DNA of 64,000 nt from contig JAPKMP010000007.1 in assembly GCA_026645935.1 (NCBI GenBank), forward strand, positions 1-64,000, written 5' to 3'. This stretch comes from Candidatus Villigracilaceae bacterium. GTDB taxonomy: Bacteria; Chloroflexota; Anaerolineae; Anaerolineales; Villigracilaceae. Positions 1 to 64,000 of the stretch are shown piece by piece (the first letter of the stretch is position 1; every line of letters starts with the position of its first letter). Under the pieces are notes generated by a model, which did not search any database, had not been told where the DNA came from, and worked only from the letters and a program-made list of their open reading frames with translations. A program made the translations under genes and the position numbers.

Positions 1-46
1 CCAAGTCCAGCGCGATGCATTGGCATGGTTTCGTTTGGAGAAAGGC

Positions 47-176
47 GGCTAACAATGCGTGCAGCTGACGGTGGGTACGTGGCGCGTTTTTTGGCCTTTT
101 TCGCGGCTTTGAGTTTTTCCCGTTTCGACGGCGAGTCCACGCTCCCACCCACCGCAGCTAACGCCCACCGTTGAAG
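47..176. repeat. attC-like imperfect palindrome (site A)
   Basis: The site opens with GGCTAAC (47-53) and closes with GTTGAAG (170-176), resembling the RYYYAAC and GTTRRRY ends of integron attC sites, though not a perfect match. Inside, GCAGCTGACGGTGGG (61-75) pairs with CCCACCGCAGCT (148-159) except for one unpaired base on the left arm; attC sites characteristically have such an extrahelical base. The centre (76-147) is weakly paired. It precedes the first cassette-like gene. No integrase is visible, so it could also be another palindromic repeat family. Bases 177-370 hold nothing I can recognise. Confidence 0.5.
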
Positions 177-370
177 CTGTCGAATAAGTCCCTTTTCAAA
201 AATTATTTTTGAAAAGTGGGAGAGAATTCCTGAAAAGTGCCTGGTTTTTGATGTTCCACAAAACATTTATTCAATTTTGGAGCCATTTTCAGCCTGTTGT
301 GGGAGATTTTTTGGATCATTTTTCGAACCAGGGGTTTTTCGACAGTCTCGTTGGGCTGTTCTCGGCAAAA

Positions 371-399
371 TTGGCAATCACATAAAAATACAATACTAT
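371..399 (+). promoter_or_regulatory. Promoter with start codon almost at the transcription start
   Basis: TTGGCA (371-376), a 17-base spacer and TACTAT (394-399) make a reasonable sigma-70-type promoter. The ATG at 405 lies only five bases past the -10 box, so the transcript would be nearly or fully leaderless. No Shine-Dalgarno sequence is present, which fits. Confidence 0.5.
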
Positions 400-404
400 T
401 CTTA

Positions 405-1292
405 ATGGATACACTAACTTTTATCACACTAATCACTGCTCTAGCAACGCTTATAGGTGCAATAAGCCCTATTATCGTTGCATTCATTCAATCTGGCAGA
501 GACAAGCAACAAAAAAGCATCTTACTACCACCTGATGTAGTTTTAGAACCAAGAACGAAAATAAATTGGTTTGTCGTTTTGCTTTTTGCTGTTATAAGCG
601 GCATTGTAGGATATGGTGGAGCAAAAATATTTAAATCTAGCCCATCTTTATCCACTCTTATAACAAGCAATACTGAAACACCTGCATCAACTTCAATATT
701 AACAACTAAAACCCCTATTTCTAATAATCAAATACCCGAAACAGCCTCACAGGACTCATCGGTTTTGTTTGATGAAGATTTTGAGGATGAAAAAGCCCAA
801 AAAATATCTTATATTTCAGGGGAGTGGCAAATCATCACAGATGAAACAGGGAATAAAGTTTATGATATTGATAACTCAAAAGGCTCTGGCTACCCCAAAA
901 TAGAATTTGGTTCAAAAGACTGGAAAGATTATGAGACAAAGTTTAGGGTAAGATTTCTCGAAGGTAGTAATCGAGAGGCAATAGTTTACTTTAGGGGAAC
1001 AAATAATGGCGCATATGTCACTTCAGTAGGTTTAGCGTACACAACTATTAATTACACAATCAACAACAGTCCCTGGAAAGAAATGATTCTGCGTGAATAC
1101 GACATTGAAAAGAATTTTTGGTATTGGATAAGCATTGAAACTAAAGGCTCTGAAATAAAAATATCTATCAATGATTATGTAGTTATAAACACCGATGACA
1201 CCCTTTTTAATTCCGGATCGATAACTCTACAGGCAGGTCAACATACCCATATGCAACTTGATGATATACAAGTAACATCTATTGAAAAATAA
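405..1292 (+). CDS. Membrane-anchored protein with LamG/DUF1080-like beta-sandwich domain
   Basis: The 295-residue protein has two hydrophobic segments, at about residues 5-25 and 55-80. A Ser/Thr-rich stretch (about 90-125) follows, then a C-terminal domain of about 165 residues that begins with FDEDFED. Its alternating hydrophobic strands with Trp and Tyr look like the concanavalin/LamG or 3-keto-disaccharide hydrolase (DUF1080) fold. That fold often binds or cleaves glycans, but I see no decisive catalytic residues. The start at 405 is preferred because a promoter ends at 399 and an upstream extension would have no leader. The gene is strikingly A+T-rich compared with everything downstream, suggesting recent acquisition. 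It sits between two attC-like palindromes, as a cassette gene would. The function is unknown. Confidence 0.65.
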   Translation: MDTLTFITLITALATLIGAISPIIVAFIQSGRDKQQKSILLPPDVVLEPRTKINWFVVLLFAVISGIVGYGGAKIFKSSPSLSTLITSNTETPASTSILTTKTPISNNQIPETASQDSSVLFDEDFEDEKAQKISYISGEWQIITDETGNKVYDIDNSKGSGYPKIEFGSKDWKDYETKFRVRFLEGSNREAIVYFRGTNNGAYVTSVGLAYTTINYTINNSPWKEMILREYDIEKNFWYWISIETKGSEIKISINDYVVINTDDTLFNSGSITLQAGQHTHMQLDDIQVTSIEK

Positions 1293-1296
1293 AACA

Positions 1297-1451
1297 GCCC
1301 AACAAAGCGTGCACCTGACGCTGGGGATTCTGCGCACATCCCAAGCAGTTTCACACGCCTCTGCCTTTTTCTGGCTGGACGGCTTCGCCGTCCCCGCCCC
1401 AGCGCAGGTAACCCGTGAAGAGCACACGGGACGAGATGCAAACCGTTCGGC
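1297..1451. repeat. attC-like imperfect palindrome (site B)
   Basis: It begins with GCCCAAC (1297-1303), a perfect RYYYAAC, and may end at GTTCGGC (1445-1451), one base off the complement. GCACCTGACGCTGGGG (1311-1326) pairs with CCCCAGCGCAGGT (1397-1409) except for one unpaired left-arm base, the same arrangement as site A. A second small hairpin (GGACGGC, TTC, GCCGTCC) sits inside at about 1377-1394. The 155-bp length is at the long end for attC. It starts five bases after the preceding stop codon, the usual cassette spacing. Confidence 0.55.
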
Positions 1452-1488
1452 ATCGAAAGGCAATCATGCCCATAACACTTTACAAGGC

Positions 1489-2292
1489 TTGCTTGCTATC
1501 CAAGCTGCGTGGACTCTCATGGTAGCTGGTTGTGCAAGTAATCCCAATTCACGTAATACCACCGTATCAGGCACGGAAGTTAGCTACACGCTACAACATA
1601 GGAACAATCATCCTTTTGTCGTTTTTCAGGCTGGACTTGGCGACGGGCAAGATACATGGAAATCTTTAACTCCCGCCTTGAAGGACATCCCCACCTTCAC
1701 ATATGACCGACCTGGCTATGGATTAAGTGGTAAGGCACACTCTCCAAGAAACCCATGTGCGGTCGCCACTGAAATGCGCGATTTACTGCACCAAATTGGC
1801 TTACAGCCACCTTTCATCCTCGTTGGGCATTCCATTGGGGGTCTATATCAGTTCGTTTTCGCGCAAATGTATCCAGCCGAGGTCGCCAGCCTTGTACTGC
1901 TTGACCCCACGCATCCAAGGCACTGGCAGACCATGCTAATTGAAGCACCCCTTGCAGCAGCAACACTCAAGATATTAAGGTACATAGTTTTCAAGAAGGC
2001 TGCCCGACTCGAGTTTGACGAGCAAGAAACTTGCTTGAGCGCCTTGCCCAGCGGTTATGCACCGCAAAATGCCATCCTGCTGTTTAGCTCAGACTTCAAG
2101 GTCAATGCGCAGGGAACATTCGAAAGCATGATTCGGAATCTACGAAAGGATTGGTCTAAGCTCTTACCTATGGCTCAGTCCATAGAAGTGCCCGCTGTAG
2201 GTCACTACATTCACCTCGATCAACCTCAGTATGTTGCAAGTATAATCAAGCAAGTACATGCTGCGGCGATGCCTAACAAAGCATACACCTGA
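1489..2292 (+). CDS. Alpha/beta hydrolase, probable lipoprotein
   Basis: This is a 267-residue alpha/beta hydrolase-fold protein. The nucleophile elbow GHSIGG is near residue 107, YDRPGYG precedes it, a candidate acid lies in LLDPTHP, and the likely catalytic His is in AVGHYIH near the C-terminus. The N-terminus has a short hydrophobic stretch ending in a lipobox-like VAGC, so membrane anchoring outside the cell is plausible. The reading frame stays open upstream to 1282, but that part runs through the attC-like palindrome and reads as non-protein. I chose TTG 1489; ATG 1519 is an alternative that would lose most of the signal peptide. It resembles the hydrolase at 3677-4606 in motif layout. 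The substrate cannot be told. Confidence 0.65.
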   Translation: MLAIQAAWTLMVAGCASNPNSRNTTVSGTEVSYTLQHRNNHPFVVFQAGLGDGQDTWKSLTPALKDIPTFTYDRPGYGLSGKAHSPRNPCAVATEMRDLLHQIGLQPPFILVGHSIGGLYQFVFAQMYPAEVASLVLLDPTHPRHWQTMLIEAPLAAATLKILRYIVFKKAARLEFDEQETCLSALPSGYAPQNAILLFSSDFKVNAQGTFESMIRNLRKDWSKLLPMAQSIEVPAVGHYIHLDQPQYVASIIKQVHAAAMPNKAYT

Positions 2293-2467
2293 TCCTTCGA
2301 CAGGGTTTTGACAAGCTCAACCTACCAGCTCAGGACAGGCTGCTGGGGATGACAAGCGCCAACGCGCTTGCTCTGGGCGATCCAGTCAAATTGAACGGAC
2401 GGTGCTCGCTGGAAGCTCACTCGCCCGATCTGCGGTCATCCCCCTTCGGGGCACGAACCCATTAGGC
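2271..2467. repeat. attC-like palindrome (site C), degenerate, with embedded repeat
   Basis: GCCTAAC (2271-2277, a perfect RYYYAAC) faces ATTAGGC (2461-2467), which is its complement except for the outermost base. The internal pairing seen in sites A and B is much weaker here. The last codons of the upstream hydrolase lie inside the site. A second repeat is embedded at 2294-2343: it contains TCAGGACAGGCTG, which recurs at about 4655. The site is 197 bp long, so either it has picked up an insertion or it is a decayed site. Confidence 0.4.
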
Positions 2468-2522
2468 GTTTCCTTGATATGTTGTAACATCCAATAATTT
2501 CTATCCATAAGGAAATCCAAAT

Positions 2523-3500
2523 ATGAAACAGCATAAAATCCTATATCTCTCGCAATCTGATGTAGTTTCTGTCAACTTGGGAATGGCAGAAATTATTCAA
2601 CTACTTGAGAGAGCGTTTGATGAAAAAGGGCACGGCCGCGTTGAAATGCCGCCCAAACCGGGTATCCACCCTGGTGAGGGAGATAACTTCATCCATGCGA
2701 TGCCCGCTTATATCCCGGCGCTCAATTCAGCAGGCATGAAATGGGTCAGCGGTTTTCCTGAGAACGCAAAAAAAGGGCTGCCATATATCACAGGTTTGCT
2801 CATTCTCAACGACCCGGAAACCGGGATCCCGTTGGCCGTCATGGATTGCGAATGGATCACTGCCATGCGGACAGCAGCCGCTTCGGCGGTCGCGGCGAAA
2901 ATACTAGCGCGACCCTCATCTGCCAAACTAGGTATTTTGGGTTGCGGCGTGCAAGGCATAACGAACACCGAGGCACTAAACGTATCTTTCCCCCTCGAGG
3001 AAGTTCTTGCCTACGATGTACGCCCCGAGGCTGTTAATAACTTTACTCAAACCGTGCGGGAAAAATTGGGACTTAAAGTAACCCCTGTGCAATCACCCCA
3101 GGAAGCGGTGACTGGCTGTGACCTGGTTGTGACAGCAGGTCCGATACTAAAAAAACCGCACAAAACCATCAAGCCGGGATGGTTCGACAAAGGCGCCTTT
3201 GCGTCGCTTGTAGATTTCGATTCCTATTGGGACCCTGCGGCGATGAAAGATGCAGATAAATTCTGCACTGATGATCGGAAGCAATTTGAATATTACAAGA
3301 GTGTTGGTTATTTTCAGGATGTGCCACCCATCCATGCCGACCTGGGTGAATTGGTAGCCAGGATGAAGCCTGGTCGTGAATCACCAGATGAACGAACAAT
3401 CGCATGCAATCTTGGTGTGGCTCTGGATGATATGGCGGTAGCACCGACAATTTATCACCGGGCGATGGAAATTGGAATTGGCACCTGGTTGCCTCTCTAA
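2523..3500 (+). CDS. Ornithine cyclodeaminase / mu-crystallin family protein
   Basis: The 325-residue length and layout are typical of the ornithine cyclodeaminase/mu-crystallin family, which are NAD(P)-dependent enzymes. Some convert ornithine to proline with release of ammonia; others act as alanine dehydrogenase, ketimine reductase or opine-type synthases. An N-terminal substrate region contains EMPPKPGIHPG and an AGMKWVSGFPEN stretch. A Rossmann core has LGILGCGVQG at about residue 139, followed by acidic residues in YDVRPEA. A GGA Shine-Dalgarno sits just upstream of the ATG. It lies between attC-like sites, so cassette acquisition is possible. The window also encodes ornithine aminotransferase, ornithine carbamoyltransferase and alanine dehydrogenase, so the substrate could be ornithine or a related amino acid. 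Confidence 0.85.
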   Translation: MKQHKILYLSQSDVVSVNLGMAEIIQLLERAFDEKGHGRVEMPPKPGIHPGEGDNFIHAMPAYIPALNSAGMKWVSGFPENAKKGLPYITGLLILNDPETGIPLAVMDCEWITAMRTAAASAVAAKILARPSSAKLGILGCGVQGITNTEALNVSFPLEEVLAYDVRPEAVNNFTQTVREKLGLKVTPVQSPQEAVTGCDLVVTAGPILKKPHKTIKPGWFDKGAFASLVDFDSYWDPAAMKDADKFCTDDRKQFEYYKSVGYFQDVPPIHADLGELVARMKPGRESPDERTIACNLGVALDDMAVAPTIYHRAMEIGIGTWLPL

Positions 3501-3505
3501 GAACC

Positions 3506-3652
3506 GGCTAACAAAGCGTTCCCCCATCGTCCTCGGGGACGGCACGCTTCGCATCCCGCTCCCAGGCGGAGTCAACGTCCTCCTGGTTGTCGATCCCGTC
3601 GAGGGGCTCGGAGACGAGACGCCCGCCGCTGGCACGCCATCCGAAATGTTAT
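3506..3652. repeat. attC-like sequence (site D), weak
   Basis: GGCTAACAAAGCGT at 3506-3519 closely matches the left end of sites A and B and starts six bases after the stop codon of the preceding gene. A GTTATCT at 3648-3654 could be the right end. The inner arms do not pair well over their full length, although the region is rich in short GGGG/CCCC inversions. I include it because its position fits a cassette array; on its own it would not be convincing. Confidence 0.35.
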
Positions 3653-3676
3653 CTCCTTTTTAGGGAATCGATTCTA

Positions 3677-4606
3677 ATGAGTCAAAATTCCCATCCTCCA
3701 ATCGGCAAATTGATAAACATAGGCAGCCATCAGTTACATCTATATTCCATTGGCGAAGGAAACCCCTCGGTAATATTTGAATCTGGCGGCGCAAGTTGGT
3801 CGCTGGATTGGAACATGGTTCAAACCGAAGTGGCAAAGTTCACCAATGCATGTTCGTATGACCGCGCAGGGTTTGGTTGGAGCGACCCTGGACCCACTCC
3901 CCGTACAAGCGAACAAATCGTTACAGAATTACATACTTTGTTGACAAAGGCGGAGATCAAAAAACCATACATTCTTGTTGGCGCGTCTTATGGTGGTCAT
4001 ACTGTCCGACTTTTTGCCAAAAAATATCCTGAGGAAGTGGCTGGCGTTATTTTGCTTGACGCGAGACACGAAGCCATCAACTCAAAAATGCCCCCGGCAT
4101 GGAAAAAACTCGAAGCGTCTGGCAAGGGAATGTATCGGTTCATGCTGCTGGCATCACGATTAGGTTTGCTAAATGTGCTGGGCAAATTAATGGGAGAAAA
4201 AGCCGCGCCGCCAATAGTGATGAAAACACCATCTGAAATACGAACTACATATCTTGAAGTTGGATTCCAGCCCAAATATTTTCAAAGCAATCTTGATGAA
4301 TTAGCCGCAAGCAGGGAGAGTGATAAGCAACTAAGCGTATCTGGCTCGTTGGGAAATATTCCGCTAATCGTTTTACGGCATGGTATCCCTGATTTGTTTG
4401 CTGGTATGCCAGTCGAACAAGCAAAACAGGCTGAAATAGTTTGGCAGGAATTACAAGCGGAATTAGCAAACCTCTCGTCAAACAGTCAAATGATCGTTGC
4501 TGAAAAAAGCGGCCATGGAATACAAATTGACCAACCAAGATTAGTGGTTGACGCTGTTCTTCAAATGGTTGAATCTGTTCGCAGAGTATCAACTTCAACA
4601 AAATAA
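3677..4606 (+). CDS. Alpha/beta hydrolase
   Basis: This 309-residue alpha/beta hydrolase has an HGxP-free variant of the oxyanion region (FESGGASWS), then YDRAGFGWSDPG, a nucleophile elbow GASYGG near residue 107, LLDARH after strand 6 and a His in EKSGHGIQ near the C-terminus. No signal peptide is seen. The frame extends upstream to 3587, but that portion overlaps the palindromic site D and is unlikely to be translated. ATG 3677 follows an AGGGAATCG stretch that can act as a weak ribosome site. The motif order matches the hydrolase at 1489-2292, so the two may be distant paralogues in the same cassette-like array. Specificity is unknown. Confidence 0.75.
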   Translation: MSQNSHPPIGKLINIGSHQLHLYSIGEGNPSVIFESGGASWSLDWNMVQTEVAKFTNACSYDRAGFGWSDPGPTPRTSEQIVTELHTLLTKAEIKKPYILVGASYGGHTVRLFAKKYPEEVAGVILLDARHEAINSKMPPAWKKLEASGKGMYRFMLLASRLGLLNVLGKLMGEKAAPPIVMKTPSEIRTTYLEVGFQPKYFQSNLDELAASRESDKQLSVSGSLGNIPLIVLRHGIPDLFAGMPVEQAKQAEIVWQELQAELANLSSNSQMIVAEKSGHGIQIDQPRLVVDAVLQMVESVRRVSTSTK

Positions 4607-4755
4607 AGCGGGCTTGCACAGGTCGCGGCAGCCCTTCAACCCGCCATTGTCAGTCAGGACAGGCTGTCGTGAAAAATCAAAGCAGGTGAACTCCTTTATT
4701 TCATTTTCAATCGCCAACCGTGAGAAATCCTTGGTGGTACGAACCAAGCATAATC

Positions 4756-4784
4756 TTGACATTCTGATAACCATGCCGTAAAAT
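4756..4784 (+). promoter_or_regulatory. Promoter of the FadR-type regulator gene
   Basis: TTGACA (4756-4761), a 17-base spacer and TAAAAT (4779-4784) form a near-consensus sigma-70-type promoter. Its -10 box overlaps the left edge of the 25-bp palindrome, so a bound repressor would block RNA polymerase. Transcription would start near 4791, giving a leader of about 19 bases made almost wholly of operator sequence. Confidence 0.75.
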
Positions 4785-4807
4785 ACGATTAATCGGATTA
4801 ATCGTAT
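4783..4807. promoter_or_regulatory. 25-bp perfect palindrome, probable operator of the GntR/FadR regulator
   Basis: ATACGATTAATC (4783-4794) and GATTAATCGTAT (4796-4807) are perfect inverted repeats around a single central G. The palindrome covers the end of the -10 box, the expected transcription start and the space up to two bases before the ATG at 4810. GntR/FadR dimers bind palindromes of this kind, so autoregulation is the natural reading; control of korAB by read-through follows from the 22-base gap downstream. No clear Shine-Dalgarno fits in this short leader. Confidence 0.7.
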
Positions 4808-4809
4808 AT

Positions 4810-5490
4810 ATGCTACGTGACCGTGTTTCCCCCAACATTTCTGAATTTCTAAAATATCTGGCCGCTCATCCTGAAGCGGAAGCCAGCCTGCCCCCTCTCG
4901 TGGAGTTGAGTCGTGAACTGGGTGTTGGCGTTGCCGCTTTGCGGGAACAGCTCGAAGTGGCCCGCGCGCTTGGGCTGGTGGAGGTCAAGCCGAGGACGGG
5001 AATGAGGCGCAAGCCTTATAACTTCGCCCCTGCCGTCCTGAAAAGCCTGGATTATGCCATCGCGCTCAATAAGGATCATTTCATGGCATTCGCCGACCTG
5101 CGACAGCACATCGAACTCGCATATTGGCACCAGGCTGTCAGGTCCTTGACGCCCGATGACCACAAACATTTGCACGACCTCGTCGGGCGCGCCTGGGAAA
5201 AACTGCGCGGCACGCCTCCGGAAATCCCCCACCCCGAGCACCGCGAATTACATTTAACCATCTACCTGCGGTTGGGAAATCCGTTCGTAACCGGCATATT
5301 GCAATCGTATTGGGACGCCTATGAAACCGTGGGCTTGAACTACTTCACCGATTACGACTATCTAACCCAGGTCTGGAATTATCATCAAAGGATGGTCGAC
5401 GCCATCTGCGCCAACGATGTCGACGGCGGTTTCAAAGCCCTCAGCGAACATACCGACCTGATTCACCAATTGATTTCATCGTCGCAATGA
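4810..5490 (+). CDS. GntR-family (FadR/FCD type) transcriptional regulator
   Basis: The 226-residue protein has an N-terminal winged helix (residues about 5-65, with LVELSRELGVGVAALREQLEVARALGLVEV as helix-turn-helix and wing, here split by eye) and an all-alpha ligand domain (about 75-220). The family uses a metal-coordinating His-rich FCD pocket that senses organic acids. Possible metal ligands are the His residues in DLRQHIELAY, HRELH and SEHTDL. It is transcribed from a promoter buried in a 25-bp palindrome and lies 22 bases upstream of korA. The simplest inference is that it controls itself and the 2-oxoacid oxidoreductase, with a 2-oxoacid or related carboxylate as effector. That effector is not shown by the sequence. 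Confidence 0.85.
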   Translation: MLRDRVSPNISEFLKYLAAHPEAEASLPPLVELSRELGVGVAALREQLEVARALGLVEVKPRTGMRRKPYNFAPAVLKSLDYAIALNKDHFMAFADLRQHIELAYWHQAVRSLTPDDHKHLHDLVGRAWEKLRGTPPEIPHPEHRELHLTIYLRLGNPFVTGILQSYWDAYETVGLNYFTDYDYLTQVWNYHQRMVDAICANDVDGGFKALSEHTDLIHQLISSSQ

Positions 5491-5512
5491 CGAATAACTT
5501 TCGAGGAGTTCC

Positions 5513-7405
5513 ATGAACAAGATAGTGAACGATTTTTCGATCACGGTCGGCACCAAGAACGGTTCCGGTAGTTCGACCGCCAACAACACCATCTTGCGAG
5601 CCATCTTCAAGATGGGTATCCCCGTTTCGGGCAAGAACCTGTTCCCCTCCAACATTCAAGGTCTGCCCACGTGGTACACAATCCGTGTGAACAGGGATGG
5701 ATTCATCGCCCGCCAGGAAAAAAGCGACATCGTGATTGCGATCAACCCGGATTCGTTCGCAAAGGACCTCGCCTCGGTCACGCCGGGCGGAGCTTTTTTC
5801 TACGCCGACGATATCAAACAGCCAATCGAGCGTGTCGATATCGCCATCTACCCGATGCCGATCAAGTCCATCGTCAAGAACGACCCGAATGTGCCGAGCG
5901 ATTTCCGCGAACTGGTGGGCAACATGGTCTATGTCGGCGTGCTGGCGCAAATGATCGCCATGGACCTGGAGACCGTCAAAGCCGCGCTCACCTTCCATTT
6001 CAAAGGCAAACAAAAGCCGATCGACATGAACTTCAATGCGGTGAGGGCTGGCGCGGAGTGGGCGGCGGCAAATCTCGAAAAGAAGGATCCATACCAGCTC
6101 GAAGCGATGGACAAGACCGAAGGCTTGATCATGGCGGATGGCAACACCGCCGCCGCCATCGGCTCGATCTTCGGCGGAATCCAGTTTGCGGCGTGGTATC
6201 CGATCACGCCCGCCTCTTCCCTCGCCGAATCGTTGAACGATTTCCTGCCCATCCTGCGCAAACGCGATGACGGAAAACACACCTATGCAGTCGTGCAGGC
6301 GGAAGACGAACTCGCGGCTCTCGGCATGACGGTCGGCGCGGGCTGGTCCGGTTTGCGTGCGATGACCTCCACGTCCGGTCCGGGTCTTTCGTTGATGACG
6401 GAGTTCGCCGGTCTCGCCTATTACGCCGAGGTCCCAGTCGTGGTGTGGGATGTGCAGCGCATCGGTCCTTCCACCGGTCTGCCGACGCGCACCTCACAGG
6501 GCGACCTGACCTTTACGGCGTTCATCGGTCACGGAGATTCGCATTCGGTGATCCTTTTGCCAGGCGATGTGTACGAATGTTTTGAATTCGGCTGGAAGTC
6601 CTTCGACATCGCCGAACGCCTCCAGACTCCCGTCTTCGTGCTCAGCGACCTCGACATGGGCATGAACCAATGGATGAGCAAACCGTTCCAATATCCAGAC
6701 ATTCCGATGGACCGCGGGAAAATCCTTTGGGAAAAGGATGTGGAAGAGCTCAAAGGCAATTGGGGACGATACCGTGATGTGGATGGTGACGCCATCCCAT
6801 ATCGCACCATCCCCGGCAGCACGCATCCCCTGGGTTCGTATTTCACGCGCGGGACCGGTCACGATGAGAACGCGAGATATACGGAGGACTCGGAGACCTA
6901 TGTCCGCAACATGGAACGTCTCGCCCGTAAACAGCAAACGGCGAAGCAGTACGTCCCTGCGCCGATCCTGCGCGAGACGAAAGGCGCGACGATTGGAATC
7001 CTTGCCTATGGCTCGACCGAGAACGCCATTCTCGAAGCGCAAGATAAATTAGACAGGGAACACGGCATCAAATCCGATTTCATGCGCCTGCGCGCGATCC
7101 CATTCACAAAGGAAGTGGATGCCTTCATCGAAAAGCACGACCAGATCTTTGTGGTCGAAATGAACCGCGACGGGCAGATGCAGCAGATCCTTTACACGGA
7201 ATATCCGCAATTCGCAACCAGGTTCAGGTCTGTCGCATATCAGGATGGTCTGCCCGCGGCGGCGAAGTGGGTCCGCGAGGGAATTCTGGCGAAGTACGAG
7301 TCGGTGGGCGGTAAAAAACCTAACGCGAAGAAAACTGTTGCGAAGGCGAAAGCGGCTCCGGCTGGAAAGGCGGCGGTGAAAAAATCCGCCGGCAGGACGA
7401 AGTGA
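5513..7405 (+). CDS. korA: 2-oxoacid:ferredoxin oxidoreductase, gamma-alpha fused subunit
   Basis: The first 190 residues match the gamma (catalytic cap) domain of the oxoacid:acceptor oxidoreductase family, including GSGSSTANN and GKNLFPSNIQGLPTWY. Residues about 200-600 are the alpha subunit with the pyrimidine-binding domain (AAIGSIFGGIQFAAWYPITPASSL is its start, split here) and the transketolase C-terminal-like domain. With the beta subunit at 7444 it should oxidatively decarboxylate a 2-oxoacid, probably 2-oxoglutarate, to the CoA thioester while reducing ferredoxin. The pyruvate enzyme is a less likely alternative. An AGGAG site precedes the ATG. Unusually, the last 30 residues are a Lys/Ala-rich tail (KTVAKAKAAPAGKAAVKK) not needed for catalysis. 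Confidence 0.88.
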   Translation: MNKIVNDFSITVGTKNGSGSSTANNTILRAIFKMGIPVSGKNLFPSNIQGLPTWYTIRVNRDGFIARQEKSDIVIAINPDSFAKDLASVTPGGAFFYADDIKQPIERVDIAIYPMPIKSIVKNDPNVPSDFRELVGNMVYVGVLAQMIAMDLETVKAALTFHFKGKQKPIDMNFNAVRAGAEWAAANLEKKDPYQLEAMDKTEGLIMADGNTAAAIGSIFGGIQFAAWYPITPASSLAESLNDFLPILRKRDDGKHTYAVVQAEDELAALGMTVGAGWSGLRAMTSTSGPGLSLMTEFAGLAYYAEVPVVVWDVQRIGPSTGLPTRTSQGDLTFTAFIGHGDSHSVILLPGDVYECFEFGWKSFDIAERLQTPVFVLSDLDMGMNQWMSKPFQYPDIPMDRGKILWEKDVEELKGNWGRYRDVDGDAIPYRTIPGSTHPLGSYFTRGTGHDENARYTEDSETYVRNMERLARKQQTAKQYVPAPILRETKGATIGILAYGSTENAILEAQDKLDREHGIKSDFMRLRAIPFTKEVDAFIEKHDQIFVVEMNRDGQMQQILYTEYPQFATRFRSVAYQDGLPAAAKWVREGILAKYESVGGKKPNAKKTVAKAKAAPAGKAAVKKSAGRTK

Positions 7406-7443
7406 AAGTAGTTATTGGTGACGATGAAAAGGAGTAAAAGACA

Positions 7444-8499
7444 ATGACTGAAACCCTCCCCATGGCTGGCGCGCCCGCAAATGTGAATGCCGTCGGCCTG
7501 ACAAAAAACGATTACCGCGGTTTCCCCAGCACGTTGTGCCAGGGTTGCGGACACAATTCGATCTCCAACCAGATCATCGCCGCAATGTATGAGATGAGTG
7601 TCCTGCCGGAGAGCGTGATCAAATTCAGCGGGATCGGCTGTTCGTCCAAATCGCCGACCTATTTCATGAACCGCAGTTTTGGTTTCAACAGCCTGCATGG
7701 GCGCATGCCGTCCATTGCAACCGGCGCGCTCTTCGGCGATACGCGCATGAAAGGAATCGGCGTATCCGGCGACGGCGACACCGCCAGCATCGGCATGGGC
7801 CAATTCAAACACGTCATGCGGCGCAATGTCAATCTGGTTTACATCATAGAGAACAATGGCGTCTATGGCCTGACCAAGGGTCAATTCTCCGCCACTGCTG
7901 AAAAAGGCCTGCAGTTGAAAAAGCAGGGAGAGAATCCCTACATGCCGGTGGATATCTGCATGGAGGGATTGATCTCGAACGCCACCTTCGTGGCGCGCTC
8001 CTTCGCGGGCAACCCCAAGCAGGTGAAGGAATTGCTCAAGGCAGCCTTCGCCCACAAGGGCATCGCTGTGCTCGATATCATCAGTCCGTGCGTGACCTTC
8101 AATAACCAGGAAAATGCCTATCATTCCTACGCCTGGGGCAAGGATCACGAAGAACCGCTGCACGAAATTTCCTACATCGCGCCGCGCAGCGAGATCATGC
8201 TCGAACAGGAAATGATGGAGGGCGAGATACGCGAAGTTGACATGCACGATGGTTCCACCGTCATTCTGAAAAATCTCGAAAAAGGCTACGATCCGACCAA
8301 CCGCTATCAGGCTTTGCACGCGCTCGAGGAAGCCCAACAGAATAACTGGCTTCTCACCGGCTTGATCTATGTCAACACGCACAAACCCTCACTGACCGAC
8401 ATCTACAACCTGGTCGATACGCCGCTAAACCGCCTGACCGATGCCGAATTACGCCCCGATCGCGCGATGATCGACAAGGTCAATGAGTTGATGTTCTAA
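7444..8499 (+). CDS. korB: 2-oxoacid:ferredoxin oxidoreductase, beta (TPP-binding) subunit
   Basis: The 351-residue subunit carries the thiamine pyrophosphate site: CQGCGHNSI at about residue 34, GIGCSSK, then the GDGD motif (GVSGDGDTASIGMGQ) and the NNGVYGLTKGQ segment typical of 2-oxoacid:ferredoxin oxidoreductases. It lies 38 bases after korA with AAGGAG ahead of its ATG, so the two are one operon. The CxxC plus further Cys residues can hold the [4Fe-4S] cluster that passes electrons to ferredoxin; a dedicated delta ferredoxin subunit is not adjacent. Substrate preference (2-oxoglutarate versus pyruvate or branched-chain) is inferred from the KorA-like partner only. Confidence 0.9.
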   Translation: MTETLPMAGAPANVNAVGLTKNDYRGFPSTLCQGCGHNSISNQIIAAMYEMSVLPESVIKFSGIGCSSKSPTYFMNRSFGFNSLHGRMPSIATGALFGDTRMKGIGVSGDGDTASIGMGQFKHVMRRNVNLVYIIENNGVYGLTKGQFSATAEKGLQLKKQGENPYMPVDICMEGLISNATFVARSFAGNPKQVKELLKAAFAHKGIAVLDIISPCVTFNNQENAYHSYAWGKDHEEPLHEISYIAPRSEIMLEQEMMEGEIREVDMHDGSTVILKNLEKGYDPTNRYQALHALEEAQQNNWLLTGLIYVNTHKPSLTDIYNLVDTPLNRLTDAELRPDRAMIDKVNELMF

Positions 8500-8514
8500 C
8501 TGCCCCTCACTCCC

Positions 8515-8546
8515 AGCCCCTCTCCCATTTTGGAGAGGGGCTTTTT
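8515..8546 (+). terminator. Intrinsic terminator after korB
   Basis: AGCCCCTCTCC (8515-8525) pairs with GGAGAGGGGCT (8532-8542) around a six-base loop, followed by TTTTT. It lies 16 bases after the korB stop and insulates arfB. The sequence also resembles a palindrome that recurs in related genomes, which I cannot check here. Confidence 0.85.
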
Positions 8547-8554
8547 GTTGCGTT

Positions 8555-8560
8555 TATAAT
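8555..8560 (+). promoter_or_regulatory. -10 box of arfB, leaderless arrangement
   Basis: TATAAT at 8555-8560 is followed after seven bases by the ATG of arfB at 8568, so transcription should begin at or next to the start codon. No Shine-Dalgarno is present. A convincing -35 is not visible. Confidence 0.55.
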
Positions 8561-8567
8561 TTAGATA

Positions 8568-8969
8568 ATGAACAGACTCGACAACGAAATCACGCTGGAA
8601 TACATCCGCGCATCGGGACCGGGTGGACAGAATGTCAATAAGGTAGCGACGGCTGTCCAGCTGCGTTTCGATATTATCCATTCCCCGTCGCTCGGCTCTG
8701 ACTTAAAGGGACGACTGATTCGGCTTGCCGGAAAACGGGTCAACGCTGGAGGCGTGTTGATCCTCGAGGCAAAGCGCTTTCGCACGCAGGAGGCGAACCG
8801 GGCGGATGTTCTCGACAAGTTCCACGAGCTGATCCGCAAAGCGGGCGAAAAACCCAAGACGCGTCACAAGACCAGGCCAACGAAGGCTTCAAAAGAAGAA
8901 CGAATGAAGGGGAAGAAAAAACGGGGCGAGGTAAAAAAGTTAAGACAAAGAAAATTCAGCATGGAATAA
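8568..8969 (+). CDS. arfB: Peptidyl-tRNA hydrolase ArfB (ribosome rescue)
   Basis: The 133-residue protein contains the release-factor GGQ motif in SGPGGQNVNKV at about residue 16. It lacks the codon-recognition domains of RF1 and RF2 and ends in a long basic tail (residues about 100-133, rich in Lys and Arg). That is the architecture of ArfB/YaeJ, which enters ribosomes stalled without a stop codon and hydrolyses peptidyl-tRNA, with the tail placed in the empty mRNA channel. It follows a terminator and has its own leaderless-type promoter, so it appears to be transcribed alone or with the next gene, which begins six bases later. Confidence 0.88.
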   Translation: MNRLDNEITLEYIRASGPGGQNVNKVATAVQLRFDIIHSPSLGSDLKGRLIRLAGKRVNAGGVLILEAKRFRTQEANRADVLDKFHELIRKAGEKPKTRHKTRPTKASKEERMKGKKKRGEVKKLRQRKFSME

Positions 8970-8975
8970 CATCAA

Positions 8976-10508
8976 GTGGAGAATGCTGTGGTTTATCGTT
9001 ATTTGCATTGGATTATTTTTATATTCCTGAGCCTGATATTCTTCCCCAGCAGGCACACAAATTTCGTCCGTGCGCAGAAAGTCGATACGAACGTCATTGA
9101 CACTTATGTAACCGAGAAAATGAATGAATTGAAAATTCCCGGTGCGGCGATCGGGATTGTCCGCGGCGATCAAATTGAATACGTCCAGGGCTACGGCATC
9201 GCCGACGATGCGGGCCGAGCCATGACTCCGCAAACGCCATTTCTGGTCGCTTCGTTCAGCAAATCAATAACGGCGCTGGGGGTCATGCAATTGGCAGATG
9301 AAGGCACGATCGATCTGGACGAGCCAGTGCAAGCCTACATCCCCTGGTTTCAGGTCGCGGATGCAGAATATTCAGCGCAGATCACCGTCCGCCATCTGCT
9401 CAACCAGACGAGCGGATTTTCGGAATTCGAGGGTGATAAACGGAATTTGGATAACCGGTTTACAGACGATGCGCTCGAGGAGAGTATCCGCGAATTGAAG
9501 GACGAGAAGCTGAAATTTCCGCCCGGCGCCATGTTCGAATATTCGAACACGAACTACGATATCCTGGGTTTGTTGATCCAAACGGTATCGGGACAATCCT
9601 ACGAATCCTATATCGAGGAACGCATCTTTGCCCCGCTGGGAATGAAGAACTCATACACATCCCTCCCCGAGGCACACGCTGCGAACATAACCAGCGGATA
9701 TTACCCCTTCTTCGGATTTCCAATCGCATGGGAAGATCACATGCCCTATTCCCGCATCATCACCCCGTCAACGGGGCTGTTTTCGAGCGCTGAAGACATG
9801 TCGCGTTACCTGGTTGCACATCTCAATCAGGGAAATTATCAGGGCGTCTCCATCGTCTCGCCAGACGGAGTGGAAGAACTCCACACGTTAGCCGTAAAAT
9901 ACAGCGAGAATGCCGGTTACGCGATGGGATGGACGGTTTTTCCATTCCCACAGGCCGACCCGGACAGCGAGCCTCCAACCACACTCGCCCACGGCGGAAG
10001 ATGGGTCGGATATCGCTCGCTGATGGTCATTATCCCGGAAAAGGAAATCGGCGTGGTGGTTATGTTCAATAAAAGCGACCCATGCAGAGATAGGGCAATG
10101 GATAATATCGGGTGGTCACTCACTTTACTCGCATTAGGGCGGAAGCCGCTTGAGCCGCCCGCGCCGGATTTCCTTTCGAGCTATGGGCGCGCTTTGCTTG
10201 CTGTAATCCTTCTGTCGCTCCTTGCCGGGTTGATATGGTCCTTCAGGAGAATCCGTCCCTTATCCTCCCAACAGGGTTTGGATGCCGGACAGAGGAGAAA
10301 AGCCGTCAACCAGATGATCGCATTGACCCTCCTTGACCTGACCCTGGCAGGCGTGCTTTTATTCATCTGGCTGCCGAACCAAAATGACACCATTCCGCTT
10401 GCCCTGGGTTTCAGTCCCGATGTTGGCTGGATGTACGTACTTTTTCTCTTATTAACTCTGGGCGGCGGTTCAGTGCGCACAATATTTTTGTGGATAAAAA
10501 TGAAGTGA
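8976..10508 (+). CDS. Serine beta-lactamase-like hydrolase with C-terminal membrane segments
   Basis: The 510-residue protein starts with a hydrophobic signal segment (about residues 10-28). A class C beta-lactamase-type domain (CubicO family, about 35-385) follows. The SxxK motif is SFSK (about residue 92) and the Tyr-x-Asn motif is YSN in FEYSNTNYD. The last 120 residues hold three predicted transmembrane helices. Members include D-aminopeptidases, esterases and penicillin-binding proteins; the membrane anchor points to an envelope substrate. The start is a GTG at 8976; TTG or ATG codons further in would cut the signal segment. It is tightly spaced behind arfB but without any functional link I can see. 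Confidence 0.8.
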   Translation: MENAVVYRYLHWIIFIFLSLIFFPSRHTNFVRAQKVDTNVIDTYVTEKMNELKIPGAAIGIVRGDQIEYVQGYGIADDAGRAMTPQTPFLVASFSKSITALGVMQLADEGTIDLDEPVQAYIPWFQVADAEYSAQITVRHLLNQTSGFSEFEGDKRNLDNRFTDDALEESIRELKDEKLKFPPGAMFEYSNTNYDILGLLIQTVSGQSYESYIEERIFAPLGMKNSYTSLPEAHAANITSGYYPFFGFPIAWEDHMPYSRIITPSTGLFSSAEDMSRYLVAHLNQGNYQGVSIVSPDGVEELHTLAVKYSENAGYAMGWTVFPFPQADPDSEPPTTLAHGGRWVGYRSLMVIIPEKEIGVVVMFNKSDPCRDRAMDNIGWSLTLLALGRKPLEPPAPDFLSSYGRALLAVILLSLLAGLIWSFRRIRPLSSQQGLDAGQRRKAVNQMIALTLLDLTLAGVLLFIWLPNQNDTIPLALGFSPDVGWMYVLFLLLTLGGGSVRTIFLWIKMK

Positions 10509-10514
10509 GTTCGA

Positions 10515-10520
10515 TATAAT
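10515..10520 (+). promoter_or_regulatory. -10 box, leaderless arrangement (EamA gene)
   Basis: TATAAT ends nine bases before the ATG at 10530. The interval contains CGGGGG but no purine-rich Shine-Dalgarno at a useful distance, so a leaderless transcript is the simplest reading. Confidence 0.45.
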
Positions 10521-10529
10521 CGGGGGTCT

Positions 10530-11420
10530 ATGCATAAACATCACACATTCGCAGGTTTGATCTCCGGTCTTACTGCCGCCTCGATCTGGGGCGGCATGTA
10601 TGTTGTCAGCAAGGTGGTTTTGGAGGTCATCCCTCCATTCTCGCTGTTATTGATCCGTCTGATCATGGGCGCGATGGCGCTGGGACTGGCGATTTATTTT
10701 CGGAACAAAAAAGCGAAGGAAGCGGCTCCGATCACCGCCGATCTATTTTGGAAAAGCTTTCTGGTCGGTGTCGTCGGGTATGGAGTATCCCTCGGCTTTC
10801 AATTCGTCGGGACGAAACTCTCTACCGCGTCGAATGGGTCTTTGGTGACATCCGCCACGCCCGCTTTCGTTTTGCTCTTCGCGCCGTTCCTGCTTGGTGA
10901 AAAACCAACAACATTGCGAATCGTTGCGCTGGTCGTCTCCACATTGGGAGTACTGGCGGTCATCGATCCGCGCAATGCCGAACTTTCGCCTTCACTATTT
11001 TGGGGCAATATAAGTCTGCTTGCGGCGGCTTTGACCTGGGCGCTCTATTCGGTGCTGGTGCGGAAAGTATCGCAATCCACCGATCTTCTGACTTCCAGCG
11101 CAATCATGCTGTTAGGAGGAATTCCTTCAAGTTTTGCGTTCTCGATTTGGGAAGTCAACACGATCGGAATCGGCGAGATCACACCGGGCATCATCGGCGG
11201 CTTGCTCTTTCTCGGCATCATCTCAACCGCCATCGCAATGTTCCTGTGGAATTATGCCTTCGCAGAACTTCCCGCCGGGGTGGCGTCACTGACTTTTTTT
11301 GCGCAGCCTGTTGTAGGGACTTTATTAGGCTGGCTCTTTCTCTCCGAGGAGATCACGCCCCTGTTCATCTTTGGCGGAATCTTAATCGGAATCGGAATCC
11401 TGATCGCCACGCGGGAGTAA
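10530..11420 (+). CDS. EamA/DMT-family transporter
   Basis: The 296-residue protein has about ten hydrophobic helices arranged as two EamA repeats (about residues 8-140 and 155-293). It has the usual short polar loops and the helix-breaking AALTWALYSVLVRK region at the repeat junction. This drug/metabolite transporter superfamily exports amino acids, nucleotides or other small metabolites. The substrate is not visible in the sequence. A second member lies at 34255-35172. The gene is convergent with the membrane protein that ends at 11485. Confidence 0.88.
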   Translation: MHKHHTFAGLISGLTAASIWGGMYVVSKVVLEVIPPFSLLLIRLIMGAMALGLAIYFRNKKAKEAAPITADLFWKSFLVGVVGYGVSLGFQFVGTKLSTASNGSLVTSATPAFVLLFAPFLLGEKPTTLRIVALVVSTLGVLAVIDPRNAELSPSLFWGNISLLAAALTWALYSVLVRKVSQSTDLLTSSAIMLLGGIPSSFAFSIWEVNTIGIGEITPGIIGGLLFLGIISTAIAMFLWNYAFAELPAGVASLTFFAQPVVGTLLGWLFLSEEITPLFIFGGILIGIGILIATRE

Positions 11421-11484
11421 AACCCGACGGGTGGATATACCGTCCATTTTAAGGACATCAATTTTCGGCGGGGAGCGAAGCGTG

Positions 11485-12837
11485 TCAGGCGGCGGGATTC
11501 CGCAACCGTTGAAGGAAAGGCAATCGGGCAGCTAAATCCGTGAGCAGAAAATCTGCCACAAAGAAAATCAGAAACCAAAAGCCGAGGCGCATCAGGACGT
11601 TATGAGGGATCGAATGGCGCGCGACGTCGTTCACATCCGCCGCCCACACGAGCACCGCCTGCGGATACGAAAGCAGAATCATCAAAACGGGAATGAGCCA
11701 AAGGGCGCGACCATCCCTCCACGCGAACGCGGCGACAAATGCGGCGATGAGATTGACGGCAAAGAAAAAGATCAGCCCGAAGCGTGTGGGGTATAAAAAT
11801 TCCGCGATCCTGTCGTTCGCGATGATGGGGCGATAACCCGTCGCGGTATAGTAATAAACGTCGGGATAAAAACTTTCCTCCGAGGTTTCGAGAAAAACGT
11901 TCTGGAAGGTTTCAGCTTTATAGAACCATAGAAACCTGACATACTCCCGCGGTCCGGGACCCAGAGCCCATTGACGGAATTCCTCCTGGTCCTGGTCGAA
12001 CATGAGCGCCATGTTGACCGCAAACGTTTCACCGGGCTGCATGTTCCTCGCCATGCGCACAAGCCGGTCATCCACCGGCATGCCATGCTGGCGAAAGTAT
12101 TCTGTATAGATTTCGGAAGGAAAAATGCGCAGAGAGGTGTTCATCAAGATGGCGCGATAAGGTCGCAGCCCCATCAGGGAAAACTGGGAGCTTGCAAGAA
12201 AGATTAGTAAAAATGCTGCGCCAACCGTCCATGCTTTATAGCGATGGATTGTAAAAGCAAAAACAACGGAAATGAGCCCCGCGATCATTAGAAGAAGATA
12301 GGCATTCGTATCACGGGTGAATGCGAAGAAGAACGCCAGAATGACAAGCAACACCGCCTTGTAGGTCGTCCAGCCGGCGAACAACCAGACGGCAGCGGCT
12401 AGGAACAGCGCCATGAAGGAAAGGGAGATTGATTCGCTACCCATGAAGGGGTCCCACATGACAATGTCGCGGCTCAGGCTGAAGGCTAATGTAACGATAA
12501 AGATCAAAGGTTTCAACCAGCCGGTCTTCAATGCATGAGCGACGGCGAATGCGAGCGCTATCCAACTTGCGATGGAAAAAAATAACTGGAGTTTGAAGAT
12601 CGCCTCAGGGTCTGAGCCAGCGAACTTCCAGAGTAAGGCGGTGATCGGCGGGCGGGCATCCGTCCAAAATTCAAGCGAAAAGACGGGCAGGCCTGCATTA
12701 TGGAAATAATCCTCCGTATCGCCGACAAGGCGCGGCTCCCTGATACGGTCCGCATTCTCTTCGCGAACATATCCATAAATGAAGCCAGCGGCAATCTGAA
12801 TCGCAAGGATAAGAATCGTGTAATATTTATTATTCAT
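11485..12837 (-). CDS. Polytopic membrane protein, GT-C-like, unknown function
   Basis: The 450-residue protein has about ten hydrophobic segments. After the first helix comes an extracytoplasmic loop with acidic residues (VGDTEDYFHNAG and WTDARPP), the placement of catalytic acids in GT-C glycosyltransferases using lipid-linked sugars. A large loop near residues 225-345 contains Arg, Tyr and Trp residues. I do not recognise the family with certainty. ATG 12837 is chosen; a GTG immediately before it (12840) is possible. A TAAAAT box six bases upstream suggests a leaderless message. It follows pyk in the same direction but appears to have its own promoter. Confidence 0.6.
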   Translation of the reverse strand: MNNKYYTILILAIQIAAGFIYGYVREENADRIREPRLVGDTEDYFHNAGLPVFSLEFWTDARPPITALLWKFAGSDPEAIFKLQLFFSIASWIALAFAVAHALKTGWLKPLIFIVTLAFSLSRDIVMWDPFMGSESISLSFMALFLAAAVWLFAGWTTYKAVLLVILAFFFAFTRDTNAYLLLMIAGLISVVFAFTIHRYKAWTVGAAFLLIFLASSQFSLMGLRPYRAILMNTSLRIFPSEIYTEYFRQHGMPVDDRLVRMARNMQPGETFAVNMALMFDQDQEEFRQWALGPGPREYVRFLWFYKAETFQNVFLETSEESFYPDVYYYTATGYRPIIANDRIAEFLYPTRFGLIFFFAVNLIAAFVAAFAWRDGRALWLIPVLMILLSYPQAVLVWAADVNDVARHSIPHNVLMRLGFWFLIFFVADFLLTDLAARLPFLQRLRNPAA

Positions 12838-12843
12838 CACGTC

Positions 12844-12872
12844 ATTTTAGCAAACTTGTTTCGGCTTGTTAT
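12844..12872 (-). promoter_or_regulatory. Promoter, leaderless arrangement (membrane protein at 11485-12837)
   Basis: On the minus strand ATAACA (12872-12867), a 17-base spacer and TAAAAT (12849-12844) precede the ATG at 12837 by six bases. The -35 box matches consensus at four of six bases. Confidence 0.45.
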
Positions 12873-12897
12873 CGAGCAGCAAGCCGTCGGGTATTGT

Positions 12898-14367
12898 TTA
12901 TTTCTCCGCCAATTTTCGCGCCAGTTTCACCGTTGCGTCGCTCGCCACTGTGTGAAGCAGCGCCATGTTCGGCGGGCGCTGTTCGCCAATGGGGAATCCG
13001 CAGACAAGCACCACCTGCTGCCCTGGCTCGATGCCTGATTTCAACAAAACCGCATCCACCTCTGCAAGCATGTCGTCCATGCTCTTTGCAAACTTCACAA
13101 GATGAGGCTGTACGCCCCATAAAAACGCAAGCTGGTTGAACGTATCCGGTTCCGGGGTAAATGCAAGGATTTGCTTCGACGGCCTGGCTTTCGACATCAA
13201 CCACGCAGACCGTCCGCGCATGGTGAATACGGATACCGCTTCCACTTCCGGATCGCTCGCCAGAGCGTTCGCCGCGCGAGCCATCGAAGCCGCATCGCTC
13301 TCGCCCAAACCTGCACGGGCGTCCTGGCGGCTTCCCCACTCTTTGAAATGAGACTCGGCTTCCGCGACGATGCGCGACATCATCTCGACCGCTAGGTGCG
13401 GAAAATCCCCAGAAGCCGTCTCGGCGGAAAGCATGACCGCATCGGTCCCGTCGAAAACAGCATTGGCTATATCCGATGCCTCGGCACGGGTGGGAAGCGG
13501 ATTTTGAATCATGGATTCAAGCATCTGCGTGGCGGTAATGACCAGTTTCGCGCGGGCATTTGCGGCACGAATGATCAATTTTTGCAAGGGAGGCACACGT
13601 TCCGGCGGGAGTTCCACACCCAGATCGCCGCGAGCCACCATCACGCCATCCACCACATCGAGAATATCATAAAGTTCGTTCAAGGCTTCCGGTTTCTCTA
13701 GTTTTGCGATCAACATCGGCTCGCGTTTCCCTGCGGAATATTCATGGATCGCCTCACGAACCGTTCTTACGTCCTTTGCGCTACGAACGAACGAAATCGC
13801 CACAGCATCCACGTTTTGCGAAATGCCGAAGGCAAGGTCGGCTTTATCTTTTTCGGTAAACCCGGCAATGCGTAGTTTTACCCCAGGAAGGTTGATCCCC
13901 TTGTGCGAGGAAAGCAAACCGCCCACCAACACCTTGGCGTGAACGACGCGACCTTTCGCAGAGGTGACCTGGAGAGCAAGCCGCCCGTCATCGAGAAGCA
14001 GTTTATCGCCTTTATGCACAGAGTCGAACAATTCACGAAAATCAACAGGAATGACCTGGTGTCCGTTCTTCGGCGGCGAATCCTGCGCGGCATACAGACT
14101 GATCTCTTCCCCCGCGGAAAGTTGAAGCGGATTTTCCAATTTACCGACCCGAATCTTCGGTCCCTGCAGATCCTGGAGGATGCCGACCGGGAGGTTCAAC
14201 TGCTTCGACACCCTGCGGATTCGGTCCACCCGCTCGCGGTGCTGTTCGTGCGTGCCGTGCGAAAAATTCAAACGGGCAACATTCATACCCGCCCTCATCA
14301 AGGATTCCAAAACGTCCTCCGTGTCCGACGCGGGACCTATGGTTGCAACGATCTTTACATTACGCAT
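12898..14367 (-). CDS. pyk: Pyruvate kinase
   Basis: The 489-residue protein matches pyruvate kinase, which makes pyruvate and ATP from phosphoenolpyruvate and ADP. It starts with VKIVATIGPAS and SHGTHEQH (active-site entry), has the LAKLEKPEALNEL segment with the catalytic Lys-Glu pair, MVARGDLGVELP for metal binding, and ITATQMLESMI with the signature Thr. The C-terminal domain (about 360-489) ends with a GIEPGQQVVLVCGFP segment. ATG 14367 has AGGAAG nine bases upstream; a longer frame to 14418 lies within the leader and is less likely. A strong promoter with TTGACA and TATCAT lies about 80 bases upstream, after the terminator of the CoA-transferase gene. Confidence 0.95.
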   Translation of the reverse strand: MRNVKIVATIGPASDTEDVLESLMRAGMNVARLNFSHGTHEQHRERVDRIRRVSKQLNLPVGILQDLQGPKIRVGKLENPLQLSAGEEISLYAAQDSPPKNGHQVIPVDFRELFDSVHKGDKLLLDDGRLALQVTSAKGRVVHAKVLVGGLLSSHKGINLPGVKLRIAGFTEKDKADLAFGISQNVDAVAISFVRSAKDVRTVREAIHEYSAGKREPMLIAKLEKPEALNELYDILDVVDGVMVARGDLGVELPPERVPPLQKLIIRAANARAKLVITATQMLESMIQNPLPTRAEASDIANAVFDGTDAVMLSAETASGDFPHLAVEMMSRIVAEAESHFKEWGSRQDARAGLGESDAASMARAANALASDPEVEAVSVFTMRGRSAWLMSKARPSKQILAFTPEPDTFNQLAFLWGVQPHLVKFAKSMDDMLAEVDAVLLKSGIEPGQQVVLVCGFPIGEQRPPNMALLHTVASDATVKLARKLAEK

Positions 14368-14444
14368 TGTATTTCTTCCTGGTTTATCGAATCTGATTTG
14401 ACGAATGACCCGCTCCATGCGGTTTCTCGATCCAAAACGCCCCG

Positions 14445-14473
14445 ATGATAGGGAATAACGCGTGAAATGTCAA
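14445..14473 (-). promoter_or_regulatory. Promoter of pyk
   Basis: On the minus strand TTGACA (14473-14468), a 17-base spacer and TATCAT (14450-14445) form a good sigma-70-type promoter. The leader to the pyk ATG would be about 70 bases. Confidence 0.65.
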
Positions 14474-14499
14474 GCGGGTCGAATTATTATCAGGTTAAC

Positions 14500-14536
14500 A
14501 AAAAAACGGACGCGGAGTTACGCCATCTCCGCGTCC
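14500..14536 (-). terminator. Intrinsic terminator after the CoA-transferase gene
   Basis: Read on the minus strand, GGACGCGGAG (14536-14527) pairs with CTCCGCGTCC (14517-14508) around a nine-base loop, followed by G and seven T. It separates the CoA-transferase/alanine dehydrogenase unit from pyk. Confidence 0.9.
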
Positions 14537-14550
14537 AATTCACTCAGCCA

Positions 14551-15861
14551 TTACAGGTAATGCAAATCCCGCGCCTGTTTCTTCAATTCGTCATGGAATT
14601 GCGGGTGCGCAATGTCGATCAGCGCCTGCGCGCGCTGGCGAATGGTCTTTCCGTACAGGTCGGCAATGCCGTATTCGGTTACTATGAAGCGCACATGGTT
14701 GCGGCTTGTCACCACCCCCGCACCGGTTTTGAGCATGGCAGTGATTTTACTGATCGCGGTGCCATCTTTCATGATCGCCATGCTGGGAAGGGCAATGATG
14801 GGCACGCCGCCCTTCGAACGCGATGCGCCGTAGATAAAATCCAACTGCCCGCCGACTCCGCTGTAAAGTTTGGGTCCTATGCTGTCTGCGCAGACCTGCC
14901 CGGTAAGGTCCACTTCGATGGCAGAGTTGACCGCCACCATTCTTTCGTTCTGGGCGATAACAAATGGATCATTGACGTACTCGGTGCGATGCAATTCGAT
15001 CAAGGGATTGTCGTCCACCCATTTATAGAGGCGTTTGGTCCCGAGGATGAAACCCGCAATGATCTTGCCGGGATGCAGGCTCTTGCGCGCATTGGTCAAT
15101 ACTCCTGCATTGACCAAATCAATGACGCCGTCAGAAAAAAGCTCGGTATGGATGCCGAGGTCTTTTTTATCGAAAAGATATTTCAAGACCGCGTCGGGGA
15201 TGTTCCCGATTCCCAATTGCATCGTGGCGCCGTCGGGGATCAAACCCGAAATGTGACTGGCGATCTTTTGAACGATCTCTGCGCCTTCCTCCTTCGCCAT
15301 CGCCAATTCGGGAATGTCATAACTGACAGGCACTATGTGAGTCAAGCGGCTGACATGGATAAAGGAATCGCCAAGCGTGCGCGGCATTTTATCGTTTATT
15401 TCGGCAATGATGATCTTGGCGGATTCAGCCGCCGACTTGGTCAAACCGACCTCGACGCCTAGGCTGCAAAAACCGTGTTCGTCTGGCGTCGACACATGAA
15501 CGATCGCAACATCCAATGGCAAAATACCACGCTTGAACAACAGTGGGAATTCCGAAAGAAGCACCGGGGTAAAGTCAGCGCGTCCCTCCTGCACAGCCTT
15601 GCGGATGTTGGCACTGATGAACATGGAGTTTACCCGCAAGTGCCCTTCCATCTCCGGGCTGACATAATCCGTTGCGCCAACGGTTAATGCCTGGCAAATC
15701 TCCACGTCTTTCAGGTTTGGGGCATATTCCACCAACGCAGCGAGCAGTTTTTGAGGGACGGATACATTCCCGGTCAGGAAAACCCTGTCCCCGGATTTGA
15801 TCGTCTTGACAGCCTCTTGAGCGGTGGTCGCGCTCGATTGATAATTGGATGGGTTGCTCAT
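14551..15861 (-). CDS. Acetyl-CoA hydrolase / CoA-transferase family protein
   Basis: The 436-residue length and both domains fit the Cat1-like family (acetyl-CoA:succinate or 4-hydroxybutyrate CoA-transferases, acetyl-CoA hydrolases). The N-terminal half has VFLTGNVSVPQ and HVSTPDEHGFCSLG. The C-terminal half has GATMQLGIGNIPDAVL and HTELFSDG, whose Glu is the expected nucleophile that carries CoA, followed by YSGVGGQLDF. It moves CoA between acyl groups or releases acetate, in the cytoplasm. The ATG overlaps the stop of the alanine dehydrogenase gene (ATGA), so translation is coupled. Together they suggest amino-acid fermentation through pyruvate and acyl-CoA. The precise acyl specificity cannot be assigned. 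Confidence 0.88.
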   Translation of the reverse strand: MSNPSNYQSSATTAQEAVKTIKSGDRVFLTGNVSVPQKLLAALVEYAPNLKDVEICQALTVGATDYVSPEMEGHLRVNSMFISANIRKAVQEGRADFTPVLLSEFPLLFKRGILPLDVAIVHVSTPDEHGFCSLGVEVGLTKSAAESAKIIIAEINDKMPRTLGDSFIHVSRLTHIVPVSYDIPELAMAKEEGAEIVQKIASHISGLIPDGATMQLGIGNIPDAVLKYLFDKKDLGIHTELFSDGVIDLVNAGVLTNARKSLHPGKIIAGFILGTKRLYKWVDDNPLIELHRTEYVNDPFVIAQNERMVAVNSAIEVDLTGQVCADSIGPKLYSGVGGQLDFIYGASRSKGGVPIIALPSMAIMKDGTAISKITAMLKTGAGVVTSRNHVRFIVTEYGIADLYGKTIRQRAQALIDIAHPQFHDELKKQARDLHYL

Positions 15862-16949
15862 TCTGAAGCCTCCCGCCCTTTCAAACGTATCAGATTGACA
15901 AGATTACCCTGATGAGTGTTGATCGCCGTTCTTATGGATGAATCCGCCTCCATTGCGGCATTGATCCCGCTGTTGGCGATCTGAGTGATAAAGGGAATCG
16001 CTGAGTTCACCAAAACATGGCTTGCCGTCCGCGCCACCAGGCTTGAGATGTTCGGCACACAGTAATGGACCATATTTTCATCGATGAAGACCGGGTTATC
16101 GTGCATCGTCGGGCGTGACGTTTCTACACATCCACCCTGATCGATGCTGACATCGATGATGACAGACCGCGGTTTCATCGAACGAACCACATCCCGCGTC
16201 ACAACGATCGGGGCACGTTGTCCGGTGATCAGAACCGCACCGATCAAAACATCGGCATAGGCAGCCGCGCGTTCGATATTGCGGGCTGTGGAAAGCATCG
16301 TCACCACACCGGGTAACTTTTCGGTGAGATTCTCCAGAGCGCTCATCTTCCTGTCGAGTACGGTCACATGCGCGCCTGCGCCCATCATCGCTCGCGCAGC
16401 CGATGACCCCACCCCCCCGGCTCCGATGATCACAACTTCCGCAGGCGGGACACCCGGCACACCGCTCAGCAAAATTCCCTTCCCGCCGCGATTGGTTTGA
16501 AGAAAACGTGCGGCAATCGGGGCAACCATCGCGCCGCAGATTAGGCTGAACGGACGGAGGACCACATGTCGCCCGGCCGGGTCTGTGATCTGTTCATAAG
16601 CGAGGGCCGTGATCTTTTTTTCAATCAACAGGTCGATCTGATCCTGTGAACTGGATGCAAGATGCAGGAACCCAGCCAGCGTGGCTCCCTCTTTCATCCA
16701 ATCGATCTCCTGTTTCAGGGGGCGCGAGATCTTCAACAGAAGATCCGCGCGGCCGAAGACTTCCTGCGGCGAATATGCGATTCGCGCCCCAAACTTTTCG
16801 TACTCTTCATCCTTGAATCCCGCGCTCAATCCCGCCTCATGCTCGACGAAGATCTGGTGCCCCATCCTGGAGAGAATCTCCACTCCGGCCGGAGACAGAC
16901 CAACCCGGTATTCAAAGGGGCGGCTTTCTTTTGGAATCCCAATATACAT
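15858..16949 (-). CDS. ald: Alanine dehydrogenase
   Basis: The 363-residue protein has the alanine dehydrogenase/PNT N-terminal domain (IGIPKESRPFEYRVGLSPAGV, with Arg and Lys expected to bind pyruvate), LLKISRPLKQE, and a Rossmann NAD domain with VVIIGAGGVGSSAARAM near residue 170. DVSIDQGGCVETSRPT is the typical late signature. It interconverts L-alanine and pyruvate with ammonia and NADH. A GGAGG ribosome site lies before the ATG. The gene overlaps the CoA-transferase gene by four bases downstream. A short hairpin separates it from rocD upstream. One odd point is that the usual YEQIQ-type stretch reads LAYEQITDPAGRHVVLRPFS, which suggests a divergent branch rather than the standard Ald. 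Confidence 0.85.
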   Translation of the reverse strand: MYIGIPKESRPFEYRVGLSPAGVEILSRMGHQIFVEHEAGLSAGFKDEEYEKFGARIAYSPQEVFGRADLLLKISRPLKQEIDWMKEGATLAGFLHLASSSQDQIDLLIEKKITALAYEQITDPAGRHVVLRPFSLICGAMVAPIAARFLQTNRGGKGILLSGVPGVPPAEVVIIGAGGVGSSAARAMMGAGAHVTVLDRKMSALENLTEKLPGVVTMLSTARNIERAAAYADVLIGAVLITGQRAPIVVTRDVVRSMKPRSVIIDVSIDQGGCVETSRPTMHDNPVFIDENMVHYCVPNISSLVARTASHVLVNSAIPFITQIANSGINAAMEADSSIRTAINTHQGNLVNLIRLKGREASE

Positions 16950-16966
16950 GCTTCCTCCGTTGAAAA

Positions 16967-16996
16967 GACCCTAAAGGTCTCAATGCCCTTAGGGTC
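16967..16996 (-). terminator. Hairpin between rocD and ald, weak terminator
   Basis: On the minus strand GACCCTAAGGG pairs with CCTTTAGGGTC (one mismatch) and is followed by TTTT. It begins eight bases after the rocD stop and ends just before the Shine-Dalgarno of ald. It may end part of the transcription from rocD or stabilise the message. Confidence 0.5.
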
Positions 16997-17004
16997 TCGA
17001 ATTT

Positions 17005-18207
17005 CTATTTCATATTGAGCGTTTCCCGAATTGCGGGCAACGCCCATTCGATCGTTTCCCTGTCGATGACCAAAGGCGGCGCGAAACGGATGACATTATC
17101 GTGCGTCTCCTTTGCGAGGATGCCTCTAGCCTTCATTGCCTCGCAGAATCGACGCGCGCCGCCTGCCTCGGGTTTGAGCTCCACGCCGATGAGCAAACCC
17201 TTCCCGCGCACCTCTTTCACATGCGGACTTGGGATTTCGCTCAATTGCTCCACAAAGTAGGTCCCCAACTCCAATGCGCGATCCGCCAATTTTTCATCAC
17301 GCATAACTTTTAATGCCGCGCGCGCCACCGCCGCCGCCAGCGGATTTCCGCCGAAGGTCGAGCCGTGTTCGCCGGGAGTGAACAAGCCAAGGATTGGCTT
17401 ATCCGCAAGTACAGCGGAAACGGGATAGAAACCACCCGCCAGCGCTTTCCCAATGATGACGATATCCGGGCGGACCCCTTCATGATCAGAGGCGAAAAGT
17501 TTACCTGTTCGGCATAATCCGGTTTGGATTTCATCCGCCACGAGCAGCACGTTGTTCTTCTTGCAGATTTCGGCGACCTTTTTCAAATATCCATCCGGGG
17601 GAATAATAACGCCCGCTTCTCCCTGAATCGGCTCGAGCATAACCGCTGCCGTATTGGGAGTGATCGCCTTCTCGATCTCATCCGCGTTCCCATATTCCGC
17701 CACTACAAACCCCGGCGTGAACGGACCAAAATCATCGCGGTAAAGCGGCTCGGTGGAAAACGAAATAATGGTTACAGTGCGCCCATGGAAGTTATTCCCA
17801 GCCACGATGATCTCCGCTTGGTGACGCGGGATCTTCTTGACCTGGTATCCCCACTTGCGCGCAAGTTTGACGGCCGTCTCGACCGCCTCCGCGCCGGAAT
17901 TCATCGGCAATGACATTTCATACCCCGTCATTTCCGAAAGTTCCTTGTACAGCATCGGCAGTTGATCATTGCGGAATGCGCGCGAAGTCAGTGTGACTTT
18001 TTTCGCCTGGTCCAATAATGCCTGTAATATTTTCGGATGGACATGTCCCTGGTTCACCGCCGAATACGCGGATAGACAATCGAGATATTTTTTACCGTCC
18101 ACATCGTAGACCCAGACCCCTTCCGCCCTCTCAATGACCACATCCAACGGATGGTAGTTGTGCGCGCCGTACTGTTCTTCGATTTCGATAAAATCCCGGG
18201 TTTTCAT
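17005..18207 (-). CDS. rocD: Ornithine aminotransferase
   Basis: The 400-residue class III aminotransferase closely follows ornithine delta-aminotransferases. It begins with [18 protein letters not shown], has [14 protein letters not shown], the [12 protein letters not shown] phosphate-binding loop, [20 protein letters not shown] with the PLP-binding Asp, and the Schiff-base Lys in [13 protein letters not shown] at about residue 254. [11 protein letters not shown] follows. It converts ornithine plus 2-oxoglutarate to glutamate semialdehyde plus glutamate, in the cytoplasm. It sits 73 bases downstream of argF in the same direction. With alanine dehydrogenase next, the set points to ornithine catabolism, though RocD can also run toward ornithine synthesis. 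Confidence 0.92.
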
Positions 18208-18280
18208 TGAACAGATATCCTCTTAAATAATTGATTTTGGTGTCCGACAATCGAATCTCTTATTTCGAGCATCGCCTTCT

Positions 18281-19207
18281 TCACGCCACGCCAAACAGCC
18301 TAGCAAGGATCGCCTTTTGCGCATGCAGCCTATTATGCGCCTGCTGAAAGATCACAGAATGAGGTCCGTCCGCGACATCGTCGGTCAATTCCTGGTTGCG
18401 ATGCGCAGGCAGGCAGTGCATTACGATCACATCCCTGTCCGCTTCGCTCACCAATTTTGCGTTGACCTGATACGGCGGGAAGATCTTCTCACGGATCGCG
18501 GTCTCTTCTTCCTGTCCCATGCTTGTCCAGGTATCGGTGTAAATGACATTCGCCTTCCTGACCGCTTCATGGGGATCGCGCACGAACGCCAGTTTGCTGC
18601 CGGTTTTGCTGGCAATGGCTTGCGCAATCTCGACCGCCCTCGGGTTCACATCATACCCTTCCGGTGTGCCCACTGTCATGTTCCAGCCAAGTTGGACCGA
18701 AATGTGCATGAGCGAAACCGTGACGTTGTTACCGTCGCCCACATAACTGATATTCAAACCTTTCGATTTCTTGCCGAATTTTTCGATGATGGTCAACGCA
18801 TCCGCCATCCCCTGGCAGGGATGGTTGTAATCGCTTAGACCGTTGATCACGGGAACATCCGCCCATTGCGCAAGTTCCACGACATGGGCATGGTCGAAGG
18901 TACGCGCCATCAAAGCCTGAACATAGCCGGATAACACCCGCGCCACATCCGCGATCGACTCGCGTTTGCCGAGCCCGATCTCGCTTGGAGAGAGATAAAG
19001 CGCATCTCCGCCGCAATGCCGCATGGCCATATCGAACGATACGCGGGTGCGCAGGCTCGGTTTTTGGAAGATCATCCCAAGGACCTTGCCCTTGAAAAGC
19101 GGTTTATTCCCCTTCTTGAAATATTCCTTCTTCAGATTGACGGCGAGGTCGAGAAAGTCCTGGATCTCATCCGATGAAAAATCTGAAACCGCAATAAAGT
19201 CCTTCAT
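18281..19207 (-). CDS. argF: Ornithine carbamoyltransferase
   Basis: The 308-residue protein has the carbamoyl-phosphate motif SLRTRVSF near residue 52, an HPCQ motif in YNHPCQGMADAL, the ornithine-binding VTDTW-like segment (IYTDTWTSMGQE), and the HCLPAHR loop near residue 264. It combines ornithine and carbamoyl phosphate to citrulline, or runs in reverse in the arginine deiminase pathway. AAGGAG precedes the ATG. It is the first gene of a minus-strand run that continues into rocD. No arcA, arcC or other arginine genes are present, so biosynthetic versus catabolic use remains open. Confidence 0.93.
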   Translation of the reverse strand: MKDFIAVSDFSSDEIQDFLDLAVNLKKEYFKKGNKPLFKGKVLGMIFQKPSLRTRVSFDMAMRHCGGDALYLSPSEIGLGKRESIADVARVLSGYVQALMARTFDHAHVVELAQWADVPVINGLSDYNHPCQGMADALTIIEKFGKKSKGLNISYVGDGNNVTVSLMHISVQLGWNMTVGTPEGYDVNPRAVEIAQAIASKTGSKLAFVRDPHEAVRKANVIYTDTWTSMGQEEETAIREKIFPPYQVNAKLVSEADRDVIVMHCLPAHRNQELTDDVADGPHSVIFQQAHNRLHAQKAILARLFGVA

Positions 19208-19225
19208 GTCATCTCCTTAAGCGGG

Positions 19226-19254
19226 AGTATAACGGTATTCGCCATTTTTGCCAC
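19226..19254 (-). promoter_or_regulatory. Possible promoter of argF
   Basis: On the minus strand GTGGCA (19254-19249), 17 bases, then TATACT (19231-19226). The -35 box is weak. The resulting leader would be about 12 bases and carries AAGGAG. Confidence 0.4.
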
Positions 19255-19285
19255 GTCCCTTGCATCACGCGTTCGGCGTGACATA

Positions 19286-20188
19286 TTACCCGCCTCGAAC
19301 CTTCCTCCAATACCGCATCAAACCGTCCGCGCTCATTGCCACCGGATTCGATAGTGAGTACGCGCGCAAGACCTCATCGCTGAGGTTTTTCTCCCGGCTC
19401 TCCTCTTCCATCCACAAGATGAATTCCTCCCTTAATTCCTCAATGGATGGATTGCGAGCCATCACACGTTCCAGCCAGGTCTCCATCGCAGCCAGAGTCC
19501 GGTCCAATGAACTCAAATGCCACTCTACATCTTCATACAGACCGAAATGTGTAGGCGCGATCCTTGAGAATTTCATACCGCGCAATCGCGCCAAAGAGTC
19601 ACGCCATTTGCCGAAGTGCAGTTCCGGCGGCGGCATGGGCGCGCGCAAATATTGAAAACCGGGGATTCGCACCCCGCCCACATCCCCGCTGAAACATATG
19701 TCCTCGAAGACATAGGCATAATGATGATCGGCATGCCCGGGGGTTTGGACGGGAAGAAACCGCAAGTTTCCGATGGCGATCTCCTCCGCATCATTCGGGA
19801 CCTTGAGCCTGCTCTCCGCCACAGGCAGGAACTCACCCCAGAGTTGATCCATCCTATCCCCGTAAATACGGGTTGCGCTGGCAATGAGCTTTTCGGGGTT
19901 AAGCAAGTGCGGCGCACCGATGGGATGCACGAATATCTCCGCGCCCTGGCGTGAGAGCCAGCCCGCCGCCCCGGCATGATCCAGATGTATGTGCGTGAGC
20001 AGGACGTGGGTCACGTTTCGGGAGGACAAGCCCGCCTTCGCCAGACCAGCCTCGAGCGCGGAAAGAGTCGAACCGGGTCCCGATTCGATCAACACAACGG
20101 CGTCTCCATCCCGAATCAAATAAGATGCAATGGCTTGAGTCTTCCCCTGAAAGTTTAGATCGATTGTGCGTAGGTCGGCGTTTGCCAT
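19286..20188 (-). CDS. MBL-fold metallo-hydrolase
   Basis: The 300-residue metallo-beta-lactamase fold protein has THIHLDHAG (HxHxDH) near residue 66, a further His in PGHADHHYA and an Asp in CFSGDVGG, followed by a late His in PTHFGLY. These bind two metal ions. The C-terminal 90 residues are helical. It resembles the glyoxalase-II-like or lactonase-type group used for thioester or lactone hydrolysis, but the substrate is unknown. Its start at 20188 overlaps the DUF58 gene by 34 bases, suggesting one transcription unit with moxR. Confidence 0.85.
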   Translation of the reverse strand: MANADLRTIDLNFQGKTQAIASYLIRDGDAVVLIESGPGSTLSALEAGLAKAGLSSRNVTHVLLTHIHLDHAGAAGWLSRQGAEIFVHPIGAPHLLNPEKLIASATRIYGDRMDQLWGEFLPVAESRLKVPNDAEEIAIGNLRFLPVQTPGHADHHYAYVFEDICFSGDVGGVRIPGFQYLRAPMPPPELHFGKWRDSLARLRGMKFSRIAPTHFGLYEDVEWHLSSLDRTLAAMETWLERVMARNPSIEELREEFILWMEEESREKNLSDEVLRAYSLSNPVAMSADGLMRYWRKVRGG

Positions 20189-21474
20189 GTACGGGGTCCC
20201 TGGAGATTGAAATTTGTAGAGATTCCTGAAAGAGTTTCTGAAAGATTATCGCCGCAAGAAACGGAGACGACGGGCACACGCCTTTCCCGCAAGGATGCCA
20301 GCAAATCCGCCGAGCCTGTCGGTCCCTCGAAGGACTTTGCGTCCAACAATACCACGATGGGTGAAAGATAGCGGCGAAGAAGTTCATCAACTGCCTGGAA
20401 CAAGTCTGGGCGGGTGGTGGGAGTGACAAGGATGACACTCGAACCCTGCGGAAGGAGCGCGGCTTGTGTGGCGATGAGGCCTCCAAGCGGTAGAACTCCA
20501 TCGGCTTTTACGAACGCCAGCATTTCGAGAACTTTCGCCTCCTGGCGCACGCCCCGCTCCGCCGGAAGGACGTTCAACACCTGCCCCGCACTGGCATAGC
20601 CGACCGCGCGACCTTGATGGATAAAATAATGCGCGAGCGATGCCGCGATGCTGACGGAGTATTCCAACGTGGAGGGAGGAAGTTCGATCTTTGGACGTCT
20701 CATTAACAACATGGTCTGGAATGGCGCTTCCATCTCTTCATGTTTTTTCTGGAAGTGAACAGCCCGTTGGGAATCAAGATATACCCACACTTCCGCCTGC
20801 GGGTCCTGCTCAAACTCTTTGACCATGAGACGCCGACGCCGCGCGCTTGTGGGCCAGTGGATGCGCTTCATCGCGTCGCCAGGAACGTATTCGCGAACAC
20901 CCGATGCGTGAGGGGTAATATCCGCCGACTTCCTGCGAATGACCGGTCCTCCCGTCAAAATCCCCTGCGGGGATGGGAAAGCCTGAATTTCGTGAATCAT
21001 TGGAAGGACGATCAAGGTCTCGCCGGCTTTGAATTGTTTTCCCGCCGTGAACAGGCCGAATGGATCCCCGGTCGAGACCTGCGTTGGACCCAATTGAAAA
21101 CTTCCGCGGCGGGTCAGCCAGGTGCGAGCCGTATAATTTCGCAGCTGTTTTGCCATTACCAGTGTGAAGAGACGAGAACCTGAAGCGAACGGGATGGTCG
21201 TTCCATTAATAACTTCGATCCATGCGGCTGGAATTCGACTGCGATTGGTTAGTTTGATATTTTCCTCGAGCACATCCCCCACGTTAGCCCGCAATTCACG
21301 CGAACTTCGCTCCAAGTAGAGCCCTCTTGCCACCCAGAAGGTCCACAACCAGGCGAGAAAGGCGAGCAGGATGCTGCTATATAGGAATCGGGAATAGACC
21401 GGCGCGCCATTGACCAGCACACCGACGACACCGACAAGGAACATCATAAGGACGAGAGTCCGCCCGGCTTTCAT
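20155..21474 (-). CDS. DUF58 domain protein
   Basis: The 439-residue protein has two hydrophobic segments near the N-terminus (about residues 5-45), a beta-rich region with STGDPFGLFTAGK, and the DUF58 signature REYVPGDAMKRIHWPTSARRR near residue 190, followed by a von Willebrand A-like C-terminal part. DUF58 proteins work with MoxR AAA+ ATPases, probably in assembling or maturing envelope or metal-containing complexes. The ATG lies two bases after the moxR stop. Partner substrates are not evident here, and the usual transglutaminase-like third gene is absent. Confidence 0.85.
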   Translation of the reverse strand: MKAGRTLVLMMFLVGVVGVLVNGAPVYSRFLYSSILLAFLAWLWTFWVARGLYLERSSRELRANVGDVLEENIKLTNRSRIPAAWIEVINGTTIPFASGSRLFTLVMAKQLRNYTARTWLTRRGSFQLGPTQVSTGDPFGLFTAGKQFKAGETLIVLPMIHEIQAFPSPQGILTGGPVIRRKSADITPHASGVREYVPGDAMKRIHWPTSARRRRLMVKEFEQDPQAEVWVYLDSQRAVHFQKKHEEMEAPFQTMLLMRRPKIELPPSTLEYSVSIAASLAHYFIHQGRAVGYASAGQVLNVLPAERGVRQEAKVLEMLAFVKADGVLPLGGLIATQAALLPQGSSVILVTPTTRPDLFQAVDELLRRYLSPIVVLLDAKSFEGPTGSADLLASLRERRVPVVSVSCGDNLSETLSGISTNFNLQGPRTWQTPTYAQSI

Positions 21475-21476
21475 CG

Positions 21477-22439
21477 CTATTCTTTTTGGGCGGCTTCGTA
21501 CGTACCCCCAGGCACGGGGGTGGCAAGTACGATCTCCTGCACGATCCGATCCGAACCGAGGTCGCGCAACCGGGCCGCAGCGCTGACAATGATGCGGTGA
21601 GCCAAGACCGGTACTGCCAGTGCCTTGATATCGTCAGGCAGGACATGATCCCGTCCATGAAGAGCTGCGCGTGCCTGGGCGGCGCGGGAAAGAAAAAGAC
21701 TTCCGCGCGGGCTTGCGCCAAGATAGACATCCTGACTCTGCCGGGTGCGCGTGCTCAATTCCACTATATAACGCTTGACCGCATTCGAAACGTAAACCTG
21801 CCGGATGGCCTCGCTCATCCGGATCACATCCTCCCCCGTCGCAACCGATGTCAACGCCTCGAGCGGATGTTGAATTTTTTGATCCTCCATGATGCGGATC
21901 TCATCGTTGATGCTCGGATAACCCAGGCGCATCCTCAACAGGAAACGGTCGAGCTGAGCCTCGGGAAGCGGAAACGTCCCTTCGTATTCGATCGGATTTT
22001 GCGTGGCAAGCACGATAAACGGCTTGGGCATGGAGTGGGTTACGCCATCCACGGTAACCTGACGCTCCTCCATCGCCTCCAAAAGCGCCGCCTGGGTCTT
22101 GGGTGTGGCGCGGTTGATCTCGTCTGCCAGGATGATCTGACCGATGATGGGACCCAGGCGGAATTCGAACTCGTTTTTCTGCTGGTTGTAAATGGAAACC
22201 CCGGTCACATCGCTGGGAAGCATATCGGGCGTAAATTGGATGCGGTTGAACACGCAATCCAATGACCGGGCGAGGCTGCGCGCCAACACGGTTTTTCCCA
22301 CACCGGGGACATCCTCGATCAAAATGTGACCCTGGCATAACAACCCGATTACAACCAACTCAAGCGACTGCCGCTTGCCAACGATCACTTTTTCCAGGCT
22401 GGAGACGATACGTTCTCCAAATTCTTTTACATCCGCCAT
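21477..22439 (-). CDS. MoxR-family AAA+ ATPase
   Basis: The 320-residue AAA+ protein carries Walker A in [13 protein letters not shown] (about residue 43), Walker B in [14 protein letters not shown] (about 107), sensor 1 in [13 protein letters not shown] and an arginine in the ASPRGSLFL sensor-2 region. MoxR ATPases act as chaperones that help mature multiprotein complexes, usually together with DUF58/VWA proteins such as the one encoded next. The promoter at 22472-22500 lies directly upstream, so this is the first gene of the moxR-DUF58-MBL unit. Confidence 0.92.
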
Positions 22440-22471
22440 TTGGTAGAAATCCTTTCAGGGAAGATGCGCGC

Positions 22472-22500
22472 ATTCTAACATGCAGGAAGGGATGGGGCAA
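22472..22500 (-). promoter_or_regulatory. Promoter of the moxR unit
   Basis: On the minus strand TTGCCC (22500-22495), a 17-base spacer and TAGAAT (22477-22472) precede moxR by about 32 bases. GAAAGGA in the leader can serve as the ribosome site. Confidence 0.55.
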
Positions 22501-22604
22501 TAAAACCATCCCATCCTCTGGTATGGATTAGGAGTTCCATTTAAGAAGGCGCCGATGCGCCAAAGAAATCTCAACTTTAGAAAACAAGTAATGAATCAGC
22601 CTTC

Positions 22605-24140
22605 TCATCGGGTTTTTTCGTAAACCACAACCTCCTGTGTAAAATATACCCGGGCGTAATTTGGATTCATTTGAAAGGAACGCCCAAGTTCCCCTTTGGC
22701 ATTATTAGCCGTGAGAACGGCGTAGTCATACGGGAGATCATTATCCTGCGACCATTGTTCGACACAGTCCACGGATTTGCACCTCTGCAATTCCGAGAGA
22801 ATGGAATAACGCTGGAAAAATCCATCCGCAAGCACCCATTCATACCCTTGAATCGTGGATTGACTGCGGCGGCCTGCAAGTGCGGGAAACCACTCCACGA
22901 ACGGGTCGGTTTCAGGACTTGGAATGCCTGTCAATGGCAGGAAGAGTGCATCAGAGGGTGTATTTACTTCCATCCATTTCATAGCCTCGCGTTCGCCCAG
23001 AGTAAGGCTGTTTCCCACCAGGCGAAATCCATACAGATTTGATTCAACAAACAGATAGATCAGGATGACCAAAAAAACATGATTGATCTTTGTGCTTTTA
23101 TAAATTTCCTCCGCCACAGGCTTGCGCTTCAAATTCGATAACAACCAGGGGATTGCCTGCGCAAAAGCTAGCGCCAACATCATCGTCAACGGGTGGTTCG
23201 CCACGCTTGGAGCGCTGCGAGGCTCGACCAGATACGGCAGGATGGTCCAGAGCAGCAATACATGCTGCCGTGTCCAAATCGACCAACCGATGCCGATTAT
23301 TCGCAAAACTGCCAAAACAGGTAAAATACCCCCGCCAATCAACAGGTCCATCATGGCATTCCATAAGGGTTTCCCGTTGTAGCCAGTGTGTAAAGCGGAA
23401 AGAAACGGAGCCAGCCCATGATACGAAATGACAGTCAACCACCAGGGAGAAGTAACAACCATGGTGCCGGCGCCCACAAATACCGCCCGCCAGAAAGGCC
23501 CGACACTCCGTCCATAAAAAAACCACAACAATAAACAGATGGCAGCAGTATGGAGGCCGGCTTCGGGATGGCTTAGAACAGCCAACGAGCAATAAAGGAT
23601 TGACAACGCGATATTTTTTACTGTCCCTACCTTATAAGTACGAAGAACCAACAGGATCGAGAGCAATAAAAAGATCGAGCCGAAACTGCGAGTAAGCCCG
23701 CCTCCCATTACAAACCAACCATATGCACCAGGCGTGAGCGCGTAAAATCCGGCAGCCAAAGCACCCAATGATCTCGACGTGAGAATCTCAGAAGCTAACA
23801 AATAAAAAACGAGTATGGATACTGTATTGACAAACGGGGGCATCCAGCGAAGTATATCCACCTCTGTAGCGCCGAAAGCGGCCGAAATAAGTCGGGCTAA
23901 ATAAAAGCCGAATGGCGGATAAGCAAAGGGGATACTTAATTGGTTATACGACGTAAACCTAGGCAGAAGTCCCTGGCTTTCCTGCAAATCCTGGATCATA
24001 CTCAGGAACATACCCCCATCGTTGAGGGGAAAACCGGTCATAAGTCCTGGAAAGAAACGGACAAAAGCCCCAAAGAGCACCGAGATTCCAATTATCAAAC
24101 CATTCCATTCAGTCTGAGCAAGTGTCTTCGATTCATTCAT
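22605..24140 (-). CDS. GT-C-like polytopic membrane protein
   Basis: The 511-residue protein has about eleven hydrophobic segments followed by a soluble C-terminal part (about 390-511). The first extracytoplasmic loop carries FPLNDGGMF, an acidic loop as in GT-C mannosyltransferases and ArnT/PMT enzymes that use polyprenyl-phosphate sugars. The C-terminal part contains WMEVNTPSDALFLPL and FVEWFPALAGR, stretches common in large membrane glycosyltransferases of this type. I infer transfer of sugars to an envelope acceptor. Neither donor nor acceptor is known. It lies between the moxR unit and hppA. Confidence 0.65.
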   Translation of the reverse strand: MNESKTLAQTEWNGLIIGISVLFGAFVRFFPGLMTGFPLNDGGMFLSMIQDLQESQGLLPRFTSYNQLSIPFAYPPFGFYLARLISAAFGATEVDILRWMPPFVNTVSILVFYLLASEILTSRSLGALAAGFYALTPGAYGWFVMGGGLTRSFGSIFLLLSILLVLRTYKVGTVKNIALSILYCSLAVLSHPEAGLHTAAICLLLWFFYGRSVGPFWRAVFVGAGTMVVTSPWWLTVISYHGLAPFLSALHTGYNGKPLWNAMMDLLIGGGILPVLAVLRIIGIGWSIWTRQHVLLLWTILPYLVEPRSAPSVANHPLTMMLALAFAQAIPWLLSNLKRKPVAEEIYKSTKINHVFLVILIYLFVESNLYGFRLVGNSLTLGEREAMKWMEVNTPSDALFLPLTGIPSPETDPFVEWFPALAGRRSQSTIQGYEWVLADGFFQRYSILSELQRCKSVDCVEQWSQDNDLPYDYAVLTANNAKGELGRSFQMNPNYARVYFTQEVVVYEKTR

Positions 24141-24254
24141 AGAAAAAGTGGTAAAAGATCTGGATGAGGGTAGTAATCACCCATTAAGCGAAACGGCTGT
24201 AAACAAAAACGGATGGGTAATTGGTGGTATTCGTTTCATTGCCTGATTCGATAA

Positions 24255-24290
24255 AAAGCCCCGCCTATCAACACAGCGGGGCTTTCCTGG
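24255..24290 (-). terminator. Intrinsic terminator after hppA
   Basis: On the minus strand AAAGCCCCGC pairs with GCGGGGCTTT around an 11-base loop and continues into TTTTTAT. It lies 15 bases after the hppA stop codon. Confidence 0.88.
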
Positions 24291-24299
24291 ACTTTGCTA

Positions 24300-26690
24300 T
24301 TACTTCTTTTTGGTGCTTTTCCTGGCTGCGCTGCCTGCTTTCACTCCTGCCGCCATTTCTTCAGCAGGAGCCTTGGAGCGCATTACCGCCCAGGCAAGCA
24401 CACCCAAAAGCACGGCAGCTACGACCCAAACGGTGTACAGCGCCGGTCCTTTGACGCCCTGATATTGGACGACGATGGGAGCGATGATCACTGCAACGAG
24501 ATTGACCACTTTGATCATTGGGTTGAGAGCCGGTCCGGCTGTATCCTTGAAGGGATCTCCAACCGTATCTCCCACAACACCAGCCTTGTGACGCTCGGAA
24601 CCCTTGCCGAGATTCTTCTTTGGATCCTTGGGTTCATCTTCGATCAACTTCTTGGCATTATCCCAGGCGCCGCCGGAGTTGTTGAGGAAGACCGCAAGCA
24701 ACTGACCGGAAACAATGATGCCAGCCAAAAAGCCGCCGAGCGCTTCAACGCTCAAAAGCAAGCCAACTACAATGGGCGTCACGATGCCGAGCAGGGCAAG
24801 CGAGACCAACTCCTTCTGAGCGGCGGTGGTCGAAATACTGACCGCCTGGGCGTAATCAGGCTTGACCTTGCCGGTCAACACGCCGAGCTTGAACTGACGG
24901 CGAACTTCCAACACGATCAGCGATGCCGCACGGGCAACCGCCTGGATGGCAAAGGATGAGAACAGCCAGGGGAGCGCTCCGCCGAGGAGCATACCCACGA
25001 AGACTTGCGGGACATCCACGCGGATGCCAATTGCTTGAATTTGCTGTTCGATGGGAATACCGAAGCCGGCCTGCGCTCGGGACACGTCCACGAGGAAGGA
25101 GCCGAAAAGTGAAACCGCCGCGATCACCGCCGAGCCAATGGCAACACCTTTTGTTATGGCTTTGGTAGTGTTGCCCACCGCATCGAGATCCGCCATGATC
25201 TGCTGTGCGCGTTTTGTATCTTTGTCCGTCTTGCCGGACCAGGACATTTCGCCGATGCCATTGGCGTTATCCGCAATTGGACCGAATGAGTCCATTGCCA
25301 CGTTGTTACCTGTCAGCGTGAGCATACCGATACCAGTCATGGCGACGCCGTACAGGATGAATGTAGCATTCGCAGTGGGATCGGAAGAGATACCGCCGAA
25401 AATGAAGATGGACGCGATGATGGTTAACGCGATGACAATCACCGACCAGACGGAGGATTCGAAACCGACGGAAACACCGTTCAGAATCAAGGTCGCAGGA
25501 CCCGTATCCGCTGATTTCTTGATGTCGTTCACAGGCGCGGCATGCGTGCCAGTGAAGTATTCGGTCAGGCGGTCGATCAGGATGGCGAGCAAAACGCCCA
25601 CACCCACAGCTGTCGGCAGGCGCCACCAGCCGCCCCACTGTTCCATTTCAGCCGTGTTCAGGTAAAAATAACCGGCGATGAAGAACATCGCGGCTGAGAT
25701 CACGGCAGAGGTCAGGAAACCGCTAAAGATCGCTTTCATTGCATCTTCGCTCTTGCCAGTCTCGCCGCCGCGCACAAAGTATGTACCGATAATGGAAGAC
25801 AGCACACCGATACCACGGACCACGAGCGGGAATACGATCCACTCGAGTTGGCCGGTGATATGCCAGAGCGCCAAACCGAGGATCAAACCGGAAACGATCG
25901 TCACTTCGTAGGATTCGAAGATGTCCGCCGCCATGCCGGCGCAATCGCCGACGTTGTCGCCCACGAGGTCTGCCACCACAGCGGGATTGCGCGGATCATC
26001 CTCAGGGATGCCTGCTTCGACCTTGCCGACCAGGTCTGCGCCGACGTCGGCGGCTTTCGTAAAGATACCGCCGCCCACGCGCATGAACAGCGCTAGAAGC
26101 GTACCGCCGAAACCGAAGCCAAGCAACGCATCCGGAGCGGCAATGCCGAGGATGATGAAGATGATGGTACCGCCCAATAAGCCCAGCCCATCTGTCAGCA
26201 TACCTGTGATGGTCCCGGCTCGATATGCGATGCGGAGCGAATCACCGAAAGACTTCTTCGAAGCCGAAGCAACCCGGACATTGGCTTCCACTGCCATGCG
26301 CATACCGATCTGACCCACCAACAGGGAAAAGCCCGCGCCCATGACAAACGCAAATGCGCGCGCCACACCGATGATCAATTTAATCCGTTCTACAGATTGA
26401 CCATGGAAACGCTCAAGCGCTTCGGGCGTTGGCGGTACGACGTATACTGAAAGGAACAGGGCGATGGTAAGAATGCCGATCAGCGGAAGGATGGATTTCA
26501 ACTGCTTCTGCAAATACGCATCCGCGCCGGACTTGATCGCGCCCCAAACCTCCTGCATTTTTTCCGTTCCCTTATCCTCGTTGAGGATTTGAGAACGCAA
26601 AAAAACCGCGTATCCGAGCCCAAGCCATGCAACGGCGAAAACGGCCCAGATCGCGATCTGTTCAATGCTGGATAATCCCATAGTGAACAT
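24300..26690 (-). CDS. hppA: Membrane-bound pyrophosphatase, K+-independent (H+-pumping) type
   Basis: The 796-residue protein has about 16 hydrophobic segments and the M-PPase signatures. FTKAADVGADLVGKVEAG and DDPRNPAVVADLVGDNVGD (each split by eye) hold the Asp/Lys residues that bind Mg-pyrophosphate, and KAAVTGDTVGDPFKDT-like residues appear near the C-terminus as GVVGDTVGDPFKDT. It couples pyrophosphate hydrolysis to ion export across the cytoplasmic membrane. The diagnostic position reads GNTTKA; Lys here marks K+-independent, H+-pumping enzymes, whereas K+-dependent ones have Ala. A basic Lys-rich tail ends the protein. It is transcribed alone from a strong promoter with a small hairpin in its leader. 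Confidence 0.93.
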   Translation of the reverse strand: MFTMGLSSIEQIAIWAVFAVAWLGLGYAVFLRSQILNEDKGTEKMQEVWGAIKSGADAYLQKQLKSILPLIGILTIALFLSVYVVPPTPEALERFHGQSVERIKLIIGVARAFAFVMGAGFSLLVGQIGMRMAVEANVRVASASKKSFGDSLRIAYRAGTITGMLTDGLGLLGGTIIFIILGIAAPDALLGFGFGGTLLALFMRVGGGIFTKAADVGADLVGKVEAGIPEDDPRNPAVVADLVGDNVGDCAGMAADIFESYEVTIVSGLILGLALWHITGQLEWIVFPLVVRGIGVLSSIIGTYFVRGGETGKSEDAMKAIFSGFLTSAVISAAMFFIAGYFYLNTAEMEQWGGWWRLPTAVGVGVLLAILIDRLTEYFTGTHAAPVNDIKKSADTGPATLILNGVSVGFESSVWSVIVIALTIIASIFIFGGISSDPTANATFILYGVAMTGIGMLTLTGNNVAMDSFGPIADNANGIGEMSWSGKTDKDTKRAQQIMADLDAVGNTTKAITKGVAIGSAVIAAVSLFGSFLVDVSRAQAGFGIPIEQQIQAIGIRVDVPQVFVGMLLGGALPWLFSSFAIQAVARAASLIVLEVRRQFKLGVLTGKVKPDYAQAVSISTTAAQKELVSLALLGIVTPIVVGLLLSVEALGGFLAGIIVSGQLLAVFLNNSGGAWDNAKKLIEDEPKDPKKNLGKGSERHKAGVVGDTVGDPFKDTAGPALNPMIKVVNLVAVIIAPIVVQYQGVKGPALYTVWVVAAVLLGVLAWAVMRSKAPAEEMAAGVKAGSAARKSTKKK

Positions 26691-26711
26691 GAAAGGATAC
26701 TCCTCCTACAG

Positions 26712-26742
26712 AGATTAAAAAATAAAGGCTTCCGCCTTTTAA
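26712..26742 (-). promoter_or_regulatory. Hairpin plus T-run in the hppA leader (possible attenuator)
   Basis: On the minus strand AAAGGC (26739-26734), loop GGAA and GCCTTT (26729-26724) are followed by ATTTTTT. It starts a few bases after the expected transcription start and ends before the GGAGGAG ribosome site. The stem is only six pairs, so it may equally protect the 5' end of the message. Confidence 0.35.
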
Positions 26743-26750
26743 GCAGGGGG

Positions 26751-26779
26751 ATTTTACAGTCGGGAAGGGTTTATGTCAA
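26751..26779 (-). promoter_or_regulatory. Promoter of hppA
   Basis: On the minus strand TTGACA (26779-26774), a 17-base spacer and TAAAAT (26756-26751). The leader is about 55 bases and includes GGAGGAG before the ATG at 26690. Confidence 0.7.
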
Positions 26780-26828
26780 GAAAATGAGAACCAGACTTAT
26801 CTTTGCACTGACAGTTGGGCAGAATAAG

Positions 26829-26857
26829 TTGACACTCCCCATCAAACCTGATAACAT
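26829..26857 (+). promoter_or_regulatory. Promoter of the A-type Fe-S carrier gene
   Basis: TTGACA (26829-26834), 17 bases, TAACAT (26852-26857). It diverges from the hppA promoter and lies about 25 bases ahead of an AAGGAG ribosome site. Confidence 0.6.
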
Positions 26858-26888
26858 TTGCCAAAATTGGTCGTAAAAGGAGAACCTC

Positions 26889-27296
26889 ATGCTCCAGGAA
26901 ATTAATACCCGTCTCTTTACACTCACCCCTGCCGCGAGCGAAGCCGTCCGGAACATTCTGACGGATCGAAAGCTCGAAGGATACGCCCTGCGCGTGTACG
27001 TAGCTGGGGGCGGTTGTTGCGGCGTAAATTTCGGCATGGCGCTGGATAACAACATCCGCGATGTCGACACAACATTTGAATCGGACGGCGTAAAGGTAGT
27101 GGTGGATGAAGTCTCCATCGATTACTTGCGCGACGCCACTGTCGATTTCATTAACGATCCCGTTCGCGGGGCAGGTTTTGCAGTGGATAGCCCTCATGCA
27201 AAAGGTCACAGCCATGGCGAGGGAGGCTGCGCCTGCGGCTCCGGAGGCGGGAACGGTGGCTGCGGCTGCGGCGGTTCGTGCGGTTGTAATAATTAA
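26889..27296 (+). CDS. HesB/IscA-like (A-type) iron-sulfur carrier with Cys-rich tail
   Basis: Residues 1-100 match the HesB/IscA fold (ITRLFTLTPAA-type start, LRVYVAGGGCCGVNFGMALD in the centre with the first ligand Cys, then DYLRDATVDFINDP). In ordinary A-type carriers the C-terminus carries a single CGCG motif. Here it becomes a 28-residue Gly/His/Cys tail with GHSHGEGGCACGSGGG and GCGCGGSCGC, adding several extra CxC pairs and His residues. This may increase metal capacity or bind another metal. Family function is delivery of Fe-S clusters to apoproteins. The gene stands alone with its own promoter and terminator. Confidence 0.85.
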   Translation: MLQEINTRLFTLTPAASEAVRNILTDRKLEGYALRVYVAGGGCCGVNFGMALDNNIRDVDTTFESDGVKVVVDEVSIDYLRDATVDFINDPVRGAGFAVDSPHAKGHSHGEGGCACGSGGGNGGCGCGGSCGCNN

Positions 27297-27313
27297 TCGC
27301 ATAAAGTAAATGA

Positions 27314-27347
27314 AAATGGACGGGTATGATACCCGTCCATTTTTTTT
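27314..27347. terminator. Bidirectional terminator
   Basis: AATGGACGGGTA pairs with TACCCGTCCATT in a long stem with a very short loop, followed by a T run on the plus strand and by TTTTC on the minus strand. It separates convergent genes ending at 27296 and 27380. Confidence 0.88.
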
Positions 27348-27379
27348 ATGGACTTGAAAAAGAAACGGCCCGTCCTTCG

Positions 27380-28000
27380 CTATCGACCTCTCAAAAAAGA
27401 GATCAGGGTTCCAAAAGCCCCAATGAATCCGAGGCCGATGATGAACAGACCCACCGGAATGCGATTCGATGTCTCGAGATTAGGAAGGAAAGTGGGGACA
27501 ATAAGTTCCGGCGGAGGCGTGAAAGTAGGAAGGCGGGTCGGGGTGACCGGGTCGATGAACGCGGCAGCTAGGGTAGGGTCAATCGTAGGGGTGGAGAGCG
27601 GCGTCGGCGTGCTTGGCGCAAGAATCTCGGGCAGGCGCCCCGTCTTGATTATGGTCACATATGGACCATATACCCATGCCACGGATTCCGGCACGCCCGG
27701 GTAATAAACCTGTATCCAATTTCCATCCTCCGAGATGCCCAAGGCGGGAGCCTCCTGCCCGAGAAGGAGGACTCCGATGGAAGGGTACAAATAGGAACTT
27801 GGACCGGAATAGACATTGACGATTTCCAGGTCTTGATTGACACGGACGATCATGCCGGTGGCCGTACCGGTCACGGTCGGCACTGAACCGGTGGGTTGTT
27901 GGGCAACAACGATTCCCTGCGCAGAGTCCGAAAACATGGATAATATCCCCGCAGAAAGAGTTATCATAGCCAAGACCAGATGTTTCATCGAACCGGGCAT
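27380..28000 (-). CDS. SH3-like domain membrane protein (paralogue 1)
   Basis: The 206-residue protein has an N-terminal signal or anchor segment, an SH3b-like domain (about residues 45-115, with VYSGPSSYLYPSIGVLL and GNWIQVYYPG as typical strands), a Thr/Pro-rich linker and a C-terminal transmembrane helix followed by FLRGR. Bacterial SH3b domains bind peptidoglycan or cell-surface polymers. ATG 28000 lies seven bases after the stop of its paralogue and has GAAGG in front. The two proteins share layout and wording (TIDPTLAAxF, PTRLPTxTPxP), so they arose by tandem duplication. Function unknown. Confidence 0.7.
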   Translation of the reverse strand: MPGSMKHLVLAMITLSAGILSMFSDSAQGIVVAQQPTGSVPTVTGTATGMIVRVNQDLEIVNVYSGPSSYLYPSIGVLLLGQEAPALGISEDGNWIQVYYPGVPESVAWVYGPYVTIIKTGRLPEILAPSTPTPLSTPTIDPTLAAAFIDPVTPTRLPTFTPPPELIVPTFLPNLETSNRIPVGLFIIGLGFIGAFGTLISFLRGR

Positions 28001-28007
28001 GATGCGC

Positions 28008-28613
28008 TTACCTTCGAATAAACGAGAGCAAGAATCCGAGGACACCTAAAACAACAAACGCAATAATCATGGATGCCCAGGGGATGTCTATTTGGGATGC
28101 CTCAGGTTCAGGGATTTCGATCGCCGCCAATGTTGGCGCTGGCGTATAAGTAGGCAGGCGTGTCGTCGTAGGATGGATGACAAATTGTGCCGCCAGGGTT
28201 GGATCAATCGTGGACGTGGCCGGCGGCACCGGTGTTGGAGGCGGTTCGACCACCTGAAGGTTGCCGGGAGGAGAAACTTGCACAAGGGGCGAATAGACCC
28301 ATCCCTTACCCCCAGGCGCGGACGGGAACTCGATCTGGATCCAATCGCCTCCTGCCGAACGCCCCAGGGCTGGAGCCGTGGACCCTGTCAACAGGACGCC
28401 GACGACAGGATAGACCGTCGAGCTGGGACCCATCCGGACATTTATCTGTGGTTCGGTGGTAATGACCGTGATGAATAACCCGGTCGCAGGGGCGGGAGTC
28501 TCTGTCGGTTGTTGAGCCAGAACAAAATCGGGAGGAGAAGCGAGGGAAATCCCAAAGAGGAAAAGCGCCGCGAAAATTATCAGTAGGATGAATTGAAACC
28601 TGTTTTTTGTCAT
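28008..28613 (-). CDS. SH3-like domain membrane protein (paralogue 2)
   Basis: The 201-residue protein repeats the layout of its downstream neighbour: hydrophobic N-terminus (residues about 5-28), an SH3b-like domain with NVRMGPSSTVYPVVGVL and DWIQIEFPS, a linker rich in Pro and Thr (about 125-165) and a C-terminal helix ending in FLLSFIRR. It is first in a two-gene unit. ATG 28613 is chosen because the extension to 28643 begins with TTG and adds no feature. The pair is likely cell-surface located and could sense or bind wall polymers, by analogy with SH3b proteins. Confidence 0.7.
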   Translation of the reverse strand: MTKNRFQFILLIIFAALFLFGISLASPPDFVLAQQPTETPAPATGLFITVITTEPQINVRMGPSSTVYPVVGVLLTGSTAPALGRSAGGDWIQIEFPSAPGGKGWVYSPLVQVSPPGNLQVVEPPPTPVPPATSTIDPTLAAQFVIHPTTTRLPTYTPAPTLAAIEIPEPEASQIDIPWASMIIAFVVLGVLGFLLSFIRR

Positions 28614-28650
28614 TTCGTAAAACTTCTTAAAGGAGAATCGCAAAGGCGAT

Positions 28651-28656
28651 TATAAT
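28651..28656 (+). promoter_or_regulatory. -10 box, leaderless arrangement (zinc-ribbon/FHA/SEDS operon)
   Basis: TATAAT ends six bases before the ATG at 28663. The preceding AAGGAGAA is too far upstream to serve that ATG. No good -35 is visible. Confidence 0.5.
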
Positions 28657-28662
28657 CGAGAT

Positions 28663-29253
28663 ATGGAGCGTAAAATCTATCACGGAAAGATCGAGCCGGT
28701 GGATATCGCCCAGGCGCTTTTGGCAGAGTTCAACCAGGGTAATATGCGCGCTCAAACGTTGGGGCATAGCGATCGACTGGTGGTACAGGTGGGCACAAGA
28801 CCAGATGCAGTGTCCGGCGGACAAACCGCCATGACAGTCACCATTCAATCCATCGAAGATGAAGGGATCATGGTGGAGTTGGGACAACAAGCCTGGCTCG
28901 GAGTGGCGGCAAGCCTCGGGATGAGCGCTCTTGCCGCGATCAAGAATCCTTTCAGCCTGCTGGGGCGGCTCGACGATATCGCACAGGATATCGAGAACCT
29001 CCAGATCAGTGAACGGGTTTGGGCGGTAATTTCCAAGGCTGCGCGCGCGGCGGGTGCTTCAGCTGAACTTTCCGAAAATCTAAAACGCACGACTTGCGAA
29101 TATTGTCATGTCGCCAATCCGGTCGGGGAACCGTCCTGCACTGCCTGTGGAGCCCCACTCGGATTGGTGCAGCCCAATACCTGTCCCCAATGCGGCTTTG
29201 TGGTGAAGACAGGCGCAAAATCCTGCCCCAACTGCGGGAAATCGCTTCGATAA
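28663..29253 (+). CDS. Double zinc-ribbon protein, first gene of the FHA-SEDS operon
   Basis: The 196-residue protein has an N-terminal region of mixed helix and strand (about 1-125) and two zinc ribbons. The first has CEYCHVANP then CTACGAP, and the second has CPQCGFV then CPNCGKS, at the C-terminus. Zinc ribbons of this type hold protein-protein or nucleic-acid contacts. It is the first gene of a run with FhaA-like, FhaB-like and SEDS-PBP genes, and its stop is 13 bases from the next ATG. A role in assembling or regulating the cell-wall machinery is inferred from position only. Confidence 0.7.
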   Translation: MERKIYHGKIEPVDIAQALLAEFNQGNMRAQTLGHSDRLVVQVGTRPDAVSGGQTAMTVTIQSIEDEGIMVELGQQAWLGVAASLGMSALAAIKNPFSLLGRLDDIAQDIENLQISERVWAVISKAARAAGASAELSENLKRTTCEYCHVANPVGEPSCTACGAPLGLVQPNTCPQCGFVVKTGAKSCPNCGKSLR

Positions 29254-29266
29254 AGATATAGATCAG

Positions 29267-30091
29267 ATGAACTTACGAGAACTCGAATCCCGGCTTCAGA
29301 ACCTGATCGAGGTTGACCTATTAAAGGTCCTCCCCGGCAGGGCTGTTGAAGACGTGATTATCCAGAAGCTGGCCGCCGCCATCCAAAAAAACAGCATTCA
29401 TTCCAACGACGAGATCATCATCCCTGATGTATACACTTTCGTCTTAAACCCTGAAAAAATCGGCGCATGGGATGACGCCAACCTCCTTACAGTCATTTTA
29501 CATTCGATCACGACAGTCGCCCGGGAGGCGGGTTTTAAGTTTACAATAACCCCGACCGTCAGTGTGACAACCGATGTCAAAATTTCCCCCAATGATGTCG
29601 AAATTTTGACATCGCACCGGATAGAAACTATGTCTGAAACGAACGCAACTCCACTGGATACCGGCAGCCTCGACGGAAACGCGGAAAAGATCCCCGAGAA
29701 TTCCTTCCTGATCGTGGAGGGTGTAAAAATCTACCCGCTCAACCTTCCGGTTGTAAATATCGGCCGCAGGATGGATAACCAATTGGTCATCGACGATCCA
29801 CGCGTTTCCCGCAATCACGCCCAGCTGCGGGCAATCAAAGGCCGCTTTGTTGTTTTCGACCTGAATTCCACAGGCGGGACTTTTGTCAACGGGCAGCGCA
29901 CCAGCCAGAGTGTTTTATATCCAGGGGATGTGATCTCCCTGGCAGGGGTGGCGTTGATCTTCGGTCAGGACAACCCGCCTCCCCAACCGGACTTAAAAGA
30001 CACTGCTCCATTCAAAAACCGGGGGTCAGAAGAGAGACCGACTGCGGTTTTGAATAAAGATCATTCCACGGCAGATTTCAGAAAAAAATGA
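29267..30091 (+). CDS. FhaA-like protein: DUF3662 and FHA domain
   Basis: The 274-residue protein has an N-terminal DUF3662/DUF2662-type domain (residues about 1-110) as in actinobacterial FhaA, a flexible linker, and an FHA domain (about 150-235). The FHA domain has the typical NIGRRMDNQLVIDD, SRNHAQLR and NSTGGTFVNGQ signatures that bind phosphothreonine. The C-terminal tail is polar. In mycobacteria FhaA binds phosphorylated peptidoglycan proteins and is encoded beside rodA and pbpA, exactly as here. No serine/threonine kinase gene lies in this window, so the kinase is elsewhere or absent. It overlaps the next gene by four bases. Confidence 0.85.
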   Translation: MNLRELESRLQNLIEVDLLKVLPGRAVEDVIIQKLAAAIQKNSIHSNDEIIIPDVYTFVLNPEKIGAWDDANLLTVILHSITTVAREAGFKFTITPTVSVTTDVKISPNDVEILTSHRIETMSETNATPLDTGSLDGNAEKIPENSFLIVEGVKIYPLNLPVVNIGRRMDNQLVIDDPRVSRNHAQLRAIKGRFVVFDLNSTGGTFVNGQRTSQSVLYPGDVISLAGVALIFGQDNPPPQPDLKDTAPFKNRGSEERPTAVLNKDHSTADFRKK

Positions 30092-30567
30092 GCGGCGCCG
30101 TTGTCCTCGCATTGAGACTCCTGGCGGCGGTCGCATTATACGGGTTTCTTGCTTGGGCGTTGATATTCCTCTTTCGTGAAATCCAGCGCCAGGCGGTCGC
30201 ACTGGCAGTCCGGCGCGTTCCCGGGCTCAGCATCATGGTCGAGTCACCGGGCGGGCATGGGGTATTAAGGTATTTCAACCAGGCAGAAATTACGATTGGG
30301 CGCGACCCCGGCAGCGATATTCCATTGTCAGACGATACCGTCTCGGCGCGCCATGCGCACCTGGTGTACCACCATAATCAATGGTGGATCGAGGACCTCG
30401 CATCCACGAACGGGACGATGCTTAACAAATTACCGGTGACTATTCCGACAGTGATCACGTCCGGCGATGAGATCCAATGCGGCAGCATTGGTTTGAGCAT
30501 CAGCCTTTCTGAAAATGTGATCATCGAACCCACCCAGCGGCTGGACAAACAAACCCATTCACAATGA
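30088..30567 (+). CDS. FhaB-like membrane protein with FHA domain
   Basis: The 159-residue protein has an N-terminal transmembrane helix (residues about 6-30) and a cytoplasmic FHA domain (about 60-150) with TIGRDPGSDIPL, SARHAHLVY and DLASTNGTMLN. This is the FhaB/FipA layout of actinobacteria, where it recruits phosphorylated partners to the division or elongation apparatus. It overlaps fhaA-like by four bases upstream and the SEDS-PBP gene by four bases downstream, so these three are translationally coupled. Confidence 0.85.
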   Translation: MSGAVVLALRLLAAVALYGFLAWALIFLFREIQRQAVALAVRRVPGLSIMVESPGGHGVLRYFNQAEITIGRDPGSDIPLSDDTVSARHAHLVYHHNQWWIEDLASTNGTMLNKLPVTIPTVITSGDEIQCGSIGLSISLSENVIIEPTQRLDKQTHSQ

Positions 30568-32984
30568 ATCAAAAGACGCAAGGGCGTCTGCTGCAATGGG
30601 CGGCGCTCTTTTTATTTCTGCAATCCATCATCCTGACGCTTTCCCCGGCGGTGCGTGAACGCAGTTGGGATGTTGATTATCGCTTCTCGCATTGGATCGG
30701 GTTTTCAGCCTGGGGAATCTTAACCTACATCGCCCATCGCTCGCTGACAAAGTCATTGCCCGAGAGGGATACCTTCCTGTTTCCTTTGGCATCCCTTTTA
30801 AGTGGATGGGGGATACTCACCATTTGGCGGCTCGATGAAGGTTTTGGCCTGAGGCAGACCGCCTGGCTAGGACTCAGTACAATCGTTTTCGTCGCCGCAG
30901 TATCGCGCCTGAAGAGTCTCTCCCTTCTGAAAAGATACAAATATTTATTCCTGAGTGCCGGATTGATCGTCACTGGTTTAACTTTGATCTTCGGCACCAA
31001 CCCGCTCGGGTTTGGTCCGCGTCTTTGGTTGAGCCTGGGGGATTTATATTTTCAACCTTCAGAACCGCTTAAAATTCTTCTTGTCATTTACCTGTCTGCG
31101 TATCTCGCGGAGCGCGTAAAAATCCGCCTGACATCCCTGCCTCTTCTTATTCCCACGATCGTTGTTATCGGGCTTGCATTGCTGCTCCTTATCGTGCAAC
31201 GCGATCTTGGAACAGCGTCCATTTTCATCCTGATATATACGGTTTTTCTCTTCATAGCTTCCGGCAAGCGAAGAATGCTGCTCGCCACGGGCGCATTTCT
31301 TCTCGTTAGCTTATCGATAGGTTTTTATTTCGTGGATGTTATTCAGGTACGCGTGATGGGATGGCTGAACCCATGGAGCGACCCTACCGGAAATTCCTAC
31401 CAAATCACCCAATCTCTCCTAGCAGTTGCGAACGGGGGTGTCTTGGGCCGAGGATTGGGAATCGGGAGTCCTTTATTGGTCCCGGTATCCATTTCCGATT
31501 TTATCTTTTCAGCCATAGCGGAAGAGACGGGTCTTATCGGAAGCCTTGGAATTATCCTCCTCTTCTGGTTGCTGCTCACCCGCGGTTTGACGATCGCCCT
31601 GCGTTCACCTGATAATTTTCGAAGGTATCTTGCATCGGGCATCGCCTCATACCTTGGGATTCAAAGCATTCTCATCATTGGCGGGAACCTGCGCCTCCTG
31701 CCATTGACCGGCGTTACACTTCCCTTCGTCTCCTACGGCGGATCCTCCCTTTTAACATCGTACATAGCATTGTATTTGCTGCTTGCGGCAAGCAACATCG
31801 AAGACGATGAACCTGCATCCCTGAGAGATTCGCGCCCAATCCCGTTTTTGGCGGGATTGTTCGCATTTGGGTTTGCGGCATGCGCCGTCACCGGCGCCTG
31901 GTGGTCCGTGATCCGCGGCGACGACCTGCTTGCCCGCACAGACAATGCCCGACGCGCCATAGCGGACCGCTATGTCTTGCGAGGCAAACTCGTTGACAGT
32001 AATAACAGGCCGATTAATATCACCACAGGAAAAAGTGGTTCTTATATTAGGACATATTACTATCCAGACTTGGCGCCTATATCTGGCTACACGCATCCGG
32101 TCTTTGGCCAGGCTGGGCTCGAAGCAAACCTCGATGGATACTTACGGGGACTGCAGGGAAACCCCACAAGCCTGATACTCTGGAACCAGCTGATCTATGG
32201 CACCCCTCCCCCCGGCTTGGATGTGCGGCTCAGCCTTGACTTAAATTTGCAAACGACTGCGGATGAACTTCTCGGAACTTATCCAGGCGCAGTCATCTTG
32301 ATGAATGCAGAAACGGGCGAAATTCTTGTGCTGGCGTCTCACCCGACCTTCGATCCAAATCGATTGGATTCCGAAGGCGAGATGCTCACTCAAAACGAAA
32401 GCTCGCCTTTGCTCAACCGGGCGACCCAAGGATTGTATCCGGTGGGCGATGTTTTCCTGCCCATCCTAGAGGCAAAATTCCCGGGGGAGATTCCATTCAA
32501 TTCAAGATTGATCACGCTATATGAAGAATCCGGCCTCTTCCGAACGCCGTCGATCACTTTGCCGTCGGTAGATTACACGCTCCCGAATTCCGTCGAGGAT
32601 TTGCGTGCAAGCCCGTTGCAAGTCTGCCTGGCAGCAGCGGCGATCAGTTATCAAGGTATTTTGCCCGCGCCACGCATTGCGACAGCGGTTAACACACGCG
32701 AACAGGGATGGGTTGTCCTTCCGGCTTTGGGTGAGCCGCGGGTGTTGCTGCCGCCAGAGGCTGCGAAGGAAGCGGCTTTTTCCTTAATTGAGGAAGGCGG
32801 CGCATTCTGGAGTCATATCGCGACAGGTAACATCAGCAAAACCGCAGTGACATGGTTTTTAGCCGGGACTCCTCCGGATTGGCAAGGCGCGCCCCTTGCA
32901 GTCGTTGTCGCCGTCGAGAAACACAATCCTGCTCTTGCGGAACGTATAGGTAAAAGCCTATTGAACGCAGCTTTAGATCGTTGA
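30564..32984 (+). CDS. Fusion of SEDS glycosyltransferase and degenerate class B PBP domain
   Basis: The 806-residue protein starts with a RodA/FtsW-type SEDS polymerase (about residues 1-415, ten or more helices). It has WLNPWSDPTGNSYQ, which holds the conserved Asp, and PFVSYGGSS. A connecting membrane helix (about 430-455) leads to a PbpA-like domain (about 460-806) with a pedestal region, VILMNAETGEILVLASHPTFDP (split by eye) and NRATQGLYPVG. The catalytic SxxK of PBPs, normally in PPGSTFK, is replaced by VGDVFLP (Asp at about residue 629, Leu where Lys is needed). The late KTGT motif reads SKTAVT. The transpeptidase half is therefore inferred to be inactive, while the SEDS half looks intact. 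A bidirectional terminator follows. Confidence 0.85.
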   Translation: MNQKTQGRLLQWAALFLFLQSIILTLSPAVRERSWDVDYRFSHWIGFSAWGILTYIAHRSLTKSLPERDTFLFPLASLLSGWGILTIWRLDEGFGLRQTAWLGLSTIVFVAAVSRLKSLSLLKRYKYLFLSAGLIVTGLTLIFGTNPLGFGPRLWLSLGDLYFQPSEPLKILLVIYLSAYLAERVKIRLTSLPLLIPTIVVIGLALLLLIVQRDLGTASIFILIYTVFLFIASGKRRMLLATGAFLLVSLSIGFYFVDVIQVRVMGWLNPWSDPTGNSYQITQSLLAVANGGVLGRGLGIGSPLLVPVSISDFIFSAIAEETGLIGSLGIILLFWLLLTRGLTIALRSPDNFRRYLASGIASYLGIQSILIIGGNLRLLPLTGVTLPFVSYGGSSLLTSYIALYLLLAASNIEDDEPASLRDSRPIPFLAGLFAFGFAACAVTGAWWSVIRGDDLLARTDNARRAIADRYVLRGKLVDSNNRPINITTGKSGSYIRTYYYPDLAPISGYTHPVFGQAGLEANLDGYLRGLQGNPTSLILWNQLIYGTPPPGLDVRLSLDLNLQTTADELLGTYPGAVILMNAETGEILVLASHPTFDPNRLDSEGEMLTQNESSPLLNRATQGLYPVGDVFLPILEAKFPGEIPFNSRLITLYEESGLFRTPSITLPSVDYTLPNSVEDLRASPLQVCLAAAAISYQGILPAPRIATAVNTREQGWVVLPALGEPRVLLPPEAAKEAAFSLIEEGGAFWSHIATGNISKTAVTWFLAGTPPDWQGAPLAVVVAVEKHNPALAERIGKSLLNAALDR

Positions 32985-32992
32985 TCTGAAAC

Positions 32993-33027
32993 AAAAAAAG
33001 CCGGGAAACACTCCCGGCTTTTTTTGT
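32993..33027. terminator. Bidirectional terminator
   Basis: AAGCCGGGA pairs with TCCCGGCTT with a five-base loop, with A run on the left and T run on the right. It ends both the SEDS operon and the convergent ferredoxin gene. Confidence 0.92.
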
Positions 33028-33036
33028 TGAAAGAGA

Positions 33037-33450
33037 CTAGGTACCGTCGTCCTGATCTTTTGCACCATAACCAGGACCGCCCTTGAAGAAATCATAATTC
33101 GGTTTAATGTCGGGCGTGAGATCCACCACTTCACCAGCGGCTAACTGGCGCGTGGTCTCAAGCGCAATCTGCTTGCCGTGATGGTTCGTCGCTTCATAGT
33201 GACCGGTGAGTCCAACATTGCTGATGTACTCCCCGCCCTTGGCGGTGTAGGCGGCGGGAACTTCGTCCTCCGGGAAGATCGCGGCAAAGGGGCACTCGGG
33301 CACGCATGCGCCGCAATCGATGCATGTGTCCGGATCGATATAGATCCAGGGCCACTCATTGAGGGGATAACCGGGAATCATACATTCCACGGGACATACA
33401 TCGATGCATCCGCGGTCGCGAACGCAAAGACTGGTAATGATATGGGTCAT
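33037..33450 (-). CDS. Ferredoxin, 2x[4Fe-4S] or [3Fe-4S][4Fe-4S] type
   Basis: The 137-residue protein has CVRDRGCIDVCPVEC near residue 9 and CIDCGACVPECPFAAI near residue 43, holding two Fe-S clusters. The first motif has a Cys pattern close to that of seven-iron ferredoxins, so one cluster may be [3Fe-4S]. The C-terminal 75 residues are hydrophilic and end in GYGAKDQDDGT. It could accept electrons from KorAB or feed Nuo, though neither is adjacent. ATG 33450 has AAGGAG ahead; a longer frame upstream contains no ferredoxin features. Confidence 0.9.
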   Translation of the reverse strand: MTHIITSLCVRDRGCIDVCPVECMIPGYPLNEWPWIYIDPDTCIDCGACVPECPFAAIFPEDEVPAAYTAKGGEYISNVGLTGHYEATNHHGKQIALETTRQLAAGEVVDLTPDIKPNYDFFKGGPGYGAKDQDDGT

Positions 33451-33492
33451 GACGTTTCTCCTTGTGGGATATTTTACAATCGAGACCTGCTT

Positions 33493-33520
33493 ATTATAAC
33501 GTTCTTTAACCGCGTGGCAA
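33493..33520 (-). promoter_or_regulatory. Promoter of the ferredoxin gene
   Basis: On the minus strand TTGCCA (33520-33515), a 16-base spacer and TATAAT (33498-33493) lie about 43 bases before the ATG at 33450. Confidence 0.6.
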
Positions 33521-33539
33521 GGCGGGATTGACCGGCAAC

Positions 33540-34142
33540 CTATGCGGCGAATTTCGCGGCGACCGCATCCCAATTGACCACATTCCACCAGGCAGCGATG
33601 TAATCCGGGCGGCGATTTTGGTAATTCAAATAATAAGCATGTTCCCAAACGTCGATTCCCAGGATGGGCGTCATGCCGTCCGCTAAAGGTGTATCCTGGT
33701 TCGCCGTGGAAACGACAGCCAGTCCGCTGCCCTTTTTAACCAGCCAGGCCCAACCTGATCCAAACCGGGTTGTAGCTGATTTGGTAAATTCATCTTTGAA
33801 GGCATCGAAGGAATTGAAGGAGGCGTCGATCGCCCTGGCGAGATCGCCCTTGGGGGTTCCGCCTCCCTTGGGTCCCATGACCTCCCAGAAGAGATTGTGA
33901 TTGTAGGTTCCGCCGCCATGATTGCGCACGATCATGCGGACGCCTTCAGGCACGGCATTCAAATCGCCCAACATTACCTCAAGCGGTTTCCCTGCAAGTT
34001 CGGGGGTTTTCTCAACTGCGCCGTTCAAATTGGTGATGTAGGTCTGGTGGTGCTTGGTATGGTGTATTTCCATGGTTCGCGCATCGATGTGCGGCTCGAG
34101 CGCATCGTACGCATATGCAAGTTTGGGAAGTTCAAAAGCCAT
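33540..34142 (-). CDS. sodA: Superoxide dismutase, Mn-type
   Basis: The 200-residue protein has the full set of metal ligands: [12 protein letters not shown] (first His), GTYNHNLFW (second His), and [19 protein letters not shown] (Asp and third His). The position that separates families reads STANQDTPL, the Gln of manganese enzymes, whereas iron enzymes carry the Gln in a different loop. So Mn or cambialistic use is favoured. It dismutates superoxide to oxygen and hydrogen peroxide. No signal peptide. ATG 34142 has GGAGAT ahead; the longer frame upstream looks like leader. Presence of SOD shows the organism meets oxygen at least at times. Confidence 0.95.
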
Positions 34143-34180
34143 TGTTATCTCCTTTGAGTTGATAAAAACACGTCTTGTCA

Positions 34181-34209
34181 ATTCTATCCCTTTCAGTTGA
34201 GGATTGCAA
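34181..34209 (-). promoter_or_regulatory. Promoter of sodA
   Basis: On the minus strand TTGCAA (34209-34204), 17 bases, TAGAAT (34186-34181). The leader is about 32 bases with an AAAGGAG ribosome site. Confidence 0.5.
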
Positions 34210-34254
34210 TATAAAAATCCCCGCCACTTGACCGATGGTACACTCTACCATTCC

Positions 34255-35172
34255 ATGAATCCCCGCCTCCTCCTGCCGATCAGTCTGATCGTTGCCACCT
34301 TCGCCGTTTCAACCTCCAGTATTTTCATCCGCTTTGCCCAGGCTGACGGTGTTCCATCCCTTGTGATTGCCGCCCTGCGTTTGACGTTTGCGACGATCCT
34401 GATCGCGCCACTCGCGCTCACCCGTCATTTGGATGAAATCAAACGCCTCTCCCGGACCGAGGTCCTGCTCGGAGTTTTCTCGGGCATTTTCCTCGCCGTT
34501 CACTTTGCCACCTGGATCACATCGCTCGAATACACCACTGTCGCAAGTTCGGTCGTCTTTGTAGGAACGGGACCGTTGTGGGTGGCTCTGCTTTCGCCCT
34601 TGCTGCTGAAAGAACATGTCTCACGGATTGCCGTCGCTGGTTTGGTTTTGGCGGTCATCGGCGGGATGGTCATCGGGTTGGGCGATGCCTGCGCATGGAA
34701 AAGTGGGCTCGTCTGCCCGGAACTTTCAGCCATCATGCAGGGTCGCGCTATGTGGGGCAACTTCCTTGCGCTGATGGGTGCCTGGGCAGTGACCGGCTAT
34801 CTCGTCATCGGCAGGAAACTACGCGCAGGGACATCGCTTATTTCGTACATCTTTCTGGTCTATGGCATGGCGGCGATCATCTTGACCATCATCATGTTCG
34901 CATCAGGGAATACCCCCGCAGGATTCGGACCCAAGACCTACGGCTGGATATTTCTTCTGGCGGCAATCCCTCAATTGATCGGACACACAACCTATAATTG
35001 GGCATTGAAATATCTGACAGCCACGCTCGTTGCCGTGACTGTGCTTGGGGAACCGATCGGCTCCGCCACGCTGGCTTTCTTTCTTTTGAATGAAACACCT
35101 TCGTTGATGACGATTACAGGCGGCATTCTGATCTTATTGGGTATTTTCCTGTCGAGTTTGAGGTCAAAATAA
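34255..35172 (+). CDS. EamA/DMT-family transporter
   Basis: The 305-residue protein has ten predicted helices in two EamA repeats. The first ends about residue 145; the loop between them holds an unusual stretch with two Cys (DACAWKSGLVCPELSA) that could form a disulfide outside. It may export amino acids or other metabolites; the substrate is unknown. ATG 34255 is chosen over an in-frame extension to 34204 because the extension is polar and falls in the intergenic region shared with sodA. It is followed 26 bases later by gntK. Confidence 0.87.
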   Translation: MNPRLLLPISLIVATFAVSTSSIFIRFAQADGVPSLVIAALRLTFATILIAPLALTRHLDEIKRLSRTEVLLGVFSGIFLAVHFATWITSLEYTTVASSVVFVGTGPLWVALLSPLLLKEHVSRIAVAGLVLAVIGGMVIGLGDACAWKSGLVCPELSAIMQGRAMWGNFLALMGAWAVTGYLVIGRKLRAGTSLISYIFLVYGMAAIILTIIMFASGNTPAGFGPKTYGWIFLLAAIPQLIGHTTYNWALKYLTATLVAVTVLGEPIGSATLAFFLLNETPSLMTITGGILILLGIFLSSLRSK

Positions 35173-35198
35173 TTTACAGCGTGTTGATGGGTTGATCT

Positions 35199-35687
35199 AT
35201 GGCTCAGGCAATTATCGTGATGGGAGTATCCGGTTCCGGTAAAACGACCATTGGAAGGATGCTGGCACGCGAGCTAGACTGGGAATTTTTCGACGGGGAT
35301 GATTTTCATCCACCTACAAATCTCGAGAAGATGTCAAAGGGAATCCCGTTGACCGACGAAGACCGCGTTGAATGGTTGAATCATCTCCGGGAATTGATTC
35401 AGAATCCTCTGAAGGAAGGCTCGTCACTCGTGCTGGCTTGCTCTGCGTTGAAAGAGCGATACCGCGAAAAGCTGGCAGCAAACGACAAGGTCAGGTTTGT
35501 ATATCTGCGCGGGACGTACGACCAGGTCGAAACAAGGATGAAGCGCCGCAAGGATCATTACATGCCGGTACAATTATTGCAGAGTCAGTTCGAGGCTCTG
35601 GAAGAGCCCAGGGATGCGGTCACCATCGAGATAACCCAATCGCCTGAGGAAGTCATTCGACTCATTCGCAGAGGAATTGGAATATGA
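35199..35687 (+). CDS. gntK: Gluconokinase
   Basis: The 162-residue P-loop kinase has GVSGSGKTTIGRML (Walker A, residue about 9), FFDGDDFHPPTNLEKMSKG (split by eye; substrate-binding Asp-His region) and LACSALKERYR, signatures of thermoresistant-type gluconate kinase. It phosphorylates gluconate to 6-phosphogluconate. The downstream gene begins in an ATGA overlap, so the two are co-translated. No gluconate transporter is adjacent. Shikimate kinases share the fold but lack the DDFH signature. Confidence 0.9.
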   Translation: MAQAIIVMGVSGSGKTTIGRMLARELDWEFFDGDDFHPPTNLEKMSKGIPLTDEDRVEWLNHLRELIQNPLKEGSSLVLACSALKERYREKLAANDKVRFVYLRGTYDQVETRMKRRKDHYMPVQLLQSQFEALEEPRDAVTIEITQSPEEVIRLIRRGIGI

Positions 35688-36163
35688 ACCTCCCCGCTCA
35701 TCTTCATTTGGATAAACTTGACATCCCCTATGAAGTAAAAAGTTTTCCGCCCGATACAGAGAAGGGCGCGGCAAATGTCGCCGCGGTCTTGGGATTTCCA
35801 GAACGCCAGGCTGTGAAAACGTTGATCTTTCAAGTGGTGGATACCGGCGAGTGTGTGCTTGTCATGCTCGGCGGCGATCAAAACGCCATCTCAGGAAACC
35901 TGAAGAAGGCCATAGGTTCGCGAAATATCCAGATGGCTCCTCCTGAACGCGTAAAAGAAGTGACCGGATACATCATCGGCTCGATCCCCGCCTTTGGCTG
36001 GCAGCCCGAAGGATTCCGTTCCTTCCTCGAAGCGACTTTGATGAACGAGCCCATCCTTGGAACAGGTGCTGGTCAATGGGGCGAAGAGATCATGATCACG
36101 CCTGAGAATCTGGTGAAGGCAAGCGGTGCGAATATTGTTAATTTGACTGTGAAGAACAGTTGA
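35684..36163 (+). CDS. ybaK: YbaK/EbsC-family aminoacyl-tRNA deacylase
   Basis: The 159-residue protein matches the YbaK/ProX editing domain. KTLIFQVVDTGECVLVMLGGDQ has the catalytic-type Lys region, and GYIIGSIPAFGW matches the conserved GxxxGxxPPFG motif, with Ala-Phe-Gly here. The family hydrolyses mischarged tRNAs (for example Cys-tRNA-Pro or Ala-tRNA-Pro). An EVKSFPPDTEKGAANVAAV stretch precedes the core. It overlaps gntK by four bases. The start is fixed by that overlap. Exact amino-acid specificity is not visible. Confidence 0.87.
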   Translation: MNLPAHLHLDKLDIPYEVKSFPPDTEKGAANVAAVLGFPERQAVKTLIFQVVDTGECVLVMLGGDQNAISGNLKKAIGSRNIQMAPPERVKEVTGYIIGSIPAFGWQPEGFRSFLEATLMNEPILGTGAGQWGEEIMITPENLVKASGANIVNLTVKNS

Positions 36164-36190
36164 TCGCAGGTAGATAGCAGCGGAGTCGAG

Positions 36191-36715
36191 ATGGACGCAG
36201 AAATAAGAGCATTGATCGAGCATTTTAAATTCGAGCGGCTGCCCGTGGAAGGGACCCTGTTTGCCAGCACGTTCCGGTCGGCAGGGAATCTGCCAGATGG
36301 AAAGCCATTTGGAACCGGTATGATCGGAATGTACTGCCATGAACCGCGAAGCGTTTCATATTTCCACAAATTAACGATCGATGAGATGTGGCATTTTTAT
36401 GGCGGCGATCCGCTGCGTTTGATCCTGCTCTATCCGGACGGTTCGAGCCGCGATGTGATCCTGGGGAGTGAACCGTTGAAGGGGCAGGAAATCCAGTATG
36501 TGATTCCCGCCGGGGTATGGCAGGCAGGTCACTGCATGGAGGGCGGAAGATATTCACTTTTCGGATGCACGTTAGCCCCCGGTTTTACCGGCGATATATT
36601 CACCGGCGGGATTCGACAGGTATTATTGGCTTCCCATCCAGATCGAATATTCGATATATTGAATTTTGGATTGGAAGCAGGGGAAATTAAAATGCCGGAT
36701 GATTTTGCCGCTTGA
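36191..36715 (+). CDS. DUF985 (cupin) protein
   Basis: The 174-residue protein contains the DUF985 cupin: LIEHFKFERLPVEGTLFAS, SYFHKLTIDEMWHFYGGDPL with the His/Glu metal ligands and GVWQAGHCMEGGRYSLFGCTLAPGF (each abbreviated). It is a small beta-barrel with unknown substrate in bacteria; sugar-epimerase-like or metal-binding activities have been suggested for the wider fold. It follows ybaK by 27 bases. Confidence 0.85.
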   Translation: MDAEIRALIEHFKFERLPVEGTLFASTFRSAGNLPDGKPFGTGMIGMYCHEPRSVSYFHKLTIDEMWHFYGGDPLRLILLYPDGSSRDVILGSEPLKGQEIQYVIPAGVWQAGHCMEGGRYSLFGCTLAPGFTGDIFTGGIRQVLLASHPDRIFDILNFGLEAGEIKMPDDFAA

Positions 36716-36724
36716 AGAAAATCA

Positions 36725-36753
36725 TTGACGAGACATTCCCTGACAGGTATAAT
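36725..36753 (+). promoter_or_regulatory. Promoter of the S1-domain protein gene
   Basis: TTGACG (36725-36730), a 17-base spacer and TATAAT (36748-36753). The leader of about 30 bases holds AGGAG before the ATG at 36791. Confidence 0.7.
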
Positions 36754-36790
36754 TAATCCTTGGCATTATTTCAGAAAGCAGGAGCATATC

Positions 36791-37564
36791 ATGACAACAC
36801 CCGACATCGCGCCTGCCGCAGCGCTCGAACCAAAGACCAAATTAAGCGGCAAAATTTTGAAGATCACTTTAGCGGGGGCGCTGGTGGACATAGGGCAAAG
36901 TTTACCCGGAGTACTTCACATATCCCAAATAAGTGAAACCCCCATAAATAAGGTGGAAGATGTTCTAAAGGAAGACCAGGAAGTCACGGTTTGGGTCAAA
37001 CGAGTCCGCAATGATCGCGTCGAACTGACGATGGTGGAGCCACTCGCCTATGACTGGAAAGAGATCAAAACCGACATGATAGTGAAGGGGAAAGTGACCA
37101 GAGTCGAGACGTATGGAGCTTTCGTCGATTTCGGTGCGGAACGACCCGGCCTGATCCACGTCAGCGAACTTGCGCATGGGTATGTCAAAACCGCCAGTGC
37201 GGTCGTCAAAGAGGGCGACGAAGTTGAAGCGAAGGTGCTGGATGTGGATCGCCGCAAACGACAGATCCGCTTGAGCATCAAGGCGCTGCAGGAAGTCCCA
37301 TCTATGGAAGCAGTTCACGAAACACATGAACGCAAAGGGAAGGGCAAGCGGAAAGGCGGCAAAAAGAGCGAAGAGACCTTCGAAATGGAACAAGAGGTTT
37401 CCAACGAGCCTGAGATCACAGCAATGCAGGTCGCCTGGCAGCAAGCCCTGGAAAAAGCCAACGGCAACGCAAAGATACGCGCGAAATCCATCAAAACCAC
37501 TTCACAAGAACAGGAAGATCTTTTCAGTAGTACTCTCGAGAAGCGTCTTCCCACCGGCGGTTAA
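36791..37564 (+). CDS. S1 RNA-binding domain protein (two S1 repeats)
   Basis: The 257-residue protein has two S1 OB-fold domains, at about residues 14-85 and 100-170. The second is well conserved with VKGKVTRVETYGAFVDFGAERPGLIHVSEL (abridged) and VEAKVLDVDRRKRQIRLSIK. The first is shorter and diverged. The C-terminal tail is basic and then acidic (KGKGKRKGGKKSEE). This layout resembles small bacterial relatives of ribosomal protein S1 and general stress-type RNA-binding proteins. It probably binds mRNA. It has its own promoter and terminator. Confidence 0.85.
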   Translation: MTTPDIAPAAALEPKTKLSGKILKITLAGALVDIGQSLPGVLHISQISETPINKVEDVLKEDQEVTVWVKRVRNDRVELTMVEPLAYDWKEIKTDMIVKGKVTRVETYGAFVDFGAERPGLIHVSELAHGYVKTASAVVKEGDEVEAKVLDVDRRKRQIRLSIKALQEVPSMEAVHETHERKGKGKRKGGKKSEETFEMEQEVSNEPEITAMQVAWQQALEKANGNAKIRAKSIKTTSQEQEDLFSSTLEKRLPTGG

Positions 37565-37565
37565 T

Positions 37566-37597
37566 AAAAAGAGCGGGCAGAAAACCCGCTCTTTTTA
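37566..37597. terminator. Intrinsic terminator
   Basis: AAAAAGAGCGGG pairs with CCCGCTCTTTTT around a seven-base loop. The A run and T run make it usable in both directions, between the S1-protein gene and prfB. Confidence 0.9.
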
Positions 37598-37653
37598 TTA
37601 TTCAGAGTAACACAAACCACTTTACAATTTGCGAGCCTGGGTGGCGGTTAAGG

Positions 37654-37721
37654 CGCTACGAAGGGTCTCTGAGACAATCGTAGCGATGCTTCGCTCAGCC
37701 TGACACCTAAAAGTGTCAGGC
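37654..37721. repeat. Two adjacent REP-like palindromes
   Basis: CGCTACGA (37654-37661) pairs with TCGTAGCG (37678-37685) around an inner GTCTC-T-GAGAC. Twelve bases on, GCCTGACAC (37698-37706) pairs with GTGTCAGGC (37713-37721). They lie in the non-coding gap between convergent genes and have no T run, so they look like intergenic repeat units rather than terminators. Confidence 0.55.
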
Positions 37722-37760
37722 AATTAAAATTACCCTGAAAAAAATTCGACAGGAGCAAGA

Positions 37761-38856
37761 CTACTTTTTAACACCCGGGGCGTTTCTCAAATAGTCTTCC
37801 ATGAATTCATCCAGGTCCCCGTCCAACACGGATTGAGCATTGCCAACCTGAAAATCAGTGCGATGGTCCTTGACCATCTGATATGGGTGTAAAACGTACG
37901 ATCGAATTTGGCTTCCCCATTCGGCTTTTGTGTATTCCCCGCGAAGGACCGCGCGTTCCTCCTCTTTTTCTGCGTGCTTTAATTCAACGAGACGCGCCCG
38001 CAGGATGCGCATGGCAAACTCGCGATTCTGCGTTTGAGAGCGTTCATTCTGGCAGGTTACCACAATGCCCGTCGGAAGGTGGGTCAATCGAACCGCAGTG
38101 GCGTTTTTCTGAACGTTTTGTCCGCCTGCGCCGGATGAACGGAAAACATCGATCTTCACATCGCCGGGATTGATCTCAACATCCGCTTCATCCATGGTGA
38201 CCTGGGGCAACACTTCCACCAATGCAAAGGAAGTGTGTCTCCGGTGCGCCGCATCGAACGGAGAAAGACGAACAAGGCGGTGAACGCCCTTTTCCGAACG
38301 AAGATATCCATACGCATATTGCCCGCCGACGGCAATCGTTACGCTCTTGATCCCCGCCTCTTCGCCGGGGGTCGTATCCAGAATCTCGGCCGTAAATCCC
38401 CCATTCTCGCACCATCGCAAATACATGCGCTGGAGCATCTCCGCCCAATCCTGCGAATCAGTTCCGCCAGCCCCCGCATGGATCGCAAGAATCGCATCGT
38501 CATGATCGAACGGACCTGAAAGCATCGCGGCAAAGGATCTTTTTTCAATCTCGCCCTCCAATTTTTGTATCTCGCCTTCAAGTTCACCGCGAAGCGATTC
38601 GTCGTTGAGTTTTGCAAGCTCGATCAGGTCATGAACTTGATGCTTTATGGCATTCCAGCCATCCACTTCATTCCGCAACCCCGAAATGCTTTTCATCACC
38701 CTTTGTGCGGATGAAGAATCGCTCCAAAAATCAGGCAGTTCAACCTGTTTTTCCAGTTCGGTCAGTTGTTCCTTTTTTCCCGCCAAGTCAAAGGCGCTCC
38801 AATAATTGCTGGATTGTTTCATTTGCCGTATTCAAACGTTGAAGCATGTCTTGCAT
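37761..38856 (-). CDS. prfB: Peptide chain release factor 2, with programmed +1 frameshift
   Basis: Release factor 2 frees the finished peptide at UGA and UAA codons. GGQ is in SSGAGGQNVQKN; the codon-reading SPF motif is in RLSPFDAAHRRHTSF. Translation starts at ATG 38856 (AGGAG five bases ahead), reads 22 codons to CTT and meets an in-frame TGA at 38790-38788. A +1 slip at CTTTGAC (38793-38787) enters the main frame at Asp, giving a 364-residue product. GGAG lies three bases before CTT, the same spacing as in the classical RF2 site. So a shortage of RF2 raises its own synthesis. ftsY ends two bases upstream, so the genes are coupled. Confidence 0.95.
38787..38800 (-). promoter_or_regulatory. 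RF2 recoding site (internal Shine-Dalgarno and slippery CTTTGAC)
   Basis: Read on the minus strand, GGAG (38800-38797), three bases, then CTT TGA C. Codon 23 is the TGA stop in the initial frame. The arrangement equals the autoregulatory frameshift site known from most bacterial prfB genes. Confidence 0.93.
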
Positions 38857-38858
38857 GT

Positions 38859-39773
38859 TTACTCCTGGGGTAACGCAAGAATTCCATCCACAAAGGCGTC
38901 GGGGTCGAAAGGCCTAAGATCCTCCGCTTTTTCACCCAGGCCTGCAAAAAGGATGGGCAGGTTCAATTCCCGCTGAATCGCAAAAGCCATGCCGCCTTTT
39001 GCAGAAGAATCCAATTTCGTCAATATCACTCCGGTGACGTTAACAGCATCTTTGAAAGAACGGGCCTGCTGGAGCGCATTCTGTCCGGTGGTGGCATCGA
39101 GCACCAGCCAAACATGATGCGGCGCGCCGGTCAGAGCCTTGCCGACAACACGATACATCTTTTTCAGTTCTTCCATCAAATTAAACCGGGTATGCAGACG
39201 CCCGGCAGTATCGATCAAGATAATATCGACGCCGCGGGCAACACCAGCCTGGACAGCGTTAAATGCCACCGCACCCGGATCGCTTTCGGGAGCGCCTGCG
39301 ATCACTTCGACATTCAACCTTTCACTCCAAACCTGAAGTTGATCCACAGCCGCGGCACGGAAGGTATCCGCCGCACCGAGCAGGACTTTCTTTCCTGAAA
39401 TGCTGAAAAACGATGAAAGCTTTGCGATTGTCGTTGTCTTTCCCGATCCATTAACACCAACAACCAGGATCACAACCGGCGGAGAATCAAAATGGAATTC
39501 CGGCGGCGGGATAAGACGGCTGAGCAATTCACTTTTCAGCGCAAACAAAAGTTGATCGGAGCGAATCCGGCCCCTGGCTCGAGCGAGGCGTTTGAGCTCT
39601 TCCATCACAGACGAAGATGTTTCGATCCCCATGTCCGCCTGGATAAGCATAACTTCCAAATCATCCCAGGTTTCATCGGTGATCTCAGATGCGCCGATGA
39701 TGGCTGCAATTTGCCCGAAGGCGGCTTTGCTTGTGCGGGAAAGTCCCTCTTTCCAGCGTGAGAAAACGCTCAT
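38859..39773 (-). CDS. ftsY: Signal recognition particle receptor FtsY
   Basis: The 304-residue GTPase has an N domain (about 1-90) and the G domain with GVNGSGKTTTIAKL (G1), DTFRAAAVDQL, IDTAGRLHT (G3) and LTKLDSSAKGG (G4), ending with GLGEKAEDLRPFDP. It docks the SRP and ribosome at the membrane for co-translational insertion. It lacks the long acidic N-terminal A domain of enterobacteria, as in most other phyla. A TATAAT lies eight bases before the ATG. It is followed two bases later by prfB. Confidence 0.95.
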   Translation of the reverse strand: MSVFSRWKEGLSRTSKAAFGQIAAIIGASEITDETWDDLEVMLIQADMGIETSSSVMEELKRLARARGRIRSDQLLFALKSELLSRLIPPPEFHFDSPPVVILVVGVNGSGKTTTIAKLSSFFSISGKKVLLGAADTFRAAAVDQLQVWSERLNVEVIAGAPESDPGAVAFNAVQAGVARGVDIILIDTAGRLHTRFNLMEELKKMYRVVGKALTGAPHHVWLVLDATTGQNALQQARSFKDAVNVTGVILTKLDSSAKGGMAFAIQRELNLPILFAGLGEKAEDLRPFDPDAFVDGILALPQE

Positions 39774-39781
39774 GGGCGGCG

Positions 39782-39787
39782 ATTATA
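39782..39787 (-). promoter_or_regulatory. -10 box of ftsY, leaderless arrangement
   Basis: On the minus strand TATAAT (39787-39782) ends eight bases before the ATG at 39773; the interval (CGCCGCCC) has no ribosome site. Confidence 0.5.
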
Positions 39788-39802
39788 TCAGGGATTCTAT
39801 GT

Positions 39803-39808
39803 TATACT
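39803..39808 (+). promoter_or_regulatory. -10 box of trxA
   Basis: TATACT (39803-39808) could start a transcript about 45 bases before the thioredoxin ATG at 39861, which has AAGGAATAAGA ahead. No clear -35 is visible. Confidence 0.35.
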
Positions 39809-39860
39809 TTTTTGGCTAAATACGCCGTTTATGTAAGAAATCGGCCATGAAGGAATAAGA

Positions 39861-40208
39861 ATGCCTGGAGAACCACAACACATAACAGATGAAGAGTTCG
39901 AGAAAGTGGTCATGCAGTCCGCAATCCCGGTGATCGTGGATTTTTGGGCGCCATGGTGCAACCCGTGCAAGATGATCGCCCCAACCCTTGATAAACTCGC
40001 CAAGGAATTGGATGGGAAGTTGTTGATCGCGAAAGTGAACACAGATGACCATGCCCAATGGATGCAAAAATTTGGAATCCAGGGCATCCCGACCCTGTTG
40101 TTCGTTTTTAATGGCAAGGTGGTGCATCGCCAGGTTGGCGCTTTGCCTGAACGGATGTTGAGGGATGTGGTCACGCAGTTCATGGAAGTAGCAGGTCAAC
40201 AGGTGTAG
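39861..40208 (+). CDS. trxA: Thioredoxin
   Basis: The 115-residue protein has the thioredoxin fold with the active-site WAPWCNPCKMIAP at about residues 28-40. The CNPC variant differs from the common CGPC, which changes redox potential somewhat. A cis-Pro appears in GIQGIPTLLFVFNG. It reduces disulfides in the cytoplasm; no signal peptide is visible. ATG 39861 follows GAAGGAATAAG. It is divergent from ftsY and upstream of two lipoprotein genes (18-base gap). Confidence 0.93.
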   Translation: MPGEPQHITDEEFEKVVMQSAIPVIVDFWAPWCNPCKMIAPTLDKLAKELDGKLLIAKVNTDDHAQWMQKFGIQGIPTLLFVFNGKVVHRQVGALPERMLRDVVTQFMEVAGQQV

Positions 40209-40226
40209 CTGGTCCCCGGAGCCGGG

Positions 40227-40898
40227 ATGAAAAAGGAGATTCTTCTCACCCTCGCCTTGGGTTTCGTCGTGAGCGCATGCTTTCCCGCGCTTCCTCAAAC
40301 GCAACGCGAATCCGCCCCGGTTTCAGAAGAGGACCTGCGCCTCACTGCCGCCGTTTTATCCGAGCAGACATTGCAGGCGCTGCCCACTCCGTCGCCCCTG
40401 CCAAGTGAAACGCCGATCATTCTGACGATCGGACCGACACCAACGCAACCAACTCCGACCGAAACAGTTAATCCGGTATTATTAACCCTCACAGCCACCC
40501 TTTTGGCAGGAACTCCGGCGGCAGGCACGCCATCATCGGCGATCGTCTCAGAAGGAGCACCCACCGCATCAGAAACCCCTGTTGCGAATAACCCGTCAAC
40601 CCCTCAATCCGGTTACTCGGGAACCCTGCCTCCCTTCCTGCCGTATGGAGTTGTGCAATTCGTCAACAAAGCCGATGCGGATGTGTATATCTCACTCCGC
40701 TGTGTAACAAAAGAAGGATATGTCACCCTCCTCGAATATCCGGTCAAGAAAATCTTCTCGACAGAGGCTCCCGCAGGCAATTACACCTATGTTGCCTGGG
40801 TGGGCGGCAGGCAGTTCGATGGAAGTTTCAAGATGGATAAAGGCGGCTTTGTCACAATCACGTTTTACAAGAATAGAATTAATGTAAAGAAAGATTGA
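40227..40898 (+). CDS. Secreted lipoprotein with Thr/Pro linker (paralogue 1)
   Basis: The 223-residue protein begins with a lipoprotein signal (MKKEILLTLALGFVVSAC, lipobox VSAC at residue 18), then a long Pro/Thr/Ala linker (about 50-130) and a C-terminal beta-type domain (about 140-223) with VQFVNKADADVYISLRC and YTYVAWVGGRQFDG. It is anchored on the outside of the membrane. The neighbour at 40939 has the same order of signal, linker and beta-type domain; both domains include a residue pattern that reads (N/T) Y or W (T/A) W (V/A) W. No function is known. Confidence 0.7.
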   Translation: MKKEILLTLALGFVVSACFPALPQTQRESAPVSEEDLRLTAAVLSEQTLQALPTPSPLPSETPIILTIGPTPTQPTPTETVNPVLLTLTATLLAGTPAAGTPSSAIVSEGAPTASETPVANNPSTPQSGYSGTLPPFLPYGVVQFVNKADADVYISLRCVTKEGYVTLLEYPVKKIFSTEAPAGNYTYVAWVGGRQFDGSFKMDKGGFVTITFYKNRINVKKD

Positions 40899-40938
40899 TT
40901 TCTATTCATCGAATTAAAAAAATGGAGAGATAGTAAAC

Positions 40939-41553
40939 ATGATCAAAAAGATAATTCCAACCCTGGTTCTGCTTGCCGTGTTCGTTTCGGCGTGCGGCGG
41001 CCAACCGGAAGCACCGGCGCTTTCGCCGGAACAGGTTCAGGGCACTGCAATTTCGGCTGCATTAACGATGGTAGCCCAGACCCAGGCCGCGGTTCCTACA
41101 AACACACCCCTGCCGCCCACGGATATACCCTCGCCAACTCCCCTCCCGACCTTTACACAACTTCCAAGCCCCACTCCTGATTTCGCCCTTCTGCCCACTG
41201 CCACGCAAGCGGCGGCGAGCAGCGGAGGTGAAGATAATTGCCTGCACCCGATCAACCGAGGCGAGGCAGGTCCCACTTCCAATGTCCGGTTCGAGAACGA
41301 AACCGGCGGAAATGTGTCCCTTTCACTGAACCTTAGGACGAACCTCTTTGGGCAGTGCGGGGCAGAAACCTATGTTCTTAAGAAGAACGAGAAACTGACA
41401 GTTTCCATGCCCAAGGGCGAGTATTGGGCATGGGCATGGATCCAACACGCAGACGGAGACGAGACCACCGCTGTTGGCACATTTGTCAACAGAGTTGGAG
41501 ACAATCACCTGTTCGTGGTGAAAATCAGGGAAACTGTAATTCTCGTCAAATAA
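40939..41553 (+). CDS. Secreted lipoprotein with Thr/Pro linker (paralogue 2)
   Basis: The 204-residue protein has a lipoprotein signal ending in VSACGG (residues 17-21), a Thr/Pro linker (about 50-95) and a C-terminal beta-type domain (about 110-204) with VRFENETGGNVSLSLNL, KLTVSMPKGEYWAWAW and DNHLFVVKIRE. It lies 40 bases downstream of its paralogue and shares its plan, so tandem duplication followed by divergence is likely. It is transcribed with the thioredoxin gene or alone; nothing indicates function. Confidence 0.7.
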   Translation: MIKKIIPTLVLLAVFVSACGGQPEAPALSPEQVQGTAISAALTMVAQTQAAVPTNTPLPPTDIPSPTPLPTFTQLPSPTPDFALLPTATQAAASSGGEDNCLHPINRGEAGPTSNVRFENETGGNVSLSLNLRTNLFGQCGAETYVLKKNEKLTVSMPKGEYWAWAWIQHADGDETTAVGTFVNRVGDNHLFVVKIRETVILVK

Positions 41554-41570
41554 GGAAAGGTGTGATAAAA

Positions 41571-41602
41571 AAAATGCCGCGAAATAAATCGCGGCATTTT
41601 CT
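41571..41602. terminator. Bidirectional terminator
   Basis: AATGCCGCGA pairs with TCGCGGCATT around a six-base loop. Eight A lie to the left and TTTTC to the right, so it is strong for the minus strand (murA) and usable on the plus strand. Confidence 0.88.
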
Positions 41603-42882
41603 TATTCCCTGTCCCGGCTGATCCTTGCACCGAGCGCTTTTAATTTCTCGTCCACTTTTTCATATCCTCTTTCTATCTGGATGATATTTCTGATCTTCGA
41701 GGTACCCTTCGCTGCCAATGCTGCAAGTAATAACGCCATTCCAGCGCGGATGTCTGGACTTTCCAATTTTTCGCTGTAGAGTGGTGTTGGACCCTGAACA
41801 AGGCAACGATATGGATCACAGAGGATGATGCGCGCGCCCATGCCGACCAACTTGTCGGTGAAATACATTCGACCTGAAAACATCCAATCATGGAAGAGCA
41901 CCGATCCGGTCGCCTGGGTTGCGACCGTAATCGCAATACTGGTCAGATCGGTCGGAAAGGCGGGCCACACGTTCGTTTTAATTTCGGGAACAGCGCCATC
42001 GAGGTCGGAGAGGACTGACAAGCTCTGGTTCGACGGGACGAGGATATCATCGCCATCCACGGTCCAATGAACTCCAAGCCTGCGGAAGACCTGCGCCACC
42101 ATTTCAAGATGCTGCACGCCAGCGTTATTGATTCGCACAGTTCCCCCGGTGACCACTGCCGCCCCAATATAACTCACAACTTCGAGCAAATCAGAACCGA
42201 TGGTGAATTCCCCGCCCATCAAACCCGATACACCCTTGATCGTAAGCGCGTTCGAACCGATGCCTTCGATCTTTGCCCCAAGCGTATTGAGAAAATTGCA
42301 TAACTCCTGCACATGAGGTTCGGATGCAGCATTACGGATATGAGTGATGCCTTTTGCCAAGACAGCCGCCATAACGGCATTTTCCGTCGCAGTGACGCTG
42401 GCTTCATCAAGAAGAATGTCCGCTCCATGCAGGCCTGCTGCCTTGATATCGAAGACCCGATCGTACGTAATTTCCGCGCCGAGCGCGCGCAATGCCAGAA
42501 TATGCGTGTCGAGGCGACGGCGCCCGATGACGTCGCCGCCGGGGGGCGGGAGTTTCAATGCGCCGGCGCGCGCAAGGACCGGACCTGCAATGAGGATGGA
42601 AGCCCGGATGCGGCGGCAAAGATCCGGGTCCAAGTGGGAGGCGGTCAATTCCTTTGTTGTGATCCGCCACGTATGAAGGTCCAGTTCTTCCACGACCGCC
42701 CCAAGGCTTTCGACCAATCTGCGCATGGCGAACACATCCCGAATCTGAGGAACGTTATGCAGGATGACCGGTTCGTCGGTCAACAAGCATGCAGCGAGCA
42801 AAGGCAGAGCCGCATTCTTGTTGCCCGAAGGCGTTATTTCACCGTTCAAGGGGACGCCGCCTTCGATAATAAATTCTTCCAT
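41602..42882 (-). CDS. murA: UDP-N-acetylglucosamine 1-carboxyvinyltransferase, Cys-to-Asp variant
   Basis: The 426-residue enzyme has the EPSP-synthase fold with GNKNAALPLLAACLL at the start, RRIRASILIAGPVLAR and the active-site loop. It transfers enolpyruvate from PEP to UDP-GlcNAc in the first committed step of peptidoglycan synthesis. The loop reads LPPPGGDVIGRRRLDTH; Asp at residue 117 replaces the Cys that fosfomycin alkylates in most MurA enzymes. Asp variants occur in Mycobacterium and Chlamydia and are active but insensitive to fosfomycin. So the product is predicted to be functional and resistant. A GGAGA site precedes the ATG. Confidence 0.93.
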   Translation of the reverse strand: MEEFIIEGGVPLNGEITPSGNKNAALPLLAACLLTDEPVILHNVPQIRDVFAMRRLVESLGAVVEELDLHTWRITTKELTASHLDPDLCRRIRASILIAGPVLARAGALKLPPPGGDVIGRRRLDTHILALRALGAEITYDRVFDIKAAGLHGADILLDEASVTATENAVMAAVLAKGITHIRNAASEPHVQELCNFLNTLGAKIEGIGSNALTIKGVSGLMGGEFTIGSDLLEVVSYIGAAVVTGGTVRINNAGVQHLEMVAQVFRRLGVHWTVDGDDILVPSNQSLSVLSDLDGAVPEIKTNVWPAFPTDLTSIAITVATQATGSVLFHDWMFSGRMYFTDKLVGMGARIILCDPYRCLVQGPTPLYSEKLESPDIRAGMALLLAALAAKGTSKIRNIIQIERGYEKVDEKLKALGARISRDRE

Positions 42883-42992
42883 TTGAACATCTCCTGTCTG
42901 ACAAAATTGTAATGGGGTTTTACATAATCCGCCAATTACATTGCATTCCGCTTACACAATCCCGTCTTCCTCCATGCATGAAAATTTGGAAT

Positions 42993-42998
42993 TATAAT
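42993..42998 (+). promoter_or_regulatory. -10 box, leaderless arrangement (prepilin peptidase)
   Basis: TATAAT at 42993-42998 ends six bases before ATG 43005. No ribosome site is present in that gap. Confidence 0.5.
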
Positions 42999-43004
42999 GA
43001 TTTC

Positions 43005-43796
43005 ATGTTTTATGAATGGATCTTTCCCCTGGCGGCAGGATGGATTGCAGGTTGGATCGTGAACTATATATCTGATGTGCTGCCGGTGACCCGCCGGTTG
43101 AGCGTGCTTGCCTGTTTACATTGCGGCGCATCCTTTACGATAAGAGATTATTTATTCTTCCAAAAGTGCCCAAACGGCCACAACCGACTCAGCCGGGTCT
43201 GGTGGGTTCAGGCTGCAATGGTCGCAATGAGCCTTTATACATACTCGCACCCCCCGGCGAATCTCGGTTATTGGGCTGGGATGGTTCTGCTGACCTATTT
43301 TGGAATCGTATTTACGATCGACATGGAACATAAACTCATCCTCCACCCAACGAGTATCGCAGGCGGCGCGCTCGCACTGACGCTGGGTCTCGTCTCGCGC
43401 GGGCTTGAGAACACGCTCTGGGGCGGGGTGACTGGTCTGATCGTCATGCTGGGTTTTTATCTTTTCGGGGTACTATTTTCAAAACTCCGCGCGAGACGCA
43501 TGCAAGCTATGGGCATGGAAGCGGATGATGAAGAAGCGCTTGGCCAGGGAGATGTCATTCTCGTTACCATTCTTGGGCTGCTTGTTGGCGGACCGACTCT
43601 GGCATTGTCGATGATCTTTCTTAGCATCCTGCTGGGCGGAATCGTCAGCCTGTTCCTGATCGTCGGCTTGATGGTCATGCGGCGATACAATGAGAATGCC
43701 TTGATGATGTTCATTCCATTCGGACCCTATTTCATCATCGGCGCCGGAATCATCATATATTTTCCCGATGTTCTCAAGGCGATCCTGCCCGGTTAA
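43005..43796 (+). CDS. Prepilin peptidase, A24 family
   Basis: The 263-residue integral membrane protease has an N-terminal region with a Cys-x2-Cys pair and a third Cys and a His later (LACLHCGASF and FQKCPNGHN), which may bind zinc. About seven hydrophobic segments follow. The catalytic aspartates appear in FTIDMEHKLI and in ALGQGDVILVTIL (the GxGD motif). It cleaves leader peptides of type IV pilin-like proteins. It is the first gene of a run with TadE-like genes, so those are its probable substrates. ATG 43005 gives the best start because a TATAAT box lies just upstream and the earlier codons are not conserved-looking. Confidence 0.88.
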   Translation: MFYEWIFPLAAGWIAGWIVNYISDVLPVTRRLSVLACLHCGASFTIRDYLFFQKCPNGHNRLSRVWWVQAAMVAMSLYTYSHPPANLGYWAGMVLLTYFGIVFTIDMEHKLILHPTSIAGGALALTLGLVSRGLENTLWGGVTGLIVMLGFYLFGVLFSKLRARRMQAMGMEADDEEALGQGDVILVTILGLLVGGPTLALSMIFLSILLGGIVSLFLIVGLMVMRRYNENALMMFIPFGPYFIIGAGIIIYFPDVLKAILPG

Positions 43797-43811
43797 TGGC
43801 AAGTTGAAATA

Positions 43812-44957
43812 ATGACTCCAAATTTTTTTCCATCACCCAAATTCAAGAATCCCTGGCGCGCTCAGGCTCTGGTGGAGTTCATGGTCGCGCTGCCGGTTTT
43901 GATAATCCTGGTATACGGCATCATCGAGTTGTCGCGCCTGATCTTCATCGTTGCCTCGGTGGCGAACGCTTCGCGGCAAGCAGCGCGTTACGGCGCCGGG
44001 AGCGGCGAACCGAATTTGGGCGTCACTTATTACCAGGATTGCGACGGGATTCGCGATATGGCAAACCGCTCCGCGATCCTGACAGAATTCGACGATATCA
44101 ATATCACATACGACCGGGGCGTGACAGCGGATGGCGAACAGATCCCGATCCTCGAAATCGATCCCAGCCCGGATGCTGACACCTGCCCGATCGAAGACAA
44201 TGTCATCCGGAATGGAGATCGAATCATCGTGCAAGTCTCGGCATCCTACGAGCCGATCCTGACGCTGGGAAACATCGAGCCGCTCCATGTGGTATCTGCA
44301 AACGCGCGCACCTTTTTGATCTCGGTTCCGATTTTCGGATCCGCGTTCCCAACCGGATTTGCCGCCGAGACCGCCACCCCTTCCAAGGTGCCGACAAGAA
44401 CTCCCCTCGTCAATGCCACCTCCACAGAACCGCCGACCCCGGTGCCCACCTTCAATTTAACCTTTGAAGCCTACCGCACCTTATTCCCGCGCACGCCAAC
44501 GAACACATTGCCCCCGACATTGACGTTCACTCCCTCGATCACACCCAACCCGAGCAAAGTCCCCACCCGGACTTCAACCGCGATCAACTGCACCGGGGAA
44601 CAGGGCGTCAGTCACGGTCCGCTCGAATTCGATGATAACGTCATGTCCATGGAAATATTCAACAACACAGGACACACGCTCAGCACCGCCTCGGTCTACG
44701 TGGAATGGAATCACGATACGGGCGGCACCCCCTCCCTGCGGCTGAACCGGGTCATCCTAGCCGAACAAGCCTGGACCGGCGACCTGTTCACACCGAGCAC
44801 ATTCATCCCGGCATATTATCCAGCCATTCCCCCGGGCGGATCCGCCATCGAGTTTCATTTCGACCAGAATTACAACTTCCGCGACGGGACCGAAAGAATT
44901 ATCATCACAATCGGCAACCCGGGCTGCGTGAACTACCCGGTCGATTCGAGTAATTGA
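43812..44957 (+). CDS. TadE-like pseudopilin with Thr/Pro stalk and C-terminal beta domain
   Basis: The 381-residue protein has a TadE-type N-terminal segment (QALVEFMVALPVLIILVYGIIELSR, abridged; residues about 17-45) as in minor pilins, an extended extracytoplasmic region, then a Thr/Pro-rich stalk (about 185-255) and a C-terminal domain (about 258-381) with NCTGEQGVSHGP, MEIFNNTGHTLSTASVYVEW and IGNPGCVN. That domain, framed by two Cys, resembles a domain in the protein at 49228. It is 15 bases after the peptidase gene. An adhesive or structural surface role is inferred. Confidence 0.75.
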   Translation: MTPNFFPSPKFKNPWRAQALVEFMVALPVLIILVYGIIELSRLIFIVASVANASRQAARYGAGSGEPNLGVTYYQDCDGIRDMANRSAILTEFDDINITYDRGVTADGEQIPILEIDPSPDADTCPIEDNVIRNGDRIIVQVSASYEPILTLGNIEPLHVVSANARTFLISVPIFGSAFPTGFAAETATPSKVPTRTPLVNATSTEPPTPVPTFNLTFEAYRTLFPRTPTNTLPPTLTFTPSITPNPSKVPTRTSTAINCTGEQGVSHGPLEFDDNVMSMEIFNNTGHTLSTASVYVEWNHDTGGTPSLRLNRVILAEQAWTGDLFTPSTFIPAYYPAIPPGGSAIEFHFDQNYNFRDGTERIIITIGNPGCVNYPVDSSN

Positions 44958-45427
44958 TGATGAAAAAAAACGATTCCCGTGAAAAAGGTCAAAGCCTGGT
45001 CGAGCTGGCGATCAGTCTGCCGGTGATACTCCTCATCATGCTCGCGTCGTTTGATTTCGGATTGGCTTTATTCTCCTACTCCATCGTCAGGGATGCGGCA
45101 CAGGAAGGGGCGTTATACGCCTCCTTCAATCCAGGCAACAAGGCGGAGATCGAAAACCGCGCCCGATATATCCTTCCGCGGGGCGAGGATGAGGAAGTCT
45201 TTTCGTCCCCGGTTGACCTCAGGGATGAGGAAAAAGTCGATGTGGAAATCATCGTCAAGGGGAAAGCCTGCGAAGGCGTGACAAAGGGAACCGCGAACTA
45301 CATCCAGGTCCGGGTTACTTATTTCTATCCGATCCTGATGCCGTTCACGGGCGACATTGTCGGCGCGGATACGATCCGCATCAGAGCCGCCGCTTCAAAC
45401 GTAATTCTTCAACCGCCATGCAAATAA
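44954..45427 (+). CDS. TadE-like pseudopilin
   Basis: The 157-residue protein has the TadE segment EKGQSLVELAISLPVILLIMLASFDFG near residues 9-35 and a soluble remainder with two Cys (GKACEGV and QPPCK at the end). TadE proteins are pseudopilins of Flp/Tad pili, cleaved by a prepilin peptidase. It overlaps the preceding gene by an ATGA and the following one by ten bases, so the three are co-translated. It lacks a Thr/Pro stalk. Confidence 0.82.
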   Translation: MMMKKNDSREKGQSLVELAISLPVILLIMLASFDFGLALFSYSIVRDAAQEGALYASFNPGNKAEIENRARYILPRGEDEEVFSSPVDLRDEEKVDVEIIVKGKACEGVTKGTANYIQVRVTYFYPILMPFTGDIVGADTIRIRAAASNVILQPPCK

Positions 45428-46692
45428 TATCCTCTAAAAGTATCCGCAGAAGAAAGTTATACGAGTCGGGCCAGGCAATGATCCTGATCGTCTTTACGAT
45501 CATCGGATTGATCGGCGCGGCCGCCCTTGCCATCGATGGGACGAATGCCTTCATCGACAGCCGCCGCGCGGATACGGCGGCCTCAGCCGCAGCATTGACC
45601 GCCGCGCTGACAAGAATCGAGGGCGGGAACTGGCGCGCCGCCGCCCTCGCCACTGCGGCGGCAAACGGATACGACAATGACGGGGTCAATAGTACCGTCG
45701 AGTTGAACACTCCGCCTCTTTCCGGACCTTATGCTGGAGACTCGGAATACATCGAAGTGATTCTCACCTCGCACCTGCGGACATATTTCGGCGTCGTCAT
45801 TGGAATCCCCACCATTACGAGCGTGGCTCATGTCGTCTCACGATCGAAACCCTCGGAACTGGGCAACATGTTCCCGGGATACGCGCTGGTAAGCCTTGCG
45901 CCGGAGTCCCAGTGTGAACACCACCGCGCTTTTTCCATCCACAGCGAAGCGACCATCAATTTGTACGGAGGCGGGATCTTCGTCAACTCGGATAACAAGG
46001 ACTGCGCGTTAATGTCCTACGGGAGCGGCAGCATCCGCATCCGCGACGCGAACCGCATCACCGTGGTGGGCGGGGCGAGCATACAAAAACCCAAGTTGAT
46101 CACGCCCTATCCCGTCGATGAAGGCAAGGCGCCAATCCCCTACCCGCCGCCGTATAAGCTTCCGCAGGTCGGGTGCGGGTCGAAGATCGCAACGCCGGAT
46201 TTCGAGAGCGAAACGATCTCCTCGGGGAACTATGAAGACGGGATTTTCCCGCCCGATGGGATTAAGTACCTGGAGCCGGGTGTGTACTGCCTGCAGGATG
46301 ATTTCATCATCAAGGAGGGCCAGTTGCTCGAAGGGAAAAATGTGGTGTTCGTGATGGAAGATGGAAACGTCCGTTTCAGCGGCTACGCGGAATACGACCT
46401 GAGCGCCCCCAAAACAGGCAGGGCTGCCGGACTGCTGATCTACATGCCCGGCGGCAACTGGGGCACGATCAACCTCAACGGGAGCGACTATTCGAAAACG
46501 CGCGGCACCATCTTTGCCCCGCACGGCACCCTGCGAATCAATGGGATGGACGCGATCAGAGGCGCCGCGTATCACAGCCAGATGATCGCCTATTACATCG
46601 AGGTTAATAGCACGGACAATATCGAGATCCAATACGAGGCGGAGGATAATTGGGACACTCTCAGCATGCCCGAGGTCATCCTTATCAAATAG
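45418..46692 (+). CDS. TadG/Tad-like protein with extended C-terminal domain
   Basis: The 424-residue protein has a TadG-like N-terminal segment (ESGQAMILIVFTIIGLIGAAALAIDG, abridged; residues about 16-40) with the alanine-rich DTAASAAALTAALTR helix typical of Tad-family proteins. A long extracytoplasmic region (about 120-424) follows with a run of short beta strands (ATINLYGGGIFVNS and SGSIRIRDANRITVVGGAS) suggestive of a right-handed beta-helix. That fold is found in polysaccharide-active or adhesive proteins; the assignment is by eye only. Confidence 0.7.
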   Translation: MQIISSKSIRRRKLYESGQAMILIVFTIIGLIGAAALAIDGTNAFIDSRRADTAASAAALTAALTRIEGGNWRAAALATAAANGYDNDGVNSTVELNTPPLSGPYAGDSEYIEVILTSHLRTYFGVVIGIPTITSVAHVVSRSKPSELGNMFPGYALVSLAPESQCEHHRAFSIHSEATINLYGGGIFVNSDNKDCALMSYGSGSIRIRDANRITVVGGASIQKPKLITPYPVDEGKAPIPYPPPYKLPQVGCGSKIATPDFESETISSGNYEDGIFPPDGIKYLEPGVYCLQDDFIIKEGQLLEGKNVVFVMEDGNVRFSGYAEYDLSAPKTGRAAGLLIYMPGGNWGTINLNGSDYSKTRGTIFAPHGTLRINGMDAIRGAAYHSQMIAYYIEVNSTDNIEIQYEAEDNWDTLSMPEVILIK

Positions 46693-46772
46693 GAGAAAAC
46701 AGCCCAATGCGCATCCCGCCCCATTTCTAATAAGCGCTTACAGAAATGAAAGTATTACAGTTTTCTTGCATA

Positions 46773-46801
46773 TTGTTTGGGGGTGGGAACTGATATATAA
46801 T
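46773..46801 (+). promoter_or_regulatory. Promoter ahead of the second half of the TadE cluster
   Basis: TTGTTT (46773-46778), 17 bases and TATAAT (46796-46801) lie about 110 bases before the ATG at 46919. The 226-base gap between genes holds nothing else that I recognise. Confidence 0.5.
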
Positions 46802-46918
46802 TGTAAAAAGTCCAACGCAGGCGATCCATAACATCCCCCCAAGCCTTCAAATTCGATAGATCGCTTCATTAAGCAAGAGGAGTCCGCATTTTTCAAGGAT
46901 GAGCTGGAGTAATCGGTA

Positions 46919-47596
46919 ATGCTTAGATATCGTCCAACCCAGAAATCCCGCTCCAGGGATGGGAAGCAAGCCACCAAAGCGCAAAGCCTGGTGGAATTTG
47001 CCATTACCCTGCCCCTGCTCATTCTCCTTTTCACCGGGATGGTCGAGTTCGGCTTCATGCTCAATACTTACCTGTCGGTCCAGGATGCAGTGCGGTCCAC
47101 AGCGCGTCGTTATAGTACGATCAACCCGTTCGATGCAAACGGGGATGTCGACCCGGCTTTCTACGTAAGCGCTGCGGAATATGCGATCGACCTGCTCGCG
47201 CCCGCAGGCGACCCGGATTCGAGGCAGATCGTACTCGAACCTGACCGGGACAATATCCTTATCTCCCTGATCGGGGTGGAGGTGGATGAAACCACAGACC
47301 CCGATTCGATCGTTGGGATCGAACGGTTTTTTACCGGCGAATATTACAAACACTTCGATGACACCGATCCCCCGACACTTTACCCCGACTCCAGCATCGG
47401 AGACTTCCTGACCGCGAACGACGCCGAACCCTCCGATTCGGGGTTGTTGATCATCGAAATCTATTACGGCTATGAGGGCACCCTAAACCTGCCGTGGACA
47501 CGACCATTCTTCTCTCCGGAAGACCCGTCCATGCTGTATGTTTCAGCCGTCATGCCGACCATTTATGCAAAGCCATTGGACCAAGCCTCTCCATAG
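46919..47596 (+). CDS. TadE-like pseudopilin
   Basis: The 225-residue protein has the TadE segment AQSLVEFAITLPLLILLFTGMVEFG at residues about 21-45 followed by LNTYLSVQDAVRSTARRYS and an acidic, mostly beta-type remainder. It is the first gene after a promoter at 46773. It ends 13 bases before the TadG-like gene. Together with the other TadE proteins it should form part of a pilus-like or surface assembly, but the motor ATPase (TadA), inner membrane proteins (TadB/C) and secretin are not in this window. Confidence 0.82.
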   Translation: MLRYRPTQKSRSRDGKQATKAQSLVEFAITLPLLILLFTGMVEFGFMLNTYLSVQDAVRSTARRYSTINPFDANGDVDPAFYVSAAEYAIDLLAPAGDPDSRQIVLEPDRDNILISLIGVEVDETTDPDSIVGIERFFTGEYYKHFDDTDPPTLYPDSSIGDFLTANDAEPSDSGLLIIEIYYGYEGTLNLPWTRPFFSPEDPSMLYVSAVMPTIYAKPLDQASP

Positions 47597-47609
47597 TTTG
47601 AAAGGGATT

Positions 47610-49190
47610 ATGAAAAGACTTATCGGGAAGACCCAGGCGAAAAAATCAGAACGCGGACAGGCGATCGTATTGGTCGCTGCCGCGTTTATCGGGCTGATAG
47701 CCATGGTCGGCCTGGTAACGGATACCGGCTTGCTTTTGATCGAGTATGGAAAATTAAAACGAAGCGTCGATTCCGCGGCAGTCGCCGCCGCCCAGGAATT
47801 TCGTCCCGATCCAGATACTGGCGTGCTCAACCTGACGGCGATGGAAAACGCCGCCCGCAGTTTCCTCCAGATCAATCAGGCCAATAATGTAAAGGACATC
47901 GAGGTCCACACGTGCGATGAAACCGGCGAAGACCGCCCGGACCTATGCAATCCCGACCCGGTCGACAATCCCATCGAGAACAGAAAACTTGTGGAAGTGA
48001 CCGCCAAAGCAGATGTCGGATTTGCCTTCCTGCGCGTAATCGGCATCAACAGCGCGGAACTCACCGTTGCCTCCATCGGCGAAGCGGCGACCATCGATCT
48101 GGTCTTATTGATCGACACGTCCGGCTCGATGGCATATGAAACCAGCGGCGCACCCAATCAATCCAACCCGGGCGATGACCCGATCGTTTGCAATGATGCC
48201 GATAACTGCCAGCCCATGCGCGCTGTAAAAGACGTGGCTTTGGATTTTGTGGATTCCCTGATCTACTTTGGTTACGACCGGGTCGCGGTCATCACCATGA
48301 CAGAACAGGCGTCAGGACCAACCGATGCCGTCGATCGCGATCCCACAGAGGTGTTGCCCCTTACATTCGACCAAAATACCATTCTTTATAATATCGACAA
48401 CCTGAAGGTTTTCCAGCCCCGCGTTTGCGACGGGTCAAACTTTCCCGGCGAATGTCTACAGTATATAAGCGGTACATTCAACAAGCCTTATTGTGAAATC
48501 TACGAAAGCGCCATCGGCGATCCAGACCCGGGCGTCAGGGCAACGGCTGACCCATCTTCATGTCCATCGAGTAATATTGGCGGTATGCTGGCTTTGGCGC
48601 AAGAGGCATTTTCCGGAAGCGGAGATCCGGATTATTCACGGTCTGATTCACTATGGGTAACCGTGCTCCTGGCGAGCGGTCCGGCGAACGCCAGCACCCC
48701 CAGCGAAGCTGATGAAGACGATTATCCCTACGGATACTGCCCGCAAAATACCTGGTTATTCTTCCTCATGCCGGACCCGAAACCGAAACTATGCCGCGAT
48801 GCCTACCCCGATCCTGACAATGGAAGAACCGCATCCGACCCGCTGGTGACTTATACAAATCCCATAAGCGGTGAAGAGATGGACATTTCCGAATACGATG
48901 CGGTAGATTACGCCCGCGACATGGCAGACAACCTCGCCGCCATGAAAAGCGGAAACGGCGTTACAATCTATACGATCGGTCTGGGCGAAAATGTGCAGAC
49001 TTTGGTTGCGAACGGAGACACGTCGCAGGGAGAAGCGGAATTTCTCCTCCAATACATCGCCCGGGATGCCGGCGATTCTCTAAATTCTGAAATCAACCAC
49101 GGCGAATATTTTTTTGCGCCAAACAACGTCACCCTTCGCAACATCTTCGAGATCATCGCGCAGAACATTGCCACAAAAATCTCCGAATAA
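47610..49190 (+). CDS. TadG-like protein with von Willebrand factor A domain
   Basis: The 526-residue protein opens with a Tad-family segment (ERGQAIVLVAAAFIGLIAMVGLVTD, abridged; residues about 14-40) and a helix rich in Ala and Asp. A VWA domain occupies about residues 165-520. Its MIDAS metal site is DLVLLIDTSGSMAYE near residue 170, with a further Asp-rich face later. VWA domains bind divalent metal and protein partners. TadG with VWA occurs in Tad pilus loci, where it is thought to anchor or adhere. ATG 47610 follows AAGGGATT; the longer frame upstream overlaps the preceding gene. Confidence 0.85.
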   Translation: MKRLIGKTQAKKSERGQAIVLVAAAFIGLIAMVGLVTDTGLLLIEYGKLKRSVDSAAVAAAQEFRPDPDTGVLNLTAMENAARSFLQINQANNVKDIEVHTCDETGEDRPDLCNPDPVDNPIENRKLVEVTAKADVGFAFLRVIGINSAELTVASIGEAATIDLVLLIDTSGSMAYETSGAPNQSNPGDDPIVCNDADNCQPMRAVKDVALDFVDSLIYFGYDRVAVITMTEQASGPTDAVDRDPTEVLPLTFDQNTILYNIDNLKVFQPRVCDGSNFPGECLQYISGTFNKPYCEIYESAIGDPDPGVRATADPSSCPSSNIGGMLALAQEAFSGSGDPDYSRSDSLWVTVLLASGPANASTPSEADEDDYPYGYCPQNTWLFFLMPDPKPKLCRDAYPDPDNGRTASDPLVTYTNPISGEEMDISEYDAVDYARDMADNLAAMKSGNGVTIYTIGLGENVQTLVANGDTSQGEAEFLLQYIARDAGDSLNSEINHGEYFFAPNNVTLRNIFEIIAQNIATKISE

Positions 49191-49227
49191 TGGTCGCTTA
49201 ATTTGTTGAATTTATGGAGTTATTCTC

Positions 49228-50817
49228 ATGATCCGAGCAGGCTTACATAAAAAAATACCGCGCCCGAAAAGGGCGCAAGCCATGGTGGAGTTCGCTCTGA
49301 TCATTCCCATTCTTTTGCTGGTCCTGGTGGGTTTGATCGAATTTGGGCGTTTGTTCTATGCCTGGCTGATCATCGAAAATTCGACGCGCTTCGGCATCCG
49401 TTTTGCCACGGCGGGTTCCTACAACCTTGCCCACTGTCCGGATGACACCCCCTGCGCAGAGGATAACAAAGCCGCAGAAATTAAAGAAGCGCGTCTGCCT
49501 TCCATCATAGACGAAACCTTGCGAGTCATTTTGGGTTTTCGGACCGATCAAAGCGCGGCTCAAACGGCTCACGAATATCTCAACATCACCGTATGCGCTG
49601 GACCCGAGGATGACTCGGTAAGCGACCCGATCGGCTTGTACTTTACCCGCCCGCAAATGGGAAGTTTGACCAAATACGCTCAATGCACGGAACTTGGCGG
49701 CGGAGCGAATGGAAGCGCGGGTGACCCCGGCGACCTGGTCGTCGTCGCCGCGGACTACAACTTTACCTTCATCGTCCTGCCCCTGTTCGGAATCCAGCCC
49801 GATATGGTCCACCTCGCATCGTATCGTGTGGGACGGAATGAAACCTTTGAAACCGCTCAGATCGTAAACTTCCCCCCGCCCAACCCGGGCGGCAGCGGCG
49901 GCGGATTCGTGTATTACTCGCCGACAGCAACAATGACGCCGTCACACACTCCTACCAACACATTTACGCCAACAAATACGCCAACGAGTACCCCATCCCG
50001 TACGCCGACCATTACCCGTACTCCAACCATCACACGCACACCCACCATAACGCGCACTCCCAGCCATACGCCCACGCCGACGAACACGCCGCTTCCCTCC
50101 TGCAGCTTGATCCTGATCGACCGCACACGCTTCAATGGGGATAGCTTCGAGGCGCGCGTCCGAAATGATAACGTGGCAACCGCTTATCTGATCAGTTCGA
50201 CACTCACCTGGGTGCCTTCGCCACTCGGCGGCGGAAAGTACATGGACAGAACGATATTCGACGGTGACGAGTACTATAACCCAAGCGGCACCAGCGGAGC
50301 GGGAATCACCCAATCGCCGCAGAATACTAGCGCGCCTTCCGGGACATTGCCCTTGAGCGGCAACGGCACCCGAGCCACCTGGGATGCGGATTCCAACAGT
50401 TCGACCTGGGCTGGTGCATGGACGGTCAGCCTGACCTTCGATTTCCCCAGTTGGGGAACCTGTACGGTTACCAGCAGCATCAATAACTACACCCCGACCC
50501 CGACCAATACGTTTACCCCAACGCGCACACCGACGATCACGCGCACGCCGACCATCACGCGCACACCGACGATCACGCGCACGCCAACCATCACCTTCAC
50601 GCCGACCATCACCTTCACGCCATCGAGAACGCCGACGCGCACCGTATCGCCGACGCCATCCAACACGCCGACGCGCACCCTCTCACCGACGCCTTCCAAC
50701 ACGCCAACGCGCACACCGACACGGACGCCGACGCTCTCACCAACACCGACGGTCGTCACCCCGACGCCGACGAGGACCCCAACGCCTACCTTTACACCGA
50801 TCTGCACAGACTGCTAA
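49228..50817 (+). CDS. TadE-like protein with two long Thr/Pro repeat stalks
   Basis: The 529-residue protein has the TadE segment [25 protein letters not shown] at residues about 16-40, a globular region (about 60-215), and a first stalk of TPTITRTP-type repeats (about 230-290). A Cys-containing beta-type domain (about 290-420, [18 protein letters not shown] at its start) follows, then a second, longer stalk (about 420-525) of alternating TPTITRTP and [11 protein letters not shown] units ending in CTDC. The stalk should be an extended rod carrying the domain away from the membrane and may be glycosylated. The beta-type domain resembles that of the protein at 43812. Confidence 0.78.
49927..50094. 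repeat. Tandem codon-level repeats encoding the first Thr/Pro stalk
   Basis: Units of about 18 bases coding for Thr-Pro-Thr-Ile-Thr-Arg recur three times in the centre, flanked by diverged copies. They belong to the coding sequence at 49228-50817. Copy number may vary between strains. Confidence 0.85.
50488..50806. repeat. Tandem codon-level repeats encoding the second Thr/Pro stalk
   Basis: Short units, mostly variants of ACGCCGACCATCACGCGC, are repeated over about 320 bases. They encode TPTITRTP and then [11 protein letters not shown] variants. No spacer-repeat pattern is seen, so this is not a CRISPR array. Confidence 0.88.
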
Positions 50818-50840
50818 ACGTCTTTCGAGAGAAAATAAAA

Positions 50841-50877
50841 AAAACAACCGCCATCGTAAAGTTGGCGGTTGTTTTTA
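50841..50877 (+). terminator. Intrinsic terminator of the TadE cluster
   Basis: AAAACAACCGCC (50841-50852) pairs with GGCGGTTGTTTT (50864-50875) around an 11-base loop and ends in TTTTT. The glmS -10 box begins four bases later. Confidence 0.9.
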
Positions 50878-50880
50878 CGG

Positions 50881-50886
50881 TATAAT
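50881..50886 (+). promoter_or_regulatory. -10 box of the glmS transcript
   Basis: TATAAT at 50881-50886 lies about 56 bases before the predicted ribozyme cleavage site. The -35 region coincides with the terminator stem and is weak (TTGGCG or TTGTTT at poor spacing). Confidence 0.5.
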
Positions 50887-50939
50887 TCCAGCCTCGAACA
50901 AGAAAGGAGCGAAATTAGTCACCTTAAACAAAGGGAAAG

Positions 50940-51185
50940 ACAGCGCATGGACCCCGCAACTCGCGGGGTTGACGAGGATGAAGGTTCTCCATTGCGAAAT
51001 GGAGTTAACCAAATTGCAGGTCTCGATACGGGCTTTTACCCAACACGACCCGCATTTTGGAAAAATCGAGAGATCAGCGGAAGCCTTCCGGGTCCGCCAC
51101 GACCCGCCCATCTTTCCCTCCAGATGAAACCCTGAGGATAAACCCTGCGGGCAACCGCGGTACAAAACCCAGGGCGCGGCAAAAA
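50940..51185 (+). ncRNA. glmS ribozyme/riboswitch with a structured insertion
   Basis: The self-cleaving RNA senses glucosamine-6-phosphate and cuts the glmS mRNA. Cleavage should fall between A50942 and G50943 in CAGCGCATGGAC, closely matching the known AGCGCCTGGAC. P1-type stem ACCCCGC/GCGGGGT (50951-50957, 50963-50969) is followed by the invariant GTTGACGAGG (50969-50978). The core continues as ATCGAGAGATCAGCGG (51065-51080) with GAAGG/CCTTC pairing. GGGTC/GACCC forms the next stem (51090-51105), and a P4-like stem with a GCAA loop ends near 51180. An 80-base insertion (50985-51062) interrupts the core where most members have a few bases. It folds into two hairpins. Confidence 0.88.
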
Positions 51186-51273
51186 TTCAAGACTGCGAAA
51201 CCGGCATATCGTCCAATGAATGAAGCGCCGGTTCGTCGGTCCACAAAATATCAAAATTGGAGGATCCCCTACC

Positions 51274-53115
51274 ATGTGTGGAATCGTAGGTTATATCGGT
51301 CCGCGTGAAGCGACACCGATCATTTTAAACGGCTTGAAACGGCTCGAGTACCGCGGCTATGACTCTGCAGGCATCGCCGTGATCAATGACAATCAGATCG
51401 ACATCCGCAGGGATGCGGGTAAATTACAGCAACTTGTGGACCTGGTAGGCAAATCGCCGCTCAATGGCGCCCCGGGAATCGGTCATACCCGCTGGGCGAC
51501 TCACGGCGCCCCCTCCGCCCGGAACGCGCATCCGCATATCAGCAACAGCGGCAGGATGGTCGTGGTGCATAACGGCATCGTGGAAAACTTTCTGGAGCTA
51601 AAGGACGACCTCGGCTCCGAGGGCGTGACCTTTCATTCGGAAACCGACACAGAAACGATCGTTCATCTCGCCGATTATCACAGGTCGGCCGGTTATTCGT
51701 TCGAGGAGGCGGCGAGGCGCACGTTCAAGCAAATCGAGGGCGCAAATGTGATCCTGCTGCTTTCAACAGACGAGCCGGACAAGATCATCGCCGCCCGCAT
51801 CGGAAACGCGGGGGGCGTCGTGGTAGGCTTGGGCGAAGCCGAGAATTTTCTCGCCTCAGACATACCCGCCATTTTGGAGCACACCCGGCGCATGATCTTT
51901 CTCGAGTCGCGCCAGATGGTGGTGGTGACCAAAGACAGCGTGCGGATCGAAACACTCGACGGAGAGGAAGTCAAGCCGGAGGTCCACACGATTGCGTTCG
52001 ACGCCGTCTCGGCAGAGAAAGGCGAGTACCGCCATTTCATGCAGAAGGAAATCCATGAACAGGTGCGCGCGTTGACCGATACCCTCGCCGGACGGGTGGA
52101 TTTCAAAGAGGGGCGCATCCGCCTGCCGGAACTGAACCTGACGCCGGAACTTGCCAAGCGCATCCAGCGGATTTACATCACCGCCTGCGGCACAGCCGCC
52201 TACGCAGGCATGGTTGGAAAATATCTGATCGAGAAGATCGCCCGCGTCCCTGTGGAAGTGGTGATCGGCTCGGAGTTTCGATACAGCGATCCCATCATCG
52301 ACGAGAACACGGTCGTGCTCGCCATTTCGCAATCCGGCGAGACGGCTGACACCCTTGCCGCCATGGAGGAGGGACGCCGCAAAGGCGGCATCATCTGGAG
52401 CATCGTCAATGCCATCGGCTCGCAAGCCATGCGCATTGCCGACGGTTACATTTCGATGCAGACCGGACCGGAGATCGGCGTGGCATCCACCAAGGCGTTC
52501 ACGGCTCCGCTGGTCGACCAGTACATGCTTGCCATCCTGCTCGCAGACATGCGCGGGATGCTCGAAGAGAAAACGCGCAAGGACCTTGTCGCGGACCTGC
52601 GCCTCGTCCCCGACCTCGTCGGGCGTGCGCTCGACACCGAGCCCGAGATCGAAAAAGTGGCCATGGCGCTCAAAGATATAAAAGGCTGCCTGTACCTGGG
52701 CAGGGGTATCAACATGCCAATCGCCTATGAAGGCGCGTTGAAGCTAAAGGAGATCTCGTACATCCATGCCGAGGGTTACCCTGCCGGTGAGATGAAGCAC
52801 GGTCCGATCGCCCTGATCGACGAGGAAATGCCCGTACTTTGCATCGCGCCGAAGGATCCCTGGCACGAAAAGATGATCTCGCAAATTCAACAGGCGAAAG
52901 CGCGCGGCGGCATGGTCGTGGCGGTCGCAACCGAAGGCGACGAGCTTGTAAAAAGCATGGCAGACCATGTGCTTTGGATTCCCGACGCGCCCTGGATGCT
53001 CTCGCCCGTGGCGACCGTGCTCCCGCTGCAGATGCTTGCCTATCACATCGCCGCCATCCGCGGTTTGGATGTGGACCAACCGAGAAATCTGGCAAAAAGT
53101 GTGACCGTGGAATAA
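51274..53115 (+). CDS. glmS: Glutamine--fructose-6-phosphate aminotransferase (isomerizing)
   Basis: The 613-residue enzyme starts as MCGIVGYIG, with the catalytic Cys at position 2 after Met removal. It has the glutamine amidotransferase domain (about 1-225, GHTRWATHGAPS) and two SIS sugar-isomerase domains (about 290-430 and 460-605; TACGTAAYAG, SQSGETADTLAAM). The C-terminal DQPRNLAKSVTVE is typical. It makes glucosamine-6-phosphate, the first step to UDP-GlcNAc for MurA and other envelope sugars. ATG 51274 follows GGAGGATCCCCTACC; the frame upstream lies in the ribozyme leader. Expression is under ribozyme control at 50940-51185. Confidence 0.97.
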   Translation: MCGIVGYIGPREATPIILNGLKRLEYRGYDSAGIAVINDNQIDIRRDAGKLQQLVDLVGKSPLNGAPGIGHTRWATHGAPSARNAHPHISNSGRMVVVHNGIVENFLELKDDLGSEGVTFHSETDTETIVHLADYHRSAGYSFEEAARRTFKQIEGANVILLLSTDEPDKIIAARIGNAGGVVVGLGEAENFLASDIPAILEHTRRMIFLESRQMVVVTKDSVRIETLDGEEVKPEVHTIAFDAVSAEKGEYRHFMQKEIHEQVRALTDTLAGRVDFKEGRIRLPELNLTPELAKRIQRIYITACGTAAYAGMVGKYLIEKIARVPVEVVIGSEFRYSDPIIDENTVVLAISQSGETADTLAAMEEGRRKGGIIWSIVNAIGSQAMRIADGYISMQTGPEIGVASTKAFTAPLVDQYMLAILLADMRGMLEEKTRKDLVADLRLVPDLVGRALDTEPEIEKVAMALKDIKGCLYLGRGINMPIAYEGALKLKEISYIHAEGYPAGEMKHGPIALIDEEMPVLCIAPKDPWHEKMISQIQQAKARGGMVVAVATEGDELVKSMADHVLWIPDAPWMLSPVATVLPLQMLAYHIAAIRGLDVDQPRNLAKSVTVE

Positions 53116-53147
53116 AAAAAAGACAGCCGCCTTTCGGGCGGCTGTCG
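53114..53147. terminator. Terminator between convergent glmS and ketoacyl-synthase-like genes
   Basis: GACAGCCGCC (53122-53131) pairs with GGCGGCTGTC (53137-53146). Eight A precede it on the plus strand, making it a strong terminator for the minus strand; the plus strand side lacks a T run. Confidence 0.85.
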
Positions 53148-53161
53148 TCTAATAATCGTTC

Positions 53162-54403
53162 TTATTCACCCATCGAGACAGCCATCACATCGTAATACGT
53201 TCCGGCTCCAAACCCATCGAACAGGACATGATCGCCCAGGTTGAGCTTCGGCAGGTTGCGCAGAAAGGCGATGATATTCGAAGCGGCGCTGACGTTGCCA
53301 AAATCGCTCAACAGCCAGGGCATGGGGAATTCGATTCCCAATTTGGAGAGATGCTTGGCTTTGAGGGCATTGATCTTGTAATTGGCATGATGGACGATCC
53401 CCATCGAGATGGATTTGCCGGAATTGCCCATGCGCTCCATCAGCGATCGATACTCCCGGTAGACATCCTCCACCACCTGCACGCCCGTGCGGACGAACAA
53501 CTTCACCATGCCCATCAGGCCAGCCATTTCCACCGCCTCGCCGTTTTTGGGCTCGTTCATAAGCCCAGCCACGCGGATCCCATTCTCCGAGTCGCGGGTA
53601 ACGTCCAATAACGAGGCGTCCGCTTTCAAACCGGGATGCGGGTATTCCATTTTTACAGCCAGCAATCCCTCTTCATCATACGTTTCATAGCTTTTGCCGG
53701 CGAGGAAACGCATCGTCCTGCCGGGAATGACGCCGATCGCCCCCATGCCGTTGCCGAACAATTGCAGTGCGTTCTTATCGGTTGTGTTACAGGTAATCCG
53801 GCTCAACCCCTCGATTCCCCCAACAAGCACCTTTTTTCCGCGCAGGTGGTCCGCAATGTTTAACTGCCCGGCTTGGGAAAGATTCGGGTTCAGCGCCAGG
53901 TGCAGGGCGCCCATCGAGCCGTCGCATGCTTTATGGACGGAGACTTTGAGCGCATCCTCCGGAATCCCAGCCATTTTGCTAATCTGCCGGATGTAATCCA
54001 ATGAAATCGGACCGGTCATCCCGATCAAGACACCTTCGATCTCAGACGCTTTCCATCCGCAGACTTCCAGGGTTTTTTTCAGCAAGCGCGAACCAACTTC
54101 CAGTTCCAGTTGAAGGCTTTCCGCTTTGGTCAACTTCGGTACATGCTGCCGATAATTGAAGCCAAGTTCAGCCAGATTCAAAATATCATCCGCTTCGAAC
54201 GAACTGCCATTCCGCTGCGCGAGAAAGGACGGGAGGGACTCATTGTTGTAGCTTTCGCCCCAGGAGCCATATGCGCCTCCGATCCCAAGCCGGGAGCTGT
54301 ACACACCCTCCATGCCGACCGGCACGCCGGGACCGACCTGAATCACTGATTTTTCAACATTCGGGCGCTCATAAAACGATGAGGCAACGGGATTGTCAGA
54401 CAT
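53162..54403 (-). CDS. Ketoacyl-ACP-synthase-III / HMG-CoA-synthase-like thiolase-fold enzyme
   Basis: The 413-residue thiolase-fold protein has the Cys-His-Asn triad of the KAS III and HMG-CoA synthase group: SVHKACDGSMGAL (nucleophile Cys about residue 161), GIVHHANYKI (His) and SDFGNVSAASN (Asn). It condenses an acyl thioester with a malonyl- or acetoacetyl-type thioester, which fits fatty-acid, secondary-metabolite or isoprenoid chemistry. It is longer than FabH (about 320) and lacks an adjacent fab gene set, so I cannot decide between FabH-like, BioZ-like and OleA-like roles. ATG 54403 has GGAGC upstream. Confidence 0.85.
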   Translation of the reverse strand: MSDNPVASSFYERPNVEKSVIQVGPGVPVGMEGVYSSRLGIGGAYGSWGESYNNESLPSFLAQRNGSSFEADDILNLAELGFNYRQHVPKLTKAESLQLELEVGSRLLKKTLEVCGWKASEIEGVLIGMTGPISLDYIRQISKMAGIPEDALKVSVHKACDGSMGALHLALNPNLSQAGQLNIADHLRGKKVLVGGIEGLSRITCNTTDKNALQLFGNGMGAIGVIPGRTMRFLAGKSYETYDEEGLLAVKMEYPHPGLKADASLLDVTRDSENGIRVAGLMNEPKNGEAVEMAGLMGMVKLFVRTGVQVVEDVYREYRSLMERMGNSGKSISMGIVHHANYKINALKAKHLSKLGIEFPMPWLLSDFGNVSAASNIIAFLRNLPKLNLGDHVLFDGFGAGTYYDVMAVSMGE

Positions 54404-54506
54404 ATGTTTGCTCCTTTTGAGAATAAAACCCCAAAAAGGCGAAATGGCTTCCCCGAAGCGGCAACCAGCGGGTAGAATAGCGCGCAATACGTTTTTGGAG
54501 ATTTTT

Positions 54507-54941
54507 ATGCGACCTGATTGGGATTCCTATTTCTTGAAGATCGCCCATGCGGTGTCGGAGCGAAGCACCTGTGACCGCGCTTTTGTGGGCTGTGTTCTGG
54601 TCCGGGAAAAAAGAATCCTGACCACCGGATTCAACGGCTCGCCTGCCGGGCAGGGTCATTGCGATGAAATCGGCCATCTCATGGTGGACGGGCATTGCGT
54701 CCGGACGATCCACGCGGAGACCAACGCCATCATCCAGGCAGCCCTGCACGGGGTATCCACAAAAGGCGCAACCTGTTACGTCACGCACCTTCCCTGTATC
54801 AATTGCACCAAGGCGCTGATCAACGCGGGAATCACCCGTATCGTTTACAGTGTTTCCTACCGCTCGGATGAGAACGCTGAAAATTTCCTCAGGAACGCAA
54901 ATATCGAAGTGATGCAAAAACAAATCACCCCGGCTCCATAG
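54507..54941 (+). CDS. dCMP deaminase-like (ComE/cytidine deaminase family) enzyme
   Basis: The 144-residue zinc enzyme has TIHAETNAIIQAA, where His and Glu bind zinc and serve in catalysis, and TYVTHLPCINCTKAL-type PCxxC (written here as LPCINC), which completes the zinc site. It has the CDRAFVGCVLVR start typical of dCMP deaminases (ComEB group). It converts dCMP to dUMP, feeding thymidylate synthesis. ATG 54507 follows GGAG at nine bases. It is divergent from the ketoacyl-synthase-like gene at 54403, sharing a 103-base gap. Confidence 0.9.
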   Translation: MRPDWDSYFLKIAHAVSERSTCDRAFVGCVLVREKRILTTGFNGSPAGQGHCDEIGHLMVDGHCVRTIHAETNAIIQAALHGVSTKGATCYVTHLPCINCTKALINAGITRIVYSVSYRSDENAENFLRNANIEVMQKQITPAP

Positions 54942-54973
54942 CGCACCGCCCGATCGCTTCATTGGATTTGACA

Positions 54974-55516
54974 TCAATCCAACAATTCGTGCGACAGGAT
55001 CAATTTCAAAAAAGATGTCTCGCAATGGAAAATCCGCCCGCGCCTCCCTGCCGGGAAATCACCCGAAAGGTCCTCGCCGAAGATGAATTCGGATTCGCCA
55101 ACGTATAAAAAATATGTGGGTCCTGTCTTCGAATATTCCTCATCCCAGGAAATCTCCCCCTCGGCAACCTTCAACCCGGACTCTTCCAATTGAGCCGCCC
55201 GGCGGTTGGCGAGGTAGATGGAAATACCGAATATCCCTAAAACGATGGGGGGAATCGAACACATGACCCAAAGGTTCAGCGGATCCGAAAGGAAGGCTTT
55301 TCGGGCGCTTTCGTTCGAGAAAGTCATGCCGAAGAAGATGCCCAATCCCAACAACAAGAAAAATATGACGAGCGGCAATCCGCTCCGTTGCGACCGGCGG
55401 ATTCCATCTGCCATGCCACCGATGAATTCCGTCTGGCTGGGTGTAATGAACCCACGCTGGTTGGACGCCAGGTCCTCCGGTGTAAATTCGTAAAACGTTA
55501 ATTTCATCTGGCTCAT
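54974..55516 (-). CDS. Small membrane protein of unknown function
   Basis: The 180-residue protein has an N-terminal cytoplasmic part with PEDLASNQRGFITPSQTEF, two transmembrane segments (about residues 50-70 and 85-105) and a C-terminal soluble part with LEESGLKVAEGEISWDEEY and EFIFGEDLSGDFP. The ATG overlaps the stop of the SufR-like regulator gene (ATGA), so the two are co-translated. No family is recognised. Its coupling to a probable Fe-S-sensing regulator suggests a regulated membrane role. Confidence 0.65.
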   Translation of the reverse strand: MSQMKLTFYEFTPEDLASNQRGFITPSQTEFIGGMADGIRRSQRSGLPLVIFFLLLGLGIFFGMTFSNESARKAFLSDPLNLWVMCSIPPIVLGIFGISIYLANRRAAQLEESGLKVAEGEISWDEEYSKTGPTYFLYVGESEFIFGEDLSGDFPAGRRGRIFHCETSFLKLILSHELLD

Positions 55517-56097
55517 TTTGTCTGGAAAAAATAAGGACAAGCCGTTTTTATAGCCGGTTCAAGTTTCTTTGCCTTCACGACACTTCGCCCGAGCGCCTGT
55601 TCCAGCAGGGTTTCGTCGATTCTACAGATTTCCGGGTGGCCGGCAATCACCCTTGCGTACGGGCAGCGGCCGAAGACGATGCGCGGCCCGCCTGCGCCGG
55701 CCTCCCAGTGGGCTTGATAGTTCATTTCATTCAACTTTTCGATGAGCAGCGCCAGTCGCTTGTTCATCGGTTGATTTGCAAACCCGCTTTCGTCCAATAT
55801 GATGCGTGCCACAGCCTTCATATCCAGTTTTGAGTTTGCCGCTCCCAATATCGCATGAGTTAATGCGGGAAGGTTATCTCCCAGCATGGATTGTGCCAGC
55901 GAATATATCTTTTCCGGTCTACCCCTGCCATCGCGATTTTTAACGCTGGTCAATTCCAACCTCCCATCCGAACAGAGCACCGATAAATGATGCCTCACGT
56001 TGGGCGGAGAGAGTTTCAACGCGCGCGCGATCTCCCGTGATGAAGCGGAACGGTTTTTCTTTAGATGCGCAAGGATTCTTTGACGGGATGTGGACAT
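55513..56097 (-). CDS. Winged-helix regulator, SufR-like with C-terminal cysteines
   Basis: The 194-residue protein starts with a winged helix (residues about 3-75; ILAHLKKNRSASSREIARALKLSPPNVRHHL is the helix-turn-helix, abridged). The C-terminal half has FGRCPYARVIAGHPEICRID and a last Cys in IKTACPYFF, spaced C-x12-C-x28-C. SufR-type regulators ligate a [4Fe-4S] cluster with such a Cys set and repress Fe-S biogenesis genes. It lies upstream of, and divergent from, a run that includes iscX, nuoBCDI and an Mrp ATPase. I infer Fe-S or redox control of that region. The target is not proved. Confidence 0.78.
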   Translation of the reverse strand: MSTSRQRILAHLKKNRSASSREIARALKLSPPNVRHHLSVLCSDGRLELTSVKNRDGRGRPEKIYSLAQSMLGDNLPALTHAILGAANSKLDMKAVARIILDESGFANQPMNKRLALLIEKLNEMNYQAHWEAGAGGPRIVFGRCPYARVIAGHPEICRIDETLLEQALGRSVVKAKKLEPAIKTACPYFFQTK

Positions 56098-56260
56098 GGA
56101 GAAAATTCAATGCAACAGGGTAGGTAGATTCGCCAGATAGGGGATCAGGTTCCAGTCTGGAGTGAGGCGGGCTCGTCGTGGTTGATTTGGAGAGTGTCAC
56201 CCGGCTGAGGTGATTATACTCATAAATCAGTTTTTGCAAATATATATTTACATAATTCGA

Positions 56261-56289
56261 TTGACGGTTTACCAACCCGTGCTTATAAT
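56261..56289 (+). promoter_or_regulatory. Promoter of the DUF2834-iscX-nuo run
   Basis: TTGACG (56261-56266), a 17-base spacer and TATAAT (56284-56289) form a near-consensus promoter. The ATG at 56303 is 13 bases past the -10 box, giving a leader of about six bases or less if GTG 56300 is used. Confidence 0.72.
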
Positions 56290-56302
56290 CCCGGGGATTG
56301 TG

Positions 56303-56632
56303 ATGGAAAACACCACGATGAAAAAGACCCTCTACTTATCCCTGGCAATTCTCGGTTTCATCCTCCCATATTATTTCATCTTCAAATTTTATACAGCAAA
56401 CGAAATGACCACCCTGGCGGCGCTGGCGCAAGTGTTGGCGCAGGATTGGGCGGCGCTCCTCGCGGCAGACCTGACGATCTCCGTTCTCGCGGCGTGGATG
56501 TTCTATTATTCGGAATCCAAACGCCTGAACATGAAGAATTGGTGGCTGTATCCGTTGGTGACGCTGATGGTTGGGCTTTCCTTTTCGCTTCCCTTGTTCC
56601 TTTATTTCCGCGAACGTCATATAAATTCATGA
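56303..56632 (+). CDS. DUF2834 membrane protein
   Basis: The 109-residue protein has three predicted transmembrane helices. It matches the DUF2834 layout: LAILGFILPYYFIFKF, then DLTISVLAAWMFYYSESKR and LNMKNWWLYPLVTLMVGLSFSLPLFLYFRERH (abridged). Function is unknown. It overlaps iscX by an ATGA. It is the first gene of the run leading to nuoB. ATG 56303 is chosen from the promoter position; GTG 56300 would add one residue. Confidence 0.8.
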   Translation: MENTTMKKTLYLSLAILGFILPYYFIFKFYTANEMTTLAALAQVLAQDWAALLAADLTISVLAAWMFYYSESKRLNMKNWWLYPLVTLMVGLSFSLPLFLYFRERHINS

Positions 56633-56841
56633 GTATGAATTGGGAGGCCACCTACGCCATTGCAATGGAACTTCACAGAACCCATAAAGACGTGAACATC
56701 GAGGAAGTTACCCTGAAAAAAATCTACGAATGGACGCTGGAACTTTCGGAATTCGAGGATGATCCCGCGCTCGCGAACGACGACATCCTTTACGCAATCT
56801 ACCAAGACTGGTACGAGGAGCACATTCATGGAAGAAAATAA
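56629..56841 (+). CDS. iscX: IscX-like Fe-S assembly protein
   Basis: The 70-residue acidic protein matches Isc[16 protein letters not shown] is its first helix and [29 protein letters not shown] is the typical acidic second half (abridged). IscX binds iron and the IscS desulfurase and tunes cluster assembly. It is uncommon outside gammaproteobacteria and related groups, so its presence here is notable. Start 56629 gives 70 residues; ATG 56635 would give 68. It overlaps the DUF2834 gene (ATGA) and nuoB by 14 bases, so it is translationally tied to complex I genes, and it may help load Fe-S clusters there. Confidence 0.85.
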
Positions 56842-57472
56842 GTACGAAGGCTTGAACCTGCCGAACTACAACATCCCCGAAGACATCCAAAACGTGGTAT
56901 CGGTTACCACGCTCGACCGGCTCTACAACTGGGGACGCCGCTGGTCGGTCTGGCCCCTGATGTTCGGCCTGGCGTGCTGCGCCATCGAGATGATCGCCGC
57001 GCAAGCCGCCCGTTACGATATGGCGCGTTTCGGCATGGAGGTCATGCGCCCCACCCCGCGCCAGGCGGATATGATGCTCGTCTCGGGCACCGTGACGAAA
57101 AAGATGCTGCCCGCCCTCATCCGCCTGTACAACCAGATGCCCGAACCCAAGTATGTTGTGGCAATGGGCGCCTGCGCCTCGAGCGGAGGTCCGTTCAAGG
57201 AGGGGTACAACGTGGTGGCCGGCATCGATAAGTTCCTGCCCGTCGATGTCTATATCCCCGGTTGCCCACCCACTCCGCAGGCATTGATCGCGGGGCTGAT
57301 CAAACTCCAGGAAAAGATCGACAAACAATCCATCAGGAAGGTACGCTGGTATCAAAAAGGCAAGGCGGATCCGAACTATGTGCCGATGCCCATCCTCGGA
57401 CCCGACCTGATCGATGTTCGCCGCAATGCCGAATACAAGGAAGCCGCCGCCAGGAAGGAAGGTGCCGCATGA
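56828..57472 (+). CDS. nuoB: NADH-quinone oxidoreductase subunit B
   Basis: The 214-residue subunit carries the ligands of cluster N2: [13 protein letters not shown] (two adjacent Cys), [12 protein letters not shown] and [10 protein letters not shown]2 is the last Fe-S cluster before quinone. NuoB faces the cytoplasm in the arm that joins NuoCD and the membrane part. The gene overlaps iscX upstream and nuoCD (ATGA) downstream. No nuoA precedes it. The C-terminal extension (about 180-214) is polar. Confidence 0.95.
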
Positions 57473-59214
57473 CCGCCCCCGCCTCAACCCAGATCCTTGA
57501 CCTTGCCGCTCGATTCCCAGACGTCGTCTCCACCGATGCCCGACCCGGCTTTTCCGGCTTTATCGTCAAAAAGGAAAATCTCGTCGAAGTCGCCACCGCA
57601 CTGCGCGACGAATTCGGCTATGACCTGCTCTCCACCGTCACCGGCGTGGACTACCCCGCCGAGAACAAGATGGAAGTTGTCTACCACGCCTTTCGCACAA
57701 TAGGCGGACCGGGCATCGTTTTCAAAACCCAAGCGGACCGCGTCGAACCGATCGAAGTGCCCTCGCTCATCAACGTGTGGCACGGCGCGGACTTCCAGGA
57801 ACGCGAAACCTGGGACTTGATGGGCATCAAGTTCACGGGCCACCCGGACCTGCGCCGCATTTTGATGTGGGAAGGCTTCGAAGGCCACCCCCTCCGCAAA
57901 GATTGGAAAGAGGCTTTCTTCGAGGAGGAAACAAAGCCGTTCAAGAGCCGCTGGCCCGAGGGCAATCACCTCTACGCTGAATTCCGGAATCCGTACCGCG
58001 ATAATTTGAACTTTCCATCCGGTTTTGACCCAGAACAATACCAGCCGCAGACCGAGGATCAACTCTATTTCTCCCTCGAGCGGTCCAGCATCAAGCCGAA
58101 GGATGCCGACCTGAAGACAGATTCCATCGTGGTGAACATGGGTCCGCACCATCCCTCCACACACGGCGTTTTGCGCGTGGCAGTGGAATTGGATGGCGAA
58201 ACCGTCACCAGCCTCAAGCCTGTCATGGGCTACCTGCACCGAAATCACGACAAGATCGGCGAGCGCAACACCTACCTCCAGATCATGCCGTACACCGACC
58301 GTCTCGATTACTTCAACTCGATGGCGAACAACTTCGGTTACGCGATCACGGTCGAAAAACTGATGAAGATACCTGTCGCTGAGCGTGCGGAATACATCCG
58401 CGTCATCATGGCGGAATTAACCCGCGTGCAAAACCACCTGATCTTCATCGGGATGCTGCTCAACGATCTGGGCACGTTATATACCCCCGCCCTGTACGCC
58501 TTCGAAGAACGCGAATTGATCCTCGATATCTTCGAAGCCGTCGCAGGCGCGCGCATGATGTGCAATTACTTCCGCTTTGGCGGCGTCGTGCGCGACATCC
58601 CCGACGATGTGATGCAGAAGATCAAGGATCTGGTCCATGACCGGCTCCCCGCGAAGACCGACGAAATGGAACGCTTCCTCAACGAGAACGAAGTGCTGAT
58701 GGCCCGCCTGAAGGGCATGCATGTCCTCAACGCCGAGGAAGCGGTCAGAAATTCCGTCACCGGTCCCTGTTTGCGCGCCGCGGGAGTGCCGTACGACCTT
58801 CGCCGCGCCGACCCGTACTCGGTCTACGACCGTTTCGACTTCGATGTGGCGGTGCGTTATAACGGCGACATGTACGATAACTATCTGATCCGCTTCGACG
58901 AAATCCGACAGTCGCTCAGGATTTTGGAGCAGGCGATCAAACAAATCCCGCAGGGACCGATCAATTCGCAGAAACCGCAGTACCAGGTCCGGGTCCCGGC
59001 AGGTGAGGCGTATGGACGGGTCGAATCTCCGAAGGGCGAACTCGGTTACTATGTCGTCTCCAACGGCAAGCCGAATCCCTACCGCTATCATGTGCGGGCG
59101 CCTTCGTTCATCAACCTGACCGCGCTCGAAACAATGTGCAAAGGCAACAAGATCGCCGACTTCGTCGCCCTGCTTGCGATGCTCGACATCGTCATGGGTG
59201 AAGTGGATCGATAG
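57469..59214 (+). CDS. nuoCD: NADH-quinone oxidoreductase subunits C and D, fused
   Basis: The 581-residue protein joins NuoC (about residues 1-185, with [21 protein letters not shown], abridged) and NuoD (about 215-581). The NuoD part includes [14 protein letters not shown] and [13 protein letters not shown], where conserved His residues form the quinone pocket with NuoB. Fused NuoCD is the arrangement of enterobacteria and a few other groups; many bacteria have separate genes. The ATG overlaps the nuoB stop. It follows that complex I assembly here uses the fused form. No frameshift or stop lies at the joint. Confidence 0.95.
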
Positions 59215-59222
59215 GAGAGATC

Positions 59223-59855
59223 ATGTACGGAAAAGGCATACTGAAAGGTCTGAGCGTCACCTTAAAACGCTTCAGCGAAACCTACCTCGACGATATCGTG
59301 TGGTGGCTGCGCGGAAAAAAACGCTATTACACGCCCGAAGGCGTGGCGCATCGTTCATCGAAAAATACACGCGGCATATTTACAGTCCAATATCCGGAAG
59401 AGCAGTTGATCACGCCGGAGGAATTCCGCTACGTGCCCTTCCTGGTCTACGACGAAGGCGCCGACGGGAAGCGTGAACACCGCTGTACTTCGTGCGGAAT
59501 TTGCGCAAAGGTTTGTCCGCCGCAGTGCATTTGGATCGTGCGCACCAACGACCCGAACACCGGCAAACCCGTGCCCGAGCCCAAAGAGTTTTATATCGAC
59601 ATGGATATATGCATGAACTGCGGCTTCTGCGCAGAATACTGCCCCTTCGATGCGATCATCATGGATCACAATTTCGACATCGCCTCGTACGATCGCAACG
59701 TATACAACCTCGAAAAACTTTCGAAGCCCGCATCCTATTACCGACAGATCCGGCCGCTGAATTACCAGAAGAACGAAGACGAGCGGAAGGCAAAGGAAGC
59801 AGCGAAAGCCGCAAAAGCGGATGCATCGGCTTCCGCGGCAGCGCCTGCGACTTAA
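59223..59855 (+). CDS. nuoI: NADH-quinone oxidoreductase subunit I
   Basis: The 210-residue ferredoxin-type subunit has two [4Fe-4S] motifs: HRCTSCGICAKVCPPQC and CMNCGFCAEYCPFDAI (clusters N6a and N6b) that bridge the arm clusters to NuoB. GEERL-type residues before the first motif are partly changed. The last 45 residues are Lys/Ala-rich and end ASASAAAPAT. It lies eight bases after nuoCD. Subunits A, E-H and J-N are not in the window, so the complex must be completed from elsewhere. Confidence 0.93.
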   Translation: MYGKGILKGLSVTLKRFSETYLDDIVWWLRGKKRYYTPEGVAHRSSKNTRGIFTVQYPEEQLITPEEFRYVPFLVYDEGADGKREHRCTSCGICAKVCPPQCIWIVRTNDPNTGKPVPEPKEFYIDMDICMNCGFCAEYCPFDAIIMDHNFDIASYDRNVYNLEKLSKPASYYRQIRPLNYQKNEDERKAKEAAKAAKADASASAAAPAT

Positions 59856-59918
59856 TGTCATTGCGGAAGCAAAGGACATGGCTTTCCCCGCTGCGACATA
59901 TCATCTTTAGGAATTTAA

Positions 59919-60992
59919 ATGACCCCAACCAAAGAAGCTGTACTAAAAGCCCTCGGCACGGTTCAAGAGCCGGACCTCGGGCAGGACCTCGTAACCCTGA
60001 ACATGATCCGCAACCTGGACATCCAGGGCGACAGGGTTTCCTTCACCGTGATGCTGACAACACCCGCCTGCCCCCTGCGCGGAAAGATCGAAGCGGATTG
60101 CCGGGCAGCGCTGAAAAGCGTCGAAGGCGTGAAAAATGTCGATATAAAAATGGATTCAGACGTTCCCAACGACGGGCGCATGCGCGGTCTGGTCAACATG
60201 CCCATTCGTAATGCGATTGCAGTCGGATCGGGCAAGGGTGGTGTCGGGAAATCCACAGTCTCGGTCAATGTTGCAGTAGCGCTGGCGAAGGCAGGCGCGC
60301 GCGTCGGTCTCATGGACGCAGATATTTACGGGCCCAACACACCCACGATGCTCGGCGTGGAAAAACTCCCCCCGCCGAATGGGCAGCGTATCATCCCCGC
60401 CGAGGCGTACGGATTGAAAATGGTCTCGATGGGATTGCTCGTCAAGCCGGGACAGCCCCTCATATGGCGCGGTCCGATGCTCAACTCAGCCATCCGCCAA
60501 TTCCTGGGCGATGTGGAATGGGGTGAACTCGATTACCTGATCGTTGACCTGCCCCCCGGCACCGGTGATGCGGCTCTATCCCTCGCGCAGGCGTTACCCC
60601 TCAGCGGCGCGATCATCGTCACTCTGCCGCAAATGGTCTCCCTCGAAGATGCCGGGCGCGGATTAAACATGTTCAAAACCCTTGAAGTGCCCATTCTCGG
60701 CGTTATCGAGAACATGTCCTGGCTGGAAATGCCCGACGGCTCGAAGATGGATCTCTTCGGATCGGGCGGCGGCGAAAAGCTTGCAATGGAAACCGGAACC
60801 CCCTTTCTCGGCCAGGTTCCAATCGACCAGAACGTTCGAATCGGCGGCGACAGCGGGAAACCCATCGTGGAGAGTCATCCTGATTCAGTCGTCGCGAGGT
60901 CATTTACGGACATTGCCATGAAGATCGCGCAGAAGGTTTCGGTGGCTGCCCTTGGGGCGAACAACAGCCTGCCGATCAATATTGTCGAGTAG
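59919..60992 (+). CDS. apbC: Mrp/ApbC-type Fe-S carrier ATPase
   Basis: The 357-residue protein has an N-terminal MIP18/DUF59 domain (residues about 1-85) and a P-loop ATPase domain (about 98-357) with AVGSGKGGVGKSTVSVN, MDADIYGPNTPT and DLPPGTGDAALS. Such proteins carry [4Fe-4S] clusters to target enzymes. Most have CxxC in the late loop for cluster binding. Here it reads ENMSWLEMPDGSKMDLF, with no Cys at that point. It follows nuoI by 63 bases, so it may serve complex I, yet cluster binding through that CxxC is not possible. Confidence 0.88.
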   Translation: MTPTKEAVLKALGTVQEPDLGQDLVTLNMIRNLDIQGDRVSFTVMLTTPACPLRGKIEADCRAALKSVEGVKNVDIKMDSDVPNDGRMRGLVNMPIRNAIAVGSGKGGVGKSTVSVNVAVALAKAGARVGLMDADIYGPNTPTMLGVEKLPPPNGQRIIPAEAYGLKMVSMGLLVKPGQPLIWRGPMLNSAIRQFLGDVEWGELDYLIVDLPPGTGDAALSLAQALPLSGAIIVTLPQMVSLEDAGRGLNMFKTLEVPILGVIENMSWLEMPDGSKMDLFGSGGGEKLAMETGTPFLGQVPIDQNVRIGGDSGKPIVESHPDSVVARSFTDIAMKIAQKVSVAALGANNSLPINIVE

Positions 60993-61017
60993 CATAAACC
61001 CTTTGTCAGTGGAGGCT

Positions 61018-61055
61018 GCAAAACAGGAACGGTTGCAAACCCGGTCCTGTTTTTG
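61018..61055 (+). terminator. Intrinsic terminator after apbC
   Basis: AAAACAGGA (61020-61028) pairs with TCCTGTTTT (61045-61053) with partly paired interior, followed by TGTTT. It closes the nuo-apbC unit. Confidence 0.7.
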
Positions 61056-61115
61056 TTTCTCCGCATCCAGGTCCGGACCTTAAACGATAAAAGGCAACTT
61101 TATGACATTCGGGAC

Positions 61116-61144
61116 TTGGTATCCACCACCAGAAGGCGTATAGT
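61116..61144 (+). promoter_or_regulatory. Promoter of the gene at 61190
   Basis: TTGGTA (61116-61121), 17 bases and TATAGT (61139-61144). The leader is about 40 bases and holds AGAAGGAGAGC before ATG 61190. Confidence 0.5.
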
Positions 61145-61189
61145 AATTTCAAAAATATTATTTCCGCGTTCCAGAAGGAGAGCAGCACC

Positions 61190-61858
61190 ATGCAGATTTT
61201 TTTTCGAGCCATTCTTGTCACCCTGGGTTTTGCTTTGGTCTTCATGACCTGGACCGCCTATTCTCTTGAAAGGTCGCTTGAAAAATTTTTCATGCCCCAG
61301 ATCGGGCTTGAATTCGCCCGGACTCCGGAGGAGATGGAGGAGCAACTCGAAAATCTGAAAACAGGCAAAGAGAGGGTGGAAGGCGTGCAGGTGCAGAGGA
61401 ACATCTTGATGGAAAGGCTGAACAAAGACCTTTGGGGCGATTCGCTTGCATTCATACCGATCTACACAGTCCTGTTCTTCGCTCTCGCAAATCATCTCCG
61501 CCAGTCGCCTGCGACTGACGGGTCCCGATACTTTTACTTAATCCTGGCGTGCATCGCCATCGCCGCTGTTTCGGATTGGATCGAGAATTACTTCATCTGG
61601 AAATCCCTGCAACCGGACGCGTCAATAGCCTACCTCGATATAAAATTCTACGCCTGCTTTGCCAAGTGGGTCATGATCGGAGCGGCGGTTTTCTTCACAT
61701 CGATGGGATTCCTCCAATTGGAGAAATTTGGTATTGCTATCCCCGGTTTCATCAATGCCGCCATTCTGGTGATCGGCGTGATTCTCAATCCCTTACTGGT
61801 TCAGGCAGGGTTTGGAATGCTGGGAATCCTGCTTCTCATCACTGCAATATTCCTATAG
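61190..61858 (+). CDS. Membrane protein of unknown function
   Basis: The 222-residue protein has an N-terminal transmembrane helix (about residues 5-25), a hydrophilic coiled segment (about 30-80, rich in Glu and Lys), and four more hydrophobic helices (about 85-222). No signature is recognised. Strong ribosome site AAGGAGAG precedes the ATG. It stands alone between apbC and a lipoprotein gene, with no obvious partner. Confidence 0.65.
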   Translation: MQIFFRAILVTLGFALVFMTWTAYSLERSLEKFFMPQIGLEFARTPEEMEEQLENLKTGKERVEGVQVQRNILMERLNKDLWGDSLAFIPIYTVLFFALANHLRQSPATDGSRYFYLILACIAIAAVSDWIENYFIWKSLQPDASIAYLDIKFYACFAKWVMIGAAVFFTSMGFLQLEKFGIAIPGFINAAILVIGVILNPLLVQAGFGMLGILLLITAIFL

Positions 61859-61996
61859 GCGCGCCGGAAGCCTCATCGAAAAGGGAGTCCAGCGGGACAA
61901 ACCCGTTCGACATGCCCCGTAATTCCCCGCATGGTACCAATGTCAAATTGATGGAATGAGCGGTACGTTGTAAACTTCATGGAAGAGGAAAACATA

Positions 61997-63025
61997 ATGA
62001 GAATAAAACTTGTTCCCGCCCTTATCCTAATTGTCGCGCTCGTAGCTGCATGTAACCTGCCCTCCGGCGCGCCCCAACCTGAAAACGATTTCGACATGGT
62101 CTCGACCTATGCCGCGCAGACCGTCGAAGCGTCATTAAACCAGAGTCAACCTACAGCCACATCCGCGACTGAGAGCCAGCCGACAAGCCAGCCAGGACCG
62201 GGAAGCGTCCAACCGACCGTCACCTCCCAGCCTCAACAGGCGGGTCAGCCTACCGCCACGTCCCTTCCGTGCAACCGCGCGTCGTTTGTGGAAGATGTGA
62301 CCATCCCGGATAATACCAACATCACGGTTGGAAAAGCCTTCACAAAAACCTGGAGACTTAAGAACGTCGGCTCATGCACCTGGACCTCCGGCTATCAACT
62401 CATTTTCGACTCCGGCGACCAGATGGGAGGTCCCGCCTCGCAGCAATTGACAAACGGCACAGTGCTGCCGGGACAGACCATCGATGTTTCCGTGAACCTC
62501 GTCGCACCGAACTCCCCCGGGACATACAAAGGCAACTGGAAATTGAAGGATTCAGGCGGCGCAATCTTTGCCCTTTCAACCGGACCGTTCTGGGTCCAGG
62601 TCAAAGCCGCTGCCGCGCCGGATTGGCCCACGCTCAAAAAGGGCGACAGCGGCAATGAAGTCTACGCCATTCAATATCTTCTGCTCCATCACGGGCAAAC
62701 TCCCGCGGCTGACGGCATTTTCGGAAACGAGACCCAATCTGAAGTGGAAGATTTCCAGACCTTGAAGAATCTCAAAGAGGACGGCATCGTCGGCCCCGAA
62801 TCCTGGCAGGCGTTGATCGTCACGGTCAAGCAGGGAGATACAGGTCCCGCCGTGCGTGCCGTTCAACAACTCCTGAGAGGCAAATTTGGGTTCAACAACG
62901 TCACGGTGGACGGAATCTTCGGTCCCATCACCGCCCAAGCCGTAAAGGATTTTCAAGCCTCCAAAAACATCGCCTCCGACGGCATCGTCGGACCGAACAC
63001 CTGGCAGAAACTCATCAATAATTGA
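61997..63025 (+). CDS. Lipoprotein with NBR1-Ig-like domain and two peptidoglycan-binding repeats
   Basis: The 342-residue protein has a lipoprotein signal ending in VAACN (residues about 16-20), a Ser/Thr/Pro/Gln linker (about 45-90), an NBR1-type Ig-like domain (about 95-200: CTWTSGYQLIFDSGDQMGG is its typical core) and two PG_binding_1 repeats (about 210-270 and 275-342) ending VGPESWQALI and VGPNTWQKLI. It should be anchored outside and bind peptidoglycan, so it is a cell-wall scaffold rather than an enzyme. ATG 61997 has GAGG nine bases ahead; the frame extends to 61979. Confidence 0.85.
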   Translation: MRIKLVPALILIVALVAACNLPSGAPQPENDFDMVSTYAAQTVEASLNQSQPTATSATESQPTSQPGPGSVQPTVTSQPQQAGQPTATSLPCNRASFVEDVTIPDNTNITVGKAFTKTWRLKNVGSCTWTSGYQLIFDSGDQMGGPASQQLTNGTVLPGQTIDVSVNLVAPNSPGTYKGNWKLKDSGGAIFALSTGPFWVQVKAAAAPDWPTLKKGDSGNEVYAIQYLLLHHGQTPAADGIFGNETQSEVEDFQTLKNLKEDGIVGPESWQALIVTVKQGDTGPAVRAVQQLLRGKFGFNNVTVDGIFGPITAQAVKDFQASKNIASDGIVGPNTWQKLINN

Positions 63026-63071
63026 CAGGTTGTTCTCCGCGTTCTTCCGCGCCCTATCTACCCTTAAAAAC

Positions 63072-63115
63072 GAACCCACCCCGGAACGTTCGTTCCGGGG
63101 TGGGTCATATTTTTC
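63072..63115 (+). terminator. Long perfect hairpin, terminator
   Basis: ACCCACCCCGGAACG (63074-63088) pairs fully with CGTTCCGGGGTGGGT (63091-63105), followed by CATATTTTT. It lies after the lipoprotein gene and before the convergent Pmp3-like gene. Confidence 0.85.
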
Positions 63116-63122
63116 ACCGTCG

Positions 63123-63287
63123 CTATCGCAGAATTACCCACAGCGCATGAATGACGCCGGGGAAGCCGCCAAGGAAGGTCAACACGAGATTGATCCAAAA
63201 ATCATTATCGATCGTGTTCTTCTTCAAATACACAGCCAGCGGCGGGATGAGAAGCGCGACGATCACTTGTAAAACCTTGTTATCCAT
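63123..63287 (-). CDS. Pmp3/UPF0057 small membrane protein
   Basis: The 54-residue protein consists of two transmembrane helices, VLQVIVALLIPPLAVYLKK and FWINLVLTFLGGFPGVIHALWVIL (abridged), with the IPP and GxxPGxxHA signatures of the Pmp3/YqaE family. Such proteolipids influence membrane potential and stress tolerance in yeast and are of unknown role in bacteria. GGAG lies eight bases before the ATG at 63287; a longer frame upstream is not family-like. Confidence 0.88.
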   Translation of the reverse strand: MDNKVLQVIVALLIPPLAVYLKKNTIDNDFWINLVLTFLGGFPGVIHALWVILR

Positions 63288-63393
63288 ATTTGTTCTCCTT
63301 TGAAATGAACTTGAAACGACGAATTCAAAGGTATGAACACCGGAGGAGGCTGATTCGTTGCGGGGGCTGAAGCGGGATTCGAAGCATCCAGGA

Positions 63394-64000
63394 TCATCTG
63401 AGAATGAATTTGTCCTGGTTTTCATCATAGGCAAGGATCAACACCCTGCCTTTTTCAAAACTCACATCACCGGAAAATAACCGCCGATAATCGCTCGAAT
63501 CATCCTTCAGCCAAATCTCCACATGATGCGTTCCCGGTTCGATCTCCAAAAATTCCAGCGCAGAGATGCGCCCATTGCCGCTGATGCCCGAAGGCTCATA
63601 GGTATCGTCCAAGATCGTATTTCCGTCCACCATCACCCGCACACTGACGGGAAAATGAACGCCGCCGAAAATCTTCACGGGGTCTGCGCCTTCCGGCAGA
63701 GTCACGCCTTCAGGAATTGTCGCAGCCTCGATCCTGCCTCTTGCGTCGACCGCGATCCGCATCGCGCTTCCATCCGCCGCTTTCATCCCTGCCCGAACAT
63801 CGAGGGGCAGCGCCAGCGCAAACAGAACAAGCAACAACACGGTCCCGACAAGTCCGCCCACAAGGGAGGGAATCAATTTATTCCGTTCCTTCACCGGGGG
63901 CAGGGTCGACTTTCCGTTCCCGTTTTCCGACCCGTTCTTATGAAATTCGGTCAAAAAGGTTTCCACCGCCCACACATCGCCAGGAGTTGTCTCGAGCCAA
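63394..64000 (-). CDS. Membrane protein, partial (5' end beyond the window)
   Basis: The frame is open from its stop at 63394 to the window edge. It begins in the window with WLETTPGDVWAVETFLTEF, so the true start is probably beyond 64000; GTG 63975 is the only start inside. It has a cytoplasmic segment, one transmembrane helix (VGGLVGTVLLLVLFALALPLDV, abridged) and an extracytoplasmic part of about 125 residues with beta strands (VSVRVMVDGNTILDDTYEPSG). No family recognised. The single-helix layout resembles anti-sigma-factor or surface-sensor proteins, which is only an analogy. Confidence 0.6.
   Translation of the reverse strand, partial: WLETTPGDVWAVETFLTEFHKNGSENGNGKSTLPPVKERNKLIPSLVGGLVGTVLLLVLFALALPLDVRAGMKAADGSAMRIAVDARGRIEAATIPEGVTLPEGADPVKIFGGVHFPVSVRVMVDGNTILDDTYEPSGISGNGRISALEFLEIEPGTHHVEIWLKDDSSDYRRLFSGDVSFEKGRVLILAYDENQDKFILR

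Follow-up and report, generated by a model that had tools for sequence, protein, structure and literature searches.

A glmS-class ribozyme of Anaerolineae with an inserted core hairpin and a predicted leader helix reaching 5′ of the cleavage site

The glmS ribozyme serves as a model in the study of RNA catalysis and as a target for antibacterials; we know of no studied member of the class that uses anything 5′ of nucleotide –1. Such ribozymes are reportedly associated almost exclusively with glmS, and McCown, Roth and Breaker are said to have described, in 2011, Deinococcus-Thermus variants with extra core stems and a changed support domain. Extra core stems as such are therefore probably not new; the RNA reported here resembles those variants as they are reported to be, and the insertion site may or may not match. 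Within the papers covered by our literature search, we found no report of the leader helix described below (P0), of the present insertion, or of a glmS-class RNA at glnA. The class is represented by the Rfam model RF00234 and by crystal structures of the T. tengcongensis and B. anthracis RNAs. In a simulation study, the B. subtilis ribozyme treated as complete spans nt –1 to 159 (PMC11602151); since it ends at nt –1 on the 5′ side, the leader use described below is a departure.

The window, a stretch of 64,000 nucleotides from a Candidatus Villigracilaceae bacterium (Chloroflexota, Anaerolineales; contig JAPKMP010000007.1; all window features below are on its forward strand), had been examined in a sequence-only reading, which placed a glmS ribozyme just ahead of glmS. 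This held. The quoted elements CAGCGCATGGAC, GTTGACGAGG and ATCGAGAGATCAGCGG, together with A50942/G50943, are all found where that reading had put them; RF00234 matches 50931–51184 at 40.9 bits (cut-off 37, E = 3.8e-6); and the gene downstream encodes GlmS (TIGR01135, 763.7 bits), with the ribozyme in its 5′ UTR. The mechanical open reading frame opens at 51220. Because GlmS begins with MCGIVGY, which we take to be its N-terminal start, the gene was placed at 51274–53115.

The scissile context, P1, the predicted P2/P2.1/P2.2 core, P3/P3.1, P4 with its GNRA loop and the position ahead of glmS are common to the window RNA and the described ribozymes. The scissile bond A(–1)/G(+1) is predicted at 50942–50943, solely by homology. 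It is followed by the P2.2 5′ strand CGC (50944–50946, partner 51077–51079), the 7-bp P1 hairpin (50951–50969, from pairing and alignment), the P2.1 5′ strand CGA (50973–50975, partner 51066–51068) and, from the alignment, the P2 5′ strand GAAGG (50980–50984, partner 51084–51088). The core at 51066–51088 comprises the P2.1 3′ strand, the GCGG of P2.2 and the P2 3′ strand. Beyond it lie P3 (51089–51106), whose loop GCC (51096–51098) pairs with GGC at 51178–51180 as P3.1, and the P4 end hairpin with its GCAA loop, L4 (51145–51160). When 41 sequences were aligned, 91.5% of the cells of the whole structure were paired, as compared with 78.6% after shuffling, and double changes were seen in 256 cells versus 74. 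The P2.1 and P2.2 pairs of the presumed double-pseudoknot core are present in 41/41 sequences (100% paired) and invariant, hence without covariation either way; P3.1 shows double changes at three of its four pairs, with 81.5% of cells paired, and the window forms three of the four. We consider it confirmed that the window holds a real glmS-class ribozyme ahead of glmS, with self-cleavage predicted by homology.

Under strict filters RF00234 was a poor survey tool: it lost the window site and missed the window's own genome, and in a whole-genome search the site scored 33.7 bits, below the cut-off, with a match ending at 51136. For this reason we built two further models, R1 and R2. R1, a model of core plus insertion made from 37 relatives with the window sequence excluded, scored the window ribozyme at 110.5 bits (E = 8.2e-24, the E-values of R1 being rough). 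A plasmid collection searched with the ribozyme gave zero matches; when the plasmids were searched with the GlmS protein, a single Bacillota record was obtained as a comparison. A palindrome with a T-run separates the upstream gene from the leader (50842–50874) and is followed by TATAAT at 50881–50886, a possible –10 box of the leader promoter recognized by eye. These are likely a terminator and a promoter, although a local consensus scan reported neither.

That the ribozyme occurs outside Firmicutes, as first pointed out, is true but not itself new: RF00234 also matches Deinobacterium chartae and 135 of 400 sampled Chloroflexota genomes (E 0.01), as well as 76 of 100 genomes of the window's family (E 0.1). 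In the order R1 matched 214 of 251 genomes, in the phylum 108 of 400; many low-scoring phylum matches are 70–85 nt long, too short for the insertion, so that the latter figure is no insertion count. A motif pattern search, asking for GGTTC after P2 and not for a hairpin, gave at least 120 loci, and 78 of the 80 titled loci listed bear, on our reading, names of Chloroflexota members, Anaerolineales and others. Cultured strains among the matches listed are Bellilinea caldifistulae (Chloroflexota, Anaerolineaceae) and Levilinea saccharolytica, whose locus holds just the ribozyme start. Two loci filed as Paludibacter and Spirochaeta (L092 and L125) carry a Chloroflexota-type ribozyme start, attributable either to misbinned contigs or to transfer.

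The window RNA differs from the RF00234 ribozyme in having a hairpin (H1) and a second arm before the second strand of P2.1, and in having a leader helix, P0, and a strand complementary to the Shine-Dalgarno sequence. The insertion separates the P2 5′ strand from the P2.1 3′ strand, with an A-rich joint (51061–51065) immediately 5′ of the latter, which is part of the cofactor pocket (PMC7125110). Among readable loci, the insertion occurs in eight families within the window's class (f1, f2, f4, f8, f10, f12, f13 and f14) and also, outside that class, in f24, f25 (which includes a contig titled Chloroflexus), f61 and f64. It is absent, a few-nucleotide connector standing in its place, in the Chloroflexota families f17, f22, f39, f48, f56, f63, f78, f80 and f84 and in the Bacillota record L283 (Acetoanaerobium). 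Insertion-free Chloroflexota ribozymes (for example L193–L197, f56) share core and phylum with the window RNA, but have the short connector and no P0 of at least 7 pairs. Left out of the comparisons were 22 of 192 records that went unparsed in one sample, among them the window's own site (L001), deliberately left out, and 37 later loci unparsed by the strict core expression, one of which (L222) is an RNase J locus with no ribozyme. Judged by this distribution, the insertion is a clade-wide module, not peculiar to the window genome.

The structure proposed for the insertion, a 7-bp stem with a GCGA tetraloop followed by a second arm, was largely borne out. H1 is exact (50987–50993/50998–51004, loop 50994–50997) and on its own folds at –8.5 kcal/mol (z –4.7, 0/200 shuffles as good). 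The second arm (51009–51060) was said to be closed by CCAAATTGC/GCATTTTGG; it does fold (51008–51061: –18.4 kcal/mol, z –3.9, 1/200 shuffles as good), but the outer stem has a T·T mismatch and 8 of 9 pairs. For the whole insertion (50984–51066) the values were –26.9 kcal/mol, z –4.2 and 0/200. Since the hairpin and the second arm fold far better than shuffled sequence, the observation of a structured insertion in the core is confirmed.

Comparison across related genomes pointed the same way. Among 144 unique relatives (window included, two sampling routes), 119 have an H1 stem of exactly 7 bp, free of mismatches and capped by a 4-nt loop, and two more have one mismatch. In the 75 distinct 7/4 hairpins, six of the seven pairs change on both sides while 99–100% are paired, versus 62–81% with shuffled partners; the hairpin parser seeks stems and so favours pairing, but the 41-sequence alignment was not made that way, and there 98.6% of the H1 cells are paired and 6 of the 7 pairs show double changes. 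RNAalifold, run on this alignment, found H1 and the base of the second arm unaided, and the latter also covaries. The H1 loops are GCGA (54), GCAA (33), GCAG (14), GCGG (5) and rarer ones, some of them UUCG-like; 91 of 144 are strictly GNRA, as compared with 9 of 143 second-arm loops. Constant length and loop type suggest docking or a rigid cap. They fit the idea, put forward in the sequence-only reading, of a tetraloop making a new tertiary contact, although no receptor for the loop was identified on reading the alignments, and the UUCG-like loops of some relatives count against it.

The second arm behaves differently. The segment following H1 is anything between 5 and 151 nt long (median 39), and one relative (L015) has no second arm. 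By pattern matching, a TCGATAC-type palindrome was found in 10 of 144 relatives and a CCCTCACCCC-type repeat in 13. The window's arm holds GGTCTCGATACG at 51019–51030, and the pattern GGTYTCGATACG occurs at 20 places in the genome, mostly inside hairpins, as compared with 0 for the reversed pattern; the count is by pattern search, and some of the 20 are two halves of one palindrome. A REP-like palindrome, GGTYTCGATACG...CGACC, is thus seen at the window site and at 19 other genome places, and it recurs in ribozyme arms of several species. Such uptake of mobile or dispersed palindromes by the second arm speaks against a role in sensing. The suggestion that the insertion senses something else, although the insertion is structured and adjoins the cofactor strand, is consequently unsupported, and an additional sensor domain appears very improbable: the conserved loops and bulges seen by reading the sequences are limited to the H1 tetraloop and the YYAA and AAAA joints, and the second arm, hypervariable and replaceable by repeats, was rejected as a sensor.

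A feature overlooked in the sequence-only reading is more consequential than the insertion. The strand AGGGAAAGA (50932–50940), 5′ of the cleavage site, is perfectly complementary over 9 bp to TCTTTCCCT (51111–51119), both placed by pairing and alignment; the resulting helix, P0, would tie the leader that precedes the scissile bond to the strand following P3. In the architecture shared by Anaerolineae this complementarity extends over 7–9 bp. Among Anaerolineae-type sequences, at least 7 perfect P0 pairs were found in 80% of 159 own combinations versus 16.7% of 3180 swapped partners; the 159 include four Chloroflexus-like sequences, all misses, and L239 (family f24, outside the class), grouped there after its helix was seen. 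When leaders lacking GGGAAAG were taken, the corresponding figures were 60% of 73 and 4.0% of 1460. There are 45 different P0 helix strings of at least 6 pairs, some nested in one another, and the helix mostly ends 1–3 nt before A(–1). In the 41-sequence alignment, P0 shows double changes at 6 of 8 pairs with 79.6% of cells paired. None of the 16 sequences from f25, f61 and f64 has a P0 of at least 7 pairs, nor has any of the 24 insertion-free sequences, one of which reaches 6. On these comparisons we consider P0 real and all but restricted to Anaerolineae.

Folding programs were less favourable. RNAalifold did not predict P0 on the 41-sequence alignment; in an energy-based test over a wider stretch that took in P3, own and swapped partners of many leaders were hard to tell apart; and a pseudoknot-free model expects only about 3 P0 pairs in the uncleaved RNA of 99 relatives and hardly any P0 in the window. 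The missing RNAalifold prediction fits an alternative in which this is an ordinary glmS ribozyme, H1 and the second arm being inert and drift-tolerant and regulation, as in Bacillota, being left to cleavage and RNase J decay alone. The intact canonical core, the presence of RNase J and a second arm that is hypervariable or absent and made of repeats are also compatible with it. We nevertheless judge this account unlikely, because the length and loop type of H1 stay constant while its stem covaries, and because P0 pairing is much better between own than between swapped partners.

P0 might also contribute to the support domain. In 15 of the 138 relatives with a start codon found, the gene starts less than 140 nt from the P2.1 strand, leaving little room for P4 (16 were flagged, of which L077 proved by reading to be a false start). 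These include B. caldifistulae (L090), L149, L176, L183 and L097, and some of the 15 have another hairpin there. Since 13 of the 15 keep a P0 of at least 6 perfect pairs (L097 and L169 have 5), P0 may stand in for part of the support domain's function.

The 3′ strand of P0 overlaps a further element. CCTCCAG at 51117–51123, which shares 3 nt with P0, is complementary, with one G·T pair, to TTGGAGG at 51257–51263, the Shine-Dalgarno stretch of glmS. CCTCC after P3 and GGAGG before glmS were found together in 99 of 144 relatives, the other 45 being left out of the test (35 without CCTCC, 10 without GGAGG or a start codon). The two outer flanking bases covary, with 68% and 62% Watson-Crick pairs versus 54% and 40% expected (z 4.1 and 4.8, in a statistic that takes the relatives as they stand, relatedness left in). 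About one third of the 99 have no Watson-Crick pair at the first flanking base, nothing in register covaries beyond the two flanking bases, and one of 36 off-register cells reached z 3.8. P0 and CCTCC share at least 1 nt in 99 of 101 cases, and CCTCC is only partly used by P0. In the window, 51208–51217 is a second, local complement of the Shine-Dalgarno sequence (with 51256–51265, 9/10).

When the leader was removed in a partition-function model, which ignores pseudoknots and co-transcriptional order, the pairing of CCTCC with the Shine-Dalgarno sequence rose from 0.475 to 0.690 (n = 99) and access to the latter fell from 0.151 to 0.081. Changes above 0.2 were upward in 39 cases and downward in 6; the 19 sequences without CCTCC were modelled separately. 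The window's own pairing was 0.82 with and without the leader, i.e., no switch in the model. Having observed complementary strands that covary, we hypothesize a leader-release switch at glmS, which is plausible; the modelling is mixed, favouring it in the 99 relatives, neutral in the window and unfavourable in 17 glnA-type RNAs (below). P0 could instead act only in folding, as a clamp in place of, or in aid of, the P3.1/P4 support domain, the Shine-Dalgarno pairing being coincidental and CCTCC and GGAGG needed otherwise. This would agree with the short-P4-space relatives that keep P0 and with the unresponsive window model, and less well with a CCTCC not fully used by P0 yet co-present with GGAGG, or with the covarying flanking bases; we regard it as a serious possibility, if not the one we would expect. 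As for the fate of the message, a C. difficile study describes self-cleavage followed by degradation by RNases (PMC11477304). RNase J is present, so mRNA decay as in Bacillota is a possible outcome here too.

R1 also matched a second place in the window's own genome (C44:150328–150497, 53.2 bits). This paralogous glmS-like RNA (G000:C44:150306–150497, minus strand; L334:3807–3998) lies between a 6S RNA and an Ada-like gene, the order being 6S RNA, glmS-like RNA, Ada-like gene, EamA-like transporter (assigned by eye) and glnA. It has in common with the window ribozyme the core plan, H1, the second arm, P0 and a strand pairing downstream, but AGCG[GA]CTG replaces AGCGCATG and the RNA stands two genes ahead of glnA. 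Its P1 loop, too, holds a REP-like palindrome.

R2, a glnA-type model of 8 sequences with the own copy excluded, scored that copy at 132.4 bits and the window's glmS ribozyme at 66.6. At 80 bits or more, a cut chosen by eye, R2 matched 66 places in 63 of 151 genomes of the order; in a class sample of 199 genomes, the eight highest-scoring places all fall in the window's family, and the highest score outside it was 93.5 bits. The best 31 R2 places were taken, and 30 were obtained as loci. In 30/30 the core reads AGCG[GA]CTG, versus AGCGC in glmS copies; both strings also served as search expressions. A glutamine synthetase frame lies at most 0.8 kb downstream in 22 of the 30 loci (21 by motif, L383 by eye) and within about 0.45 kb in 20, and GlnA was confirmed in three (TIGR00653, 537–557 bits). 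Seven of the eight loci without a nearby glutamine synthetase belong to the window's family. A 6S RNA over the cut-off precedes the glnA-type RNA also in L341, L345, L347 and L353; none was found in the other loci searched, apart from a partial match in L342. The cultured species B. caldifistulae carries both copies (L090/L348 and L349), genome G194 being taken as this strain. For four relatives close to glnA, RF00234 gave 39.0 bits for L375 (over the cut-off of 37), 34.9 for L353, 31.8 for L361 and 23.7 for L349, and reported neither the own glnA-type copy nor ten other glnA-type loci searched. Two same-genus genomes (L335 and L336) have a glmS-like RNA whose 5′ part, cleavage site included, resembles an unrelated repeat while the remaining core is kept, perhaps a broken copy. 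In G479, G543 and G586 there are two glnA-type RNAs each (at least 80 bits), one of them (L373, in G479) with no glutamine synthetase nearby.

For the glnA-type RNAs, at least 5 P0 pairs were found in 97% of 29 own combinations versus 37% of 548 swapped, and at least 6 in 48% versus 17%; L373, which has no second core anchor, was dropped from the comparison. An intrinsic terminator follows in 22 of 29, with GGAAGGG ahead in all 22 and GCCC at the apex in 20 of 22, and it is present in 15 of the 22 loci with glnA nearby; these scan counts stand without a chance control. CCCTTCC/GGAAGGG ranks first among the downstream pairings in 16 of 29 (a hand count without swapped control). Upon leader removal its modelled probability went from 0.86 to 0.77 (n = 17), without a rise; such independence from the leader in the model disfavours a simple leader-release switch at this gene. 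Feedback inhibitors listed for the glutamine synthetase of enterobacteria include GlcN6P (PMC6316151), so GlcN6P control of glnA would make metabolic sense. A changed ligand for the glnA-type RNA is just as likely as control by GlcN6P.

Taken as a whole, we find it fairly probable, from sequence comparison, that the window RNA is a GlcN6P-dependent glmS-class ribozyme of an Anaerolineae architecture. H1 would be a scaffold holding the P2/P2.1 joint near the cofactor strand, perhaps through docking of its loop, and the second arm a tolerated spacer open to palindromic repeats. P0 would stabilize the fold and retain the 5′ product; once the leader is lost after cleavage, the freed strand would be favoured to pair with the Shine-Dalgarno sequence, which would add translational repression to mRNA decay by RNase J. 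A broader reading, in which Anaerolineales have two paralogous glmS-class ribozymes of one new design, strikes us as rather speculative and probably too bold. P0 would then hold the leader in both, and GlcN6P-driven cleavage would free the overlapping strand, which at glmS covers the Shine-Dalgarno sequence and at glnA, with a remodelled active-site strand AGCG[GA]CUG, pairs with GGAAGGG ahead of the GCCC-apex terminator; GlcN6P would thus also control the synthesis of glutamine synthetase, or else the glnA form would have a changed ligand.

Product release, religation and cleavage-coupled control of translation become testable in a large natural clade whose ribozyme would keep its 5′ product base-paired. 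Going by the literature found, a conserved glmS-like RNA at glnA would place the glmS class at a second gene, and this copy would link the amino-sugar level to glutamine synthesis.
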